Virus record (IMG/VR): IMGVR_UViG_3300027868_000010
Coordinates: 1-54,626 of that record
DNA from: a virus
Length of the DNA stretch: 54,626 bases
Direction: 5' to 3' (one strand)
A program made the translations under genes and the position numbers. How positions within the stretch are numbered: the stretch's first letter is position 1; the number at the start of each line of letters is the position of its first letter. This document shows positions 1 through 54,626 of the stretch, one piece after another. Below the pieces are notes generated by a model, which worked only from the letters and a program-made list of their open reading frames with translations, searched no databases and had not been told where the DNA came from.

Positions 1-189
1 CATCAGCAATTCCTCCGGACGTGTTTGAAGTCATCGAGGGTATTATGTCAGATGCAGGGGAGAAAGATCAAGTCGCAAAGCTCCTGCTCACCGGAAATCC
101 GAATTTCACGTCTGGAGAGTTCTACAACGCTTTCCACCGGAATGCGGCCCTGTATGAGCTATTTACGATCTCAGGCGATCCCAAGATCA
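1..189. repeat. Terminal repeat of the assembly, left copy
   Basis: Bases 1-189 are repeated at 54438-54626 with one visible difference (A at 63, C at 54500). This is the signature of a circular or circularly permuted genome cut at an arbitrary point inside the large terminase gene. The non-redundant unit is 54,437 bp. The difference changes a Lys codon (AAA) to Gln (CAA) in the terminase, so it is either a population polymorphism or a sequencing error. Confidence 0.93.
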
Positions 190-1052
190 AACATATCGTC
201 GGAGACACGAAACAGAACCACGGCAAGGTATATTACTCGAAACGTGTCACGAAGAAATATTGTGACATCATGGAGAAGAAATATGGAATTGACAGCGCGG
301 TATATGACGTGCGTGTGCGGGGACTATTTCCGAGACTGGACGATGCCGCATGTATTCCGCTCCAATGGGCAGAGCAAGCCGTTGATGTCCAGCTACCTGG
401 ATTCGATTCCGTTGCTGACCCAATTACTGTCGTCATGGACGTTGCGCGTCAAGGTGGAGACGAAACCGTCCTGGCTCTGTTCCGGAAGGGACAATGCATA
501 TCGATGAAGACCTGGGCGAAGACGTCGACGGTCCAATGCGAGGATATCGTGCTTGAGGCGATAAGATCGGTGCGCGCGAGCGGAATGACAGTACTCCGGA
601 CTATCATTGACGAGCCGGGCGTCGGGGGTGGCGTGGTTGACGGGCTTAGACGACGTGACGTAGTTGTGACGCCGTATAATGGCGGCGAGAGCCTAAAAGC
701 CGACAAAGACCCTGCTGACGACATTCGCATGTTCGCAAACCGCAGATCACGTGACTGGTGGTACGCGCGACGCGCATTCGAGCAGGGGTTGATCCATATC
801 CCTGATGACGAGATTTTGGTCAACCAATTGGCGTCGGTCCAATACGGATATAACGAGAAAGAAAAAATCCTGGTCGAGAGCAAAAATAAGATGCGCGACC
901 GTCTCGGCGAGGACGCAAGCCCCGATAGGGCCGATGTGATTGTAATGGGCCTTGCCCCATGGTACTCTTTCCGTTCAAACAACATTGAGGTATCAGAAAA
1001 CGATATCATTGAGGGTGACGACCGACCGATGGCAGAGATGGATTTGTGGTGA
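1..1052 (+). CDS. terL: Terminase large subunit, C-terminal part (continues from the right end)
   Basis: This is the second part of the DNA-packaging ATPase/nuclease; the reading frame enters at base 3, and its beginning is at 53978 on the other side of the circular join. Joined, the protein is 503 residues, normal for a large terminase. The part here starts just after the Walker B acid (sequence GDEAS at the join) and carries the RNase H-like nuclease: an Asp in VVMDVARQGGDET, an acidic IIDEPGVGGG segment and a late Asp in DRADVIVMGLA. It cuts concatemers and feeds DNA through the portal, whose gene follows after a 180-bp regulatory gap. Family assignment is firm; the packaging type (headful or cos) cannot be read from the motifs, though the permuted ends fit headful packaging. 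Confidence 0.93.
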   Translation, partial: SAIPPDVFEVIEGIMSDAGEKDQVAKLLLTGNPNFTSGEFYNAFHRNAALYELFTISGDPKIKHIVGDTKQNHGKVYYSKRVTKKYCDIMEKKYGIDSAVYDVRVRGLFPRLDDAACIPLQWAEQAVDVQLPGFDSVADPITVVMDVARQGGDETVLALFRKGQCISMKTWAKTSTVQCEDIVLEAIRSVRASGMTVLRTIIDEPGVGGGVVDGLRRRDVVVTPYNGGESLKADKDPADDIRMFANRRSRDWWYARRAFEQGLIHIPDDEILVNQLASVQYGYNEKEKILVESKNKMRDRLGEDASPDRADVIVMGLAPWYSFRSNNIEVSENDIIEGDDRPMAEMDLW

Positions 1053-1053
1053 G

Positions 1054-1191
1054 TTTCCTATAAGGGAAATCTTCAAAACTAAAACATACCCACACTTTCG
1101 TGAGTATAACTTCTTTACGGCAGTCGCGGATGGTTTATAATGATATCAATAGGTTAGGTATCTCTTACTTTGTAGAAAATTCCCTATAGAG
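1054..1191 (+). promoter_or_regulatory. Composite regulatory element R1 upstream of the portal
   Basis: This non-coding gap holds three parts in order: an interrupted palindrome TTTCCTATAAGGGAAA (1054-1069), a 27-base block (1086-1112) identical to 51305-51331 that contains the dyad ATACCCAC-n6-GTGAGTAT, and AATTCCCTATAGAG (1178-1191). The same parts in the same order occur at 51276-51426 before the terminase block, with other shared words such as TAGGTTA. Two copies at the heads of two late gene blocks suggest a late promoter or operator. I see no clear -35/-10 pair of sigma70 type, so an activator or phage factor may be needed. Confidence 0.6.
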
Positions 1192-1211
1192 CCTCTGTTA
1201 TGGTTAAAAAG

Positions 1212-1231
1212 GGTTAACAAGGAAATTAACC
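1212..1231 (+). promoter_or_regulatory. Stem-loop presenting the portal ribosome-binding site
   Basis: GGTTAA (1212-1217) and TTAACC (1226-1231) can pair to leave CAAGGAAA as the loop. That loop is the Shine-Dalgarno sequence of the portal gene, whose ATG starts two bases after the stem. A second GGTTAA at 1202-1207 could pair instead. The structure could tune portal translation; this is inference from sequence alone. Confidence 0.45.
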
Positions 1232-1232
1232 A

Positions 1233-2633
1233 ATGGCAAAGCGCCGCGTCCGAGTCAAAGCTGGTTCCCCCCGATCTCCTGGTCGCCCCCTCGCAATTGA
1301 AGGGGAAGCGATGGTCGTAGACGGTGAAGTCGTCCGCAGCTTCATGCCCGCCGGAAAAGGCGGAATGGAGTTCATGGGCGTCGACACCCTGATCAATCGC
1401 AAGGGCTGGTCGATCTACCGAGATATGAAGCACGACGATCAGGTCAAGGCGACATTGGCCTTCAAGAAGATTTTGATCCATGGCAGGTCATGGGAGATGA
1501 AGCCCGCAGTAGCAGAGAACGAAGAGGCTGAAAAAATAGCCAAGTTCGTCAAGCACAACCTCGAGCGGATGAATTTCAAGGAAGTAGCTCGCCAGGGGCT
1601 GTCCGCGCTGGAATTCGGCTTCTCTGCCGGCGAGATCATCTGGGAGGTCGGAGAGTGGGAAGGAGACAAGGCCCTGCTCATCAAGGCGATCAAACACCGT
1701 GATCCGGAGACAATCAAGATCATTGCGGATAAACACGGGAATATCAGCGAATTCAGGCAGGACAGCAAGACCGGGGACAAGATCAGCTTGCCGCCGAACA
1801 AGATTTGGCATTTTGCCCATCAGAGTGAATTCCAGAACCACTACGGCGTATCGGACCTTCGGGCGGCATATCGCAATTGGTGGGCCAAAAAGTTCCTGAT
1901 CAATTTCTGGAACGTTTTCTTGGAGCGGCTTGGCTCTCCCATGACAATGATGAAATATCCGTTGGGCGCGTCCGACGAACTGAAACGACTTCTGAAAGGT
2001 ATCCTGACTGGGTTGTCCGCGAAATCGGAAATCCTAGTGCCCGAGGGCGTGGAAGTCGAATTAATCGAGGCAACTCGGTCAGGAACCGCGACCTATCAGG
2101 AAGCACTCCAATATCACGATAACGCCATATCGCGTGCCCTGCTCGTCGTCGCCCTGCTTGGGGCGGGCGGATCAGACGTGACACGTGGTGCGGACAGCCA
2201 ATCACGTCTCCAATTGCGCGTGCTCTTCAAAATGGCGGACGAACTTGGCAAACAGCTGATGACGACGTTTTCCGAACAGGTGATCAAAAATCTGGTCGAC
2301 ATGAACTTTGAGCACGACAACCTGTATCCCACGTTTATCTGGCAGGACTATGGCGAATTCGAGGGGATAGAAGTCGCCGACACGATCCGGCTGCTGCACG
2401 CGGCGGGAATGGTTGACATGGACCAGGAGGACGTAAATTACGCAAGAAGCATTCTCGGACTACCACTACGAAAGGAAGGTGATCCAGAAGACGAAGTTGT
2501 TCGCCCGCAACCCTTGCCGCCGCCCGCCGATCCGAATAAGCCGCCCCCGAGCGCATCGCAAGGCAACCAAAGCGCCGACAAGGGTGCGGGTGGCAATCGT
2601 GCTACCACCCCAGCAAAAGGGGCAAAGAAATGA
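1233..2633 (+). CDS. Portal protein (Mu gp29-like, DUF935)
   Basis: This 466-residue protein would form the dodecameric ring at the head vertex through which DNA enters and to which the tail attaches. The sequence resembles the DUF935/Mu gp29 portal family: an N-terminal region with KHDDQVKATLAFKK, the central segment with LPPNKIWHFAHQ and GVSDLRAAYRNWWAKKF, and a long helical part around residues 290-370. The tail beyond residue 420 is Pro/Gly/Lys-rich and probably disordered. It follows the large terminase, the usual neighbour. The start has AAGGAA at a good distance. Residues 353-371 (NLVD plus MNFEHDNLYPTFIWQ) are partly repeated in an unrelated small gene at 48952. The stop overlaps the next start (ATGA). 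Confidence 0.88.
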   Translation: MAKRRVRVKAGSPRSPGRPLAIEGEAMVVDGEVVRSFMPAGKGGMEFMGVDTLINRKGWSIYRDMKHDDQVKATLAFKKILIHGRSWEMKPAVAENEEAEKIAKFVKHNLERMNFKEVARQGLSALEFGFSAGEIIWEVGEWEGDKALLIKAIKHRDPETIKIIADKHGNISEFRQDSKTGDKISLPPNKIWHFAHQSEFQNHYGVSDLRAAYRNWWAKKFLINFWNVFLERLGSPMTMMKYPLGASDELKRLLKGILTGLSAKSEILVPEGVEVELIEATRSGTATYQEALQYHDNAISRALLVVALLGAGGSDVTRGADSQSRLQLRVLFKMADELGKQLMTTFSEQVIKNLVDMNFEHDNLYPTFIWQDYGEFEGIEVADTIRLLHAAGMVDMDQEDVNYARSILGLPLRKEGDPEDEVVRPQPLPPPADPNKPPPSASQGNQSADKGAGGNRATTPAKGAKK

Positions 2634-2800
2634 TTGAGACATGGCTTCACATCATCGGACCTATGGTTATTGGCGTCGCCGCCGGTCTCATGATTTATGA
2701 TATCGCAAAGTGGACATTGAAGCGCCTAGTGTTCGCAATTCTGAACCCTATCTATTCCGCAACGAAGTGGAAGCGTCTACGAGGGGTCCTGAGAGGATGA
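2630..2800 (+). CDS. Small membrane protein of the head module
   Basis: This 56-residue protein starts on the ATGA overlap with the portal stop. One hydrophobic stretch runs from about residue 6 to 21 (HIIGPMVIGVAAGLMI), followed by a basic amphipathic tail rich in Trp, Lys and Arg. That shape suggests a single-pass inner-membrane peptide. Its own stop overlaps the next start by ATGA, so three genes here are translationally coupled. I do not recognise a family; its place directly after the portal gives no firm function. Confidence 0.6.
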   Translation: MIETWLHIIGPMVIGVAAGLMIYDIAKWTLKRLVFAILNPIYSATKWKRLRGVLRG

Positions 2801-3045
2801 ACCTCCCCATAGTCCTCACCATCGCCGCAATGGTTCCGTCAGTGATTGGTGGGACGTGGGTCGGCTACAACTCATACGACGAGATCAAAACGCAAGTCGC
2901 GGAGAATACGACGGCACGATTGTTGAACACGTGGCAAAGGTTGAGTGCAGCCAAAAAGGAGCGTAGACTGTCTCGTGAAGAATTCATAGCGTGGTGTGAT
3001 GCTGGTATCCGGCTACGCATCATCACCACATGCAAGGAGAATTGA
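2797..3045 (+). CDS. Small protein with N-terminal membrane segment
   Basis: This 82-residue protein has a hydrophobic N-terminus (LPIVLTIAAMVPSVIGGTWVG) and a charged C-terminal half (AAKKERRLSREEFIAWC). The ATG at 2797 overlaps the previous stop (ATGA) and is preferred to longer starts, which would run back into the upstream gene. The hydrophobic start could be a membrane anchor or a signal sequence. Together with the preceding 56-residue protein it may form a membrane pair. Family not recognised. Confidence 0.6.
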   Translation: MNLPIVLTIAAMVPSVIGGTWVGYNSYDEIKTQVAENTTARLLNTWQRLSAAKKERRLSREEFIAWCDAGIRLRIITTCKEN

Positions 3046-3046
3046 A

Positions 3047-3301
3047 ATGGCTGTTGAATGGGACATGGAAAAGAGTGGCCCGGCGACGCGCGCCGAGGCT
3101 GTCACTCCCGCAGATAGTTCCGATCTGACCAACGTCGCACGCGCCCTGTTCGTCGGCACAGGTGGAAACCTGAAAGTTGAAATGCAGGGCGGTGACGTCA
3201 TCACGTTCACTGGCGTTGTCGGCGGGACGCTGTATCCGTTCGCCGTGACGAAGGTGTTCTCTGGCTCGACGACCGCTTCGAACATCACGGCGATCCGATA
3301 A
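3047..3301 (+). CDS. Spike base protein, RCAP_Rcc01079-like
   Basis: This 84-residue protein matches the pattern of the spike base family first named from the Rhodobacter gene transfer agent: an N-terminal TRAEAVTPADSSDLTNVARALFVG, then alternating beta strands ending in Gly-rich turns (GGDVITFTGVVGGTLYP) and a final AVTKVFSGSTTASNITAI-type strand. In gene transfer agents the homologue sits at head spikes and anchors fibres. Here it precedes large fibre-like proteins, which fits that job. AAGGAG lies 7-8 bases before the ATG at 3047. The stop and the next start overlap as TAATG. Confidence 0.75.
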   Translation: MAVEWDMEKSGPATRAEAVTPADSSDLTNVARALFVGTGGNLKVEMQGGDVITFTGVVGGTLYPFAVTKVFSGSTTASNITAIR

Positions 3302-3762
3302 TGGCGACAGTCATCCTCACGTCTCCCACGAAGAACGGCGTCCTCACTGATATGAAGGGTGTCGCGCGGGGGAAAATTGCGTTCAATCCAGTTCAGAAAA
3401 ATAGCAAGGGTGATGATGAGCTTGCTCCCCGTTTTCATCTGAGGGGGAAATCTCACCCTGGTCCCAAAGGTATCGTGACGGTTCCGGATGTGAAATCTGT
3501 CGTGGACATCGCGACATATCAAACTCCCTATCGGACCAAGGACGCGACCAAGACAACCCCTGCTAAATTCAGTCCATTTACGTTCATCTATATGCAGATG
3601 TCCAAGGATAGCTTTGAAGACCTTTTGAGGGCGGCAAGCGCGCAGGGAAGGATCGGAAACATGACCATTGCATACGCCACTGGCGTATCTCCTGAAATAG
3701 GAAACGGTGACGGGACTTGGGGTGTTGACCCACAGACCAACGGCGTTCAGTTGACATTCTAA
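3301..3762 (+). CDS. Hypothetical head-module protein
   Basis: This 153-residue protein starts on a TAATG overlap with the spike base gene and ends on one with the fibre gene that follows. It looks soluble, with no membrane segment, and is rich in Thr, Lys and Gly (for example ATYQTPYRTKDATKTTP). I recognise no domain. Its place between spike base and head fibre suggests a virion role, perhaps a small connector or decoration protein. Confidence 0.7.
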   Translation: MATVILTSPTKNGVLTDMKGVARGKIAFNPVQKNSKGDDELAPRFHLRGKSHPGPKGIVTVPDVKSVVDIATYQTPYRTKDATKTTPAKFSPFTFIYMQMSKDSFEDLLRAASAQGRIGNMTIAYATGVSPEIGNGDGTWGVDPQTNGVQLTF

Positions 3763-5588
3763 TGACCAATATTTTAGATATCCAATTTGTCGGAATGTCC
3801 CAGGTTCAGCTTCTGAACCTAGACCTTGTCTCGAGTATCACGACCGCGCGCATGGTTCACGATAGCAATGGTGTTCTTGGGTATACCCCCGAAAATCTGG
3901 TCGAGGACAGCGAGGCTCTGGAAGAGTGGACGGGGGTCCGGACGACTCAGAGCAACGCGACGGACAGCTACGAAGATATTTCTCTCAGTTCTATCTTTGA
4001 GACGACCGACAACAACACCCACCACACGAATAACACGGCGGCGACAACCATCGCCAACATCACATATACCTATTCCGGGTATCTGAAAAAGCTTGGCCGG
4101 CAGTATGTCACCCTGCATGTCTCGGGGTCGGACGCTTATGTCACTATTGATCTGGATGCTGGCACCGTAGAGGCGACTGGCGGAACGAATTATATCTCCA
4201 GTTCAATCTCTCTCGATTTGGGAAGCGGTGTTTATCTGTGTTCCCTATCCCTGTCTGTTGGGGCGACCAGCCTAACCCCCACGATTTATATGAACGAAGA
4301 CGCAACGGATGCGATCACAGGAACGTATGTCGGCGACGTCACGAAGGGTGTGAAGTCTGGCGGCTTTGTTCTCAATCGTGGGACGACGCGCGATCCGTAT
4401 TTCGCGACGACCGGCGCGGCTCGCTTCGGACCTCGCCTTGGTGCCAATCTTTTCGATGGTGTCTCATGGGCAGATAACGGCATTGGAACGTTCTCCGCTT
4501 ACACGAATGAATATCTCAACAACGAAGATATGGCGACATCCCATACCGACAGTGCCACGACCACGATCAACGCGAATGCGACAGCCGCCCCTGACGGCGA
4601 GACCACGGCGGATAGAATTATCGATGACTCTTCGACCGGAACGGGCGGCGTCTCTTCCCTGGTCACATTGACGTTGGCTGGGACGGGTGTTCACACGTTC
4701 TCAAAATTTGTCAAGGCAGATGGACTGGACGAGTGTGCCCTTGAAACCGCGCTCTTCGATGCTGGCGGAAATGGTGTCTCGTATTTCGATCTGACTGGTG
4801 CAGGGGCCGTGAACACGGAACATGCGAACCATACCGCGCGCATCGAGAACTGGGGCGGCGGCTGGTATGTATGTGCTGTGACGTTCACAACCTCCGCAGA
4901 CTTGGTCGGGACGTGTCAGCTTCACGTTGTCCAGACAACCGACTCCCTGACCGTTGACCTTGACGGGACAAGCTCCCTGTTCTCCTGGGGAGGAATGATT
5001 ACTGCGACGGCGACCCCGATGCCATATAGCGGAGTGACCACTTCGGCTGCTCGCGCAACGGCGGTTGACAGTCTTACCCAGTCTATCAGCACAATTATTG
5101 GCTGGACCGATCTCAGTGGGACCATATATATGAAGTGTAAAAAGCCCTGGATATCTGGACAGGAGCAATACGTTTTCACTATCAACGACGATGGGTCGTC
5201 TAATCAGATATTCTCGTCCATCAATAGCAGTGGAATTATAACGGGCCATATATTTGTTGGAGGGTTCCAGATGCAGGAATTCTATTCTATAGCTATTGCT
5301 GATGGAGACCTGTTCCAGTATGCCTTCGGGTGGGCTGCGAATGATGGCGGTCACTCGAAAGATGGGGCAGCAATCGAAGTGGACACGGCGATCACCATGC
5401 CGACTGGCTTTATCGATCTTGATATCGGGAAGCGGCACAGTAATACCCTTCAATTTAATGGGTATATTCATCGTGTGACGTTGGACAATGAAAAATTTGC
5501 CAGTGCGTCTATCGTCAACTTATCTGGGAATGGTCCTTCATCGAATAAAGAAAATCGAATTGGCGTCACCGTTGGGATGGGGATATGA
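3762..5588 (+). CDS. Head spike/fibre protein with carbohydrate-binding-like modules
   Basis: This 608-residue protein is Ser/Thr/Gly-rich and beta-rich, with no membrane segments. At least two modules of about 150 residues recur: an opening like ENLVEDSEALEEWTGV, an inner ATAAPDGETTADRIIDD, then a strand such as GTGVHTFSKFVKADG and a Trp-rich WGGGWYVC. This is the pattern of the phage head spike fibre domain, a jelly-roll type fold related to carbohydrate-binding modules. The C-terminal 180 residues resemble a concanavalin-like lectin domain (NGYIHRVTLDNEKF). It probably projects from the head or neck and touches the cell surface. It follows the spike base protein, its likely anchor. Confidence 0.72.
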   Translation: MTNILDIQFVGMSQVQLLNLDLVSSITTARMVHDSNGVLGYTPENLVEDSEALEEWTGVRTTQSNATDSYEDISLSSIFETTDNNTHHTNNTAATTIANITYTYSGYLKKLGRQYVTLHVSGSDAYVTIDLDAGTVEATGGTNYISSSISLDLGSGVYLCSLSLSVGATSLTPTIYMNEDATDAITGTYVGDVTKGVKSGGFVLNRGTTRDPYFATTGAARFGPRLGANLFDGVSWADNGIGTFSAYTNEYLNNEDMATSHTDSATTTINANATAAPDGETTADRIIDDSSTGTGGVSSLVTLTLAGTGVHTFSKFVKADGLDECALETALFDAGGNGVSYFDLTGAGAVNTEHANHTARIENWGGGWYVCAVTFTTSADLVGTCQLHVVQTTDSLTVDLDGTSSLFSWGGMITATATPMPYSGVTTSAARATAVDSLTQSISTIIGWTDLSGTIYMKCKKPWISGQEQYVFTINDDGSSNQIFSSINSSGIITGHIFVGGFQMQEFYSIAIADGDLFQYAFGWAANDGGHSKDGAAIEVDTAITMPTGFIDLDIGKRHSNTLQFNGYIHRVTLDNEKFASASIVNLSGNGPSSNKENRIGVTVGMGI

Positions 5589-5748
5589 GTAGGTTTGCAG
5601 GCAACGAAAAAAGAACAAAGGCGGTGGGCTTTCAATCACTCTTGAAGGCGTGTATGCTTTTGAAGATGGTTTTATGCCCGCTGCACTTTCGGCTCAAGTG
5701 ACGAGCATCACAAGCGGTAGCCCGCTGAAAATTTTATTCGGAGTTTAA
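5585..5748 (+). CDS. Small head-module gene needing a -1 frameshift (or holding an indel)
   Basis: An ATG at 5585 overlaps the previous stop as ATGA, the usual junction in this genome, and opens with MSRFAGNEK. In the zero frame this ends as a 38-residue peptide at 5701. If one base is gained, or -1 slippage occurs, at the run of six A (5596-5601), reading continues as a sensible protein of about 54 residues (KGGGLSITLEGVYAFEDGF, later TSITSGSPLKILFGV) to the TAA at 5746-5748, two bases before the next gene. Either a homopolymer sequencing error, a real mutation or a programmed shift explains this. The A-run is not in the classical phase for a slippery heptamer, so an indel is more likely. 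Confidence 0.45.
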
Positions 5749-5749
5749 A

Positions 5750-6664
5750 ATGCCCAAACGTCTAAACTTCCCTCGAAATGAGGCATCGCGGCGCGATAGG
5801 ATCGCTGGCCGTGAAATCTACAACGCAGCAACCCGCAATATCAAGTCGCGGAACGATGCTCTCGCCCAGAGCCGGTATCCCACGATTGGTGGAGATATCG
5901 TTCTGAGCGGCACCGCCATCAGCGGCGGCGTCACCGAGGAAATGATGGTCAACGGATCGGAGACCTTGATCCTGACCCTGAGTGGTGATACGTGGCATGC
6001 AGATATCGGCGCGAACAACGAAATAACTGATGCCCTGATCGCTGGCTTCTCGACCCTCGAGGCAGAAGCCGCTGGCTTCATTGCCCAGATCATCGGCGGC
6101 GACGGCGCGCTTGACAATACCGATATCGTTCGAACCAGCGCCACAGTCGTCACTATCACCTTCCCAGCTTCCGCTTCATTCTCGATTGCGGCTTCCGAAG
6201 TCGTGAACATAGATGTTCCAGGTCTCTGCACGGCGAAGGGTATCGATCCGACTTCTGACAGTTTCACCGTCACCGGAAACGTCTCCATCGCCCTGACCGG
6301 CACCGCGATTGCTGGCGGCGTCCTCGAAAGCGAGATCGTCACCGGCTCCGAGACTGTCATCATCACCCTCACGGGCGACACCTGGGCCGCTACCATCGCA
6401 GCGGACAACGCCATCACCACGGCGTTCCTCGCGGCTATCCTTGGAGACCTTGCCGATGCGGCTGGCTGGAATGCTCAGATGGCTCTCGTACACGGCGACT
6501 TGGCGCGGACCAGTGCCACGATCCTGACGCTCACCCTGCCCGCCACGGCTGGCTACTCGATCACGACCGGTAATGAGACCGTCACCGTCCCCGTCCAGTC
6601 GGACGCGGTTGCGGGAGGAATTGTCCCTGTCTCCAAAACCTTCGTCATTACGGAAGGATCGTAA
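5750..6664 (+). CDS. Structural protein with two tandem Ig-like repeats
   Basis: This 304-residue protein has a basic N-terminus (MPKRLNFPRNEASRRDR) and then two related halves of about 115 residues. Each begins with a near-identical block: IVLSGTAISGGVTEEMMVNG then SETLILTLSGDTW, and IALTGTAIAGGVLESEIVTG then SETVIITLTGDTW. The second half ends in beta strands up to FVITEGS. Such repeated beta domains are typical of virion decoration or fibre proteins that bind surfaces. No catalytic motif is seen. It sits between the head fibre and the capsid protease. Confidence 0.68.
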   Translation: MPKRLNFPRNEASRRDRIAGREIYNAATRNIKSRNDALAQSRYPTIGGDIVLSGTAISGGVTEEMMVNGSETLILTLSGDTWHADIGANNEITDALIAGFSTLEAEAAGFIAQIIGGDGALDNTDIVRTSATVVTITFPASASFSIAASEVVNIDVPGLCTAKGIDPTSDSFTVTGNVSIALTGTAIAGGVLESEIVTGSETVIITLTGDTWAATIAADNAITTAFLAAILGDLADAAGWNAQMALVHGDLARTSATILTLTLPATAGYSITTGNETVTVPVQSDAVAGGIVPVSKTFVITEGS

Positions 6665-6665
6665 G

Positions 6666-7724
6666 ATGGCAAAGCGCATTGAAGGAGTCGAGATTTTCGC
6701 CACCGGCAAGCACCGGGGAAGTCAGGTCGTCGACATCACGCAGGACGATCTCGCAGAAATGGTGAACTCGTTCAATGAACTCACACCCGTTGGCGGCTTT
6801 CAACCGATGTTGAAACTGGGCCATACGGAAGTTCAGAAGTTTTTCGGCAACCGGAAGGGTGCCCCCAACCTTGGTATCGTTGACAAAATCTGGATCGAGG
6901 GAAACAAAATCCTCGCCGACTTCGCCAACGTTCCCGATGCCCTTTTCGAGTTGATAAAAGAGCGTCGCTTTAATTCCGTAAGTATTGAAATGTTCCCGAA
7001 AACCGAGTTTAATGGGAAACAGTTCAAAAACGTACTTACGGCGGTCGCGCTCTTGGGCGCGGAACTACCGGCGGTCAAGGGTTTGAAAGAACTCGCCGCC
7101 ACACTCTTCACCGCGGAACCGGATGGTCCGGAATTCACTGGTGAAGTGGTCGAGCTTAAGGAGCAAAACGACATGACAACCTATTCTCAAGAGCAAGTTG
7201 ACGCGCTCGTCGAGGCGGCTGTTGGCAAAGCGGTGGAGACGGTTCAAGCCGAATTCGCCGAACAGGTTTCCACTCTTGAGACCAGCGTTGCCGATGCCGA
7301 GACCGCCAAGAAGACTGCCGAGGACAATCTCCGCACCTTCGAAGACGACACACGGAAAGCCACCGCCGAGGCGATGGTCGACAAAGCCATCGAAGACGGC
7401 AAGGTTCTTCCGAAGAACAAGGATAGCATTCTGGCCCTGGCCCTGAATATCACGGGTTCCGTGAAGTTCGGTGACAAGGAAGAGTCGATGTCCCAGGTGT
7501 TCGCCGAATTCATCGACAGTCTTCCCAAGGTGGTTGACCTTGATGAGAAAGGCAATGGCGGAAGCCCCGACAAGGGCGAGTATGCCGATGCCAGCGCCGA
7601 GGTTCACGTCAAGGCCGACGCCAAGATGAAAGCAAACGACGGCATGGATTATGCCACCGCACGAACCGTTGTCCTGTCCGAGGACGAGGAACTGAAAGTG
7701 CGCTATTTCGGATTGGAGGAATAA
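6666..7724 (+). CDS. Capsid maturation protease fused to scaffold
   Basis: This 352-residue protein combines two functions. Residues 1-155 resemble Mu gpI-like prohead serine proteases (KRIEGVEIFATGKHRG, LKLGHTEV, ERRFNSVSIEMFP, LTAVALLGAELPAVKG). Residues 170-352 are charged and helical, with a coiled coil (VQAEFAEQVSTLETSVADAE), typical of scaffold. The protease would cut scaffold and capsid proteins during head maturation. It lies before decoration and major capsid genes, as expected. The start at 6666 follows the previous stop directly; longer starts run into the upstream gene. A second start inside the frame at 7173 would make scaffold alone. Confidence 0.83.
   Translation: MAKRIEGVEIFATGKHRGSQVVDITQDDLAEMVNSFNELTPVGGFQPMLKLGHTEVQKFFGNRKGAPNLGIVDKIWIEGNKILADFANVPDALFELIKERRFNSVSIEMFPKTEFNGKQFKNVLTAVALLGAELPAVKGLKELAATLFTAEPDGPEFTGEVVELKEQNDMTTYSQEQVDALVEAAVGKAVETVQAEFAEQVSTLETSVADAETAKKTAEDNLRTFEDDTRKATAEAMVDKAIEDGKVLPKNKDSILALALNITGSVKFGDKEESMSQVFAEFIDSLPKVVDLDEKGNGGSPDKGEYADASAEVHVKADAKMKANDGMDYATARTVVLSEDEELKVRYFGLEE
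7173..7724 (+). CDS. Nested scaffold protein (internal in-frame start)
   Basis: An ATG at 7173 in the frame of the protease gene is preceded by a perfect AAGGAG (7158-7163) nine bases upstream. It falls exactly at the junction between the protease domain and the coiled-coil part, and would give a 183-residue free scaffold beginning MTTYSQEQVDALV. Nested scaffolds of this kind are known in lambda (C/Nu3). The strong site within coding sequence argues for real use. Confidence 0.65.
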   Translation: MTTYSQEQVDALVEAAVGKAVETVQAEFAEQVSTLETSVADAETAKKTAEDNLRTFEDDTRKATAEAMVDKAIEDGKVLPKNKDSILALALNITGSVKFGDKEESMSQVFAEFIDSLPKVVDLDEKGNGGSPDKGEYADASAEVHVKADAKMKANDGMDYATARTVVLSEDEELKVRYFGLEE

Positions 7725-7727
7725 GTC

Positions 7728-8138
7728 ATGGCTGACACAAATCGCGTAGTAGCCGAAACCTTCGTGGCGTCCGGTGATCTGTCTACCATGCAGCATCGCT
7801 TCGTCGACCACATCGGTGTCGGCCTCGTATCTCACGCTCTTGCCCTTGGTGGCATGGGTGTGCTGATGAACAAGCCCCAAGCCGCAGAGCACGCCGAGGT
7901 CGCCCTTTCGGGCCGCGTCCGCGTCGATGCGGGTGGAGCAGTCACTGCTGGCGACTGGGTCGTCAGTGCCGCGTCGGGCTTCGGCGAAACCCTTGCGTTT
8001 GGCACCATCAATGCCGGTTCCGCTGGTCAGTACCTACAGACCAAGACCGTCATGGGCCGAGCGATGACCACCGCCGCGTCCGGCTCCGTGTTCACTCTCG
8101 AACTCGCGCCGCACAACGTCACCGTCAACAGTGCATAA
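7728..8138 (+). CDS. Head decoration protein (DUF2190-like)
   Basis: This 136-residue protein has the features of the DUF2190 capsid decoration family: a short N-terminal strand (RVVAETFVASGDL), the motif VALSGRVRVDAGGAVTAGDWV and a GQYLQTKTVMGRAMTTAASGSVFTLEL ending typical of a small beta-barrel. It would bind outside the capsid lattice and stabilise it. It lies immediately before the major capsid gene, its usual place, and a GGAGGAATAA stretch at its end is the ribosome-binding site of the capsid gene. Confidence 0.8.
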   Translation: MADTNRVVAETFVASGDLSTMQHRFVDHIGVGLVSHALALGGMGVLMNKPQAAEHAEVALSGRVRVDAGGAVTAGDWVVSAASGFGETLAFGTINAGSAGQYLQTKTVMGRAMTTAASGSVFTLELAPHNVTVNSA

Positions 8139-8150
8139 GGAGGAATAACA

Positions 8151-9113
8151 ATGCCCGGCACTCCCTCAACAGGCCGCGACCTTCACGTCGATGTGCCCCT
8201 GTCCAACGTAGTCGTCGGACGGCGACCGGAAGGCTTCATTGCCGATCAGCTTCTGCCGATCACCCCGGTCTCCAAGCAGTCCGACATCTATTACAAGTTC
8301 AACCATGGTCACAACCGTCGCCATGAGACCAACCTGTCCGCGCGTGCCCCCGGCACCGAGGCCAAGAAGGTCCACACGACCGTGACCTCCGACACGTTCT
8401 TCTGCCCCAATTACGCCCTCGCGACGGATTGGCCCGTGGAAGACGAAGTGAACCATGACGAAGTTCTGGCCTGGGGCGAAAGCTCTGCCATTCTCGTCAC
8501 GGATCGCTTGATGATGGATTATGAGCAGCGTGTTGCGGCCCTCGCGGTCGACTCCACCAACGTTCACACCGTCACGGCGATCAACACATCTTGGTCGAAC
8601 ACCACCGGCTCACGCCCTCTGGATGATCTCGCGGGTGAAGTCGAAAACTTCCGCCAGTACACGGGCATGCGCCCGAACATCTTGATCGTGCCCGAACAGG
8701 TGATGACGAAGCTGCGTCGAAATGACCAGCTGCGTGACATCCTGTTTGGTGATCGCGGTGGTCTGGTTACCGATACGCAGCTTGCCACCCTCGTTGGCGT
8801 GGATCGCATCCTGGTTCCTGCGGCCCAGATCAACACCTTCGCCGAAACGGAAACCGAGAACGGTTCCTGGTCGCTTGGCGATGCGTGGGGAAATCACATT
8901 TGGCTTGCCAAAGTGAGCTTGCTGGCCGGTAAGTACACCGATACGTGGATGAACGCTTTCCGTTGGACATCGCCCCTGCTTGGCGTGCCGTTCGCGGTTC
9001 AGCGTCACCCCTTCGACGTTAAGAAGAAAATCTTCGAACTCGAAGCCGGGTACTACCAAGATGAGAAGATCGTCTCGTCCGATCTGGCGATCCGCGTTCA
9101 GTCCGTGATATAA
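8151..9113 (+). CDS. Major capsid protein
   Basis: This 320-residue protein is the likely head shell subunit. It has the best ribosome-binding site in the region (AGGAGGAATAACA before ATG), follows protease, scaffold and decoration genes, and is followed by a strong terminator. It has an early basic region (KKVHTTVTSD), a long helix (AWGESSAILVTDRLMMDYEQR), the MRPNILIVPEQVMTKLRR segment common in capsid proteins of this type, and a C-terminal PLLGVPFAVQRHPFD domain. It matches HK97-fold capsid proteins in length and arrangement; I do not see an obvious protease cleavage site. Confidence 0.85.
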   Translation: MPGTPSTGRDLHVDVPLSNVVVGRRPEGFIADQLLPITPVSKQSDIYYKFNHGHNRRHETNLSARAPGTEAKKVHTTVTSDTFFCPNYALATDWPVEDEVNHDEVLAWGESSAILVTDRLMMDYEQRVAALAVDSTNVHTVTAINTSWSNTTGSRPLDDLAGEVENFRQYTGMRPNILIVPEQVMTKLRRNDQLRDILFGDRGGLVTDTQLATLVGVDRILVPAAQINTFAETETENGSWSLGDAWGNHIWLAKVSLLAGKYTDTWMNAFRWTSPLLGVPFAVQRHPFDVKKKIFELEAGYYQDEKIVSSDLAIRVQSVI

Positions 9114-9130
9114 GGCTGACCGGCACGTAA

Positions 9131-9167
9131 AAAAGATGGCGCGCTTCTATTGGGGCGCGCCATTTTT
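9131..9167 (+). terminator. Rho-independent terminator after the capsid gene
   Basis: ATGGCGCGC (9136-9144) pairs perfectly with GCGCGCCAT (9155-9163), with a 10-base loop, followed by a run of five T (9163-9167). It lies 22 bases after the capsid stop and probably ends most transcripts of the head block. Confidence 0.85.
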
Positions 9168-9179
9168 ACATGTTATAAT
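9150..9179 (+). promoter_or_regulatory. Possible promoter for the glycosyltransferase block
   Basis: A perfect -10 TATAAT (9174-9179) with an extended TGn in front (TGTTATAAT) lies right after the terminator; a weak -35, TTGGGG at 9150-9155, is 18 bases away inside the terminator loop. The same TGTTATAAT word occurs in the better promoter at 25724-25732. It would restart transcription for the fusion gene at 9257. Confidence 0.5.
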
Positions 9180-9182
9180 TAA

Positions 9183-9237
9183 GGGTCAGTTGATCGCTGA
9201 CCCCGGTGGCGACGTTTCGTGCCCCGGCGTCGCCACC
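9183..9237 (+). promoter_or_regulatory. Leader with two perfect hairpins
   Basis: Between the -10 box and the next gene lie two adjacent stem-loops: GGGTCAG/CTGACCC (9183-9189 with 9197-9203) and GGTGGCGACG/CGTCGCCACC (9205-9214 with 9228-9237). The ribosome-binding site TTGGAG follows at 9244-9249. The pair could be back-up terminators for the capsid transcript or a structured leader that controls the fusion gene. Neither hairpin has a strong T-run. Confidence 0.5.
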
Positions 9238-9256
9238 ACTATTTTGGAGCACACTC

Positions 9257-12241
9257 ATGGAAATTGTTATCGCCGCTGGCGGAATGCCATTCGGCCCTGA
9301 CACCCTCAAGTACAAGTCGCTTGGTGGGTCGGAAACCGCTGTCATAATGATGGCGAACGAACTCAAAGCGTTGGACCACCTTGTGACCGTCTTCTGCGAA
9401 CTCCCCGCCGAGGGTGAGCCAGATTACATCGACAACGGGGCCGATAGCTCCGAGGGCGTGCGATACGTTCACATAAACAACTACTCCGCGTACATCAGCA
9501 ACACGCAGTGCGACCTTTTGATCGCCTCGCGCGACCCGCGCATCGTCGCGGTCAACGCACAGGCCAGGAAGAAGGTTCTCTGGTGCCACGACATCGCCAC
9601 CCACCGGGGTCTCAAATCCGCGCTGGAACAATGCGCCTGGACAGTGGACGAGATATGGGCGGTGTCGGATTGGTATCGGCATCAGATCAACGAGGTCACC
9701 GACTACCCTTTGAACAGGATCAAGGTGGTTCCGAACGGCATCGTGCCCTGCCAAACCCTCCCCGCACCCCGGTCGGAGACTCAGCTTGTTTACGCGGCGC
9801 GTCCCGAGCGCGGCTTGGAGAACTTGATCCGGCCCGGCGGCATCATGGAGAGGCTTCCGGAATTCAATCTCAAGGTCGCCATGTACGCTCACTTCCCACC
9901 GGAAATGCAATCGTTTTACGAATGGTGTCATCTTCGAATTCAAGAGCTTCCCAATGTCGAGATCGTCGGTTCTCTCCGTCAGCAGGAAATGCGCCAGCTG
10001 CTCGCGGACAGCGCAGCATACATCTACCCGACCCAGTTCGAAGAGACCTCGTGCATCCTCGCGCGGGAATGCATCAGCGTGGAAACCCCGTTCCTGACGA
10101 CGATGGAAGGTGCTCTCGAAGAGACCCTGGGGAACTGCGGAACCTTCTTCGAGAAATGGTGCAATATGACCGAGGCAAAATTTGATGAGGTCGGGGATGA
10201 CGACTGGTGTCAATATTTCGCAGACTTCGTTCGGTATTGCCTGACCGACAAGATCGGGAAGTTCTCAGTCAGCAGCGCCGTCCAGTCGATGCCCCTCCGC
10301 GATGACCTATACTGGGACACCGGAGCCAGGATCGCGGTTGCCAACGCCAAGCCCGATCTGTCGCAGGTCTTCTCGCGGGCATGGTCGCTGGTGCAGGACG
10401 GGGATGTCATCCCTGCCTACGCGCTCCTGACCGAGCAGAGCCATCTTAATCTTCCGTCGAAGGAGTTGGCAAACCAAATTGAAGCTTTCTATCCGTTCAT
10501 TCTTCCCGAGGATGATAATGATTATGAAAATCTGGCTTCGTATTACAAGCGTTTCTACGCGATGAAGGAACCGGAGATTTGTTATGGGATCGATTACGCC
10601 AGGGGAACTCAACGCTTTGAAGCTATCAAGAAAACTATTGCTGAGACGACCAAGCCCGGCGACTTTATTGTCGAGTACGGATGTGGCGAAGGTCACGTCT
10701 CGGGCCCTCTTGCTCACGACTTTCCAGACAGAACCTTCGTCGCCTTCGACCATGTCGGGCAGAACGTGGATATGGTCAATCGATTCAGGGAAGATTTCGG
10801 AACCACGAACCTGACCGCTCACCAGATCGAGACGCCCCTGAACGCACTGAGTATCTTGGAAAACGAATACGCTCCCGAAGCTGACGCCGTGATATGTGTC
10901 GAGGTTCTGGAGCACTGCGTCCGACCGTGGGAGGTCGCTCAAGGTGTGGAAGCCATGTGTAAGCTTGGAGGACAGGTGATCATCACCACACCATACGGTG
11001 CTTGGGAGCCGATGACGTTCGCCGTGGTCAAGGACGAGTTCCAATGGCGCAATCACATCTGGCACCTGGACAAGAATGCGGCGCGCACCATGTTCGGTAA
11101 AAAGCCAGCCATGCAGATGATGTCCCTATCCAATGGGATGGGCGGCGACGGGCGCATGATCGGCAATCTATTCTATACCTATGAGGCTGATCACGAGGAA
11201 ATTCCACCCCTCAATCCGCTAAAAAAGGCGAGGGAAGCCCACTCCAGGCAGACAGTAGGCGCGGCTATCATCTGCATGAACGACGAGGATACCATCCTGC
11301 ACACGCTGCACAGCCTCGATAATCAGGTTCATTTCGTGCAGTTTGCAATGGGGCCGAGCACTGACCGGACACGACAGCTGATTGACCAGTTCTTTCAGGA
11401 CCACCCCCACATGCAATACCGCATCCTGAACGTTCCGAAAATACAGATCGCCACCAAGACGGACGACAAGTGGAACGAGGATGGCTTCGGGTTCGACGAC
11501 GCCCGCAACGCCAGCACGCAGGACTTGGCGGAATGGTTCGACTGGATCATGTGGATCGACACCGATGAATACCTATCCGGAAACATCGGTCGATACCTCC
11601 GTCCGAATAACCTCAGTGGATATATCATACCTCAACATCACTTCACCGTCGCCCCGCGCGGCGCGGCTATCCAGATTGATCGCCCTGCTCGTCTCTTCCG
11701 GACTGGCGCTGGGTACAAGGCTGTCGGTCATATCCATGAGCACTTCGAGGTTCCCAAGGGTGGCCCCGGGGAATGCTTCATGTTGACCGACGTCGACCTG
11801 GGTCACACCGGGTACGTCAATGAGGATATCAGGAAGGATCGCTTCCACCGAAACTTCCCATTCCTGGTGTGGGACCACGAGACGAATGACAGGAAGCTTG
11901 GGAAGTTCCTCTGGTTCCGCGATATCATTCACCGGATGCGTTGGGCGCACGCAGACAATCAAATGGAAGCGGCCCTTAAGCTGGCAAATGAGGGCAATGA
12001 GTATTACAATGAGAATTGGAAGGACATGGCGACGTTCGGTTCTGGCACGTTCCAGGCAATCGAATATCTCTCTGAAATCCGGAAGCTGCTGGGCACAGGC
12101 ATGGAAGTCGAACTGGGGCTGTCTCTCGATGATCGCAACTGCGTTCTCAAGGGTCGCTTCCTAGACACCGACGAACTGATGCGTGTGGTCAAGCAGATAC
12201 TTGACCCTGAATTTGAGCAACGAAGGAGCAAGTATTTCTAA
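9257..12241 (+). CDS. Trifunctional GT4 glycosyltransferase - methyltransferase - GT2 glycosyltransferase
   Basis: This 994-residue protein has three enzyme parts. Residues 1-330 look like a GT4 (GT-B fold) glycosyltransferase: GGSETAVIMMANELK near the start, RIKVVPNGI and the donor-site FEETSCILARECISVETPF. Residues 430-650 look like a SAM-dependent methyltransferase: FIVEYGCGEGHVSGPLA, then AVICVEVLEHC. Residues 660-900 look like a GT2 (GT-A) enzyme: VGAAIICMNDEDTILHTLHS and a metal-binding DTDE in WIMWIDTDEYL. It is set between capsid and connector genes with its own promoter-like leader, so the likely substrate is a virion protein, possibly capsid or fibre, to which it would add a methylated glycan. 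Modifying host surface polysaccharide is the alternative. The substrate is inference; the domain calls are strong. Confidence 0.85.
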   Translation: MEIVIAAGGMPFGPDTLKYKSLGGSETAVIMMANELKALDHLVTVFCELPAEGEPDYIDNGADSSEGVRYVHINNYSAYISNTQCDLLIASRDPRIVAVNAQARKKVLWCHDIATHRGLKSALEQCAWTVDEIWAVSDWYRHQINEVTDYPLNRIKVVPNGIVPCQTLPAPRSETQLVYAARPERGLENLIRPGGIMERLPEFNLKVAMYAHFPPEMQSFYEWCHLRIQELPNVEIVGSLRQQEMRQLLADSAAYIYPTQFEETSCILARECISVETPFLTTMEGALEETLGNCGTFFEKWCNMTEAKFDEVGDDDWCQYFADFVRYCLTDKIGKFSVSSAVQSMPLRDDLYWDTGARIAVANAKPDLSQVFSRAWSLVQDGDVIPAYALLTEQSHLNLPSKELANQIEAFYPFILPEDDNDYENLASYYKRFYAMKEPEICYGIDYARGTQRFEAIKKTIAETTKPGDFIVEYGCGEGHVSGPLAHDFPDRTFVAFDHVGQNVDMVNRFREDFGTTNLTAHQIETPLNALSILENEYAPEADAVICVEVLEHCVRPWEVAQGVEAMCKLGGQVIITTPYGAWEPMTFAVVKDEFQWRNHIWHLDKNAARTMFGKKPAMQMMSLSNGMGGDGRMIGNLFYTYEADHEEIPPLNPLKKAREAHSRQTVGAAIICMNDEDTILHTLHSLDNQVHFVQFAMGPSTDRTRQLIDQFFQDHPHMQYRILNVPKIQIATKTDDKWNEDGFGFDDARNASTQDLAEWFDWIMWIDTDEYLSGNIGRYLRPNNLSGYIIPQHHFTVAPRGAAIQIDRPARLFRTGAGYKAVGHIHEHFEVPKGGPGECFMLTDVDLGHTGYVNEDIRKDRFHRNFPFLVWDHETNDRKLGKFLWFRDIIHRMRWAHADNQMEAALKLANEGNEYYNENWKDMATFGSGTFQAIEYLSEIRKLLGTGMEVELGLSLDDRNCVLKGRFLDTDELMRVVKQILDPEFEQRRSKYF

Positions 12242-12750
12242 TGGCCTATGCAACGATCACCGACGTATTCGCGCGCTACAAACCCATCGGCTCTATGGTC
12301 GGGGCGGGTTCTCTGGATGTCTCCAGTGATGATGTAGCATCGATATTCATCTCTGATGCAGAGAGCTTCATGAACGCATTCCTCGCCGCCCGGTATGAGA
12401 CGCCGGTCGTCGCGGAGCCTATCGTGACGATGATTGCCTCAGACTTTGCTATCGCGAATATGCTGTTCGAAAAGCTTGGACAGCTACCTGACTTCATGCA
12501 GGGTCGGTATGATCGGGGCCTGAAATATCTCGAGGACTTGAGGGACGGGAAGATGCTGTTGAACACGGCGTCGCAGACCCTTCTCTCTTCGGGGGACAAT
12601 GAGGCTTGGTCCTCGACGGGGAGCTATCATACGATCTTCTCCCCGGTCCTCAACGAACTGGATCAGGCGGTTGACCGCGACCACGTCAACGCTGACCGGG
12701 ACGCGCGGGACGGCGACGGACCCCTGGGCACTGATGGGTGTCCGGTGTGA
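12241..12750 (+). CDS. Head-tail connector (DUF1320/Mu gp36-like)
   Basis: This 169-residue protein starts MAYATITDVFARY, a typical opening of DUF1320 adaptor proteins, followed by a helical region (SDAESFMNAFLAARYETPVV) and the segment GRYDRGLKYLEDLRDGKMLL. It would bind under the portal to extend the neck. The start overlaps the previous stop as TAATG. The C-terminus is Asp-rich. The order connector, neck protein, tail terminator and tail tube continues downstream. Confidence 0.78.
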   Translation: MAYATITDVFARYKPIGSMVGAGSLDVSSDDVASIFISDAESFMNAFLAARYETPVVAEPIVTMIASDFAIANMLFEKLGQLPDFMQGRYDRGLKYLEDLRDGKMLLNTASQTLLSSGDNEAWSSTGSYHTIFSPVLNELDQAVDRDHVNADRDARDGDGPLGTDGCPV

Positions 12751-13271
12751 CGACGATCCGCGTAACAGGACTGGTCGAGACGCGCGAGGGTTTGGTCAAG
12801 ATACGCAGGGAACTGCGAAAGACCAAGTCCCTATTCAATATGTTCGGTCGCGGCATCAGAGACGACGCCCGCAATCGGATCACGACACAAGACAACGGGA
12901 CATATCCGAAGCTTGGGAAATGGGCCAGGGCCAGGACAGGACGACGGAAGGCCCTGATCACGGAGAGGAAGAATATCTCGTTCAAGCTGGTCGGGAACAA
13001 CCTCGTAATCGGACACACGGCGACGGGCTGGAACATTCAGGACCATGAGAAAGGGTTCACGACGCCGGGCTTCGTCGGCAAGCCGGTCACGATACCATTG
13101 AGAAACCCGAACGCCCTGGAAGGGGTGACCGGAAACAGCATATCGATCCGCCGGGCCAAGGCGAGTAATGTCCCTGCCCGACGAGTGTTTGCTACAGAGC
13201 GAGAAGCTGTGAAGATTATGCAACCTATAGCTGATGCGTGGCTCAAGAAGATAATTGCGAGGACAAGGTGA
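12747..13271 (+). CDS. Neck/tail completion protein (Mu gpG-like)
   Basis: This protein of about 174 residues begins at GTG 12747, overlapping the previous stop as GTGA; GTG at 12738 is the alternative. It is basic, with VETREGLVKIRRELRKTKSLFNMFGRGIRDDARNRI at its start, a pattern of phage virion morphogenesis proteins of the Mu gpG/HK97 gp10 type, and PARRVFATEREAVKIMQPIADAWLKKI at the end. Such proteins help join head and tail. The match is by general pattern and place. Confidence 0.65.
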   Translation: MTTIRVTGLVETREGLVKIRRELRKTKSLFNMFGRGIRDDARNRITTQDNGTYPKLGKWARARTGRRKALITERKNISFKLVGNNLVIGHTATGWNIQDHEKGFTTPGFVGKPVTIPLRNPNALEGVTGNSISIRRAKASNVPARRVFATEREAVKIMQPIADAWLKKIIARTR

Positions 13272-13702
13272 TAGATTACAATGGGATAGGCGAGAGCCTT
13301 CGGACCTTGATCGAGACCAATGTGACGGCTCTCGAGTTGGTTCGCTATGAGGGCGACGAGCGCGATGTCGGCATCCACAATATGCCCTATTGCGACGTGG
13401 TCTTGCAGCGTTCTGACCCCGAACTTCGTGCGGGAAATGAGTATGTTGTGAGCGCAACCTACGTCTGCACGCTTATTGCCTTCGACTTTACTTCCCATAA
13501 TGAAGCCGCTACACTGCGGAATAGCTTGGTTAAGCTGGCTCAAGACGCTATCAGGGCGAACCCCGGATTTGACACAGACCTTGAGACTTCTCAACTAGGC
13601 CCGGCAGAATTTGCAAATGCCAGGGATGACGAAAGCAAGTCGTTCGTGGCGATGGCTGAATTCGAGGTTGATGTCCTCGTGTTCGTCCCGGCTATAACCT
13701 AG
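13268..13702 (+). CDS. Putative tail terminator protein
   Basis: This 144-residue protein starts at GTG 13268 (GTGA overlap with the previous stop, GAGG upstream). It has an alpha-beta pattern: IGESLRTLIETNVTALELVRYEGD, then MPYCDVVLQRSD and YVCTLIAFDF. A protein of this size and place, just before the tail tube gene, usually caps the tail tube at the head end. No motif proves it. Confidence 0.55.
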   Translation: MIDYNGIGESLRTLIETNVTALELVRYEGDERDVGIHNMPYCDVVLQRSDPELRAGNEYVVSATYVCTLIAFDFTSHNEAATLRNSLVKLAQDAIRANPGFDTDLETSQLGPAEFANARDDESKSFVAMAEFEVDVLVFVPAIT

Positions 13703-13711
13703 GAGAATAAA

Positions 13712-14794
13712 ATGGCATCCGGAACAGGTGGACAGATTGGCTTCGCGAAGGTCACGTCTATTGGGAATAACATCAATAGTGTTAATCTCTGGACGAACTT
13801 CGTTTCAGAAAGCATGGAACATACTCTCGAAGAACTCGAAGAGGGTTCGATTACGGGTCGCCGCGACGCGCCCCCGTCCCACAAGGGCATCGACTTCGGC
13901 GGTGGAGACATCGTCATGGAGCCGAACCCCAATGCGATGGGCGTTCTGTTGCATGCAGCCATCGGCGCGGACGTCTCTTCCATGATCACGAACGCTGGCT
14001 CGACCGGCGCGAACTCAGGTTCGGAAGCTGGCAAGCCTCAGTTCTATCACAATTTCATTCCTCGTCAGGCCGCGCATTCTCCGACCGCGTTCTTGGAGCC
14101 GATTGCTGCGATGGTCTATCGCGACGTTGGTTCTGCGTTCCAGTTCAACGGCAGCATCGTCACGGGTCTGGAACTCAACTTCCAAGCCGGTGCCCTCCTG
14201 GCAATGACGGCGACATTGATGTCGAAGAACGTCACGCGCATCGAGCGCATCGCCGCGATCAACTCCCTGGTCTCTTCCGGCGGCAAGCCGTGGGTCTGGG
14301 ACATGACTTCGATTGAGGTCTCCACCGATACCACGTCCGCGAACCTCGCGGCCAACGCCAACTTCGAGCAGCTGACCCTGTCCATCGAAGTTCCTCACGA
14401 GGGGGTCGTCCTGCTTGACGGCACGAAAAAGTACGCTGAATTCCAGCCGAATGATTTCCGCCGGATGAATATCAGCGGGACGCTCTCGTTCGCTTCGCAC
14501 GCCGAATACGATGCGTTCATCGCATACGAGTCCCGGCGCATGCGGATCACGACCATGAATGTCAACAGCGGCATGAGCATCGGCAATATTGCTTCGCTGG
14601 ACACTTCGATATTCCTGGGCTATTACGGTCTCCGGGTTCACATTCCGAGCATGAAGTTCCTTTCCTTCTCCGCTCCGATGGGTGGCCCCAACCGTATCGT
14701 GTCGACCTTTACCGCGAAGGCCGAGTACGACTCCACGATTGGTGAAATGTTCCGCATCCAGCTGAACAACGTCACGAGCGGCTACGAGAACTAA
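13712..14794 (+). CDS. Major tail tube protein
   Basis: This 360-residue protein has a strong start (TAGGAGAATAAA before ATG) and is followed by a perfect hairpin and the tail assembly chaperones, the usual place for the tail tube subunit. It is beta-rich: FVSESMEHTLEELEEGSITGRR near the start, SIVTGLELNFQAGALLAMTATLM in the middle and IVSTFTAKAEYDSTIGEMFRIQL at the end. It would polymerise into hexameric rings around the tape measure. The assignment rests on context plus this pattern. Confidence 0.75.
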   Translation: MASGTGGQIGFAKVTSIGNNINSVNLWTNFVSESMEHTLEELEEGSITGRRDAPPSHKGIDFGGGDIVMEPNPNAMGVLLHAAIGADVSSMITNAGSTGANSGSEAGKPQFYHNFIPRQAAHSPTAFLEPIAAMVYRDVGSAFQFNGSIVTGLELNFQAGALLAMTATLMSKNVTRIERIAAINSLVSSGGKPWVWDMTSIEVSTDTTSANLAANANFEQLTLSIEVPHEGVVLLDGTKKYAEFQPNDFRRMNISGTLSFASHAEYDAFIAYESRRMRITTMNVNSGMSIGNIASLDTSIFLGYYGLRVHIPSMKFLSFSAPMGGPNRIVSTFTAKAEYDSTIGEMFRIQLNNVTSGYEN

Positions 14795-14805
14795 GTTTAT
14801 CAAAC

Positions 14806-14840
14806 GGAGGAAAGGTACACTCACACTGCACCTTTCCTCC
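14806..14840 (+). terminator. Perfect hairpin after the tail tube gene
   Basis: GGAGGAAAGGT (14806-14816) pairs with ACCTTTCCTCC (14830-14840), a perfect 11-base stem with a 13-base loop, but only AAAACTT follows instead of a T-run. It may be a weak terminator or a 3' stabiliser that keeps tail tube mRNA more abundant than the downstream chaperone mRNA. Note the 5' arm itself is a ribosome-binding-like GGAGG. Confidence 0.5.
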
Positions 14841-14866
14841 AAAACTTAAACCAAGAGGGCACTCTT

Positions 14867-15286
14867 ATGAGAATTCCGTTTTCCAAACAGACCACGTATG
14901 TCCCCGAGTGGAGGGGCAACGACAAGCTCGCACCGGCAGATCAGATCACTGCCACCATCAGACCGATGAACGTCGCCGATCTGATCTTCCTGATCGACGC
15001 GTTCAACGAGGCCGGCGTAGCCGGTGAGACCGAGGTCTCCGATATGTCCACGGACCAGTTGAAGCCCATCGTCAAAACGACGGGACACCTGTTGCCCACG
15101 TATGTCGATGTTCAAAATCTTTTCGACGGCGAGGGGAATATCCTTGAGGTTGACAGCGTTGTCGGCTTCCCGTTCTTCCTGAACCTCGCCGCGGAACTTC
15201 TGATGAAGCTGTCCGAGTTCTCTTCGCCATCGGATGACGACATGGGAAACTCGAGCGCGCCGCCCGATGGGGAAGCAACCCCCTGA
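14867..15286 (+). CDS. Tail assembly chaperone (lambda gpG analogue)
   Basis: This 139-residue protein lies between the tail tube and tape measure genes, the fixed place of the tail chaperones. It begins MRIPFSKQTTYVPEWRGNDK and has a helical middle (NVADLIFLIDAFNEAG). Its C-terminus is acidic and low complexity. Near its end a GGGAAAC heptamer in the correct phase lets some ribosomes move to the -1 frame and make a longer product. It would bind the tape measure during tail assembly. Confidence 0.75.
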   Translation: MRIPFSKQTTYVPEWRGNDKLAPADQITATIRPMNVADLIFLIDAFNEAGVAGETEVSDMSTDQLKPIVKTTGHLLPTYVDVQNLFDGEGNILEVDSVVGFPFFLNLAAELLMKLSEFSSPSDDDMGNSSAPPDGEATP

Positions 15287-15510
15287 CATCGTCTCGTATC
15301 GCTGAGATACGGACAAGTCAACGGTCGGCGCAGTTCTATTTAGGCTGGTTTTTCAAGTGCTATAGGTCGTCCGAGCAGGGGTGGTTCGCCTATCAAACCC
15401 CTGACGGACAGGCTATAATGTATCAGGATGCGTTCTTCTGGTCCTGCCTCGACATCCTGGGGCGGACTATGAACAGGATGCTTATTGAGGAACAGAATAG
15501 GCCGCGATAA
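14867..15510 (+). CDS. Tail assembly chaperone frameshift product (gpGT analogue)
   Basis: Ribosomes that slip -1 at GGGAAAC (15244-15250; zero frame ATG GGA AAC) continue in a frame that is open from 15238 to the TAA at 15508-15510, ending two bases before the tape measure ATG. The extra 86 residues have no start codon of their own close to the upstream gene and are protein-like (SAQFYLGWFFKCYRSSEQGW, YQDAFFWSCLDILGRTM). The joined protein is 214 residues. This copies the lambda G/GT arrangement, in which a fixed ratio of the two forms is needed for tail assembly. Confidence 0.8.
15244..15250 (+). promoter_or_regulatory. Programmed -1 ribosomal frameshift site
   Basis: The heptamer GGGAAAC fits X XXY YYZ, and the zero frame reads it as G GGA AAC, exactly the phase needed for tandem slippage. 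The -1 frame is open across it and the zero frame stops 36 bases later. Lambda uses the near-identical GGGAAAG at the same place between its tail genes. Confidence 0.8.
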
Positions 15511-15511
15511 C

Positions 15512-18247
15512 ATGGCATTTAATATCGGCATCAACATTACCGCCAACAACAAGACCAACGCTCCGCTCAAGCAAGCGGAGAAGAACGTCGACAAGATTGG
15601 CAAGACGGCGAAGCGGGCGACGAGTTCGATCAAGGGCTTCCGACTGGCACTTGGTCTGCTCGCCGTTGGCACGCTTGTCCGTGTGTCGAAGGGCCTTGTC
15701 CAGGTCATCGGTGATATGCAGCAGATGTTCATTCGTTTGACCGCCGTCGAGGGTGGAGCCAAGAAGGCGCGCGTGACATTCGACAGATTATTTAAGACGT
15801 TCGGCTCAACCCCATTCTCAATTGACGCGGTTACTGATAGTTTCACGCGACTGCGCGCCGCCGGCATTGAAAGCGAGGTCGCGTTCCGATCCATTCAGTT
15901 CGGCGCTGACGCCATCGCTGCGTTTGGTGGAACGTCCGAGGAATTGAAACGGTTCTCGATTGGTCTCCAGCAGGTCGCTGGTAAGGGTGTCCTGTCGATG
16001 GAAGAATTGCGCCAGCAGATTGGTGAAGCCCTGCCTGTCGCCATGCGCGTGTTCGCCACTGAGAGCGGCAAGTCGATCTCCCAGGTCATCGCCGCCGTCG
16101 AGAAGGGTGAGATCGCATCGCTTGACTTCATCACGACATTGAATTCTGGTTTGGAAAAAGAGTTCGGCGGCTTCGCGCAGAGCCTGGGTAGCACCGTTCT
16201 TGGTTCTATCCAGGGGGCGTTCTCCAAAGCGAAGAAGGCCCTGTTCGAATTCTCTGACGCCAACACCGACGTGACCGCTCGCCTCGCCGCTACGTTCCAG
16301 AACATCGGAACGGCGACTGCCGACTGGATCAAAACCCTCAATCAAGATGACGTCGATAAGTTTTTCAGTCTCCTTGTTCAGGGTGTGGACGTCGTCAAGG
16401 TAATGGTAGAGGCGTTGAGGATTTTGGCGAACGGTGTTATCTGGCTGTCTCAAAAAATATCCAATATTAATAAAGACTGGAACGAGTTTTTCACGGTTAT
16501 CAAGACTGGGTTCGCTGGGTTTGGAGAATTGTTCAGCACGGCAGACGATCCAACCCCTAAGTTTTTGACCGACGAGCAAGTTGCCAAGACGATAAGGGAT
16601 ACCTCTGACGCAGCTAAAGGCGCGGCGAACAGTATGACCCTGTTCGGCAAAGAGATCATCGGAACCAAAGAACAGGCCGATGCAATTCAGGAAAGCCTGG
16701 ACAAGGTCAAAAACAGAACCGACAAGTCTCGCTTCGCAATCGAAGGTTTGGGGAAGGTAGCAACGCGCTCGCGCGAACAGCTTCGCGACATGGACAAAGC
16801 CTTGAAGGCAGGGTCAGCAGCCGCTTCGACATTCCCATTTATAAAAACTGCCGAGACAGGTCTGAACCGAATTAACAAACTGCTTGGAACGCTGAAGTCG
16901 AGTAGGAAGAAGCTTGCCGATCTCAAGGCTAAGCCCATCCTGAGTGAGCGGGACGTCGCAAACATTAAAGCCCTGTCCTCCGAGATTGCAGACTTCGAAG
17001 GGTTGGCTGCGAGCGCCAGGAAAGAAATTCAGAAGACGAGAGATATCGCATTGTCCAAGGAGGTTGCGAAGGTCAACGCTCGCACTGGTGAAGTGCTCGA
17101 GAAATACAGGAAACTGACGCAGGGAACCGACGAGTGGAAGAACAAGATCGACGCGGTCAATGCGAAGTTCAAAGATATCGGAGCCGACATTGCGAAGCAG
17201 ATACAGCTGGAGAAGGCCCTGCTCGCCGCTGGTGCTGCTGATCTTGGTCAACTCGATAGGTTGCTCGCCGCCCAGAAGTCTATCAACGCCGAGAACTTAA
17301 AAGCAGTGGACCTGATCCGCGAACAGAAGGAATTGCGGTCTCAGACACTCGCCATTCAGATGAAGTTGAACGACGCGCAGACCAAGGCGCAGGTCACTCA
17401 GTTGAACCGTCAGGCGCGCGGTGGCCTCGCCATCCTTACGTCAAGTGAACGTGGCGACGAGGTCGAAGATCGCCGGAACGAACTGAACATTTCCATCCTT
17501 CAAACCAAAAAACAGATCGCGCAGATCAACGAGAAGCTTAAGAAGGCGACTGGTGATCAAGCCAAGTTCCTCGAGAACCAGAAGGCGAACCTCGAGAAGG
17601 TTGCGGCGGCGCAGAACAATGCCCTGGCAGCTACCACTGAGGCCGGCCTCCTTGCTCGTGACCTGTGGCTGGGCGTGCGCGACGCGATGGACAGCGTATT
17701 GAACGACGGCATCAAGGGCTTGATCAAGGGAACGACGACGTTCGCAGAGGTCACACAGGCTGCGTTCGACAAGATCACCGACGCGGCTATCGACTATCTG
17801 ATCGAGCTTGTCAAAATTCAACTCCGCACCGCTGCGATCAACGCGCTCAATTCTCAGAACAGTAGCGGTGGCGGTGGTGGTGGTGGTGGTGGAGATGGTA
17901 GCAGCGCGCTCTTCAAAACCATCGGTGGTCTCGCCGCGTCATTCTTCGGTGGCTCTGCCAATGGCAACGCGTTCAAGGGCAAGGTCAAGCCGTTCGCAGA
18001 TGGCGGCATCATTCGTGGTCCGACGATGTTCGGTCTCGCTGGCGAGGCTGGCACCGAAGCGATCATGCCGTTGACGCGCGTGGGTGGTAAGCTTGGTGTG
18101 AAGTCTGACGGCAGTGGTGGTGGAGACAATTTCAATATCACAATTCAGGCCATCGATCAGAAGTCTGGAGCCGAGTTCCTTCGCAGCAACTCCGACCAGA
18201 TCGCCAGGGCCATGCAGTCTCAGCGAAACCTGAACCGAGGACGATAA
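15512..18247 (+). CDS. Tape measure protein
   Basis: This 911-residue protein sets tail length. It is largely helical. Residues 1-230 match the tape measure N-terminal domain (IGDMQQMFIRLTAVEGGAKK, FGGTSEELKRFSIGLQQVAG, LPVAMRVFATESGKSISQV). There are hydrophobic segments and long coiled coils (QTKKQIAQINEKLKKATGD), then a poly-Gly stretch of nine near residue 795 and the common C-terminal motif PFADGGIIRGPTMFGLAGEAG. The start ATG at 15512 is one base after the stop of the frameshifted chaperone. At roughly 1.5 angstrom per residue the tail would be near 135 nm; this is a rule-of-thumb estimate. Confidence 0.92.
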   Translation: MAFNIGINITANNKTNAPLKQAEKNVDKIGKTAKRATSSIKGFRLALGLLAVGTLVRVSKGLVQVIGDMQQMFIRLTAVEGGAKKARVTFDRLFKTFGSTPFSIDAVTDSFTRLRAAGIESEVAFRSIQFGADAIAAFGGTSEELKRFSIGLQQVAGKGVLSMEELRQQIGEALPVAMRVFATESGKSISQVIAAVEKGEIASLDFITTLNSGLEKEFGGFAQSLGSTVLGSIQGAFSKAKKALFEFSDANTDVTARLAATFQNIGTATADWIKTLNQDDVDKFFSLLVQGVDVVKVMVEALRILANGVIWLSQKISNINKDWNEFFTVIKTGFAGFGELFSTADDPTPKFLTDEQVAKTIRDTSDAAKGAANSMTLFGKEIIGTKEQADAIQESLDKVKNRTDKSRFAIEGLGKVATRSREQLRDMDKALKAGSAAASTFPFIKTAETGLNRINKLLGTLKSSRKKLADLKAKPILSERDVANIKALSSEIADFEGLAASARKEIQKTRDIALSKEVAKVNARTGEVLEKYRKLTQGTDEWKNKIDAVNAKFKDIGADIAKQIQLEKALLAAGAADLGQLDRLLAAQKSINAENLKAVDLIREQKELRSQTLAIQMKLNDAQTKAQVTQLNRQARGGLAILTSSERGDEVEDRRNELNISILQTKKQIAQINEKLKKATGDQAKFLENQKANLEKVAAAQNNALAATTEAGLLARDLWLGVRDAMDSVLNDGIKGLIKGTTTFAEVTQAAFDKITDAAIDYLIELVKIQLRTAAINALNSQNSSGGGGGGGGGDGSSALFKTIGGLAASFFGGSANGNAFKGKVKPFADGGIIRGPTMFGLAGEAGTEAIMPLTRVGGKLGVKSDGSGGGDNFNITIQAIDQKSGAEFLRSNSDQIARAMQSQRNLNRGR

Positions 18248-18248
18248 G

Positions 18249-18827
18249 ATGGCTCTCAATATCTTCCCGACATCACCCCTGCCCGCTGGCTTAAATCGTG
18301 AGTGGGCCTGGAACGAGAATATCGCTCAGTATGATAGCGGCGAGCAGCAGGGGATTTCTCCCTGGATACGTCCGCTCGCCCGGTACTCTGTGCCGTGGAA
18401 GAACATCAGCGACTTAACGCAGGATGGACTTTCGAGCTTCTACAATTTACAGAAGGGTCGAACCACTCCGTTCCTTATGAAAGACCCGGATGAGTTCCGC
18501 GTCAACTCTGTCTTCGTTACATCGGGCGCTGTCACGGAACCAGCCAGCCTGGGGATGTTTGATCTGTCTTCGTTCTTCATGCGCGTGGACACCACGACCA
18601 TTGGATCGATGACGTCGAATAAATCTGGTTTCGTTACACTCGGCAACGAATACGATTACGATCAAGACACGGGGAACCTCACGGTCAAGAGTATCGACAC
18701 GGATGACTATTGGACGGCTACGTCTCTGCAACATTTCAAGAAGTGCGTGTTCGACAGCAAGTACCAAGAGAACGTCATCATCTGGGGCCAGTTTTCAATC
18801 AGGCTGGCGATAAAGGAATTGCCATGA
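18249..18827 (+). CDS. Distal tail protein (DUF2460-like)
   Basis: This 192-residue protein follows the tape measure and has the opening and middle of DUF2460/TIGR02217-type distal tail proteins: LPAGLNREWAWNENIAQYDSG and SFYNLQKGRTTPFLMKDPDEF, the latter like the family's Gly-Arg-Phe-Asp-Pro core. It probably forms the ring connecting the tail tube and the baseplate hub. In the Rhodobacter gene transfer agent a DUF2460 gene holds the same position, before DUF2163 and NlpC/P60 genes. Confidence 0.72.
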   Translation: MALNIFPTSPLPAGLNREWAWNENIAQYDSGEQQGISPWIRPLARYSVPWKNISDLTQDGLSSFYNLQKGRTTPFLMKDPDEFRVNSVFVTSGAVTEPASLGMFDLSSFFMRVDTTTIGSMTSNKSGFVTLGNEYDYDQDTGNLTVKSIDTDDYWTATSLQHFKKCVFDSKYQENVIIWGQFSIRLAIKELP

Positions 18828-19690
18828 GCCGCACTCTTCCAAGTTCTGCGTTCTTCGACAAGCTTCAAGAAGACGCCGTGACAATGTGCGAGCTGATCGA
18901 CCTGGAGACGAAGGGGCCGAGCTTCCACTGGACGACGAATAATGCGCCGGTAACATATACGTTATCAGGAACTCTCACAGAATATTTGCCGTTCCCCGGT
19001 CGCACCGTGTCGGGCGTGAAGGAAGACACTGACCTGGGCGTGAGCATCGTCGACTTCGTCATGGCGAACACGGGTGCGATCCTGTCAGAGCTTATCGTGG
19101 CGAATGACTTTGATATGGCGACGTTGAAGGTGGGTCGGATATTCCCTGATACTCCGGACTTCGGACGCTACGAACTTTTTCAGGGAAAGCTTGGAGATAT
19201 TTCTTATGACAGGAACCAGCTTAGCGGACAGGCTCGTGGAACGTATGGGTCAGGGAACACTCGGTGGCCGTATTATAACTACCAGGACACCTGTGTCTGG
19301 CGTTTTGGGGGAACCGGGTGCGGGTTTGACACGTCTTCTGTTACTCTCACGCTTGAGACTACGTCTATCGATGTCGCGTCCTCTACGCAAATCGCGATAC
19401 TGGCAGGGTCCGGTACTCTGACACTCAGCTACGACAACGGTCGCTTCGACTTCGGACGCTTCACCGTAACAGGCGGCGTCAACTCAGGGCACGCGAGAAC
19501 GATCAGGGCCCACACGGGAGACCTTCTTCTCCTGTCCCATCCCCTGCCGGTCAATAGCATCGGCGGTATGGTCGCCACGATCTTTCCAGGTTGCCGCAAG
19601 CGGAGGGTTGCAGACTGCCACTCTCTTTATGATAACTCGTCAGCATTTTTGGGATTTGAATGGATACCGATACAAGAAGACGCCTTTTAG
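18824..19690 (+). CDS. Baseplate hub protein (DUF2163/BR0599 type)
   Basis: This 288-residue protein fits the DUF2163 family: an N-terminal segment with AVTMCELIDLETKGPSFHWT, the core YELFQGKLGDISYDRNQ, a Cys-containing stretch (DTCVWRFGGTGCGFDTSS) and the C-terminal FPGCRKRRVADCHSLYDNS with GFEWIP near the end. These Cys residues may bind a metal or iron-sulfur cluster in relatives. It assembles at the tail tip. The ATG overlaps the previous stop (ATGA), and the end overlaps the peptidase gene by 31 bases. Confidence 0.82.
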   Translation: MSRTLPSSAFFDKLQEDAVTMCELIDLETKGPSFHWTTNNAPVTYTLSGTLTEYLPFPGRTVSGVKEDTDLGVSIVDFVMANTGAILSELIVANDFDMATLKVGRIFPDTPDFGRYELFQGKLGDISYDRNQLSGQARGTYGSGNTRWPYYNYQDTCVWRFGGTGCGFDTSSVTLTLETTSIDVASSTQIAILAGSGTLTLSYDNGRFDFGRFTVTGGVNSGHARTIRAHTGDLLLLSHPLPVNSIGGMVATIFPGCRKRRVADCHSLYDNSSAFLGFEWIPIQEDAF

Positions 19691-20136
19691 ATGGCGAGCT
19701 TTGGCGACAGTATGTTGTTGACGAAGCCAAGACGTGGCTTGGAACTCCCTATCAACACAAGGGTAGGGTCAAAGGGATTGGTTGTGACTGTGGGGGAATC
19801 GTCTATCAAATATATAACCCCCTCATTGGACCCTTTAAGCCCTTTCCCAAGGACTACGCTCAAGACTGGTCAGTACATCGCGATGACGACGTCTATATGG
19901 ATTTCATCCTGCCATACGTGACCGAGGTTCAGAAACCGTTCTTGGGTGGGCTTGCTATGTTCAAGATCGGCAGGAACTTCTGCCATGCTGCGATTATCAC
20001 GGGGAGGAACAAATATCTCCATGCCTGGGGTCGCACTCAGCATGGGTGTGTGACGGAGACGGGCAAAGACTTCTTCCGTATGGGCAACGGTGGTAAGCTT
20101 CGCGAAGTGAAATATTTTGATGTGAAAAAGACATGA
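19660..20136 (+). CDS. NlpC/P60 tail-tip peptidase
   Basis: This 158-residue protein belongs to the NlpC/P60 cysteine peptidases. The catalytic Cys is in GIGCDCGGIV (Cys44), preceded by TWLGTPYQHKG; the His lies in FCHAAIITG near residue 108, and a YLHAW segment follows. It probably cuts peptidoglycan peptides during DNA entry. Its place between the DUF2163 hub gene and the large tail hub matches the gene transfer agent arrangement. It overlaps the previous gene by 31 bases, and its stop overlaps the next start (ATGA). Confidence 0.87.
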   Translation: MDTDTRRRLLDGELWRQYVVDEAKTWLGTPYQHKGRVKGIGCDCGGIVYQIYNPLIGPFKPFPKDYAQDWSVHRDDDVYMDFILPYVTEVQKPFLGGLAMFKIGRNFCHAAIITGRNKYLHAWGRTQHGCVTETGKDFFRMGNGGKLREVKYFDVKKT

Positions 20137-23100
20137 CACTCAGACAGGCAGGACAGGGCGCTTTCGGTGCAATTGGCGCATATTTCGGTGGACCTCTCGG
20201 TTTCTCAATCGGGTGGATGGTCGGCGGCTGGGTATTCGGTGAGGAAGAGGAAGATCAAAATCAAATCTTCGACCCCGGCGCACAGGAGATGCCTCGCATA
20301 AATCAGGCTTTGCGAGGGACCACGATGCCCATACTATTCGGCACCAATCGGGTGTCGAGCAATATCGTATGGCAAAATAATTTCACGGTTCTACGTCACG
20401 AGAGCAACCAGAGCGCGGGTGGTGGTGGTAAGGGCGGCGGCTCCGGTGGTGGCAAGGGCGGCGCAAAGTCTTCTGCCACACAGGCGAGCTATGAATATAA
20501 ATGGGATTTGCTCTATCACTTTGGAATGTCCCCTGTTCGGGTTGACATCTTCGGCGGCTGGCTTGGGGCCGACAGGCTGAACGACGACACACTCGTCGCG
20601 ATCTCTCGCGGCTCGTCCAGCAGCATCAACTTCTTCAAGTCTGATATCGACCGTCCTCAAAACGCTGCGCTCACGTTTGAAGAAGCTCACTTCGCTCACG
20701 CTTTCCCAACCGCTGACCAGGGTCAGGCGGACAACTGGGCGCACTTCGCAACGGTCGTGGGTCTTCCTCACCGCTTCCCATATACTTCGTACCTTGGTAT
20801 CAAGCAATTGAACCTTGGGTCAAGCCCCAGTATCCCACAGCTGTCGTTTGAGATTGGACCCGGCGACGCAGGCATTACATTCGACAGCGCATACATCGGT
20901 GACATCGGCTCTGGTGTGACCGACTCACGCATGGCTGGTCAGGCGATGGTCGAAGGTGCGGATGGAAATCACTATCTCATAGTCGGCGCGAACGGCGGCT
21001 CGACTGCCATTGGCGTTATCCGCGCGGAAGATGGAACACTGACGGATAGTATTACAGCAGCCGAAGTAGACGCCCTTGCCACCTCTGCGGGTCTTGACCC
21101 CGGGGCAGCTTACACGTTCACCAGTAAGACGAGTGGCGCTGCTATCGGTGGCACGAATTATTTCCTAGTTTACGGTCAGGACATCGGTGCCGGTTCCCGA
21201 GCAAACCACGCGTTCGTTCTGTGTCAGATTAATGCCAGCGGTCTTGTTGAGCAGGTCGGCGGGTATCAGGGCGACAGCAACGATATCGGTTCGAACATCA
21301 CGGTTTGGCTCCGCTTGGGTATTTCTGGTGCTGGTACGGCGGCGGAACCGCTGGTCCTTGCGTATCAGAACTCTGTCAGCGCCAGCCGCGACTTCCAAAT
21401 GCTCACCCTGCCCTCTGTCACCACGATGCTGGGGACATTTGTTGAAGATAGCGGAACGTATGAGATCGATGCTCGCACCGCAGATTTGACTGGTCAGGTT
21501 GGAGAATATTTCGGTATCCATCAGTCGTCTCGTGGCTATGAGGCGTTCGGCTGGTTCGTCGGCGTTGTTGATTTGTCGTCTGGAAATTACAACACTCGCT
21601 ACTATTTCTATATCGGTAAGGCCGACGTCGAGGCGGACAACGACACTCCCGCCGCGTCGGATGCAAACTCATACGTCAACACGAACAAGGCGACGTATCC
21701 GAATGGGTGGATAGCCTATTTTGATTGCGGTGTTGTGGCAGATGGTTCGCCCGTATCTATCAGTTCACCCGTTGTGGCGAACGCCGACTTCATCGACAAC
21801 ACCACCCAGGTTGCCAACGTCCCGTTCGATGATGCAGGGGAGAATATCGACGGCACCGTGGATGACAACGACGACTATGACCCTGCTCCCTTCGTTGAGA
21901 TCGTCACGAGCGGCGAGGCTGCTGGCGCGACCCTGGTTGTGTTCGCGAAGAGCTTCACTGGTTCGGAAGACTTGACACCGAGCGGCGCATATTCAAAGGC
22001 TCGCCTGTATATTTTCAATCCGATATCTGGTCTGTATACTCAGCATGGAGCCGGCGAGGGGAATACATATGACACGGTTGACGACGTCGGCGTCGTGAGC
22101 CGATATAATTATACGCCAAGCTGGAGGTTCCTGACCCTCAATCAGGAAACCAAGGTCGCATATGTGATCGAGGACAACACGTCTTCTGACGTAGCGATGG
22201 ATGGAGTTGTCGTTACGTCTAAGTTCGGCGACTATAACATCGGTGGCGGCGAAGACGTTCTCCCTCCTTATATCATCTATGAAATCCTGACCAACCCGGC
22301 GTTCGGCGTTGGTATTCCGACGTCGGCTATCGACACGACTTCATATCACCTTGCCCTCCAGTATTGTGACTCCGAGGACATCCGCGTCAGCACCATCTAC
22401 AATCGTGAGGCGGGCTACTTGTCCCATATCAAATTGCTATTGGGAACTTATGGCGGCTTTCTTACCAATGTCGGCGGCGTCTATAAATTTGGTCTGCAAG
22501 ATTTGTCAACCGACCCCGTCAGGGTGATCGACAATGACCACCTTCTGATCACCGACGAGGGCGAGGCCCCCGTCACCGTGACGCGTATGGCGAGGCAGGA
22601 GGGTGCCAATAAGGTCAAGGTTAACTATCTGGATCGTGAACTGGAATATCGCCAGAACTTTATCGAGGTCAACGACGAGGTCGACCAGGATTTGAACGGC
22701 ATTCGCCCGCGTGAGTTCCCGCCGAAGTTCGTCATGTCTGAAAAGACAGCCAACAAGATTGCCATCCGCACACTGTGGTCGAACCTGTATGCCAAGAGCG
22801 TGTTCGCTATCAAGCTTGGTCCCAAGGATTCTGACCTGGAGCCGGGAGACGTGTTCACCCTGGTGGATAGCTTCCATCCCGATCCGGCGTTGAACACTGG
22901 TGTCCGCGTCCGCCTCGTGACATGGGAAGAGACCGACACGATGGTGTTCGACGTGACCGCGGTTGAAGAGGTCCAGTATGTCAACGTCGGAACGCTGGCG
23001 ATCAACTCAGCGGGTGTCCAAACGAAGAATTCTCTGTTCGGTCCCGCACGTGCCCCGGCGAATTTCCAGATGTATGAACTGCCGCAGGAATTCCAGGGTG

Positions 23101-24128
23101 CTAACCCGCAGCTGTTCGTTGGCTGGAACCAGTTGAGTGCGTCGATGGGCGCTCGCCTCTACGTGTCCGCCGACAACGTTTCCTTCGCCAAGGCCGACGA
23201 GATACAGCCCTATGCCATCGGTGGCATCATGGCCGATGCTCTCCCTGCTCGCGACCCTGGTCACATCGAAGAGAACGTTCGGGTTTACCTAATGCCCGAC
23301 ACGCGCAGCACAGATACGCAAACAGGGTTCAATTCAAACTCGGCAGTCTTTGTCCAGACACATGCTCTCGATGACGTGGGCGGCGCGGCCCGCGCAATGG
23401 GTGGTGGTAACATCTGGATCGGTTCTGAAATGATGGCCTACGAAGGCGTCAACCTAATCGGGCAGAATGACTACCGCTTCGACAAGCTCTATCGCGGCTG
23501 GGGTGGAACACATATCCATGCCCACTCGTCGGGCGACTTCTGGCACAAGCATGCCGGTGGCATCTTCACGCGCCCATACAATGAGGACAAGATCGGCACG
23601 ACCATCTATTACAAGGTGACCCCGTTCAACTTCAATGGAGTGGAATATGACATCGCATCCATCGACGCGAAGAGCCATCAAATCGGCGGTGATTTCTTTA
23701 AACCGCAGGTACAACCCCCAATTCATACTTTCGTGGAAAGCCTTATCACGGGAACGGCGTCGGACCAGCTGGGTGCGCTTGAATTCAAGCACGTCCATTC
23801 TTCCGGAACCGCAGTAACATTCACGTGGCCTGACGCCGCTCGTCAAAAGGGATACGGTGCCGGTGGACACGGGACTGGATTATATGGACGCTTCGTTACG
23901 GACACGACTAGTCACCAGTGGCGTGTTCAGGTACTATCATCGGATCAGAGCACGGTGGTAAGGTGCGTGACGGTTGACAGCGGCTTCTACGTTTACAGCT
24001 TGGCTACCAACTCGGAAGATTTCAATGGGTGGCAGGGATCATTCTCTGTTCGGGTCACCCCATACAACGATATCGGGGATGCTCTCCGCAATCGAACCAA
24101 ACGACTTCAACTGTTTGAACAGGTGTAA
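20133..24128 (+). CDS. Large central tail hub / host specificity protein
   Basis: This 1331-residue protein is the largest in the genome. It opens with a Gly-rich, membrane-like segment (AFGAIGAYFGGPLGFSIGWMVGGWVFG) then an acidic patch and INQALRGTTMPILFGTNRVSSNI, a pattern of J-like/GTA gp15-like tail hub proteins. A Gly/Lys linker follows near residue 95. Residues 690-960 (VLPPYIIYEILTNPAFGVG, YLSHIKLLLGTYGGFL) match the phage tail hub domain, and later parts look like fibronectin or beta-sandwich modules. It would close the tail tip and help recognise or penetrate the cell. Its start overlaps the peptidase stop. Confidence 0.85.
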   Translation: MTLRQAGQGAFGAIGAYFGGPLGFSIGWMVGGWVFGEEEEDQNQIFDPGAQEMPRINQALRGTTMPILFGTNRVSSNIVWQNNFTVLRHESNQSAGGGGKGGGSGGGKGGAKSSATQASYEYKWDLLYHFGMSPVRVDIFGGWLGADRLNDDTLVAISRGSSSSINFFKSDIDRPQNAALTFEEAHFAHAFPTADQGQADNWAHFATVVGLPHRFPYTSYLGIKQLNLGSSPSIPQLSFEIGPGDAGITFDSAYIGDIGSGVTDSRMAGQAMVEGADGNHYLIVGANGGSTAIGVIRAEDGTLTDSITAAEVDALATSAGLDPGAAYTFTSKTSGAAIGGTNYFLVYGQDIGAGSRANHAFVLCQINASGLVEQVGGYQGDSNDIGSNITVWLRLGISGAGTAAEPLVLAYQNSVSASRDFQMLTLPSVTTMLGTFVEDSGTYEIDARTADLTGQVGEYFGIHQSSRGYEAFGWFVGVVDLSSGNYNTRYYFYIGKADVEADNDTPAASDANSYVNTNKATYPNGWIAYFDCGVVADGSPVSISSPVVANADFIDNTTQVANVPFDDAGENIDGTVDDNDDYDPAPFVEIVTSGEAAGATLVVFAKSFTGSEDLTPSGAYSKARLYIFNPISGLYTQHGAGEGNTYDTVDDVGVVSRYNYTPSWRFLTLNQETKVAYVIEDNTSSDVAMDGVVVTSKFGDYNIGGGEDVLPPYIIYEILTNPAFGVGIPTSAIDTTSYHLALQYCDSEDIRVSTIYNREAGYLSHIKLLLGTYGGFLTNVGGVYKFGLQDLSTDPVRVIDNDHLLITDEGEAPVTVTRMARQEGANKVKVNYLDRELEYRQNFIEVNDEVDQDLNGIRPREFPPKFVMSEKTANKIAIRTLWSNLYAKSVFAIKLGPKDSDLEPGDVFTLVDSFHPDPALNTGVRVRLVTWEETDTMVFDVTAVEEVQYVNVGTLAINSAGVQTKNSLFGPARAPANFQMYELPQEFQGANPQLFVGWNQLSASMGARLYVSADNVSFAKADEIQPYAIGGIMADALPARDPGHIEENVRVYLMPDTRSTDTQTGFNSNSAVFVQTHALDDVGGAARAMGGGNIWIGSEMMAYEGVNLIGQNDYRFDKLYRGWGGTHIHAHSSGDFWHKHAGGIFTRPYNEDKIGTTIYYKVTPFNFNGVEYDIASIDAKSHQIGGDFFKPQVQPPIHTFVESLITGTASDQLGALEFKHVHSSGTAVTFTWPDAARQKGYGAGGHGTGLYGRFVTDTTSHQWRVQVLSSDQSTVVRCVTVDSGFYVYSLATNSEDFNGWQGSFSVRVTPYNDIGDALRNRTKRLQLFEQV

Positions 24129-24130
24129 TC

Positions 24131-24925
24131 ATGGCGACAGACCAAAATAATTTTGACCAGCCGAGTGCTGGACAGGCCGATTGGGATAGCTCAATCAACG
24201 GCAACTTCGGTATTCTGGAGACTGGCTTCCGAGCCAAGGGACAGGTCGGGGAAGACGTCAACACTGGCGACATTCTCACCGTGGGGTCGGATGGCTTCTG
24301 CCTTCGGTTCGATCCGAACAGCGAGGATATCGCTCCTCACCTTATGACTGTCAGCGCATTGTCGTCCGGTGACGAGGCGAACTTCGTATCGTTCGGTAGC
24401 GTGCGGTCCCTGGGCGTGTGGTCGAATGTGATCCCCGGGCACGACGTGTTCGTATCGGTCCTCACCCCGGGTATGGTTGTGTCCAGCTACAGCGCAGCCA
24501 ACAGACCTGTCGGGGTGGCCCACTATGAGGATGGCTTCGTGTTCAATCCGAACCATCACATCTTCCCCCAGAACGTCGCCACGGTCACCAGCATCGACAC
24601 CGTGAATGGCTCCCTGCATCTATTCCAGGTCGACGTCGGTCGCGCCGGCTGGAACCGTCAAATCCATATGGTTGGCGACAGCGGAGACCTCACCAGTCTG
24701 AGATTTTTTTCGAATAGCTCACGTTTGGATGCCGATTTGTTGTTTTCAACCGTCAGCGGGGGCGTTACTGTTGTCGGAAGCCACATTGATCAGCTGGGCT
24801 TCCCGTATTACAACACGGACCCGTCGACATATAGCGGATTGATCTACGGCGAGTTGACCACGATGTCTCTCTCGGTCGCGTCAGACTTCGTCGGCATTTC
24901 TCTCCAGATGGAGCGATATCGATGA
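24131..24925 (+). CDS. Tail-tip associated protein, function unknown
   Basis: This 264-residue protein starts MATDQNNFDQPSAGQADWDSSINGNFGILETGF; this kind of opening is common in phage fibre and baseplate proteins that follow the hub gene. The middle (GDILTVGSDGFCLRFDPNS, PGHDVFVSVLTPGMVVSSYS) suggests a small beta-barrel, and the end is beta-rich. No enzyme motif is visible. It probably links the hub to the lectin-like fibre gene next door, which starts on an ATGA overlap. Confidence 0.68.
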   Translation: MATDQNNFDQPSAGQADWDSSINGNFGILETGFRAKGQVGEDVNTGDILTVGSDGFCLRFDPNSEDIAPHLMTVSALSSGDEANFVSFGSVRSLGVWSNVIPGHDVFVSVLTPGMVVSSYSAANRPVGVAHYEDGFVFNPNHHIFPQNVATVTSIDTVNGSLHLFQVDVGRAGWNRQIHMVGDSGDLTSLRFFSNSSRLDADLLFSTVSGGVTVVGSHIDQLGFPYYNTDPSTYSGLIYGELTTMSLSVASDFVGISLQMERYR

Positions 24926-25701
24926 CCCGGTCGTTCCCAAATTGGGATGGTCGTGACTTCCCGATCCCAGGGAACACGACACGCTTCCCCAATGGCGGCA
25001 CCCCGTATAGCAACGCCACGGGCGACCCCAATTGGGACGAGGTCATATGCCTCATGGGCTTCGAGGATGGCAACGGCGCGACCCCGACCGACGAGAGTGA
25101 CGTCTCCCCTGCCCTCGCCAACATCACCAATATATCCAACGCCGCTGTCAGCACGGGTGCTGCCAAGTTCGGCGGCGGCGCTTTGACGCTCGACGGCAAC
25201 CTGGACATGGTTGAATGGGACGACCATGCGGATTTCTCTTTCGGATCGCTGGACTTCACAATTGAAATGTGGATGTCGAAGAGCGATCTGAGTAGCGGTG
25301 TGTTCATGTCAAAGTATGCGTCTACTGTTCCTCAAGCGGAATGGTATTTCAGTCACACTGGCGTAAATCTCCAGTTCCTGTTTTACTATGGAACTGGTGC
25401 GAGTAGCTATCAATTAATAACGCAGTCTTGGGCCGTCAATACAAATACCTGGGAGCACGTGGCGGTTGACAGGGTTGGTCATAAATTTTATCTGTATCAC
25501 AACGGCACCATGATCTCCAGTGCAACCTTCACTGGTCGTGTTCTCAAGGATACGACGGAACCCGTCAGGATCGGCGGTCGAGACCACCCCACCCCGCTAT
25601 ATCACAAGGGTTGGATCGACGAACTACGCGTCACCAGGGGAACAGGGCGGTACGGCGGCGTCGACTTCACACCAGCAATCCAACCATTCAAAAGGTTTTA
25701 A
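24922..25701 (+). CDS. LamG/concanavalin-like tail fibre protein
   Basis: This 259-residue protein has a short N-terminal arm (MTRSFPNWDGRDFPIPGN) and a LamG-type lectin domain from about residue 35: VICLMGFEDGN, STGAAKFGGGALTLDG, FSFGSLDFTIEMWMSKSD, NTWEHVAVDRVGHKFYLYHNG and GWIDELRVTRGTGRY. This is the standard order of strands. It probably binds a host surface glycan. It is the last gene of the tail block; a promoter for the next block starts within two bases of its stop. Confidence 0.82.
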   Translation: MTRSFPNWDGRDFPIPGNTTRFPNGGTPYSNATGDPNWDEVICLMGFEDGNGATPTDESDVSPALANITNISNAAVSTGAAKFGGGALTLDGNLDMVEWDDHADFSFGSLDFTIEMWMSKSDLSSGVFMSKYASTVPQAEWYFSHTGVNLQFLFYYGTGASSYQLITQSWAVNTNTWEHVAVDRVGHKFYLYHNGTMISSATFTGRVLKDTTEPVRIGGRDHPTPLYHKGWIDELRVTRGTGRYGGVDFTPAIQPFKRF

Positions 25702-25702
25702 C

Positions 25703-25732
25703 TTGCCGACCACGGCATGGCCGTGTTATAAT
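25703..25732 (+). promoter_or_regulatory. Sigma70-like promoter of the lysis block, with a dyad in its spacer
   Basis: TTGCCG (25703-25708) and TATAAT (25727-25732) are 18 bases apart, with an extended TGT before the -10. The spacer contains the perfect inverted repeat CACGGC-ATG-GCCGTG (25711-25725), a possible operator or a small terminator stem for the fibre gene upstream. The next ATG is 24 bases after the -10, so the leader is very short. Confidence 0.68.
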
Positions 25733-25756
25733 TATTCATCACTTTTGGAGATTGTT

Positions 25757-26110
25757 ATGCTAAAGAATTTTATCGCGGGACTTGTTATGTATGTCGTGGT
25801 GTCGCTCAGCCTTATGGTTGCGACTTCTGCCCATCACTTCAAGCCGGAACAGAGAGTGAACATTCGCTTCTTCTGTAAGACTCAGCTTGCGTCCGAGGTT
25901 CATGTCACCGCGAAAACAGCAGCCAATCGCCAGATAATCCAGGCGACCTCTTGCGTACAGATTCCATGGCCCGTTAACGCCACCGTTGTGAAGCTGGTTA
26001 GCGAGGTCAAGAACGGTATGAACGGCGACATGATCGAAATTTTCGAAGTCAAGATAGACGACGGACCCACCGTATATGTGCCGTCGAAAAAGCAGGGCCG
26101 TGATGCTTGA
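25757..26110 (+). CDS. Small exported or membrane-anchored protein
   Basis: This 117-residue protein has one hydrophobic segment at residues 5-24 (FIAGLVMYVVVSLSLMVATS) ending near SAHH, which looks like a signal peptide or an N-in anchor. The rest is a soluble periplasmic-looking domain with two Cys (FFCKTQL, TSCVQIP) that could form a disulfide. TTGGAG precedes the ATG. It is the first gene after the promoter and is followed by holin-like proteins. Family not recognised. Confidence 0.68.
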   Translation: MLKNFIAGLVMYVVVSLSLMVATSAHHFKPEQRVNIRFFCKTQLASEVHVTAKTAANRQIIQATSCVQIPWPVNATVVKLVSEVKNGMNGDMIEIFEVKIDDGPTVYVPSKKQGRDA

Positions 26111-26354
26111 TCTAGTCGGTCTCTCACCCCTCAATGTGATCCTGATTTGTGGGATCACATGGCTCTCTGGTATGTTTGTGTGGCTGCTCAAGCGGTTCAT
26201 CAAGAGCTATGACGACAACACACGGACGCTCGTTGAGATAAACAGGACGATGCAAGTCATGGACAAAAAGCTGGACATGGCGACGCAGGTTGATCGGGAA
26301 ATATTAGTGGAATTGTCACGGTCAGACACGTGCCACTTCCGAGCAGGAGAATAA
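26103..26354 (+). CDS. Holin-like or membrane coiled-coil protein
   Basis: This 83-residue protein has one strong transmembrane segment at about residues 9-30 (PLNVILICGITWLSGMFVWLL), then a basic turn (KRFIKSYDD) and a charged helix (ILVEINRTMQVMDKKLDMATQ-like) suited to a coiled coil. Proteins of this shape occur in phage lysis cassettes as holins, anti-holins or inner-membrane spanins. It overlaps the previous gene by 8 bases. The precise role is not decided by sequence. Confidence 0.6.
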   Translation: MLDLVGLSPLNVILICGITWLSGMFVWLLKRFIKSYDDNTRTLVEINRTMQVMDKKLDMATQVDREILVELSRSDTCHFRAGE

Positions 26355-26355
26355 A

Positions 26356-26565
26356 ATGTTTAAAGGTTATCGCACAATCATCTTCAACGTCGTCATGATG
26401 GGCGGCTTGTTGATCAAATCATTCTATCCGGAAGCCGTGACGCCCGACGTCGAACAGGTCGGCGAAATGCTCGACTTAATCGAGACAGCCTGGGCCAGTA
26501 TCTGGGGTGTCGGCAACATGTACTTCCGCGCCATCACCAACACCAAGATCGGATCGTCCTCATGA
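26356..26565 (+). CDS. Putative holin or small membrane protein
   Basis: This 69-residue protein starts MFKGYRTIIFNVVMMGGLLIKSFYPEA, a hydrophobic first half like many small phage holin-like proteins, and has a second amphipathic helix (IETAWASIWGVGNMYFRAIT). It ends in the polar NTKIGSSS. GGAG lies before the ATG. Its position between another membrane protein and a lipoprotein supports a lysis function. Confidence 0.6.
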   Translation: MFKGYRTIIFNVVMMGGLLIKSFYPEAVTPDVEQVGEMLDLIETAWASIWGVGNMYFRAITNTKIGSSS

Positions 26566-26990
26566 TCAAGAAAATCGGGGTACTCTTGGCTGTCCTGCTC
26601 GTCGCAGGATGTGCCACGGGCCGCATTCCCCAGGCGGACCTCACACCGACCCAACGCTACGTCCAGGCGGACGGCAACTTCAAGGCGCTCTTGCTGACGA
26701 TCCAGCAGGAAGCCTTCGCCGGTCGCATCACCGTGGAACAGGCCAAGGAAATCAAGCCGCTCATCGCAACGCTCAAGATCGCGATGGACACGTGGGGCTT
26801 GGCACCGGACAACGTCAACGCCGAGACGACTGCCATCCTGGCACTGTCGGCGGTCCAGCAGGTACTCGCCAAGCTGGGTCCGCAAGCCGGTCTAACAGAA
26901 ACGGAGAAGACCGACCTGATCGAGGCCGTTATATCTGAATTCTTCAAGGCCGACGTCAACCAATCCAAGGGGTATGCGCTATGGGTGTAG
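26562..26990 (+). CDS. Outer-membrane lipoprotein, possible spanin component
   Basis: This 142-residue protein has a classical lipoprotein signal: MIKKIGVLLAVLLVAGC, with the lipobox LVAGC placing the lipidated Cys at residue 17. The mature part is helical (ADGNFKALLLTIQQEAFAGR, TEKTDLIEAVISEFFKAD). In a lysis cassette such a lipoprotein may act as an outer-membrane spanin, although it is longer than typical ones. The ATG overlaps the previous stop (ATGA) and its end overlaps the next gene by 10 bases. Confidence 0.65.
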   Translation: MIKKIGVLLAVLLVAGCATGRIPQADLTPTQRYVQADGNFKALLLTIQQEAFAGRITVEQAKEIKPLIATLKIAMDTWGLAPDNVNAETTAILALSAVQQVLAKLGPQAGLTETEKTDLIEAVISEFFKADVNQSKGYALWV

Positions 26991-27190
26991 GTTTCCAATT
27001 CGCACAAGTCCTGCTCTCCGGAGCAATCCAATATCTGCTGCAAGCGCAGAAAACAAACGCCATGATCATGAAGGCTCACGCCGAGGGCAGGGAGATCACT
27101 TCCGAAGAACTCGAGACACTTCGGACGGAACGCGACACGATCATCCTGGCGACGGAAGCCTCCCTCGACAAGTTGATCAACGGTGGCTGA
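26981..27190 (+). CDS. Small helical protein
   Basis: This 69-residue protein overlaps the lipoprotein gene by 10 bases. Residues 1-22 are moderately hydrophobic (GVGFQFAQVLLSGAIQYLLQ), and the rest is a charged helix (GREITSEELETLRTERDTI). It resembles small phage proteins that follow lysis genes. It may work with the lipoprotein, but no motif shows this. Confidence 0.6.
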   Translation: MGVGFQFAQVLLSGAIQYLLQAQKTNAMIMKAHAEGREITSEELETLRTERDTIILATEASLDKLINGG

Positions 27191-28466
27191 TCGTCCATCT
27201 TGGGACGATATTCAAGAGACACTAAAGGCGGCGGGGGGCAACAAAACCCTCGCCGCTTCGTCTCTGGGTATCCCGCGCACGACTTTACGTCGGTGGATCG
27301 ATGAAGGGGAAGAGGCTGACGAGGCCCTGATCCCCCAGACACCCGACGTTCAGATCAGTGTCCTCACTCAACAGGTCAAGCGGCTCCAGCGCGAGCTAAT
27401 CAACCGCGAGAAAGAAACTCTCGAGGCTGACGAGGTCCGTCAGTATATCCTCGAGCTTGGCGAGCACGAGGGGCGGGCCCCTGCATGGGTCAACTCAAAC
27501 CCCGACGTGTCGTACAACCACGGCATCCCCTCCCTGTTCCTGTCTGACTTGCACTACGGTGAGGTCGTGAAGGCCGAAGAGGTTTTCTTCACCAATGAAT
27601 ATGACAGCGACATCGCCGAGCGTCGCATCCAGAAGACGGTCGACACCGCGATCATGCTGACGCATGAAGTGCTGAAAGACCCCGTGTTCCCTGGTGCTGT
27701 CCTCGTCCTGGGCGGCGACAACATCAACGGTATGATCCACGAAGAATTGACCGTTGGTTCCGACCGGCGTCTCATGGATCAGATACTGGGTATCAGCGAC
27801 ATCCTTCACGGCGTCATCCTCAAGATGCTCAAGGTCTATGGCAAGCTGTTCATTCCTGGCGTGCCGGGCAACCACGGGCGGGCGACGTTCAAGACCTGGA
27901 CGAAGTTCACCGCCGCGACCAATGCCGACTGGCTCGTGTACCAGCTGCTCGAGAGATATCTGGCTCAGCAAGTAGCACGTGGCGAGGTCGTCTTCATGTG
28001 TCCTCCCGCGCGCGACATCACGTTCAGGGTTGCGGGCAGGGGATATCGTCTCACTCACGGGGATCAGTTCCGTGGTGGCGACGGCATCATCGGACCCATC
28101 GGACCCATAACGCGTGGCGACATGAAGAAACGCAACATGGCGAATGCCCTGCCCCACGACGACGAGATATATGACACCCTGCTCTGCGGTCACTTCCACA
28201 AGCTGTTCCAGTCGAAGAGCCTGATCATCAACGGCACCACGAAGGGCTTCGACGAGTACAGTCTTGCGAACAACTTCTCCTATGAGCCACCGCAGCAGGG
28301 TCTGTGGATGACGCATGAGAAATACGGCATCAATCACTTCATGCCGGTGTTGTGCGACGAGCCAAGCGATGCGATCTACAGCCCGGCGTGGGTCGAGTGG
28401 AAAGAGCAACGTGAATTGACGACGTCACACATGATCGCCGACACGATGGAATGGGTGGGGTCATGA
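27183..28466 (+). CDS. HTH-metallophosphoesterase fusion
   Basis: This 427-residue protein starts at GTG 27183. Residues 8-40 form a Fis/psq-type helix-turn-helix (GGNKTLAASSLGIPRTTLRRW), followed by a coiled coil (VKRLQRELINREKETLEAD). From about residue 115 there is a calcineurin-like phosphoesterase with the full metal set: LSDLHYGE (D-x-H), LGGDNING, PGNHGR, LTHGDQF and CGHFHK. It should therefore be an active two-metal enzyme, possibly acting on DNA because of the HTH. Similar proteins are found in many phages near packaging or lysis genes, with no agreed role. It is followed by a terminator. Confidence 0.85.
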   Translation: MADRPSWDDIQETLKAAGGNKTLAASSLGIPRTTLRRWIDEGEEADEALIPQTPDVQISVLTQQVKRLQRELINREKETLEADEVRQYILELGEHEGRAPAWVNSNPDVSYNHGIPSLFLSDLHYGEVVKAEEVFFTNEYDSDIAERRIQKTVDTAIMLTHEVLKDPVFPGAVLVLGGDNINGMIHEELTVGSDRRLMDQILGISDILHGVILKMLKVYGKLFIPGVPGNHGRATFKTWTKFTAATNADWLVYQLLERYLAQQVARGEVVFMCPPARDITFRVAGRGYRLTHGDQFRGGDGIIGPIGPITRGDMKKRNMANALPHDDEIYDTLLCGHFHKLFQSKSLIINGTTKGFDEYSLANNFSYEPPQQGLWMTHEKYGINHFMPVLCDEPSDAIYSPAWVEWKEQRELTTSHMIADTMEWVGS

Positions 28467-28519
28467 GCGGCCCAACGTAAAGCATAGGATACTTCTACAG
28501 GTGCATTCAGTACCTTTTG

Positions 28520-28549
28520 GGGGCCGGCGTTCCAGCTCCGGCCCCTTTC
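28520..28549 (+). terminator. Rho-independent terminator after the phosphoesterase gene
   Basis: GGGGCCGG (28520-28527) pairs perfectly with CCGGCCCC (28538-28545), followed by TTTCC. It lies 53 bases after the stop and marks the boundary between the virion/lysis half and the metabolic half of the genome. The T-run is short, but the stem is very strong. Confidence 0.75.
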
Positions 28550-28588
28550 CTCCCACCAAGCGTCCGTCGCTTGTACAGATAGAAAGCA

Positions 28589-30559
28589 ATGAAAATGGTC
28601 AGTACCAGAGCCAATATCATCACCCGCAGGACATATAATAGGCCAATCGACGAAGAAAATGGTGTTTTCGAGACGTGGGAACAAACCATCCACCGAGTGA
28701 CCTGTCATCAGGAGTGGTTGTGGCGTCGAGCGAAGGGTCGAGAGCTTGGCGTGAAAGAAAATAATGAGTTGGAAGATCTTCGAGACCTGATGCTCGACCG
28801 CAAGGCATCCGTCTCCGGTCGCACCCTCTGGCTTGGCGGCACCGACGTGTCGAAGAAGCGCGAGGCCTCGCAGTTCAATTGCGCCCACCTGAAAGTAGAG
28901 ACGGTTCACGACATGGTCGACGTGCTCTGGCTCTTGCTCCAGGGGTGTGGTGTAGGGGCGACGCCGGTCGCCGGAACTCTCAACGGCTTCAACAATCCGA
29001 TGGAAGTCGATATCATTTATTCAGATCGAACCGAGAAAGGTGGCAACGATGAGAACGTGGAAGAGTGGGATGCAGAGAACCGAGTCTGGACTGTTCGTAT
29101 TGGCGATAGCGCAGAGGCTTGGGCGAAGTCGATTGGCAAACTTCTTGCGGGGAAGTACCCTGCTCATCGTATTGTTCTCGACTTTTCTGAGCTTCGTCCT
29201 TCTGGGCTTCGTCTATCCGGTTATGGCTGGGTATCATCTGGTGACAAGGCGATTTCTGTCGCCTACAAAGCAATTTGTGAAATCCTCTCGCGCAAAGCGG
29301 GACAACTCTTAGACAGGCATAACATTCATGACATCCTCAACTGGCTTGGGACGATACTTAGCTCGCGCCGCTCGAGCGAGATCGTCCTATATCCCCACGG
29401 CGAACTCGGATGGCGACACTTCGCTCAATTCAAAAAAGACTTCTGGCTCCATGACAACCAACACCGCCAGCAGTCAAACAACTCCCTTCTGTTCGGTCGG
29501 AAGCCCACCGAGGACGAACTAAAAGAAGTCTTCGAAATGATGATCGAGGCAGGGGGAACTGAACCCGGCTTCATCAATGCGGCGGCGGCTATCCTGCGGG
29601 CCCCGTGGTTCGCGGGCGTCAACCCGTGCGGAGAAATCCTCCTGGCGAACAAGTCGTTCTGTAATCTGGTCGAGGTCAACGTGTCCGCGTTCATGAACGA
29701 CCCGGTGGGTCTGCGGCGTGCGATGTACATCATGGGCAGGGCGAACTACCGGCAGACGTGCGTCGACCTTCGTGACGGCATCCTCCAGTCAGCTTGGCAT
29801 GAGAACAATGAATTCCTGCGGCTCTGCGGCGTCGGTCTTACGGGTGTAACAGGGCGTCCCGATCTGACACCATACGACTTTGGTGTTCTGCGGAATAATG
29901 CGACGCTTGGGACGTATAGTATGGCTGATGATCTCGGTCTGCCGCGTCCCAAGCTGACCACCACGATCAAGCCGAGTGGAACCCTGGGTAAGATCATGGA
30001 CGCGGAGGGCGAGGGCGCACACAAACCGCCGGGCCGCTACATGTTCAACAACGTCAAGATCGGGTCGCACGATCCGCTGATCCCGAAACTCGAGGCGTCG
30101 GGCTATCACGTGTTCGACAGCCCCAACCCCACCGACACCGACACCAAGATCGTGGCGTTCCCTGTCAAATATGACAACAGCGTGTTCACGATGCGCGACG
30201 GCATGGAGGTCAACGACGAGAGCGCGGTCGATCAGCTTGAACGATACAAGATGCTCATGAACCACTACGTGGATCACAACTGTTCCATCACGGTCAGCTA
30301 CCACGACCAGGAAGTCCCGGCGATCATCCGCTGGCTACTGGACAACTGGGACAGCTATGTGGGTGTCTCATTCATGCCCCGCATTGATCCCACGGTGAGC
30401 GCCGCCGACATCGGCTACGCCTATCTCCCCCAGGAGGTCGTGACCAAGGAACGGTACGAGCAATACGTTGACAGTCTACAACCTGTATTTATCGACGAAG
30501 ATACAGGCTCTGCCCTGGTCGACGAAGATTGTGAAAATGGCTTCTGCCCCGTAAGATAA
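28589..30559 (+). CDS. nrdJ: Adenosylcobalamin-dependent (class II) ribonucleoside-triphosphate reductase
   Basis: This 656-residue enzyme reduces ribonucleotides to deoxyribonucleotides using vitamin B12, without need for oxygen. It fits the monomeric class II type: the first redox Cys in QFNCAHLKVE (near residue 97), the thiyl-radical Cys in VNPCGEILLANKSFCNLVEV (near 346), LTTTIKPSGTLGKIM, and the C-terminal shuttle pair CENGFC (residues 648 and 653), with the same five-residue spacing as in Lactobacillus RTPR. It is shorter than that enzyme (about 740). The host or surroundings must supply cobalamin. The gene opens the nucleotide and replication half of the genome. Confidence 0.88.
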   Translation: MKMVSTRANIITRRTYNRPIDEENGVFETWEQTIHRVTCHQEWLWRRAKGRELGVKENNELEDLRDLMLDRKASVSGRTLWLGGTDVSKKREASQFNCAHLKVETVHDMVDVLWLLLQGCGVGATPVAGTLNGFNNPMEVDIIYSDRTEKGGNDENVEEWDAENRVWTVRIGDSAEAWAKSIGKLLAGKYPAHRIVLDFSELRPSGLRLSGYGWVSSGDKAISVAYKAICEILSRKAGQLLDRHNIHDILNWLGTILSSRRSSEIVLYPHGELGWRHFAQFKKDFWLHDNQHRQQSNNSLLFGRKPTEDELKEVFEMMIEAGGTEPGFINAAAAILRAPWFAGVNPCGEILLANKSFCNLVEVNVSAFMNDPVGLRRAMYIMGRANYRQTCVDLRDGILQSAWHENNEFLRLCGVGLTGVTGRPDLTPYDFGVLRNNATLGTYSMADDLGLPRPKLTTTIKPSGTLGKIMDAEGEGAHKPPGRYMFNNVKIGSHDPLIPKLEASGYHVFDSPNPTDTDTKIVAFPVKYDNSVFTMRDGMEVNDESAVDQLERYKMLMNHYVDHNCSITVSYHDQEVPAIIRWLLDNWDSYVGVSFMPRIDPTVSAADIGYAYLPQEVVTKERYEQYVDSLQPVFIDEDTGSALVDEDCENGFCPVR

Positions 30560-30562
30560 TGT

Positions 30563-30590
30563 TTGACGCCGGTTCGAAACGTGATATACT
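30563..30590 (+). promoter_or_regulatory. Sigma70-like promoter
   Basis: TTGACG (30563-30568) and TATACT (30585-30590) are 16 bases apart with an extended TGA before the -10. It starts four bases after the reductase stop and would drive the 59-residue gene and the helicase downstream. Confidence 0.68.
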
Positions 30591-30606
30591 AAAAGAGATA
30601 AAAAAA

Positions 30607-30630
30607 GGGGGGGTGTAGCCGCACCCTCCC
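30607..30630 (+). promoter_or_regulatory. Leader hairpin directly after the promoter
   Basis: GGGGGGGTG (30607-30615) can pair with CACCCTCCC (30622-30630) with one G-T wobble and a six-base loop. It starts about 16 bases after the -10, so it would lie near the 5' end of the new transcript and may protect it. It could also be a terminator for the reductase transcript, but no T-run follows. Confidence 0.5.
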
Positions 30631-30653
30631 CAACTTCCAAAATTCTAAGGAAA

Positions 30654-30833
30654 ATGGATATGTTTGGCGAATACAAGATCACAAAAGAAATGTCACGAGA
30701 GATATTCTCTGACGAAAACCTTATACGAATGGACATGACGAATTCGTATGGTTTAATCAGCAACACCTTCGACAGGGCGGATGATATCGTTGCCGAAATT
30801 AGGCACGAGATCGAGGTTCACGGCACGGTCTAA
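30654..30833 (+). CDS. Small acidic hypothetical protein
   Basis: This 59-residue protein starts at ATG 30654 with CTAAGGAAA in front. It is charged and soluble (KEMSREIFSDENLIRMDMTN, ADDIVAEIRHEIEVHG). It lies between the promoter-hairpin pair and the helicase gene. Family not recognised. Confidence 0.55.
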   Translation: MDMFGEYKITKEMSREIFSDENLIRMDMTNSYGLISNTFDRADDIVAEIRHEIEVHGTV

Positions 30834-30850
30834 TCCTCAAGGGGCACTCC

Positions 30851-32641
30851 ATGACTACCGTAGAAATGCACGGTACGAGCCTATTGGTTCGTCCGCCGAA
30901 CGACGAAGTTTCCTATCGCAAGGCGCTGACCCTGCCCGAGAAACGCTGGCACAAGAGCAAGCAGGGGTGGGTCTGCAAGCCTATATTTAGCAACATGAAT
31001 GCCATCTATGGTATATGGCCTGACGCCAAGTGGAACCTTGACTGCTGGGAACTTTTTCTCACGGCCAAGCACGAGGAAGAGCTTCGCCAGAAGACGCTCG
31101 ACAGCAAGGAAGAATTCGACTTCACCCTGCTCGCCAAGACCCCATTCAAATACGAGCCGATGATCCACCAGATGAAGGCGCTGCTGCTGGGCAGGGACAT
31201 GCCCTACTTCGCATACCTCATGGACCAAGGCACCGGCAAGACCAAGGTCACCATCGACGACGCGGCTCACAACTACCGTGAGGATCGCATCGAAGCCATG
31301 CTGGTGGTCGCTCCCAACTCAGTCAAGACGAACTGGGTCATGTGGGAATGCCACAAGGAAGAAGAGGGCGATATGGATGCTCTCGAGGATCATATGGCAC
31401 CTGACATCGACGTCGTGAAAGGCGTGTGGATCAGCCAACCAAACAGGGACGAAAAAGCAGAATGGAAAGCGTTCGAGAGAGAGATCACGAGGCTGGTGAA
31501 CCTTCCCAAGGGAACCAAGAAACCTCTTGTTGTTTTGTCGGTCAATATCGATGCCCTGAATGTCGCCCGCTGCTACGACTTCTTACTACAATTCGTTACC
31601 GCTTTCAGAACGATGATCTCTGTGGACGAGAGCACGCGCATAAAAAACAGGTCAAGCAAGCGTACCAAAGCGGCGATGAAGCTGCGCGCCAAGTGTCCCA
31701 TCGCAAGAATTCTAAGCGGCACGCCCATTATCAAGAACCCCTTAAACAGTTTCGCCCAGTTCGGGTTCCTCTCCGCAGATATTCTGGGCTACGGAAACTT
31801 CTATTCCTTTCGTAATCGCTACGCCACCATGGGTGGGTTCAAGGACAAGCAGGTCATGTCCTACAAGAACCTGGACGAACTGTCCGACAAGATTGCTTCC
31901 TGCTCATACCGCGTGCTCAAGAAAGACTGCCTCGACCTGCCGCCCCAGGTATATAAGAAACGCCGCGTCACTCTCAAGCCGGCGCAGCTGAAAGCCTACA
32001 AGGAAATGCAGGTTCAACTTTATACGGAGTGGAAAGATGACCGCATCGAAGCCCCCATCGTCCTCACACAATTGCTCTTGTTCCAAGAAATCGTCGGAGG
32101 ATACCTCCCGATCATCGAAGGTGGAGAGCGAGTTGGAACTTATGAACTCGTCAAGCCAAAAGAGAACCCAAAATTTTCCGAGGTCATTGACATTCTGGCA
32201 GAGGCGGGCGATCAACAGGCGGTGATCTGGTCTCGGTTCATTCCAGAGATCGATGGCTTGGCTGATTATATGGCTGGCCTTGGAATGAACGTCAGAAAGT
32301 TCTATGGCGGCACGAAAGAACGTGATAGAATTAGTATACGCAAGGCGTTCGCACGCGGTGAGATTGACTACATCGTGGCAAACCCAGCAGCCGGGGGAAT
32401 AGGCATTGACGAATTTAAAGTGGCGGCAGTCAGTATATACCTATCAAACGATTTCGATACGGAGAAGCGTGTCCAGTCCGAGGATCGACAGCACCGGATC
32501 GGATCGGAGATACACGACGCCATTACCTATTGGGATATTATTGCGCCCAACACGGTCGACGTGAAGATCATCCGCACGATGCGGAACGACGTCGAGATTT
32601 CAACACAAGTTATGAGAGACGGATGGAAGGCTTGGATTTAG
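30851..32641 (+). CDS. SNF2/superfamily 2 DNA helicase
   Basis: This 596-residue protein is a DNA-dependent ATPase of the SNF2 type. After a 110-residue N-terminal domain, the motifs follow in order: MDQGTGKT (Walker A, about 125), VVAPNSVKTNW (Ia), SVDESTRIKN (Walker B with DEST, about 259), ILSGTPIIKNP (III), then in the second lobe VIWSRFIPEIDGLADYM, VANPAAGGIGID (V) and VQSEDRQHRIGS (VI). Phage members act in replication or recombination, for example at replication forks. AAGGGG lies before the ATG. Confidence 0.9.
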   Translation: MTTVEMHGTSLLVRPPNDEVSYRKALTLPEKRWHKSKQGWVCKPIFSNMNAIYGIWPDAKWNLDCWELFLTAKHEEELRQKTLDSKEEFDFTLLAKTPFKYEPMIHQMKALLLGRDMPYFAYLMDQGTGKTKVTIDDAAHNYREDRIEAMLVVAPNSVKTNWVMWECHKEEEGDMDALEDHMAPDIDVVKGVWISQPNRDEKAEWKAFEREITRLVNLPKGTKKPLVVLSVNIDALNVARCYDFLLQFVTAFRTMISVDESTRIKNRSSKRTKAAMKLRAKCPIARILSGTPIIKNPLNSFAQFGFLSADILGYGNFYSFRNRYATMGGFKDKQVMSYKNLDELSDKIASCSYRVLKKDCLDLPPQVYKKRRVTLKPAQLKAYKEMQVQLYTEWKDDRIEAPIVLTQLLLFQEIVGGYLPIIEGGERVGTYELVKPKENPKFSEVIDILAEAGDQQAVIWSRFIPEIDGLADYMAGLGMNVRKFYGGTKERDRISIRKAFARGEIDYIVANPAAGGIGIDEFKVAAVSIYLSNDFDTEKRVQSEDRQHRIGSEIHDAITYWDIIAPNTVDVKIIRTMRNDVEISTQVMRDGWKAWI

Positions 32642-32782
32642 ATGGCAAAGAAAACTACATCGATCATGAAGCACAACTCGCAACCTCACCGTCGCACGAG
32701 CATCGGCAAGTCAGCCAACTCGCGCGTCATCCATAAGTCCAAGTCGCGGGCACACTCCAGCTACAGGGGTCAGGGCAAATGA
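32642..32782 (+). CDS. Small basic conserved phage protein
   Basis: This 46-residue, very basic protein begins one base after the helicase stop and ends KSRAHSSYRGQGK. Short basic proteins with TSIG...NSR...YRGQGK/R endings are common in phages and may bind nucleic acid; the function is unknown. Its stop overlaps the next start as ATGA. Confidence 0.7.
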   Translation: MAKKTTSIMKHNSQPHRRTSIGKSANSRVIHKSKSRAHSSYRGQGK

Positions 32783-32976
32783 GCGAACATGCATTTCCAA
32801 CCCATTTCGAAAACGACGAACACGGACTGTCGAAGCGTGAATACTTTGCCGCGCTGGCGATGCACGCCATCATAATCACGGAGAAGGGTGAGTGTGGGTC
32901 TACCCAGGTCGCCACGTGGGCATTCGTCCAGGCCGATGCAATGATCGCTGAAACGGAGAAACAAAATGAAACATGA
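32779..32976 (+). CDS. Small conserved phage protein
   Basis: This 65-residue protein has GLSKREYFAALAMHAIII and a C-terminal ATWAFVQADAMIAETEK. I know this pattern (KREYFAA... then W...QADA...) from many small phage proteins of unknown function. It overlaps both neighbours: ATGA with the basic protein and 11 bases with thyX. Confidence 0.7.
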   Translation: MSEHAFPTHFENDEHGLSKREYFAALAMHAIIITEKGECGSTQVATWAFVQADAMIAETEKQNET

Positions 32977-33811
32977 AGTTCTCGATCACGGCTACGTCTT
33001 ATACGTGGACCACATGGGCACCGATGCCGACATTGTGAAGGCGGCACGTGTATCGTATGCCGGTGACGTCGGTCACACAAGCGACGACATAAAGGACCGC
33101 CGGCTGATCCGTCGCCTCATGCACGACCACCACACGTCGCCGTTCGAAATGTGTGAACTGAAACTCGAAATGAAAATGCCGATCTTCGTAGCCCGTCAAT
33201 GGGTGCGGCACCGGACGGCGAGCCTCAACGAGATCAGCGCACGCTACACCGTGGTCGACGACGAAATGTTCCTGCCCGAAGAGTGGGCAAAACAATCGAC
33301 CGACAACAAGCAGGGGCGTTCCGACGAAGTCATCGACAACAACGCATATTATAATGGGGCGGCATCATACGTCCATGAAGCTGCGTTCGCGGCATATAAT
33401 AAGCTCTTGAAACATAGCGTGAGCCGGGAGTTGGCACGCACTGTCCTGCCGGTCGCCACCTATACCCGGTGGGTCTGGAAGATGGACCTTCACAATCTGC
33501 TCCACCTGTTGAAGCTTCGCACCGATCCGCACGCTCAGTTCGAGACGCGCGAGTACGCCAACGCGATCTATATGATCTGCCAGGAGTTATGGCCCATCAC
33601 TATGGAAGCGTTCAACGACTACGTCATGGGTGCCTACACCCTGACACGTCACGAGATCGACATCGTCAAGCTGTTGATCAAGGGTGTCGATGACCGTGAG
33701 GGTCGCCAGAACCGTGATAAGATAATGAAAAATCTCTCTCGTATCTATCTCGACGGCGGAACGATGACCCCTACGGAGTTCACACAATTCAGAAAGAGGT
33801 TTGAGATATGA
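32966..33811 (+). CDS. thyX: FAD-dependent thymidylate synthase
   Basis: This 281-residue enzyme makes dTMP from dUMP using FAD, NADPH and methylene-tetrahydrofolate. It contains the ThyX signature RHRTASLNEISARY at about residues 82-95, preceded by KMPIFVARQWV, and the later VLPVATYTRWVWKMDLHNLLHLLKLRTD with the catalytic-site Arg and His residues. It is slightly longer than the common 220-250. With the reductase and MazG-like genes it forms the dNTP supply of the phage. Confidence 0.93.
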   Translation: MKHEVLDHGYVLYVDHMGTDADIVKAARVSYAGDVGHTSDDIKDRRLIRRLMHDHHTSPFEMCELKLEMKMPIFVARQWVRHRTASLNEISARYTVVDDEMFLPEEWAKQSTDNKQGRSDEVIDNNAYYNGAASYVHEAAFAAYNKLLKHSVSRELARTVLPVATYTRWVWKMDLHNLLHLLKLRTDPHAQFETREYANAIYMICQELWPITMEAFNDYVMGAYTLTRHEIDIVKLLIKGVDDREGRQNRDKIMKNLSRIYLDGGTMTPTEFTQFRKRFEI

Positions 33812-34203
33812 GTAAGATGACAGAAATGGGTCAGGAGCTTCGGACCCTCAAGGATCGCAAGGAAGCCTTGGCCGAGGAAGAGAAGGCAGTCAACAGGCGC
33901 ATCAAGGCGCTGACCGAGCACGAGCTTCCGGAATACATGGAAGATAACGAAATCGACAAGATCACTATCGACGGCGTGGGCACAATCTACATTCAGAATA
34001 ATGTGTATGCCAGCGTCTTATCGGAAGACCGCGAAGCACTCTATATGTATCTTCGCGAGACGGGCAACGAGTCACTGGTCGTGGACTATGTGTTTCCTGC
34101 CACCCTGAAAGCGTTCTGCAAGGAACAGCTTAACAACGGTCAGCCTGTACCCGCCGTGGTCAAGGCTCACTACGTCCCCACCGCAATGTTACGGAGAAAA
34201 TAA
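33808..34203 (+). CDS. Conserved phage replication-region protein
   Basis: This 131-residue protein starts with a coiled coil (ELRTLKDRKEALAEEEKAVNRR) and then TIDGVGTIYIQNNVYASV, YLRETGNESLVVDYVFPATLKAFCKEQLNNG and a final YVPTAMLRRK. I recognise the pattern from phage replication regions, where such proteins precede SSB-like genes, but no function is established. It overlaps thyX by four bases (ATGA). Confidence 0.68.
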   Translation: MSKMTEMGQELRTLKDRKEALAEEEKAVNRRIKALTEHELPEYMEDNEIDKITIDGVGTIYIQNNVYASVLSEDREALYMYLRETGNESLVVDYVFPATLKAFCKEQLNNGQPVPAVVKAHYVPTAMLRRK

Positions 34204-34205
34204 TC

Positions 34206-35045
34206 ATGGCTACCAATAAATCAGAAGTCGCAGTTCTCGACACCAATCTGCCGGCGTATATGCAGGACTACAAGGGCCCGACCGGCACCGAGGATATCGA
34301 TATCGAGGATATCACAATCCCGCGCATCAAGTTGGCCCAGGGTCTGTCTCCCGAAGTCACGGCGGGCACCGTGAAGCTTGGATCGTTATTCCTCAACGTG
34401 ACCGGAGAAGTCCTTGCAGAACCCGGCGAAGACCTCGCCATGATCTGCGTTGCACGCTCGAAGGAATTCATTCTCTGGCAGGACCGTCAGTTCGACGGCG
34501 GCGGCATCCTGGCGCGAGCGCATAAGGTCACCGTCAATGGCGAGACCCGATACGAATGGGACAAGCAGGGGCAGACGTTCGAGAACAAGATCAAGGGTAT
34601 CCTGCCCGTGACCTGGAAGACGCTCCGCTACGTGGACGAGAACAAGATGGATAAGTTCGGGTCCGCGAACATCAACGATCCCGATAGCCATCCGGCAGCG
34701 ACGGCTCACCACAATTTTGTGGTCGTCTTACCGAACCACGACAATCTCGTCGCGGCGATCAGCCTGTCCAACTCCCAGGTCAAGCGGGCCAAGGATTGGA
34801 ACTTCATGCTCAATAGCGGCGGACAACCGATCTTCATCAAAGAGTTCCTATGCAAGTCTGTCGAGGAAGTCAACAAGGCCGGTGATGAATTCCGGAACCT
34901 GGACTTCAAGCCGAATGGGTTCATAGAGAAGGATGTTAAACTTTTCACCGAGAAGATGTTCCTGCAATTCATCGGGACCGGCTTCTCCGTCGATCAGTCC
35001 GACGTCGGTGCCGACGCAGCCTCTGGCGACAGCGGCAAGTTCTAA
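34206..35045 (+). CDS. Putative ssDNA-binding-region protein
   Basis: This 279-residue protein begins with an acidic region (GTEDIDIEDITIPRIKLAQGLSP) followed by beta-rich sequence (LAMICVARSKEFILWQD), FVVVLPNHDNLVAAISLSNSQVKRAKDWN and an acidic end SGDSGKF. Phage proteins of this type lie beside primase and helicase genes; an acidic tail ending in Phe is a feature of SSB proteins that recruit partners. The next gene, the primase, also ends in an acidic DTGDKF. A single-strand-binding role is inference. Confidence 0.6.
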   Translation: MATNKSEVAVLDTNLPAYMQDYKGPTGTEDIDIEDITIPRIKLAQGLSPEVTAGTVKLGSLFLNVTGEVLAEPGEDLAMICVARSKEFILWQDRQFDGGGILARAHKVTVNGETRYEWDKQGQTFENKIKGILPVTWKTLRYVDENKMDKFGSANINDPDSHPAATAHHNFVVVLPNHDNLVAAISLSNSQVKRAKDWNFMLNSGGQPIFIKEFLCKSVEEVNKAGDEFRNLDFKPNGFIEKDVKLFTEKMFLQFIGTGFSVDQSDVGADAASGDSGKF

Positions 35046-36556
35046 TGCGTCAGTTCCATGAGTTGTTCGTCGGACGGACGGACGCCTATGGAACCTATGC
35101 TCTCCCCAAGGGACAGACTGCCAAGCGTGGCACGAAGTTCCTTGGGAAGGCGCAGACGATACGGAATGGAAATCTCACGGTCGAGAACTACCGTGAACAT
35201 GTGAGGGGTGAAGTCGGTCTCGGCATCGTCCCGATCATTCCCAAAGTGAACACCGTCTCGTGGTTCGTGATAGACGTCGACAAGTACGGGGAAGATGATC
35301 TCCACGGCTCTCTTGCCAAGATGATCAACGCCCTCAACCTGCCACTCGTGGTTTGCAAGAGCAAGTCGGGCGGCGCGCACCTATATTGCTTCCTGACTGA
35401 ACCCGCCCCGGCGGCTGATGTCCTGGGAGTTGCGAGGAAGTTTGCCAAGAAATTAAAACTCGATCCCAAAGTTGAAATCTTCCCCAAGCAGGATAGCATC
35501 AGTTCGAATGATGCTGGCTCGTGGATCAATCTCCCGTACTTCGGAGAGACACGCCCCTGCATGGGTGCGGACGGTCACACCGAACTGACGCTAAAAGAAT
35601 TCGTTCTGTTCGTTCACGAGCGCGAGGTCGACCCATCTGACCTGGACGTGCGCGTCAGTGAAATGGATCACCGCGTCGATGACCACGGGTCAAAGGCACC
35701 GCCATGTATCGACCGCTTCATTGAAGACGGTATCGAAGAGGGCGGTCGCGACAACGCATTGACGCACGTCTCGGTCTACATGAAGAAAAGATATCCGGAC
35801 GACTGGCAGGACCGGGTCGCTGAGTTTAACGCGTCGCATATAACGCCAGAGCTTAAGTTCAACGAGGTCTCTCGCATCATCAAGGGAGCGGAGCGGCGTG
35901 ACTATCAGTATCTGTGCAAGCAGCAGCCCATGTGTGCGGTGTGCGACAAGGACGCATGCCTTAAGCGTGAGTTCGGTGTCGGCTCCGGTGAGGGTAGCAC
36001 GCTCGACGACTTCACAATCGACAGCCTTCGGAAGATCGAAACGGAAGACCCGATCTGGGTCATCGTGATCGATGGTATCCCGATCAGTCTCAAGACTGAC
36101 ATCATCTTCAACTATCCTGCGTTTCGCATGGAGTTCTTCAAGCGGTGCAACCGCGTACTAAAAGCTATGAAACCAGAAGACTGGAAGGCGATCATCAATG
36201 AGGCGGCGGACAGCTGTGAGGTTGAGCGCGCCCCGGCAATCGTCGGAGAGAGCGGACAGATACGTCACCACTTCATGGAGTGGGTTGGACAGGCACTGCG
36301 CGGTTCCGATCCCAACATGATCCTCGACGGCAATCCGATCTACCGTGAGAAAGAACTATCGTTCCGTGGCACGGACTTCATCAGCTACCTCAAGCGCACC
36401 GGGGGCAGGTATGAAGATCGCATGGTGTGGCAGGTCATGAATGAGGATGGAGCAGAGACAACTTCGGAAGAGATCAAGGGAACCAAGCGTCAGCTATGGA
36501 CGTACCCTGTTGGAGAGCCGTGGTTCGACCTGCCTGATACTGGAGATAAATTCTAA
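35045..36556 (+). CDS. Archaeo-eukaryotic-type DNA primase
   Basis: This 503-residue protein has the three AEP primase motifs: VIDVDKYGEDD (motif I, the two catalytic Asp, near 75), CKSKSGGAHLYCFL (motif II, the His, near 107) and KVEIFPKQD with GSWINLPYF (motif III, near 143). From about residue 220 a PriCT-like domain follows (RFIEDGIEEGGRDNALTHV, FNEVSRIIKGAERRDYQYLC), then a Cys cluster (CKQQPMCAVCDKDACLKREFG) that may bind zinc. It would make primers for the phage polymerase. The start overlaps the previous stop (TAATG). Confidence 0.85.
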   Translation: MRQFHELFVGRTDAYGTYALPKGQTAKRGTKFLGKAQTIRNGNLTVENYREHVRGEVGLGIVPIIPKVNTVSWFVIDVDKYGEDDLHGSLAKMINALNLPLVVCKSKSGGAHLYCFLTEPAPAADVLGVARKFAKKLKLDPKVEIFPKQDSISSNDAGSWINLPYFGETRPCMGADGHTELTLKEFVLFVHEREVDPSDLDVRVSEMDHRVDDHGSKAPPCIDRFIEDGIEEGGRDNALTHVSVYMKKRYPDDWQDRVAEFNASHITPELKFNEVSRIIKGAERRDYQYLCKQQPMCAVCDKDACLKREFGVGSGEGSTLDDFTIDSLRKIETEDPIWVIVIDGIPISLKTDIIFNYPAFRMEFFKRCNRVLKAMKPEDWKAIINEAADSCEVERAPAIVGESGQIRHHFMEWVGQALRGSDPNMILDGNPIYREKELSFRGTDFISYLKRTGGRYEDRMVWQVMNEDGAETTSEEIKGTKRQLWTYPVGEPWFDLPDTGDKF

Positions 36557-36957
36557 TGAAGTGTCCCATCTGCGAGATCGAAGGGGGCGAAGACTTCCTA
36601 CCGTGCGGCGTCGCACCGCGCTACTACGTCACCGAGTGGGGATATATCATGGGGATCATCTTTGGGTGTCCATTAGAACCCCCGAAGACACCCGATTATC
36701 TACCCTATGATATCCTCCCCCGCATGCCGGTAGTGGATCGGATCAAACTGGAAGAGAACGCGAAGGAGCACATCGATGCCAAAAGTTATCAAGATTTATG
36801 GTCCGCCAGGAACGGGCAAAACTACCACCTTAATTTCGATGCTCAAGAACGTCTTGGAGTCTGGTGTGCAGCCAATTCGGGTAGCATACATAACTCATAC
36901 CGTAGCCGCGTGCGAAGAAGCAAAAACGCGCGTCGTCGACGATCTCGGTCTCGCTAA
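36556..36957 (+). CDS. Zinc-finger-like protein overlapping the helicase gene
   Basis: This 133-residue protein begins MKCPICEIEGGEDFLPCG, a possible zinc-binding Cys set. Residues 1-75 look like an ordinary protein (RYYVTEWGYIMGIIFGCP); residues 76-133 are read from the same DNA as the start of the helicase gene in another frame and become Arg/Ser-rich (RRSKNARRRRSRSR). The 182-base overlap is exceptional here. Perhaps the original stop was lost, or the tail is tolerated. Start is sure (TAATG overlap with the primase stop). Confidence 0.6.
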   Translation: MKCPICEIEGGEDFLPCGVAPRYYVTEWGYIMGIIFGCPLEPPKTPDYLPYDILPRMPVVDRIKLEENAKEHIDAKSYQDLWSARNGQNYHLNFDAQERLGVWCAANSGSIHNSYRSRVRRSKNARRRRSRSR

Positions 36958-38326
36958 GAACCAGATGAAATGGTTCCGCACGATCCACAGTACGTGCTGC
37001 GGCATGGCAGGGATCACTCGGAATGAAAGTCTGTCTCGCCAGGACTATCGTGACTTCGAACGCGACACGGGCTACACCCTCAAGGGTGCTGTCGGTGATG
37101 ACGTCGAGTCGTCCGAGGTCGAGACCTATGACATCGTCATCATGGCGGACCAGATCGCGAAGGGATCAGGCGTCCCCCTGCGAGAGGTCACGTCGCAAAT
37201 TAAGTTCTCCCCCAAGCTGACCAACCCGGAGCTATTCCTCGAGGCCTATCACCAGTGGAAGAAAGACCACGGCAAGCTCGACTTCACTGACATGCTCTTG
37301 GAGTATGCCAACGGAGACTATCCCGCTGGTCCGGTCGACGTGGTGTTCGTTGACGAGGCGCAGGATTTGTCGAAGCTGCAATGGAGCATTGTCAATAAGT
37401 TATCCGCAGATGCGGATACCTTATACCTTGCCGGGGATGACGACCAAGCCATCTATAAATTCCTGGGCGCTGACGAGTTCGGCTTCCTCGACTATCCCTC
37501 CGACGAGGATGTTGTCCTCGACTATTCGTTCCGCGTACCGAAAGAGATCGGGGAAGTCGCCGATAAAATCATTCAACAGGTCGGTCGGCGCAAAGAGAAA
37601 GAGGTCACGTGGAAGGCACCGAAGGCTGGAGAATACCGCGGGGATATTACCGTCTACCAAAAAGACCCGTTCTATCTGCCTTGGAAAGACTGGGCTGCGT
37701 CGGGCGAGGAAGTGATGGTACTCACGCGGCACGTGCGACAGGGCAGGGAGGTCTCTCGACAGCTGAGCGCCCAGCACATACCTCACACCCTCAAAGGGAA
37801 GTGTCTGGCGACGGAGCCGATGGGTATCAACATCGGAACCTACCTTTACATGACACGCCTCGCCGGGAAGTTCCGCCCTGCTGTCGTGGCTCGCATGCTC
37901 AAGGCCATCGGTGACAGTACCCAGGCGAAGCGTATTCAAGACATGGGCGTGTCGGATCGTAAGATTATGATCGGGCAACGAGACATCACCTTCCCCGAGA
38001 CAGATGATTGGCCCAAGTTATTTAGCAGTGATCGCTATGTCCTTCGAGACATTCAATCACTGCGCGATCAGGTCAACGAGTACGGCATTGAAATCATTGG
38101 TAAAAAGCCACTGATCGATGTCAGCACGTATCACGGTTCGAAGGGTCGTGAGGCGGACACGGTGGTCCTGTACACCGACTGCTACAGGCAAACAGATGAA
38201 GATCAGCGCAAGAAACCTGACGACGAACGGCGCGTGGCATATGTTGGTTTGACGCGCGCCAGGAAAAATGCTATAATTATTTCACCCCAAACGAACATGT
38301 ACATTCGGGCACTCGTACATATTTAG
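36776..38326 (+). CDS. UvrD/Rep-type superfamily 1 helicase
   Basis: This 516-residue helicase carries the SF1A motifs in order: IYGPPGTGKTTTL (Walker A, residues 9-16), AYITHTVAACEEA (Ia), VDVVFVDEAQDLSKLQW (Walker B, about 191), LAGDDDQAIYKFLGA (III), LDYSFRVPKEI (IV), STYHGSKGREADTVVLYTD (V, about 450) and YVGLTRARKNAIIIS (VI, about 489). It would unwind DNA 3' to 5' in replication or recombination. The ATG is placed eight residues before Walker A, so it cannot start much later, and the overlap with the upstream gene is real. Its 3' end hides a promoter. Confidence 0.9.
   Translation: MPKVIKIYGPPGTGKTTTLISMLKNVLESGVQPIRVAYITHTVAACEEAKTRVVDDLGLAKNQMKWFRTIHSTCCGMAGITRNESLSRQDYRDFERDTGYTLKGAVGDDVESSEVETYDIVIMADQIAKGSGVPLREVTSQIKFSPKLTNPELFLEAYHQWKKDHGKLDFTDMLLEYANGDYPAGPVDVVFVDEAQDLSKLQWSIVNKLSADADTLYLAGDDDQAIYKFLGADEFGFLDYPSDEDVVLDYSFRVPKEIGEVADKIIQQVGRRKEKEVTWKAPKAGEYRGDITVYQKDPFYLPWKDWAASGEEVMVLTRHVRQGREVSRQLSAQHIPHTLKGKCLATEPMGINIGTYLYMTRLAGKFRPAVVARMLKAIGDSTQAKRIQDMGVSDRKIMIGQRDITFPETDDWPKLFSSDRYVLRDIQSLRDQVNEYGIEIIGKKPLIDVSTYHGSKGREADTVVLYTDCYRQTDEDQRKKPDDERRVAYVGLTRARKNAIIISPQTNMYIRALVHI
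38249..38277 (+). promoter_or_regulatory. Sigma70-like promoter inside the helicase gene
   Basis: TTGACG (38249-38254) and TATAAT (38272-38277) have ideal 17-base spacing and an extended TGC before the -10. It lies about 60 bases before the MazG-like gene and would drive that gene and the polymerase group. Confidence 0.72.
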
Positions 38327-38335
38327 GAGCACATC

Positions 38336-38698
38336 ATGCAATCTCTACCTCACGAAAATTTGAAAGACGATGTCGCAGATGAATGGTTCGATCACGTCAT
38401 GTCTGATTACAAACAGTTCGTTGATCGTGGCGTCAAGCTTCTCTATGACGACGAGCGTGAGCGTCTTGGTCTCGGAGCACTTGGCATGGTTTGCGAGGCT
38501 GGCGAGGCAGGGGACATCCTCAAGAAACATATCTTCCACGGCGTCGAACTCGACCGCGACGGTCTGGTCAAGGAACTGGGAGACGTGCTCTGGTATTTCA
38601 CCCTGATACTCAACACCACCGGCATCACCCTGGACGAAGTGGTCGACAAGAACGTCGACAAGCTGGTCTCCCGGTATCCGGATAACCACAGTGCGTAG
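38336..38698 (+). CDS. MazG-like nucleotide pyrophosphohydrolase
   Basis: This 120-residue protein fits the all-alpha NTP pyrophosphatase superfamily: LGLGALGMVCEAGEAGDILKKH carries the E-x-x-E-type metal ligands, and GLVKELGDVLWYFTLIL supplies E and D. It would remove certain dNTPs or modified NTPs, or lower the host alarmone pool as proposed for other phage MazG proteins. AGGAG lies before the ATG, and a good promoter is just upstream. Confidence 0.85.
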   Translation: MQSLPHENLKDDVADEWFDHVMSDYKQFVDRGVKLLYDDERERLGLGALGMVCEAGEAGDILKKHIFHGVELDRDGLVKELGDVLWYFTLILNTTGITLDEVVDKNVDKLVSRYPDNHSA

Positions 38699-38921
38699 TG
38701 GTCATCAGACCAAGACGGGAGCGATGCTCGAGACGATAGGCAACACCATGTCGGGTTTCATCCTGTCTTACTTGCTCTGGGTTTTCGTGGTCGCGCCATT
38801 GTATAACATCGACACCACATACGCCGATAACTTCGGTATAACTTGCATCTTCACGGTGCTCTCACTCGCGAGGTCGTACTGCTGGCGTCGCCTCATGACA
38901 AAGGTTCATCATGGAAACTAA
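38691..38921 (+). CDS. Small two-pass membrane protein (DUF7220-like)
   Basis: This 76-residue protein probably starts at GTG 38691 (overlapping the MazG stop); ATG 38723 is the alternative, but the QTK...LETIGNTMSGF start fits the family. Two hydrophobic segments follow (GFILSYLLWVFVVAPLYNI and FGITCIFTVLSLARSYCW), ending RRLMTK. This layout, with ...GxxxS...W...PL... then IFTxxSxxRSYxxRR, is common in small phage membrane proteins of unknown role. Confidence 0.72.
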   Translation: MRSGHQTKTGAMLETIGNTMSGFILSYLLWVFVVAPLYNIDTTYADNFGITCIFTVLSLARSYCWRRLMTKVHHGN

Positions 38922-39471
38922 CTGTACAAGATGCGGCAAACCAGTCGCCAACGGAACAATATTGCCGTGTATCGAGGGCATCATTGAACACGATGATGTC
39001 GACGCAATGTTGGAGGTCTGTCCAGTTTCGCTTGATGCAAAGTCGAAATTTTCGCGGCCCGAAAAAACGGATTTAGCCGCACCCCTGGAGAACGAACTCC
39101 AGTTAAATGTTGCCGATGGCGGCGGACTGCGGTTCAACGAAGAAAAGAACCTTCTCGAACTGGTTCCGCCGGAATGGGTGTGGGGCCTGGGCGACGTGAC
39201 GACGCAGGGCAGCAAGAAATATGCTCAGCGCAATTGGGAACGTGGCATGAAGTGGTCGATTATGGTTGGCTGCTCGCTTCGCCACCTGTTCAAGTTTCTC
39301 GCCGGAGAACGTTACGATCCCGAAACGGGTTGTCATCACCTTGCGATGGTGGCGTGGAATGTCCTGGCATTAATGTCATATGACCTTCGCGGCATCGGCG
39401 AGAACGACATCCCCGAAAGCGATATGGCCCTGCTCGAAGCAGTCAACTCTGGAAAAGGAACTAATTCATGA
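38911..39471 (+). CDS. dATP/dGTP diphosphohydrolase-like protein (DUF5664)
   Basis: This 186-residue protein has an N-terminal Cys set (CTRCGKPV...CPVS), then the DUF5664 core: GLRFNEEKNLLELVPPEWVWGLGDV, GSKKYAQRNWERGMKWS, and LRHLFKFLAGERYDPETGCHHLAMVAWNVLALM, with likely metal-binding E, H and D. Members are annotated as dNTP diphosphohydrolases, close in fold to MazG, and may trim the dATP/dGTP pool. It follows a MazG-like gene, so two pool-editing enzymes are side by side. It overlaps neighbours by 11 and 4 bases. Confidence 0.75.
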   Translation: METNCTRCGKPVANGTILPCIEGIIEHDDVDAMLEVCPVSLDAKSKFSRPEKTDLAAPLENELQLNVADGGGLRFNEEKNLLELVPPEWVWGLGDVTTQGSKKYAQRNWERGMKWSIMVGCSLRHLFKFLAGERYDPETGCHHLAMVAWNVLALMSYDLRGIGENDIPESDMALLEAVNSGKGTNS

Positions 39472-40034
39472 TTATCGGAATGGATCTCGAGACCACCGGA
39501 CTTATCAAGGGAAACAATTTCCTGCCCGGCATCACCCAGATCGGCGCGGTCAAGTACGACGCCGAACTGAACGAGATCGACAGCTACGTGCAGGATATCA
39601 ATCCGGAAATCCCCGCCAGCGATTGGCAGGAGGGAGCTATTAAGCTGCGCGGTATCGGCCCTGGCGATCTGGATCACTGTCCGACATTCTTCGCGGCATT
39701 CTTCGGCTTCGCGGAATTCGTTCGCGGCTCCGTCATCTGGAGCGGCTTCAACATCGACAACTTCGACACCAAGGTTCTGGGACGCAGCCTGGAACGCTAC
39801 GGCTTCTCTCAGCACTTCCCCTGGCCGTCATATCACATCGATATCATGAAGGTCGTCATGAAAGAATATGGTGGACGCCGGAAACTCGGTGATGTATATT
39901 CCGACCTGTTCGGCGAGAAGATCGTCGACGCTCACGAGGCACTTCCGGATATCCGCGCCACGATGCGGATCGGTCAAAAGCTGGCACCGGACCTCTTCTA
40001 TCAAACCCTGGAGCGAGCGGAGTTGAATTCATGA
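39468..40034 (+). CDS. DnaQ-like 3'-5' exonuclease (DEDDh)
   Basis: This 188-residue protein has the DEDD exonuclease motifs: GMDLETTGLIKG (D and E, residues 6 and 8), IWSGFNIDNFDTKVL (D) and AHEALPDIRATMRIG (H and D, the DEDDh form). In size and motifs it resembles the proofreading epsilon subunit of DNA polymerase III. A Pol III alpha-type polymerase is encoded two genes downstream, so it probably proofreads for it. Exonuclease activity is well supported; the partnership is inference from context. Confidence 0.87.
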   Translation: MIIGMDLETTGLIKGNNFLPGITQIGAVKYDAELNEIDSYVQDINPEIPASDWQEGAIKLRGIGPGDLDHCPTFFAAFFGFAEFVRGSVIWSGFNIDNFDTKVLGRSLERYGFSQHFPWPSYHIDIMKVVMKEYGGRRKLGDVYSDLFGEKIVDAHEALPDIRATMRIGQKLAPDLFYQTLERAELNS

Positions 40035-40228
40035 GCATGATCAACCTTCACGATCACCGGGGGTCTGAAGTATCCCTAAACGTCGACCATATAACTGCCG
40101 TCAGGCCAAGTGGCACGGAGAAGGCGGAATATATTATCGTCGACACCCTAAAAGACCTTTTCTATATCGGCGGCTGGGAATACGAAAACTTCGTCGACGA
40201 GATCAACCGAATACAGGAGGAAGGTTAA
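40031..40228 (+). CDS. Small FlbD-like protein
   Basis: This 65-residue protein is beta-rich with MINLHDHRGSEVSLNVDHIT near its start, a pattern shared with small FlbD-like proteins in phages and bacteria. It overlaps the exonuclease stop (ATGA) and the next start. The function in phages is unknown. Confidence 0.58.
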   Translation: MSMINLHDHRGSEVSLNVDHITAVRPSGTEKAEYIIVDTLKDLFYIGGWEYENFVDEINRIQEEG

Positions 40229-40434
40229 TGTTTGTCACATGCTATCACTCGAACCGAGACCCCAACGATATGCGCGCACTCATGGCGTTTGATACAGAGC
40301 TTGTTTCTCGCGTTTGGGAATATGAGCCGGGAATTCTTATGATCGAGTTTTGTGATACCCCGAAGGGTATTATGACCGACTCATTTGATGACATACCCGA
40401 CTTCTTCAAGGCAACCGGATTGGAGTTGAAATAA
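40228..40434 (+). CDS. Small hypothetical protein
   Basis: This 68-residue protein (MFVTCYHSNRDPNDMRALMAF, DSFDDIPDFFKATGLELK) is acidic and soluble. GGAGG precedes the start. The stop is directly followed by the polymerase ATG. No family recognised; it is part of the exonuclease-polymerase unit. Confidence 0.58.
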   Translation: MFVTCYHSNRDPNDMRALMAFDTELVSRVWEYEPGILMIEFCDTPKGIMTDSFDDIPDFFKATGLELK

Positions 40435-43344
40435 ATGCTACCCCTGAACGCCATGACAGACTTCTCGTTCATGAAGGGCTTCGGCTCTGCTGAACAATGG
40501 TATGCCCGTTGCCAAGAGCTAGGCGTCGAAGCCTTCGGCCTTGCCGACCTCAATAGCACGTGGGGGCACGTACCGTTTACAAAAGTCTTCAAAGACGTGA
40601 AGCTCTTGCTTGGCGTTCAGGTGGCCGTGGTTCCCAACCTCACGAAAGATAAGCGGCACGGCATTGTCACTCTTATCGCCAGGAACAGGGACGGATTGTC
40701 ACTCTTATATAAGGCAATGACCCTGGCCCACCAGCAAACCTATTACCGGCCTCGTCTCACGTGGGCACAGCTTTCAGACCTCAATGGTTTTGTCGAGGTC
40801 ATCGTGAACGAGTGTTCCCTTGGAGACTTCGTGGATTTCGAGAAGCTTGGCTTTGGCTACGTGGCATGTTCCGCGCGCCCTGGTGCCATGCGTCACGCAA
40901 TCATGAGCGGAGACTTCAAAGTGGTCGCGACGTCCTCGCCGGCTTACCCGTCAATCGAACACAGAGAGGCTTACGAGCTTGTCCGTGCGGTGGCAAATGG
41001 CGTGAAGTTCGGTGAGGACGTCGACGACGGACTTCACATGTTGCGGAGGTCAGAATATGAAACCCTTCTTCGACCCATTACCGTCCAAGACGAGTGGTAT
41101 AGGAACGCAGAACAGATTGCTTCGGAGTGTTCGGCATCTGTTCGACAAGCCACAAACATCAAGCCTCGTGTTGACCATACCCTTCAAGTGCTCGCCGAGA
41201 CAGGCGCGCGCGAACGGGGAGTCGATCTTAGCGGCGATTATGGAGAGCGGCTACGACACGAACTTGGCGTCATCAGTGATAAAAAGTTCGAAGACTACTT
41301 CCTTTTTGTCGCGGATGTTGTGGCGTGGGCTAAAGAGCGTATGTTCGTTGGTCCGTGCCGTGGTAGTTCTGGTGGGAGTCTTTTATGTTACCTACTCGGT
41401 ATCACGGAGCTTGATCCTCTTCGGCATGGAACGCTCTTCGAAAGGTTCCTCGACGTTGGTCGTACCGATTGGCCTGACATCGACATCGATTTCCCTGACA
41501 ACAAACGCGACCTTGTTTTTGAATATCTCCGCGAAAAATATGGCGAGGATCACGTTGCACGTTTAGGGACCATCAGCAAGTTCGGTGGCAAGTCAGCCAT
41601 CAACGATGCGGGCAGGGCATATGGGGTCGAGTACGCTGCAACGCGTGACGTTGCACGTGTAGTGGACACGGTGGATGTTCCCCTGCCTGTAATGTTCGAC
41701 AATATGCCCGAAGACGTGCAGCCGATCCTCGACGCGAACCCCGAATTACGCAAAGCTGCGCTCATAGACGGGCATCCTCGTCACCACGGCGTACATGCGG
41801 CGGGCGTTGTGGTGACCAATGAGCCGGTGACGTCCTTCGGAGTGCTGGATAAGGATGGCACGATCAGCCTGGACATGAAGACCGCCGAGGGGATCAATCT
41901 CTTGAAGCTTGATGCTCTCGGTCTCCGCACCCTGTCCGTGATCGAGAATTGCTGCGAACAGGTCGGGTATAAAACTGAAGAACTTTACGAGCTTGGCTTC
42001 GATGGGAGGGAGCACAATTATCTCGACGACTACGCCGACGACACAAATGTGGTCAACGTCTTCGATCTGTTCAACAAGGACCAGGTCACCGGCATCTTCC
42101 AGTTCGAAGGCACGGCAGTGCGACAACTCATGAGGCAGATTAATGTGGAAACTTTCGACGATTTGGCGGCGCTTATGTCTCTGGCACGACCCGGACCTCT
42201 TGTGGGAGGGGCCGCTGGAAACTGGGTCAAGCGACGGGCTGGCGAAGAGGACTTCTCGTATTCTCACCCGATCATGGAAAAGATTACGGCAGAAACTCTC
42301 GGCACGATTATCTACCAGGAACAGGCGATGCAGATCGTCAGGGAACTCGGTTCATTCGATGACATCGGAGTCAACGGCTTTAGACGCGCGGTCGGCAAGA
42401 AAGACCCAGAAGCCCTCCAGGCGTACCGGCAGGAATTTTTAGATAGCGCCATCGAAAAATATATCGATCACCACGTTGCGACCGGCGACATAGAGCTTGA
42501 TGACTTGGTTAGGTTGACATCAGAAGAAACCGCCAATGCGCTATGGGATGAAATGTGCGAGTTCGGTTCCTACGCGTTCAACAAAAGTCATGCTGTGGCT
42601 TACACCATGCTCTCTTATATATGCGCCTATCTCAAGTCTGTATATCCGATGGAGTATAGTATAGCGCAGCTTCGCAACGCGGCGTCCGAGGATCAGGGGA
42701 AGGCTCTCCTGCGCGAACTGATCGCCGAGGGGTATGAGGTCATTCCGTTCGACCACAAGCGCAGCGAGGATGACTGGTCGATCCAAGACGGCAAGATGGT
42801 GGGCGGCTTCACCGCAGTGAAGGGCGTCGGAGCCAAGACAGCCAAGACGCTCATGGAGAAGCGCGACGCCAACCCTGATGGGTGGCTGGACGACCTCACC
42901 CCTGCCCAGAACGAGAAGATCACGAAACCATTCAACACGCCGTGGGACGATCTCAACCGAAGAGGAAAGATGTACAAGCATCTCTATGACGATCCGGATA
43001 AGCACGGCATACGCGGGCCGATCCTGCGTCTCGATCAGGTTCCAGAAGAGAAGGGGCAATACTGCTTCATCGCAACTCTCACAAAACGTCAGCTTCGCAC
43101 GAAGACCGACGACAAGGGTAAGGCGATGGCGAGTAAGGCAACCTTCCTGAACCTGTATTGGGAAGACGACAGTGGCGATTGCGGCAGTACGATAAGCCGC
43201 TTCAAGTACGAGGAAATGGGGGCACCCATTATGGAGATACCAGATGCAGAAGGTCGCGACTTCCTCGTTCGCGGCACCATCATCAACGAGGGCCAGAACA
43301 ATTGGTTCTTCATCGACAAACTTAAGGAACTGACAGATGACTGA
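40435..43344 (+). CDS. DNA polymerase III alpha-type replicative polymerase
   Basis: This 969-residue protein is a C-family polymerase like DnaE. Key parts: GPCRGSSGGSLLCYLLGIT (about 307), WPDIDIDFPDNKRD with two catalytic Asp (about 346), DGHPRHHGVHAAGVVV, LLKLDALGLRTL with the third Asp (about 490), VTGIFQFEGTAVRQL and ARPGPL. The N-terminal PHP domain is degenerate: the usual LHxHS start is LPLNAMTDFSFM and the usual TDHGN is ADLNS, so metal ligands are gone and the domain should have no exonuclease of its own. It is shorter than bacterial DnaE (about 1160), lacking most C-terminal tail domains. Confidence 0.92.
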   Translation: MLPLNAMTDFSFMKGFGSAEQWYARCQELGVEAFGLADLNSTWGHVPFTKVFKDVKLLLGVQVAVVPNLTKDKRHGIVTLIARNRDGLSLLYKAMTLAHQQTYYRPRLTWAQLSDLNGFVEVIVNECSLGDFVDFEKLGFGYVACSARPGAMRHAIMSGDFKVVATSSPAYPSIEHREAYELVRAVANGVKFGEDVDDGLHMLRRSEYETLLRPITVQDEWYRNAEQIASECSASVRQATNIKPRVDHTLQVLAETGARERGVDLSGDYGERLRHELGVISDKKFEDYFLFVADVVAWAKERMFVGPCRGSSGGSLLCYLLGITELDPLRHGTLFERFLDVGRTDWPDIDIDFPDNKRDLVFEYLREKYGEDHVARLGTISKFGGKSAINDAGRAYGVEYAATRDVARVVDTVDVPLPVMFDNMPEDVQPILDANPELRKAALIDGHPRHHGVHAAGVVVTNEPVTSFGVLDKDGTISLDMKTAEGINLLKLDALGLRTLSVIENCCEQVGYKTEELYELGFDGREHNYLDDYADDTNVVNVFDLFNKDQVTGIFQFEGTAVRQLMRQINVETFDDLAALMSLARPGPLVGGAAGNWVKRRAGEEDFSYSHPIMEKITAETLGTIIYQEQAMQIVRELGSFDDIGVNGFRRAVGKKDPEALQAYRQEFLDSAIEKYIDHHVATGDIELDDLVRLTSEETANALWDEMCEFGSYAFNKSHAVAYTMLSYICAYLKSVYPMEYSIAQLRNAASEDQGKALLRELIAEGYEVIPFDHKRSEDDWSIQDGKMVGGFTAVKGVGAKTAKTLMEKRDANPDGWLDDLTPAQNEKITKPFNTPWDDLNRRGKMYKHLYDDPDKHGIRGPILRLDQVPEEKGQYCFIATLTKRQLRTKTDDKGKAMASKATFLNLYWEDDSGDCGSTISRFKYEEMGAPIMEIPDAEGRDFLVRGTIINEGQNNWFFIDKLKELTDD

Positions 43345-43579
43345 AACTGACGTGGGCCAGCGCCTACTATCCTATATCGAGCGCATCGAGCGCCTGGATG
43401 AAGAGAAGAAGGAACTCGCCGCCGATATCCGCGAAGTCTTCGCCGAAGCCAAGGGCACCGGCTTCGACGTCCAGATCATGCGGAAGGTTCTCACCATCCG
43501 CAAGATGGAACCCGCCGAACGCCAGGAGCAGGAAGCCCTGCTCTCCACATACCTCACCGCATTGGGAGCGACATCATGA
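43337..43579 (+). CDS. GapR-like DNA-binding protein (DUF2312)
   Basis: This 80-residue protein matches DUF2312/GapR almost throughout: LLSYIERIERLDEEKKELAADIREVFAEAKGTGFDVQIMRKVLTIRKMEP, then QEQEALLSTYLTALG. GapR of Caulobacter binds overtwisted AT-rich DNA ahead of replication forks and stimulates topoisomerases. GapR is found in Alphaproteobacteria and their phages, so it points to the host. It overlaps the polymerase gene by 8 bases, which suggests a role in phage replication. Confidence 0.87.
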   Translation: MTETDVGQRLLSYIERIERLDEEKKELAADIREVFAEAKGTGFDVQIMRKVLTIRKMEPAERQEQEALLSTYLTALGATS

Positions 43580-43833
43580 CGACACCGACCAAAGTTAAAC
43601 TCGACACCAGCGAACAGCTGGCCCTCAAGGCTCTTCACGACAAGACGGTGGGCCTCAACAACTTCGTGCAGACAGTCACGGCGCAAGGCGAGAGCCGCAT
43701 GGCCGAGATACAGGCCGAGAGCCGTCGTATCTGGGAAAAGATCGCGGCGAACCATGGTCTCGATATCGAGCACGTGAACTACGAAGTCGACGCCAAGACC
43801 GAGCACTTGGTTCCGATGATGATGAAGCTATGA
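43576..43833 (+). CDS. Small helical hypothetical protein
   Basis: This 85-residue protein is helical and charged (SEQLALKALHDKTVGLNNFV, SRMAEIQAESRRIWEKIAANH). It overlaps the GapR-like stop (ATGA) and the next start. It may be a coiled-coil partner of a replication protein; nothing proves this. Confidence 0.62.
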   Translation: MTTPTKVKLDTSEQLALKALHDKTVGLNNFVQTVTAQGESRMAEIQAESRRIWEKIAANHGLDIEHVNYEVDAKTEHLVPMMMKL

Positions 43834-44270
43834 GCTTTATCGCTCATGTCGAGGCCGAGGTCGCTGAGCATAACCATGACCAACGCGTCGAAGTCGAGTA
43901 CGGGGAGGTCCGAGAGGACTTCTCCACTCTCGAAGAATTACTCGAGGGCAGTGACATCGATATGTCTGACTGCAAACTGTTCACGTATCAGCTGAATGGT
44001 GACGCGCAGGAAATGCATGGGGCGACCCATTTCTGCGTCATCCAGTTGGACGTCGATAAGACAGTCGGAGACCTGTATCTCCAGGGCAACACGATCCAGG
44101 GGCCAGCAGTTCTCTTACTGTGCAACGGCGAAAGCTTGGTGGGCTTCCACTGCAACAAATGTGCTCATAGTTTTGTAAGATGGTTCCTCGAGACCCAGGG
44201 TTATTGGAAAGAGAAATATCATGAAGTTGGAAGTTTCGAAAAAGCGAAAACCTGTACCACGATCCACTGA
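43830..44270 (+). CDS. Hypothetical protein
   Basis: This 146-residue protein is acidic at the start (VEAEVAEHNHDQRVEVEYGE) and then beta-rich (THFCVIQLDVDKTVGDLYLQ), with several Cys and His (FHCNKCAHSFVRWF) that could bind zinc. It ends in a 50-base overlap with the nuclease gene. No family recognised. Confidence 0.6.
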   Translation: MSFIAHVEAEVAEHNHDQRVEVEYGEVREDFSTLEELLEGSDIDMSDCKLFTYQLNGDAQEMHGATHFCVIQLDVDKTVGDLYLQGNTIQGPAVLLLCNGESLVGFHCNKCAHSFVRWFLETQGYWKEKYHEVGSFEKAKTCTTIH

Positions 44271-44718
44271 GGCGGCGTTCGAGAAGCGCGTCGCCAAGGT
44301 GCTCGAGGGGGTGGGTCTAATGTCCTACCACACCGCCGAGCGTTTCTATAAGGGTATCCCAGATCGGTATGTGGCGGGCGGCAACTGGATCGAGTTCAAG
44401 GCTGTGCCGTACAGTGGAACGCGACGTATTACACCCACTCGGTTCTTCAAGCCCGAGCAGAAGCTTTGGCTGACCCGGTTCCACAATGCCGGTGACCGAG
44501 TGTTCGTGTGCATCCTGTTCCAGCCCGAGAATGGCGAGCCACGTGTCCTGCTCTGTCCCTGGGCCCTCCTTGAAGGGGAAGGATCAATGTCTACAGAACG
44601 TGTTGATCGATATTCTATGATATGTTCCACGACGGATGACCTTAAAAAATTCGTTGCCCTTCGCTTCGGTCATGAGCATGATCGCTTCTCAAATTATAAA
44701 ATGAGTTTTTTACCATGA
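44221..44718 (+). CDS. VRR-NUC nuclease
   Basis: This 165-residue protein has the PD-(D/E)xK nuclease core in VRR-NUC form: TEAAFEKRVAKVLEGVG, SYHTAERFYKGIPDRYVAGGNWIEFKA, giving Asp in PDR and the E-x-K pair in EFK, followed by FKPEQKLWLTRFHNAGDRVF. Such enzymes cut branched or flap DNA structures such as Holliday junctions. It lies next to the polymerase group, which fits resolving replication intermediates. The start overlaps the previous gene by 50 bases. Confidence 0.85.
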   Translation: MKLEVSKKRKPVPRSTEAAFEKRVAKVLEGVGLMSYHTAERFYKGIPDRYVAGGNWIEFKAVPYSGTRRITPTRFFKPEQKLWLTRFHNAGDRVFVCILFQPENGEPRVLLCPWALLEGEGSMSTERVDRYSMICSTTDDLKKFVALRFGHEHDRFSNYKMSFLP

Positions 44719-45017
44719 AAAAGCGCCCCCTTATCAATATGCTCACGTCCCTGGAGAATATTCCAAAGGAATGGCTGAACCACGTCGAACCGAAGGTCGT
44801 CAGAGGAGCGTTCCTGCCCTGCTGGATATGGGCAGGGGCAGTCGACAAGAACGGCTACCCCATCATGCGCGACGGGAACACGATCATCATGATGCATCGA
44901 TATGTCGCCAAGCTGTTCTATAAGGTGGGGAAGACCGACTATGTGAAACGATCCTGCGGGATCAATAATTGTGTGAACCCAAACCATGTCTATGTCTCGA
45001 AAACCCAAAGAGGTTAA
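44715..45017 (+). CDS. HNH-like protein, probably degenerate
   Basis: This 100-residue protein has the layout of small HNH endonucleases: PCWIWAGAVDKNGYPIM, MMHRYVAKLFY and SCGINNCVNPNHVYVS, with the C-x-NP-x-H end. At the place where active members have V-x-H-x-C there is VKRSC, so the first catalytic His appears to be missing and cleavage is doubtful. It may be an inactive relic or a DNA-binding form. It overlaps the VRR-NUC stop (ATGA). Confidence 0.68.
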   Translation: MKKRPLINMLTSLENIPKEWLNHVEPKVVRGAFLPCWIWAGAVDKNGYPIMRDGNTIIMMHRYVAKLFYKVGKTDYVKRSCGINNCVNPNHVYVSKTQRG

Positions 45018-45138
45018 TCCTATCGCCCGGGCACTGCGGGGTCTGCATCAGAGAAAAATGCCAAAAAACCAAAAAAAGTCCTTGACCCGCCCCAAACGGA
45101 AAGCGTATGATGCTCGTACAGTAGAGGAAGACACCTAA
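44992..45138 (+). CDS. Small basic protein (promoter lies inside it)
   Basis: This 48-residue, strongly basic protein (MSRKPKEVNPIARALRGLHQ, then KKSLTRPKRKAY) overlaps the end of the HNH-like gene by 26 bases. Short proteins of the form NPxARAL...K/R-rich are common in phages and probably bind nucleic acids. The promoter at 45082-45111 is embedded in its 3' half. Confidence 0.6.
   Translation: MSRKPKEVNPIARALRGLHQRKMPKNQKKSLTRPKRKAYDARTVEEDT
45082..45111 (+). promoter_or_regulatory. Sigma70-like promoter inside a small gene
   Basis: TTGACC (45082-45087) and TATGAT (45106-45111) are 18 bases apart. The next gene starts at 45154 with TAGGAGAGCAGGTAC in front. It would drive the long run of small genes up to the terminator at 47955. 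Confidence 0.65.
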
Positions 45139-45153
45139 TAGGAGAGCAGGTAC

Positions 45154-45399
45154 ATGAGCTTTGAAGACAACGTCAGGAGTATCGAGCGGGCGGTTCGCAG
45201 TGACTTCGTCAGACTCTATGGCTTCACCGGATCGGCGAGACTGGTTCAGGAGGGTGTTGAGGTCTGCTTATCCAAGGATAAGGAAACGATATATAATATT
45301 ATCTCGTGGCATCAGCTGGCCTCGATCCGTATTCCGCCAGGGCCGCATATTGTCCATGGCTTAATCGCCAAGGTCGCCAAGCCCAGGAGTGTGTTTTGA
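45154..45399 (+). CDS. Small hypothetical protein
   Basis: This 81-residue protein (RSIERAVRSDFVRLYGFTGS, VEVCLSKDKETIYNIISWHQ) is alpha-beta and soluble. AGGAGA precedes the ATG; it is the first gene after the promoter at 45082. Family not recognised. Confidence 0.62.
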   Translation: MSFEDNVRSIERAVRSDFVRLYGFTGSARLVQEGVEVCLSKDKETIYNIISWHQLASIRIPPGPHIVHGLIAKVAKPRSVF

Positions 45400-45617
45400 T
45401 AGACCTTAATCTCAAGACCCAGCCGTTCGCCTATGAACTCACCGAGATCGTGGACGAGAAGGGAACGCGTTTCGAAGCACGGTTGCAGTATGACACCAAA
45501 CAGAACTACTGGCTGTCCTCAGTGCGCGGCGACGTCAAGTGGGGTGATAATGAGTTCTTCGTCACCAGTATGGAGTGGTACGGCACGTTCACAATTGTCA
45601 GGATGGTGACGACATGA
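45396..45617 (+). CDS. Small hypothetical protein, TTG start
   Basis: The likely start is TTG 45396, which overlaps the previous stop (TTGA), giving 73 residues: beta-rich (DEKGTRFEARLQYDTKQNYW, DNEFFVTSMEWYGTFTIVRM). An ATG is absent near the junction. Its stop overlaps the next start as ATGA. Function unknown. Confidence 0.58.
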   Translation: MIDLNLKTQPFAYELTEIVDEKGTRFEARLQYDTKQNYWLSSVRGDVKWGDNEFFVTSMEWYGTFTIVRMVTT

Positions 45618-45787
45618 AGATCGCCACATATAAATGCCACTGCGGACACAAGTGGGAAGCCGAGGTCGAAGGCGGCACCATGCCCCTCAAACACAATAAG
45701 GTCCATTCGGACAAGTGCCCGGCGTGTGGCAGTATATATTTCGCCTGGACGAACTACCTTTCATCATTCGTGGGGAGACCATCGTGA
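45614..45787 (+). CDS. Small zinc-ribbon protein
   Basis: This 57-residue protein has two Cys pairs, YKCHCGHKWEAE and DKCPACGSIYFAW, the pattern of a zinc ribbon. Such ribbons bind nucleic acid or partner proteins. Its last residues lie in the first copy of the 116-base tandem duplication, but its own stop at 45785-45787 is unaffected. Start overlaps the previous stop (ATGA). Confidence 0.65.
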   Translation: MKIATYKCHCGHKWEAEVEGGTMPLKHNKVHSDKCPACGSIYFAWTNYLSSFVGRPS

Positions 45788-45992
45788 AGGAATTGCCAAT
45801 AGCGGCGTGCCGGTTATGCGGCGAGGAATTTCGGCAGAAACGCAACGATCAGAGGTTCTGTGAGACGGCGTGCCGGTCATCATTCGTGGGGAGACCATCG
45901 TGAAGGAATTGCCAATAGCGGCGTGCCGGTTATGCGGCGAGGAATTTCGGCAGAAACGCAACGATCAGAGGTTCTGTGAGACGGCGTGCCGG
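45761..45992 (+). repeat. Perfect 116-bp tandem duplication
   Basis: Bases 45761-45876 are repeated without a visible difference at 45877-45992. The unit holds the end of the zinc-ribbon gene and the start of a treble-clef-type zinc-finger gene. As 116 is not a multiple of three, the first copy of the zinc-finger start runs into a stop soon after the repeat boundary. Perfect identity means a very recent event or an assembly error. Confidence 0.93.
45784..45903 (+). pseudogene. Truncated copy of the zinc-finger gene
   Basis: This 39-residue frame starts at GTG in the first repeat copy (GGGGAG in front), includes the full Cys set CRLCGEEF...RFCETAC, then reads the repeat boundary out of frame (RSSFVGRPS) to a stop. 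It is a by-product of the tandem duplication. It might still fold as a zinc finger without its C-terminal half. Confidence 0.7.
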
Positions 45993-46139
45993 AAAAAGTA
46001 TCACCGCAACATCGAGCAGCGAGGCGGCAGAGCCGTCGAAATGCTCATCGAATGGCGAAATTCGCGCGGCAGTAAAAAAGGCGCTTTGACCAAAATTGCC
46101 GCACTCGTCGACAGTTGGATACGGGAGGATCGAAAATGA
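45900..46139 (+). CDS. Small zinc-finger protein
   Basis: This 79-residue protein starts at GTG 45900 with GGGGAG in front. CRLCGEEFRQKRNDQRFCETAC then KKYHRN is a Cys4 finger pattern found in many small phage and bacterial proteins, followed by a basic helical tail (MLIEWRNSRGSKKGALTKI). It is the intact copy after the tandem duplication. It probably binds nucleic acid. Its stop overlaps the next start (ATGA). Confidence 0.7.
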   Translation: MKELPIAACRLCGEEFRQKRNDQRFCETACRKKYHRNIEQRGGRAVEMLIEWRNSRGSKKGALTKIAALVDSWIREDRK

Positions 46140-46396
46140 GTTATGACACACCGGTGGTGCAGCCGCGCATGATGCATAAAACGCTCGTACCGGCGAAGAA
46201 GGATTACACGCTCGAGGATTACATGCGCGACATCGTCAAGTGCGCAGGGGGCTTCACGGATGATAACAAGGTCGTCCATAAGCCCGTCCCGCAACTCCAA
46301 AACTTCATCAAGGGCCACGACCTCGTCGGCACGTTGCGCGGGTCACCGCATTGGGTTCGCAATTCAGACTTCTATAAAAGGAATTCCAAGGTATGA
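46136..46396 (+). CDS. Small hypothetical protein
   Basis: This 86-residue basic protein (MSYDTPVVQPRMMHKTLVPA, YTLEDYMRDIVKCAGGFTDD) has no membrane segment and no motif I know. The start overlaps the zinc-finger stop (ATGA) and the end overlaps the next start, so it belongs to the same translation-coupled chain. Confidence 0.6.
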   Translation: MSYDTPVVQPRMMHKTLVPAKKDYTLEDYMRDIVKCAGGFTDDNKVVHKPVPQLQNFIKGHDLVGTLRGSPHWVRNSDFYKRNSKV

Positions 46397-46587
46397 ATGA
46401 TGTACGCATCATTCCACTTTACAAAGGCAGTGATCAGATTGGTCACTGTGTGGTTTTAAATATCCGCATCTTCCAAGACGGGTCGATGAGTGGCAGTGTT
46501 GCCCGCACCTATAAGGGCGAGTCCGACCAGTCCTACTATCTCTGTGAGGGGTGGCTGGAGGGTTACAGTGCGAGGGACCGCCAATGA
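46393..46587 (+). CDS. Small hypothetical protein
   Basis: This 64-residue protein is beta-rich (VRIIPLYKGSDQIGHCVVLN, SMSGSVARTYKGESDQSYYL). It overlaps both neighbours by four bases. Function unknown. Confidence 0.58.
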   Translation: MNDVRIIPLYKGSDQIGHCVVLNIRIFQDGSMSGSVARTYKGESDQSYYLCEGWLEGYSARDRQ

Positions 46588-46802
46588 TGGTCATCCTCCC
46601 GATCCAATTCGTCACAGGCACCGCTATCGGATATCAGGTGATCGACATGGAAGCCATCTTGCACGACAGCGGGGAGATAAAATATCCAATGGGTGTTGAG
46701 CAAAGCTGGTTCATCACCAAACACACACTTCAAGAATGTTTCGATTTCGCCGTGGCATATGTCAAGCGAAACGACCCACACAATGCAGGAGCAAAAGGAT
46801 GA
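46584..46802 (+). CDS. Small hypothetical protein
   Basis: This 72-residue protein starts at ATG 46584 on the ATGA overlap (a second ATG follows at once). It is beta-rich at first (VILPIQFVTGTAIGYQVIDM) and ends polar. It directly precedes the endolysin, with which it shares an ATGA junction. No family recognised. Confidence 0.58.
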   Translation: MMVILPIQFVTGTAIGYQVIDMEAILHDSGEIKYPMGVEQSWFITKHTLQECFDFAVAYVKRNDPHNAGAKG

Positions 46803-47224
46803 ATTACGACCTGAAAATTATGGCGCTGACCATTTATGGCGAAGCACGTGGCGCATCGGCGGCGGGCAAGGCTGGTGTTGCTCACGTCATCATGAACCGC
46901 TACGCTCGCCCTGGTTGGTGGACGCGACACCTGAGTGACAACGTCGTGGATGATACGATTGCGGCAGCGTGTCTCGATCCGTATCAGTTCTCATGCTGGA
47001 ACAACGGCGATCCCAACCTCAAGGCCATGGCAATCGTCAGCGAGGCCGACCCGGTGTATTTGCAGTGCATGAGGATGGCAATCGGCGTTATCTCCGGTGA
47101 CGTGCCTGACCCGACACATGGCTCGTATCACTATCACACCAAGGCCGTGACACCCGGTTGGTCCCAGGGCCTGGACCCGGTATGGGTCGAAGGCGATCAT
47201 CTCTTCTATAATAATGTGAGGTAG
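46799..47224 (+). CDS. SleB/CwlJ-type cell wall hydrolase (endolysin)
   Basis: This 141-residue protein matches the Hydrolase_2/SleB family: ALTIYGEARGASAAGKAGVAHVIMNR with the catalytic Glu near residue 15, PYQFSCWNNGDPN, DPTHGSYHYHTKAVTPGWSQ and the final GDHLFYNNVR. Such enzymes cut peptidoglycan glycan strands, and phages of Alphaproteobacteria often use them as endolysins. No signal peptide is seen, so it needs a holin. It lies far from the lysis-like cassette at 25.8-27.2 kb but 0.5 kb before a small two-pass membrane protein. Confidence 0.85.
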   Translation: MNYDLKIMALTIYGEARGASAAGKAGVAHVIMNRYARPGWWTRHLSDNVVDDTIAAACLDPYQFSCWNNGDPNLKAMAIVSEADPVYLQCMRMAIGVISGDVPDPTHGSYHYHTKAVTPGWSQGLDPVWVEGDHLFYNNVR

Positions 47225-47226
47225 CT

Positions 47227-47586
47227 ATGTCTGAATTAATTCAAATCTACTATTCGATGGACACGGTATGTGTCTCATGGCCTGATGGCACGGTTCATAC
47301 TTATGAGCCGAATGTCGACTTCCATCAGCTCAAGGGGCTGCTTGCCAACTGCATCACGGACTTCTGGATGGAAGGGAAGATGGATTTGACGTCCAGGTCA
47401 CTACTCGAGGGGCCGGCGGATTGCAGTGCAGTAGCAGTAGCAGTGCAAGACCTGTGCCGGCGGTATGAAATTTCCATCACATGCACCGGCAACATCTGGC
47501 AGGTCACAAAGGGGGATCAAGTCCTGTTGCAGGACTACAAACTGGAACGCGCACTCGAGCGCCTAACGAAGGATCAGGTGTCATGA
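47227..47586 (+). CDS. Hypothetical protein
   Basis: This 119-residue protein follows the endolysin by two bases. It is acidic and alpha-beta (IQIYYSMDTVCVSWPDGTVH, SAVAVAVQDLCRRYEISITC, DYKLERALERLTKDQ). No family recognised; it might assist lysis or be unrelated. Confidence 0.62.
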   Translation: MSELIQIYYSMDTVCVSWPDGTVHTYEPNVDFHQLKGLLANCITDFWMEGKMDLTSRSLLEGPADCSAVAVAVQDLCRRYEISITCTGNIWQVTKGDQVLLQDYKLERALERLTKDQVS

Positions 47587-47924
47587 AGGCCACCATCGTC
47601 GAACTACCATCACGCGTGATTACCCTGATTACTGATGATCATGGGAATACTGAAATCACCTTTGCCCGCAGCAAGTTCAATGCGAAGGACGTAGCACGTG
47701 ACCACGGAGCAGGGGACATTATCGTTGGAGGATTAGAATGTTTGGATATTTCGCTATTGCAGCCGGTACAGCAATCTGCACCCATTTCATCTGCGCCTGG
47801 GCCGGCTTCCGACGACCCTGGTGGGCCTACGTCGTTGCCGGATTCATCTGGCCCATCTACTGGACATACGTCTTACACGTCTGGTTCGAAAGTTTCTCGA
47901 AAGGGAAAACGTAAACCAAAATGA
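47583..47924 (+). CDS. Hypothetical protein with a low-complexity tail
   Basis: This 113-residue protein starts on an ATGA overlap. Residues 1-55 look like a compact beta-rich protein (ATIVELPSRVITLITDDHGN). Residues 60-113 are Ser/Pro/Gly-rich and end in a basic patch (SRKGKRKPK). The tail is encoded by the same DNA as a 58-residue membrane protein in another frame, which may explain its odd composition. Confidence 0.58.
   Translation: MKATIVELPSRVITLITDDHGNTEITFARSKFNAKDVARDHGAGDIIVGGLECLDISLLQPVQQSAPISSAPGPASDDPGGPTSLPDSSGPSTGHTSYTSGSKVSRKGKRKPK
47738..47914 (+). CDS. Overlapping two-pass membrane protein, candidate holin
   Basis: This 58-residue protein lies wholly inside the previous gene in another frame. 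It has a strong ribosome-binding site (TTGGAGGATTAGAATG) and two hydrophobic segments: YFAIAAGTAICTHFICAWAG and WWAYVVAGFIWPIYWTYVLH, then a short polar end (ESFSKGKT). That is the shape of a class II holin, and the endolysin gene lies 0.5 kb upstream. The composition is far too hydrophobic to be a random shadow frame. No family match from memory. Confidence 0.68.
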   Translation: MFGYFAIAAGTAICTHFICAWAGFRRPWWAYVVAGFIWPIYWTYVLHVWFESFSKGKT

Positions 47925-47954
47925 GAAATTTTTTGAATAGTTGAGAGACGTAAT

Positions 47955-47977
47955 AAGGGGGCTTCGGCCCCCTTTTT
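47955..47977 (+). terminator. Strong rho-independent terminator
   Basis: AAGGGGGC (47955-47962), the stable loop TTCG and GCCCCCTT (47967-47974) are followed by a T-run ending at 47977. This is the best terminator in the genome and ends the long small-gene operon before the AT-rich repeat region. Confidence 0.92.
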
Positions 47978-48240
47978 ATGTTTAACGAGACGTGAATAGT
48001 TAATGGATTATATTTGTCTAAAATGAAATCTATTCATGATTAACGAAAAGTATTTGTCTAAAATACAATCTATTAATGGTTAATTAAAATTATTTACCTA
48101 AAACTTTAATTGAAAGCAATCTATTAACCCTATCAAACCCTAAACTACCGATAAAATTTACATCAAATCAAATCTATCGGTCAACACTTTTTTATGGTTA
48201 AAATTTCGTTAATTCGAAAATTTATTTTCGCATATATATA
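47978..48240. other. Candidate replication origin: AT-rich non-coding region with iterons
   Basis: About 260 bases without a credible gene, strikingly AT-rich against the flanks. It contains 40-base direct repeats (48011-48120), a 7-base inverted repeat ACCGATA/TATCGGT (48147-48153 and 48175-48181) and CGAAAAT-TT-ATTTTCG (48215-48230), then a CATATATATAG stretch that could be a -10. Repeats plus an easily melted tract between two operons is the usual build of a phage origin. A GapR-like protein that prefers AT-rich DNA is encoded by this phage. Confidence 0.6.
48011..48120 (+). repeat. 40-bp direct repeats (iterons)
   Basis: Copy 1 (48011-48050) and copy 2 (48051-48090) start with TATTTGTCTAAAAT and agree at 33 of 40 positions by eye. 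Copy 3 starts at 48091 with the related TATTTACCTAAAAC and contains CAATCTATTAA slightly later. The shared cores are TATTTGTCTAAAAT and AATCTATT. The exact 40-base spacing (nearly four helix turns) places copies on one face of DNA, suited to binding an initiator. Confidence 0.75.
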
Positions 48241-48324
48241 GTGTCAAATTATTTTTCCGATGCTAACCAATTGGTAATAAATTTCCGCTATATTTTGATC
48301 ATTGGAACAAACAAGGAAACGATC

Positions 48325-48459
48325 ATGACGGTTTTTAAGATGATAGTTATTCGGGTTTCGCTTATTGTCGCCGGTTCGGTATTCGCATGGCCTGCGATCA
48401 TTGAAGGTAAAATCATTCTGGAAAGTGTAGCGTCAAGCTTTCAAATCGCGGGGTTTTGA
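48325..48459 (+). CDS. Small membrane peptide
   Basis: This 44-residue protein starts at ATG 48325 with CAAGGAAAC in front; a longer GTG start at 48241 would extend into the AT-rich region and is less likely. One hydrophobic segment (FKMIVIRVSLIVAGSVFAWP) suggests a membrane peptide. First gene of the AT-richer block. Confidence 0.5.
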   Translation: MTVFKMIVIRVSLIVAGSVFAWPAIIEGKIILESVASSFQIAGF

Positions 48460-48461
48460 TC

Positions 48462-48731
48462 ATGAAAAATTTTAAACGTTCAGCTCTCCCATTGAAAACT
48501 CAAACTCTAATGAGGAAGAAAGAATTCGGGCACGGTTTCCGCGACGCTGTAAATGGTAACGGATACCGAGTTGAGTATGATTTAACAACCCATTATGATC
48601 GCTTATCATATGAACGAGGCCGGCAATTCTTTGCAGCAACCAAAATGCCGGCAATTAAGACCAAGGGACGTCTAACTCAAGCGGCGTATGACGCCATGAT
48701 CGATTTAATCAGAAATAGGAGTATCATCTAA
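48462..48731 (+). CDS. Small basic hypothetical protein
   Basis: This 89-residue protein starts at ATG 48462 (TTG 48456 is possible). It is basic (MKNFKRSALPLKTQTLMRKK) with YERGRQFFAATKMPAIKTKG and YDAMIDLIRNRS later. The GR..FA pattern occurs in other small phage proteins of unknown function. AT-rich codon use differs from the large operons. Confidence 0.62.
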   Translation: MKNFKRSALPLKTQTLMRKKEFGHGFRDAVNGNGYRVEYDLTTHYDRLSYERGRQFFAATKMPAIKTKGRLTQAAYDAMIDLIRNRSII

Positions 48732-48955
48732 TGAGAAAATTGTTTGAAATTGCAAACGATATCGATAAAAATTGGCCGAAAGTATATTTCGGCGCGCGCC
48801 CTTATTTACAAGCGATGATATCAATGGAAAATATCACCGATGATTATGGCGCAGATAGCGGTAAATCGATTGTAATGTACTTCCTTGCCAACGCACAAGC
48901 ATGGCGTGGCGAGCACGCGCGCCGGATCAAAACAGAATTAAAGGGTATGTTATGA
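48731..48955 (+). CDS. Conserved small phage protein
   Basis: This 74-residue protein has YFGARPYLQAMISMENITDDYG and IVMYFLANAQAWRGEHARRIKTEL, a pattern I know from many phages in which it is conserved without known function. It overlaps the previous stop (TAATG) and the next start (ATGA). Its usual neighbour is the protein that follows here, which supports both calls. Confidence 0.75.
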   Translation: MRKLFEIANDIDKNWPKVYFGARPYLQAMISMENITDDYGADSGKSIVMYFLANAQAWRGEHARRIKTELKGML

Positions 48956-49356
48956 GCTATGATGTTTCACTTTTAATCGATACAGGCTCGGATGAATTGC
49001 ATGAAATATGGACGGGGAATTTCACGTCGAATTGTGCCCGGATGTTCGATCTTGCGATAGGCGGACTGGGGATACTAGATGGAATGATGGCCGATGACGC
49101 GTGGCATATTCTCGTCGTCGGCGTTAAGAGAATGGAAGTATGCAGGGAAACGAATATACATTCGGCCAGATACCTTGCATTAAACCCTGGCAATATGAAC
49201 TTTGAACACGACAACCTATATCCCACATTTATCTGGCAAATAATCGAAAATCTGGTCGACGCATGGGGAGATAGCATATCCGCGCAAGACTTTTTACGTT
49301 CCATCCTGGAACAATGTGAGAAACATCCGGACGCGAGAATAAAAGTAATATCCTAA
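48952..49356 (+). CDS. Conserved phage protein with a portal-derived insert
   Basis: This 134-residue protein has the frame of a widespread small phage family: MSYDVSLLIDTGSDELHEIW, NFTSNCARMFDLAIGGLGIL, DGMMADDAWHILVVGVKRM and the C-terminal SILEQCEKHPDARIKV. Relatives usually read NPxNGWGD in the middle. Here NPGN and WGD are split by about 23 residues, of which MNFEHDNLYPTFIWQ (82-96) and NLVD (100-103) are the same as portal residues 357-371 and 353-356, in swapped order. The insert keeps the frame and occupies a likely surface loop, so the protein may still work. Confidence 0.75.
   Translation: MSYDVSLLIDTGSDELHEIWTGNFTSNCARMFDLAIGGLGILDGMMADDAWHILVVGVKRMEVCRETNIHSARYLALNPGNMNFEHDNLYPTFIWQIIENLVDAWGDSISAQDFLRSILEQCEKHPDARIKVIS
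49195..49260 (+). repeat. Portal-gene fragment inside an early gene
   Basis: 49195-49239 matches portal bases 2301-2345 at 41 of 45 positions; all four differences are G (portal) to A (here) at third codon positions and silent. 49247-49260 repeats portal bases 2287-2300 exactly. In the portal the second piece lies before the first; here it lies after it. Confidence 0.88.
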
Positions 49357-49373
49357 TACCTTGTTAAGGTATT
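49355..49373 (+). terminator. Short perfect hairpin between small genes
   Basis: AATACCTT (49355-49362) and AAGGTATT (49366-49373) form an eight-base stem with a three-base loop, partly overlapping the stop region of the previous gene. A weak T-rich stretch follows (TTTCGGGTATTTTC). It could be a weak terminator. Confidence 0.4.
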
Positions 49374-49390
49374 TCGGGTATTTTCAAAGA

Positions 49391-49531
49391 ATGGAAACTG
49401 GATATCTTAGAGAATTGCAAACTTTGCTATTGATTTGGAGCAAGGATTTAACCGGCGAACAAGTGGCGCGCATGGCGTGGCTTGGACGTCAAATGGAAAT
49501 CGAATTAGGAGCAATGAAAAATGTCTGCTAA
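49391..49531 (+). CDS. Small helical protein
   Basis: This 46-residue protein (METGYLRELQTLLLIWSKDL, then VARMAWLGRQMEIELG) is helical and amphipathic. It starts 34 bases after the previous stop without a strong ribosome-binding site, and its end overlaps the next gene by 11 bases. The sequence is protein-like; family not recognised. Confidence 0.5.
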   Translation: METGYLRELQTLLLIWSKDLTGEQVARMAWLGRQMEIELGAMKNVC

Positions 49532-49715
49532 CAACTCATTAATGATACATGACGTGAACGAAATACTTGTCGGCGCGCCGACAGAAACCACAAGTTCAAA
49601 TGGCGACACCTATTATGTCCGCCGGATTAAGATAGTCGACGTCGACGGAAACAAGCTGGAAATTACTGTATTTTCAGATGTCCGGCGTGGCGTCGAATTC
49701 ACAAATAAGGATTGA
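49521..49715 (+). CDS. Small hypothetical protein
   Basis: This 64-residue protein is beta-rich (VNEILVGAPTETTSSNGDTY, VRRIKIVDVDGNKLEITVFS). AGGAG lies before the ATG. It may be a small DNA-binding barrel, but no motif shows it. Confidence 0.6.
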   Translation: MSANNSLMIHDVNEILVGAPTETTSSNGDTYYVRRIKIVDVDGNKLEITVFSDVRRGVEFTNKD

Positions 49716-49718
49716 AAC

Positions 49719-50096
49719 ATGTATAAGAATTTGAACGATATCATTGTGACACTCGCGACAACAATCGATTATGAATTCATGGTTCTGGAAACAAGCGAAA
49801 GGGAATGCATCGATTTTGCGGCGCGCTTGCGTCAATCGATCAAACTTTTGACCGAAGCCGAAAAAGCTTTCACGAAGCAAGCAACCGAGAATACCCGGTT
49901 CGACGATGATACCCTGCAGGGTAAATCCGCTCGATTGCGTGGCGTTGATTTTTATGCCCAAGTTACCGAAACAATTCGCTGGTCACTGGATAGCAAAGCC
50001 GTCAAGGTCGAAATGGGCGATGAATGGTACAATAAACGTTGCACGCAGGGCGTTGTCCGGTCGGTCAAATATATTGAGGGCGCACATGCCAAATGA
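49719..50096 (+). CDS. Hypothetical helical protein
   Basis: This 125-residue protein is helical and charged (ERECIDFAARLRQSIKLLTE, KSARLRGVDFYAQVTETIRW). It has no membrane segment. It overlaps the next start by 11 bases. No family recognised; it belongs to the AT-richer block. Confidence 0.62.
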   Translation: MYKNLNDIIVTLATTIDYEFMVLETSERECIDFAARLRQSIKLLTEAEKAFTKQATENTRFDDDTLQGKSARLRGVDFYAQVTETIRWSLDSKAVKVEMGDEWYNKRCTQGVVRSVKYIEGAHAK

Positions 50097-50322
50097 TGTT
50101 TCGCCATATATAACTCGCGCCCTGGAACGAGCCGAAAAACATCCAACTATTGAGGAATGGAATAATGCGAAAGTTACTAAGTGTATCCGTCGACGCGAAA
50201 ACGATCAAATCAATCGGCAAGGGAGTGTTAACCGGGATTTTATACCTTGCCCCGGGGCGCTTATCGGGTCGAGAAGTTTGCCCCATGGCTTCCGCCGGTT
50301 GCTTAAAATCTTGTCTGTATAG
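50086..50322 (+). CDS. Small protein overlapping the GP88-like gene
   Basis: An ATG at 50086 opens a 78-residue frame. Residues 1-26 (MPNDVSPYITRALERAEKHP) look like a real protein start; after about residue 27 the DNA is shared with the next gene in another frame for 158 bases and the sequence becomes Arg-rich. The gene may be real with an unconstrained tail, or its true stop was lost. ATGs on both sides are only 79 bases apart. Confidence 0.4.
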   Translation: MPNDVSPYITRALERAEKHPTIEEWNNAKVTKCIRRRENDQINRQGSVNRDFIPCPGALIGSRSLPHGFRRLLKILSV

Positions 50323-50878
50323 CGCGGGACGTGGCGCATTTTCAAACGTTCAAAAGGCTCGGATATCGAAAACAAATCTCTATTTCGATGATCGAGAATT
50401 GTTTTTTAATATCCTATATCGTGACATTGTGGCATTGGAGCGCAAAGCGAAACGCGATGGATTAATCCCCGCAGTCCGGTTGAATGGTACAAGTGATATT
50501 CCGTTTGAACGCGTGGCATTTATCCGAGATGGCGTCGAATATGATAACATCATGCAAGCTTTCCCAGCCGTCACTTTCTACGACTACACGAAACGCCACA
50601 ATCGGAACGTGACGGGGATAAAGAATTATTCCCTTACGTTTTCGTTATCCGAAATCAATTTGCTTGACGCAATCCGATGGATTGCCGGTGGAAAGGGAAA
50701 CGTCGCAATTGTTTATCGTGACCAGATACCAGCGCTTTACTGGCTTTCCATCCTGAAACCATGGCCCGTTATCGATGGCACAGGGCACGATGCGCGCTTC
50801 CTTGACCCACGTGGCGTTATCGTCGGATTGTGCGCCAAGGGCGCTGCTAAGCGCGATACAAGCGGATTTGTGATATGA
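50165..50878 (+). CDS. GP88/DUF7227-like conserved phage protein
   Basis: This 237-residue protein belongs to a large but uncharacterised phage family. Visible signature parts: KGVLTGILYLAPGRLSGREVC, PMASAGCLKSCLYSAGRGAF, ARISKTNLYFDD, IPAVRLNGTSDIPFERVAF, VTFYDYTKRHNR, FSLSEI, PVIDGTGHDARFLDPRGVIV and CAKGAAKRDTSGFV. The Cys set C-x6-G-C-x3-C could bind a metal or iron-sulfur cluster, and NGTSD and DGTGHD look like active-site loops of a barrel enzyme. Function unknown. The ATG at 50165 (GAGGAATGGAATA in front) is preferred. Confidence 0.75.
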   Translation: MRKLLSVSVDAKTIKSIGKGVLTGILYLAPGRLSGREVCPMASAGCLKSCLYSAGRGAFSNVQKARISKTNLYFDDRELFFNILYRDIVALERKAKRDGLIPAVRLNGTSDIPFERVAFIRDGVEYDNIMQAFPAVTFYDYTKRHNRNVTGIKNYSLTFSLSEINLLDAIRWIAGGKGNVAIVYRDQIPALYWLSILKPWPVIDGTGHDARFLDPRGVIVGLCAKGAAKRDTSGFVI

Positions 50879-51153
50879 GAGCAAATATAATCATCAAGGA
50901 AGGTGACGCCGAACTCTGGTTCTATCGTCACAGTGACGGATACCCTGATAGAATGATGCCTATATTGGAGAAATTTATGGAACGTGTAAAGGCTGGGACA
51001 TACCGTTCCACATCTCATTGTGTTGGTCACCTACGGTTTATGATGAGCGGAAGGTTGGAACGATCAGCAGGGAAACATGTCGAATTTGTCTATATGATTG
51101 ATCTGGTCAAGAAAACAGTAATGTGGATTGAGGCTGGTCAATGGGAAACCTAA
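50875..51153 (+). CDS. Small conserved phage protein
   Basis: This 92-residue protein (ANIIIKEGDAELWFYRHSDG, YPDRMMPILEKFMERVKAGT) starts on an ATGA overlap with the GP88-like gene. The LWFYRHSDGYPD pattern is frequent in phage proteins that accompany that gene. Function unknown. Confidence 0.68.
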   Translation: MRANIIIKEGDAELWFYRHSDGYPDRMMPILEKFMERVKAGTYRSTSHCVGHLRFMMSGRLERSAGKHVEFVYMIDLVKKTVMWIEAGQWET

Positions 51154-51221
51154 TTTCCGTTATCGTGCTAGCTGGGATTGGATATGGTTTGGTCTATTTC
51201 TTTACTTTAAGTATCGTGTGA
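51141..51221 (+). CDS. Very small membrane peptide
   Basis: This 26-residue frame (MGNLISVIVLAGIGYGLVYF...) is one hydrophobic segment with GAGG in front of the ATG. It overlaps the previous gene by 13 bases and is the last frame before the long regulatory region. Small membrane peptides like this are common in phages, but chance cannot be excluded. Confidence 0.4.
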   Translation: MGNLISVIVLAGIGYGLVYFFTLSIV

Positions 51222-51240
51222 AGAAACACGTTGCACGTGG

Positions 51241-51268
51241 CAGGGAAGGGAATAATAACCCTTCCTTG
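51241..51268 (+). terminator. Hairpin ending the AT-richer block
   Basis: CAGGGAAGGG (51241-51250) pairs with CCCTTCCTTG (51259-51268) over ten positions with one G-T wobble and the loop AATAATAA. No T-run follows, so it may be factor-dependent or a 3' end stabiliser. Confidence 0.5.
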
Positions 51269-51275
51269 ACGCGCG

Positions 51276-51426
51276 CCCTATAGGGGGATTTTAAAAAGTA
51301 AAATATACCCACACTTTCGTGAGTATAACTTATTTCTAGCTTACATAGTAGCTAAGGGATTATGGGGTTTATATACCGTAGGTTATACAGATAACAATTA
51401 TATCTTAGAATTCCCCTATAGGGAAT
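51276..51426 (+). promoter_or_regulatory. Composite regulatory element R2 upstream of the terminase block
   Basis: Parts in order: the perfect palindrome CCCTATAGGG (51276-51285), the 27-base block (51305-51331) identical to 1086-1112 with the dyad TATACCCAC-n6-GTGAGTATA (one mismatch), and the interrupted palindrome AATTCCCCTATAGGGAAT (51409-51426). It is the sister of element R1 at 1054-1191. It likely governs the block starting at 52013. The CTATAGGG core recalls T7 promoters, but no phage RNA polymerase gene is present. Confidence 0.6.
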
Positions 51427-52012
51427 ACGTCCCCCCTGTCTCAACCCCATAGTACGCCCCATATATTAACCCCTATTCCATACCCTGCTATTCCTACTCC
51501 TACCCTGGCCGACCTTCACCATTTTAAAACTTATTTATACACACGTTACACGTGCATCGAAACACGGTTGTATTTCTATTGTAACAACAACCGTTAACCT
51601 TTCGTTCACCATATGTTCTCATTTCCCCTTCCTATACACGTAGCACGTGTATTGTATTAACTAATACAACATACGCCTATGGTTGCAACGTAGCACGTGC
51701 TACGTGTTAATTCTTTATTGACCATGTCCATGCATACGCGAGTATACATGGGATTAGATATGTATTAATGAGGCATTTGACACGTGTCACGTAATATAGC
51801 ATTAGTTATTATATATATTTGGATTTGATGATTACTTATGTTGTATTTGATTGACATTGGGCCGGTGTTTATGAGGTATTTAGCTCAAATGCCGTGGGGC
51901 CACCCCTTACCCACTTGGCAATGTAAGTACCTAATTCCAATTTTGCGCGATTTCAAAAAATGGGATTTGTCCGCACTATTGCATACGAAGTGTCACGTGC
52001 TACGATACCCGA

Positions 52013-52189
52013 ATGCGAATCACAATTTACAGAAAGACAGGTCCATACGAGTGGACCACCAGAATCTTCGAAGATCCGTCCGCCGAACAATTGCGGGGTT
52101 TCACGGGTCTCGTGGTATATCGAGTAAGCGGGAATGCGACCGCGGAGAACAGGGCTGTTCTTGCGGGGTACAAGGTATTGACGCCATGA
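52013..52189 (+). CDS. Small protein before the fibre gene
   Basis: This 58-residue protein (MRITIYRKTGPYEWTTRIFE, LRGFTGLVVYRVSGNATAEN) is beta-rich and basic. Its stop overlaps the next start as ATGA, the usual junction of this genome, which supports it. No clear ribosome-binding site is seen. It may be a small virion or late-region protein. Confidence 0.58.
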   Translation: MRITIYRKTGPYEWTTRIFEDPSAEQLRGFTGLVVYRVSGNATAENRAVLAGYKVLTP

Positions 52190-53394
52190 CAGATCATCTA
52201 GGTAAAAATCATCATTCCGGATTCGATAGGAACAGTCGAGCGGCTGCGACCCTCGCGGCAGGTGCCACGTTCCAAGGCGTCAGTGAAGACGTGTCGAATT
52301 ACGGCAGGGTCGGTATCGCGATCTATTCGGAGAATGCCACGGACGGCGTTCTGTGGGTTGAGGTGAGCCACGACGGTGTGACGTGGTTCGGCCCGCCGCG
52401 CAAATTCGCGAACACTAATATCGCGACCCCTCACATGTGGAACATAGTCGAGAAGTATTTTCGAATTCGTTACGTAAACGGAACGACCGAGGCGACCAAC
52501 CTGTCGATCCAGGTTCAATATTCCTCGAATGCAGACACGACCCTGGTTCACGAGCTGAATGAGGTTATTCCCAATGAAAGCGAAGCGACGCTGGTGAGGG
52601 TGGGGACGACATTCGATTTGGAAGCTTCACGACAGCACATCAGAGGAACCGCCGCAGAGTTCTTTTTCGGCTTCAATAACGACGTCGGGACATCGTGGGA
52701 GGATATCCACCCACAGGGCGGCGATATCACGTGGTTGACTGTCGCGACCAAGGTGGAGGTCTTATCCAGTCACGCAGCGGACAACGGCACGACGCCGGGT
52801 CTCGGCTTACACTCAGTCGAGATACACGGATTGTCCGCGACGGGCGAGGATCAGGATGAGGTTATCCTGCTCAACGGAACCGCCGCTGTCGAAAGCACGC
52901 TCACGTATATCAGGGTCAACATAGTTCACAGCGAGAAGTGCGGGACATATGGCGGGAGTCACCGGGGAGACATCACGTGCCGCGTGACAGGAGGCGGCGC
53001 GGTACTGTCGACCATGACGGGCGCAGAGGGTGCCGCGGGCTCATCGGTACAATACGGCGAGGGGGAAGCAGGGAACGGCTTCTATTCGGTCCCGCTGGGC
53101 AAGATCATGTATATCACGCGGATCGAGGTAATTCCCGACGTCTCGGGGAATAAGACGGTCGATATCGCGCTTTACGAGCGAGAGGACCTTTTGGACATTG
53201 TTTCGCCGTTCTCGCCGCGCAGGGTGCTGTGGCAGGAGAATGGTGTCGATAAGTCCACCGAGAAGCCTGTGAAGTCTCACATCAAGGTCAAGCCCCTTGC
53301 CGACATCTGGTTCAGGGCAAAGGCGACGGGAGCATCGAAGATCGAAGTCCACGTGGATTTCTACCTACTGAACGAGGATGATAGCGGAAGGTAA
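52186..53394 (+). CDS. Virion fibre-like beta-sandwich protein
   Basis: This 402-residue protein starts at ATG 52186 (ATGA overlap); longer frames back to 51838 cross the control region and are rejected. Residues 20-130 form a domain common in phage structural proteins: TFQGVSEDVSNYGRVGIAIY, WVEVSHDGVTWFGPPRKF, EKYFRIRYVNGTTEATNLS. The middle has TTLVHELNEVIPNESEATLV, and the end is another beta domain (VPLGKIMYITRIEVIPDVSG, KSHIKVKPLADIWFRAKATG). It probably decorates head or neck. Being encoded before the terminase genes is known in other phages. Confidence 0.68.
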   Translation: MTDHLGKNHHSGFDRNSRAAATLAAGATFQGVSEDVSNYGRVGIAIYSENATDGVLWVEVSHDGVTWFGPPRKFANTNIATPHMWNIVEKYFRIRYVNGTTEATNLSIQVQYSSNADTTLVHELNEVIPNESEATLVRVGTTFDLEASRQHIRGTAAEFFFGFNNDVGTSWEDIHPQGGDITWLTVATKVEVLSSHAADNGTTPGLGLHSVEIHGLSATGEDQDEVILLNGTAAVESTLTYIRVNIVHSEKCGTYGGSHRGDITCRVTGGGAVLSTMTGAEGAAGSSVQYGEGEAGNGFYSVPLGKIMYITRIEVIPDVSGNKTVDIALYEREDLLDIVSPFSPRRVLWQENGVDKSTEKPVKSHIKVKPLADIWFRAKATGASKIEVHVDFYLLNEDDSGR

Positions 53395-53399
53395 GGGGC

Positions 53400-53825
53400 A
53401 TGTCAAAAAAGGCTATGAAAAGATACACGACCCAGGCGATGAAGCTTGAGGAAGGCCCAATACCTGAGGCAGTTTTCCTGCCCCCTGCATTACGTGGCAA
53501 ACCCGTCCACGCCACGTACCACGTGGCAGATGCCAAGCCGATCAGTATCGAAGAGCACGTGGTCCGTATTAATCAGGAAACAGACCCAGTCGGTCTCCTG
53601 ATTGCTATCGCCAATGGTCAACCAGTCCCGACCGTCACGATCAACGAAGCCGGCGAGGCGGTGGCGGGTTTTGAGACTTTACCGCTGAAAGACAGAATTT
53701 CAGTGATAAAGTTCCTCTCCGACAAGGTTTTGCCGCGCATGTCGGTTTTCAAGAAAATGACGCCCGAAAAGGAAGATGACGACTGGATGGCGACGCTCAG
53801 CAACGCTGGAGGGAAAGATGATTGA
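53400..53825 (+). CDS. Putative terminase small subunit
   Basis: This 141-residue protein lies two genes before the large terminase, with AAGGGG in front of the ATG. It has TDPVGLLIAIANGQPVPTVTI and LPLKDRISVIKFLSDKVLPRMSV, the helical pattern (DP...I..G......L..R......L....LP..S) found in phage proteins that precede large terminases. No clear helix-turn-helix at the N-terminus is visible. It would bind the packaging start site. The overlap with the next gene is 8 bases. Confidence 0.55.
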   Translation: MSKKAMKRYTTQAMKLEEGPIPEAVFLPPALRGKPVHATYHVADAKPISIEEHVVRINQETDPVGLLIAIANGQPVPTVTINEAGEAVAGFETLPLKDRISVIKFLSDKVLPRMSVFKKMTPEKEDDDWMATLSNAGGKDD

Positions 53826-53994
53826 TTCAATCTCTGTGACGTACCAAAACTCAGCAGGGCAGGAATTTACCCGAAGGTTCTTCCCTCCCTATACGGCGTG
53901 GCACTTTCGAGGATATCAGAACGTCGTATCCTTTGTGATCGACGGTAAAGTCCCTGCTGACGTGCAAAGGGAAATCGATGTCTACGAAGTCTGA
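53818..53994 (+). CDS. Small protein between terminase genes (KTSC-like)
   Basis: This 58-residue protein starts at ATG 53818 with GGAGGGAAAG in front. Its sequence (MIDSISVTYQNSAGQEFTRRFF, AWHFRGYQNVVSFVIDGKVP) suggests a small beta-alpha fold; short proteins of this size lie near terminases in many phages. It overlaps the upstream gene by 8 and the terminase by 17 bases. The family name is a guess. Confidence 0.5.
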   Translation: MIDSISVTYQNSAGQEFTRRFFPPYTAWHFRGYQNVVSFVIDGKVPADVQREIDVYEV

Positions 53995-54626
53995 GAAAGC
54001 ATACGAGTATTGGCGGAACAATCCGGTCGAAGCGATCAAGGATTGGTTCAACGTCACCCCCGAGGACTATCAGGCGGATGTCCTCAACGGTCTCTTCGTT
54101 GGCGGAAAAGATCGCGTTGCCGCAAAGTCTGGACATGGAGTGGGGAAGACGACGACGCTCGCTTGGGCGGGATGGATTTTCCTGAACCTCTGGCCTCAAT
54201 CGCGTGTCGTATCAACCGCGCCGACTTTCGCTCAGCTACACGACGTTCTATGGCCGGAATACGCAAAATGGCACGTGCATATGCCAGCAGGGCTTGCAGC
54301 ACAGTGGGACATCTCTGGGGGTCATATTCGGAACAAAGCTCACCCGAAGACATGGTTCGCAGTCGCTCGCACCTCGAACAAAAGTGCCAACCTTCAGGGG
54401 TTCCATAGTACCGACATAATGGTGCAGGGAGACGAAGCATCAGCAATTCCTCCGGACGTGTTTGAAGTCATCGAGGGTATTATGTCAGATGCAGGGGAGC
54501 AAGATCAAGTCGCAAAGCTCCTGCTCACCGGAAATCCGAATTTCACGTCTGGAGAGTTCTACAACGCTTTCCACCGGAATGCGGCCCTGTATGAGCTATT
54601 TACGATCTCAGGCGATCCCAAGATCA
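53978..54626 (+). CDS. terL: Terminase large subunit, N-terminal part (continues at base 1)
   Basis: The ATG at 53978 opens the packaging motor gene, which runs off the right end and continues at the left end. Walker A is SGHGVGKT (residues 51-58), Walker B is IMVQGDEAS just at the join, and STAPTFAQLHDVLWPEY is the conserved segment after Walker A in ATPases of this type. Residue 175 differs between the two copies of the terminal repeat (Gln here, Lys at the left). It overlaps the small gene before it by 17 bases. Confidence 0.92.
   Translation, partial: MSTKSEKAYEYWRNNPVEAIKDWFNVTPEDYQADVLNGLFVGGKDRVAAKSGHGVGKTTTLAWAGWIFLNLWPQSRVVSTAPTFAQLHDVLWPEYAKWHVHMPAGLAAQWDISGGHIRNKAHPKTWFAVARTSNKSANLQGFHSTDIMVQGDEASAIPPDVFEVIEGIMSDAGEQDQVAKLLLTGNPNFTSGEFYNAFHRNAALYELFTISGDPKI
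54438..54626. repeat. Terminal repeat of the assembly, right copy
   Basis: This stretch repeats bases 1-189, with the single difference C54500 versus A63. It lies inside the large terminase gene and lets the contig be closed. Confidence 0.93.

Follow-up and report, generated by a model that had tools for sequence, protein, structure and literature searches.

Phage and cellular genomes are generally known to contain short templated duplications that arise by illegitimate (microhomology-mediated) recombination. Diversity-generating retroelements constitute another known arrangement: they consist of a template repeat and a variable repeat, with template adenines substituted by any base, and a reverse transcriptase gene is located nearby. 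Here, we describe a phage genome in which a small early gene, unrelated to the portal gene, carries within a conserved motif an in-frame, rotated copy of a 66-base piece of the portal gene. The whole stretch of DNA analysed, 54,626 bases long, is called the window below.

A rotated portal fragment inside an early gene

The features concerned, all on the plus strand, are as follows.

1233 to 2633, plus strand: donor gene, encoding a Mu-like portal protein of 466 aa (Pfam Portal_Mu, E=2e-61; phrog_113 portal, E=2.9e-76)
2277 to 2280, plus strand: CAGG, left copy of a 4-bp microhomology, 66 nt from the right copy
2280 to 2345, plus strand: donor segment, portal residues 350-371, VIKNLVDMNFEHDNLYPTFIWQ
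2343 to 2346, plus strand: CAGG, right copy of the microhomology, 66 nt from the left copy
48952 to 49356, plus strand: host gene of the insert, encoding a 134-aa protein of an uncharacterised phage family (phrog_8795/phrog_4019-like); its start overlaps the upstream stop (ATGA)
49183 to 49194, plus strand: 5′ half of the family motif, NPGN, AACCCTGGCAAT
49195 to 49239, plus strand: first piece of the insert, MNFEHDNLYPTFIWQ, copied from portal 2301-2345, 41/45 identical
49240 to 49260, plus strand: second piece of the insert, IIENLVD, copied from portal 2280-2300, 18/21 identical
49261 to 49272, plus strand: 3′ half of the motif, AWGD, GCATGGGGAGAT; the family consensus is GWGD

At 49195-49260, 66 nt (22 codons) repeat portal codons 350-371 (2280-2345) as an exact circular permutation, with 59 of the 66 bases identical. 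The insert begins with the last 45 nt of the donor and continues with its first 21 nt, no base being lost or duplicated, and in the portal gene the two pieces adjoin exactly, at GAC/ATG (2300/2301). After rotation, 20 of the 22 residues are identical to those of the portal. In a self-BLAST of the window, the 45-nt match (E=3.5e-11) was the sole strong dispersed repeat having both copies within genes. A degenerate pattern of the shared peptide occurs twice in the window, and in none of 100 shuffles. For the second piece, where VIKNLVD has become IIENLVD over 7 codons (18 of 21 nt), the runner-up site on either strand of the window reached 16 of 21.

The copy and the portal are separated by 7 differences, all of them transitions: 5 are silent, and 2 change an amino acid (V>I and K>E), both in the 21-nt piece. 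The 4 differences between 2301-2345 and 49195-49239 are all silent third-position G>A changes (GAG>GAA, CTG>CTA, ACG>ACA, CAG>CAA). A preliminary description of this DNA had reported a portal piece in swapped order within the small gene, as well as these 4 silent changes. Both observations stand, and the first can be tightened to an exact permutation of 66 nt. The extent needed correction, as the donor had been given as residues 353-371 instead of 350-371, and the second piece as NLVD alone instead of 7 codons; the two amino-acid changes had escaped notice.

Within NLYPTFIWQ, the window portal and the copy agree in the N and the I, where the three other portals closest to it read G/L, G/L and D/L. 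Because these residues are absent from those three portals, the copy most likely derives from the lineage of this phage, after its split from the three relatives. No other IMG/VR contig with the copy or the rotated junction was found. Searched by its DNA pattern, the peptide was detected elsewhere in IMG/VR only in a contig 99.9% identical to the window (L003), where it lies in the portal; one further DNA match (L008) was inside an unrelated AT-rich phage gene. The rotated junction WQ[VI]I was found in no IMG/VR portal, its matches being two unrelated proteins, and was not found in genome_contigs. Nor was such an insertion found described in the part of the literature covered.

The window contains other repeats. 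A 189-base terminal direct repeat with one mismatch (1-189 and 54438-54626, 99.5%) suggests a circularly complete or terminally redundant assembly. A 60-bp repeat, 87% identical (1057-1116 and 51277-51335), is present in two copies only, one preceding the portal gene and the other the 51838 gene; its 26-bp identical core, TACCCACACTTTCGTGAGTATAACTT, can form a 10-pair hairpin, and the repeat is perhaps a shared promoter or terminator signal. In a small zinc-finger-like ORF region, positions 45761-45992 form an exact 116-bp tandem duplication (2.0 copies, 100% identical, frames shifted), which is either very recent or an assembly product. At 48000-48183, where the AT-rich early region begins, there are AT-rich repeats with a unit of about 40 bp (2.3 copies in tandem and one diverged); a strong terminator-like hairpin, at 47955, lies just ahead of them. 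Rfam and tRNA scans gave no matches.

As a base rate, self-BLAST of a non-random sample of about 1.0 Mb of phage DNA yielded 46 same-strand dispersed repeats, many of them from one locus (L071). An ORF check covered the repeats outside L071 and L113: most were not within paired long ORFs. A close look at 4 of the dispersed repeats revealed no clear in-frame transfer.

The recipient gene and its family

Relatives of the 48952 protein were gathered by motif pattern, a selection that biases the motif, and the 76 IMG/VR stretches obtained were used to build a family HMM from which the window protein was excluded. The HMM recognised the 48952 protein (E=1.6e-12) in two stretches, one on each side of the insert. 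Profile positions 1-76 end at the N of NPxN and positions 78-105 begin at the W of WGD, and between them lie exactly the insert and one residue (A for G). The continuous N-x-W-G motif of the family is split here into NPGN, 22 aa and AWGD, the insert being placed exactly between the N and the next motif position.

Relatives were also regathered by tblastn without any motif requirement. All 9 of those checked have a continuous N-[GHRK]-W-G and no insert, and the motif-selected relatives inspected are likewise continuous. Since every relative checked reads a continuous motif, the insert is unique to the 48952 gene as far as seen. The preliminary description had stated that relatives usually have such a continuous motif and had deduced that recombination inserted the portal fragment; the 9 relatives, found without motif bait, bear out the former and support the latter.

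Because the profile matches while the N-x-W-G motif is interrupted, the 48952 protein is, judging from its sequence, a derived homologue of the phrog_8795/phrog_4019-like family and a non-canonical member of it. The match to phrog_8795 was weak (E=0.0069) and covered residues 104-133, beyond the insert. A Pfam scan of the protein revealed no domain, Portal_Mu included, its portal part being the 22-residue fragment alone, and a search with its own sequence found no relatives. The empty-site pattern NPxNAWGD was encountered in 2 places, neither of them a convincing family member (one had a marginal HMM score), and none of the relatives reached via the neighbouring gene at 50228 carried a small-family gene by HMM. 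Annotations of family members are nearly all hypothetical or absent. A second length difference lies near the insert, at 49141-49182: ahead of NPGN, within CRETNIHSARYLAL, the 48952 protein is about 6 residues longer than the family.

An AlphaFold2 model of the 48952 protein (37 sequences) reached a mean pLDDT of 86.6, and more than 95 in the core. Residues 81-90, at the start of the insert, had a pLDDT of 53, and the remaining insert was part of a single helix, 92-124. Judging from this model, the fold seems to be maintained, the insert being placed between a loop and the last helix. A fold search with the model gave no PDB match better than E=0.68, and matches in BFVD were to uncharacterised viral proteins only. 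The portal model, with a mean pLDDT of 32, was unusable for comparing peptide conformations.

Origin and fate of the insert

We think it probable that a single, rare illegitimate recombination event, or a short chain of events, took place in the phage's own lineage, in which a circle or tandem unit was inserted, and that the peptide is tolerated baggage. End-to-end joining of the 66-nt portal segment at the two CAGG copies would have given either a short-lived tandem duplication or a small circle cut out of the DNA. A single unit of this product, cut between GAC and ATG, would then have been blunt-inserted into the early gene. As the length of the insert (66 nt) is divisible by 3 and its phase was by chance the right one, the gene stayed open. 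The 22 residues may have been accommodated as a flexible loop running into a longer last helix, leaving the core fold intact, and the silent differences would be due either to changes that the copy underwent later or to a donor portal that had already diverged slightly.

By a simple calculation, the chance of finding a microhomology of at least 4 bp at the donor ends is about 0.016. The seam inside the insert, WQ followed by [VI]I, is the one expected from joining the CAGG copies; it now reads CAAATA, and as CAGG is not intact in the copy we infer the use of the microhomology from the present portal. At the insertion point, no homology beyond chance was found (P=0.16). The rotation at 2300/2301 is exact, with neither loss nor gain at the seam, as expected for the insertion of a circle or tandem unit; under two independent insertions it would be a coincidence.

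The same order could be produced without a circle, if a polymerase working on the early gene switched to the portal ATG at 2301 and read as far as the CAG at 2345, where slippage at CAGG moved it 66 nt backwards; after a further 21 nt it would have gone back to the early-gene template. This template switching predicts the order observed and finds its slip site in CAGG/CAGG, but nothing in the route requires the exit to fall on exactly the entry base (2300/2301), which becomes a coincidence, and no significant homology that might have guided the switch was found at the target (P=0.16). We regard it as rather unlikely and prefer the circle or tandem unit, of which no intermediate portal form was found in IMG/VR.

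Did selection keep the peptide, as had been proposed in the preliminary description, perhaps as a mimic or binding surface for portal partners? A modest excess of silent changes speaks in favour: 5 of 7 are silent, against an expectation of about one third for transitions (P=0.045 for at least 5 of 7), and in the 45-nt piece 4 of 4 (P=0.012). The open frame and both motif halves have also been kept. A peptide that binds a portal partner (portal subunit, terminase or scaffold), or that competes with portal assembly, e.g. as a decoy or superinfection factor, would fit these observations. However, a constrained donor portal that diverged before copying would leave the same pattern. Conservation also applies to the portal, whose relatives vary at the same silent sites (GAG/GAA, CTG/CTA, ACG/ACT/ACC, CAG/CAA), and for this reason the silent bias, which is weak (p about 0.01-0.05), cannot be assigned to the copy, donor-portal constraint being equally possible. 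Furthermore, 2 of the 22 residues have changed, and the insert is known from a single sequence, no other phage having been found with it. As for mimicry, no evidence emerged: the model has low confidence for half of the insert and shows the remainder as helix, and a rotated peptide cannot reproduce the local chain order of the portal. A selected new function is on these grounds quite improbable. We give equally little credence to its fuller version, in which the phage domesticated a rotated portal peptide, by way of a 66-nt circular intermediate, as a portal decoy or assembly regulator within an early accessory protein. Tolerated baggage, rather than a selected mimic, is most likely what the peptide represents.

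A shift of the copy to the local AT-rich usage had also been suggested, and in that form the suggestion is not supported. GC3 does fall, from 0.77 in the donor segment to 0.55 in the insert, towards the 0.47 of the gene flanks (0.66 in the portal), but silent G>A changes occupy 5 of 6 possible sites and silent C>T changes 0 of 11 (Fisher p=0.001). Since drift should have affected both kinds of site, simple drift to AT-rich usage is not the cause. G>A without C>T amounts to a strand asymmetry, resting on few sites, that the accounts considered here leave unexplained.

It is very unlikely that the insert is an artefact, either of assembly, with reads of two strains joined, or of chimeric amplification. 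No coverage of the early gene was seen in L003, the contig of 99.9% identity, and the exact 116-bp tandem repeat in the same contig is possibly an assembly product. Nevertheless, the insert has 7 differences from the only portal of the contig, keeps the frame on both sides, and interrupts a family member that is normal in other respects and that the HMM matches on both sides of it, and after a misjoin the sequence would not normally resume in the same gene with the very next codon. That the two families share ancestry in the common stretch, or converged there, is practically out of the question, with 89% DNA identity between otherwise unrelated proteins, and is refuted by the relatives of the small protein, which lack the stretch; the same peptide was looked for in distant members of both families and not found.

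Comparison with known systems

Here a phage genome has preserved a short ectopic copy as a clean fossil, and the exactness of the rotation points to an intermediate, circular or tandem, of merely 66 nt. Such a route is seldom visible, because most scraps of this kind break the frame and are lost. Coding scraps of one gene can join an unrelated protein, and are a possible source of new peptide modules. If the domestication reading were true, a new gene function would have come from a transplanted fragment of a structural gene.

With the phrog_8795/phrog_4019 family, the 48952 protein has in common its size, the N-terminal MSYD strand, the NxTxN segment, the NPxN...WGD motif (split here) and the C-terminal HPxAxxxV segment. 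It differs from the NPxNGWGD type by the 22-residue portal-derived insert in the motif, and by G>A and Y>S directly after it. The Mu-like portal (Portal_Mu, phrog_113) gave the 66 nt, but only 22 of its 466 residues are present, in rotated order, and the early gene is unrelated to it.

As in diversity-generating retroelements, one phage genome harbours two near-identical copies of a coding segment. A repeat pair of that type was considered and rejected, as the differences are 7 transitions, 5 of them silent, the order is rotated, and the recipient is not a receptor-type variable gene; no reverse transcriptase was found among the window proteins scanned, a subset of the ORFs. Templated short duplications resemble the locus in having a short ectopic copy, a donor elsewhere in the same genome and a short microhomology. 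Unlike these, the insert lies within a conserved motif, keeps the reading frame of the donor and is an exact circular permutation.
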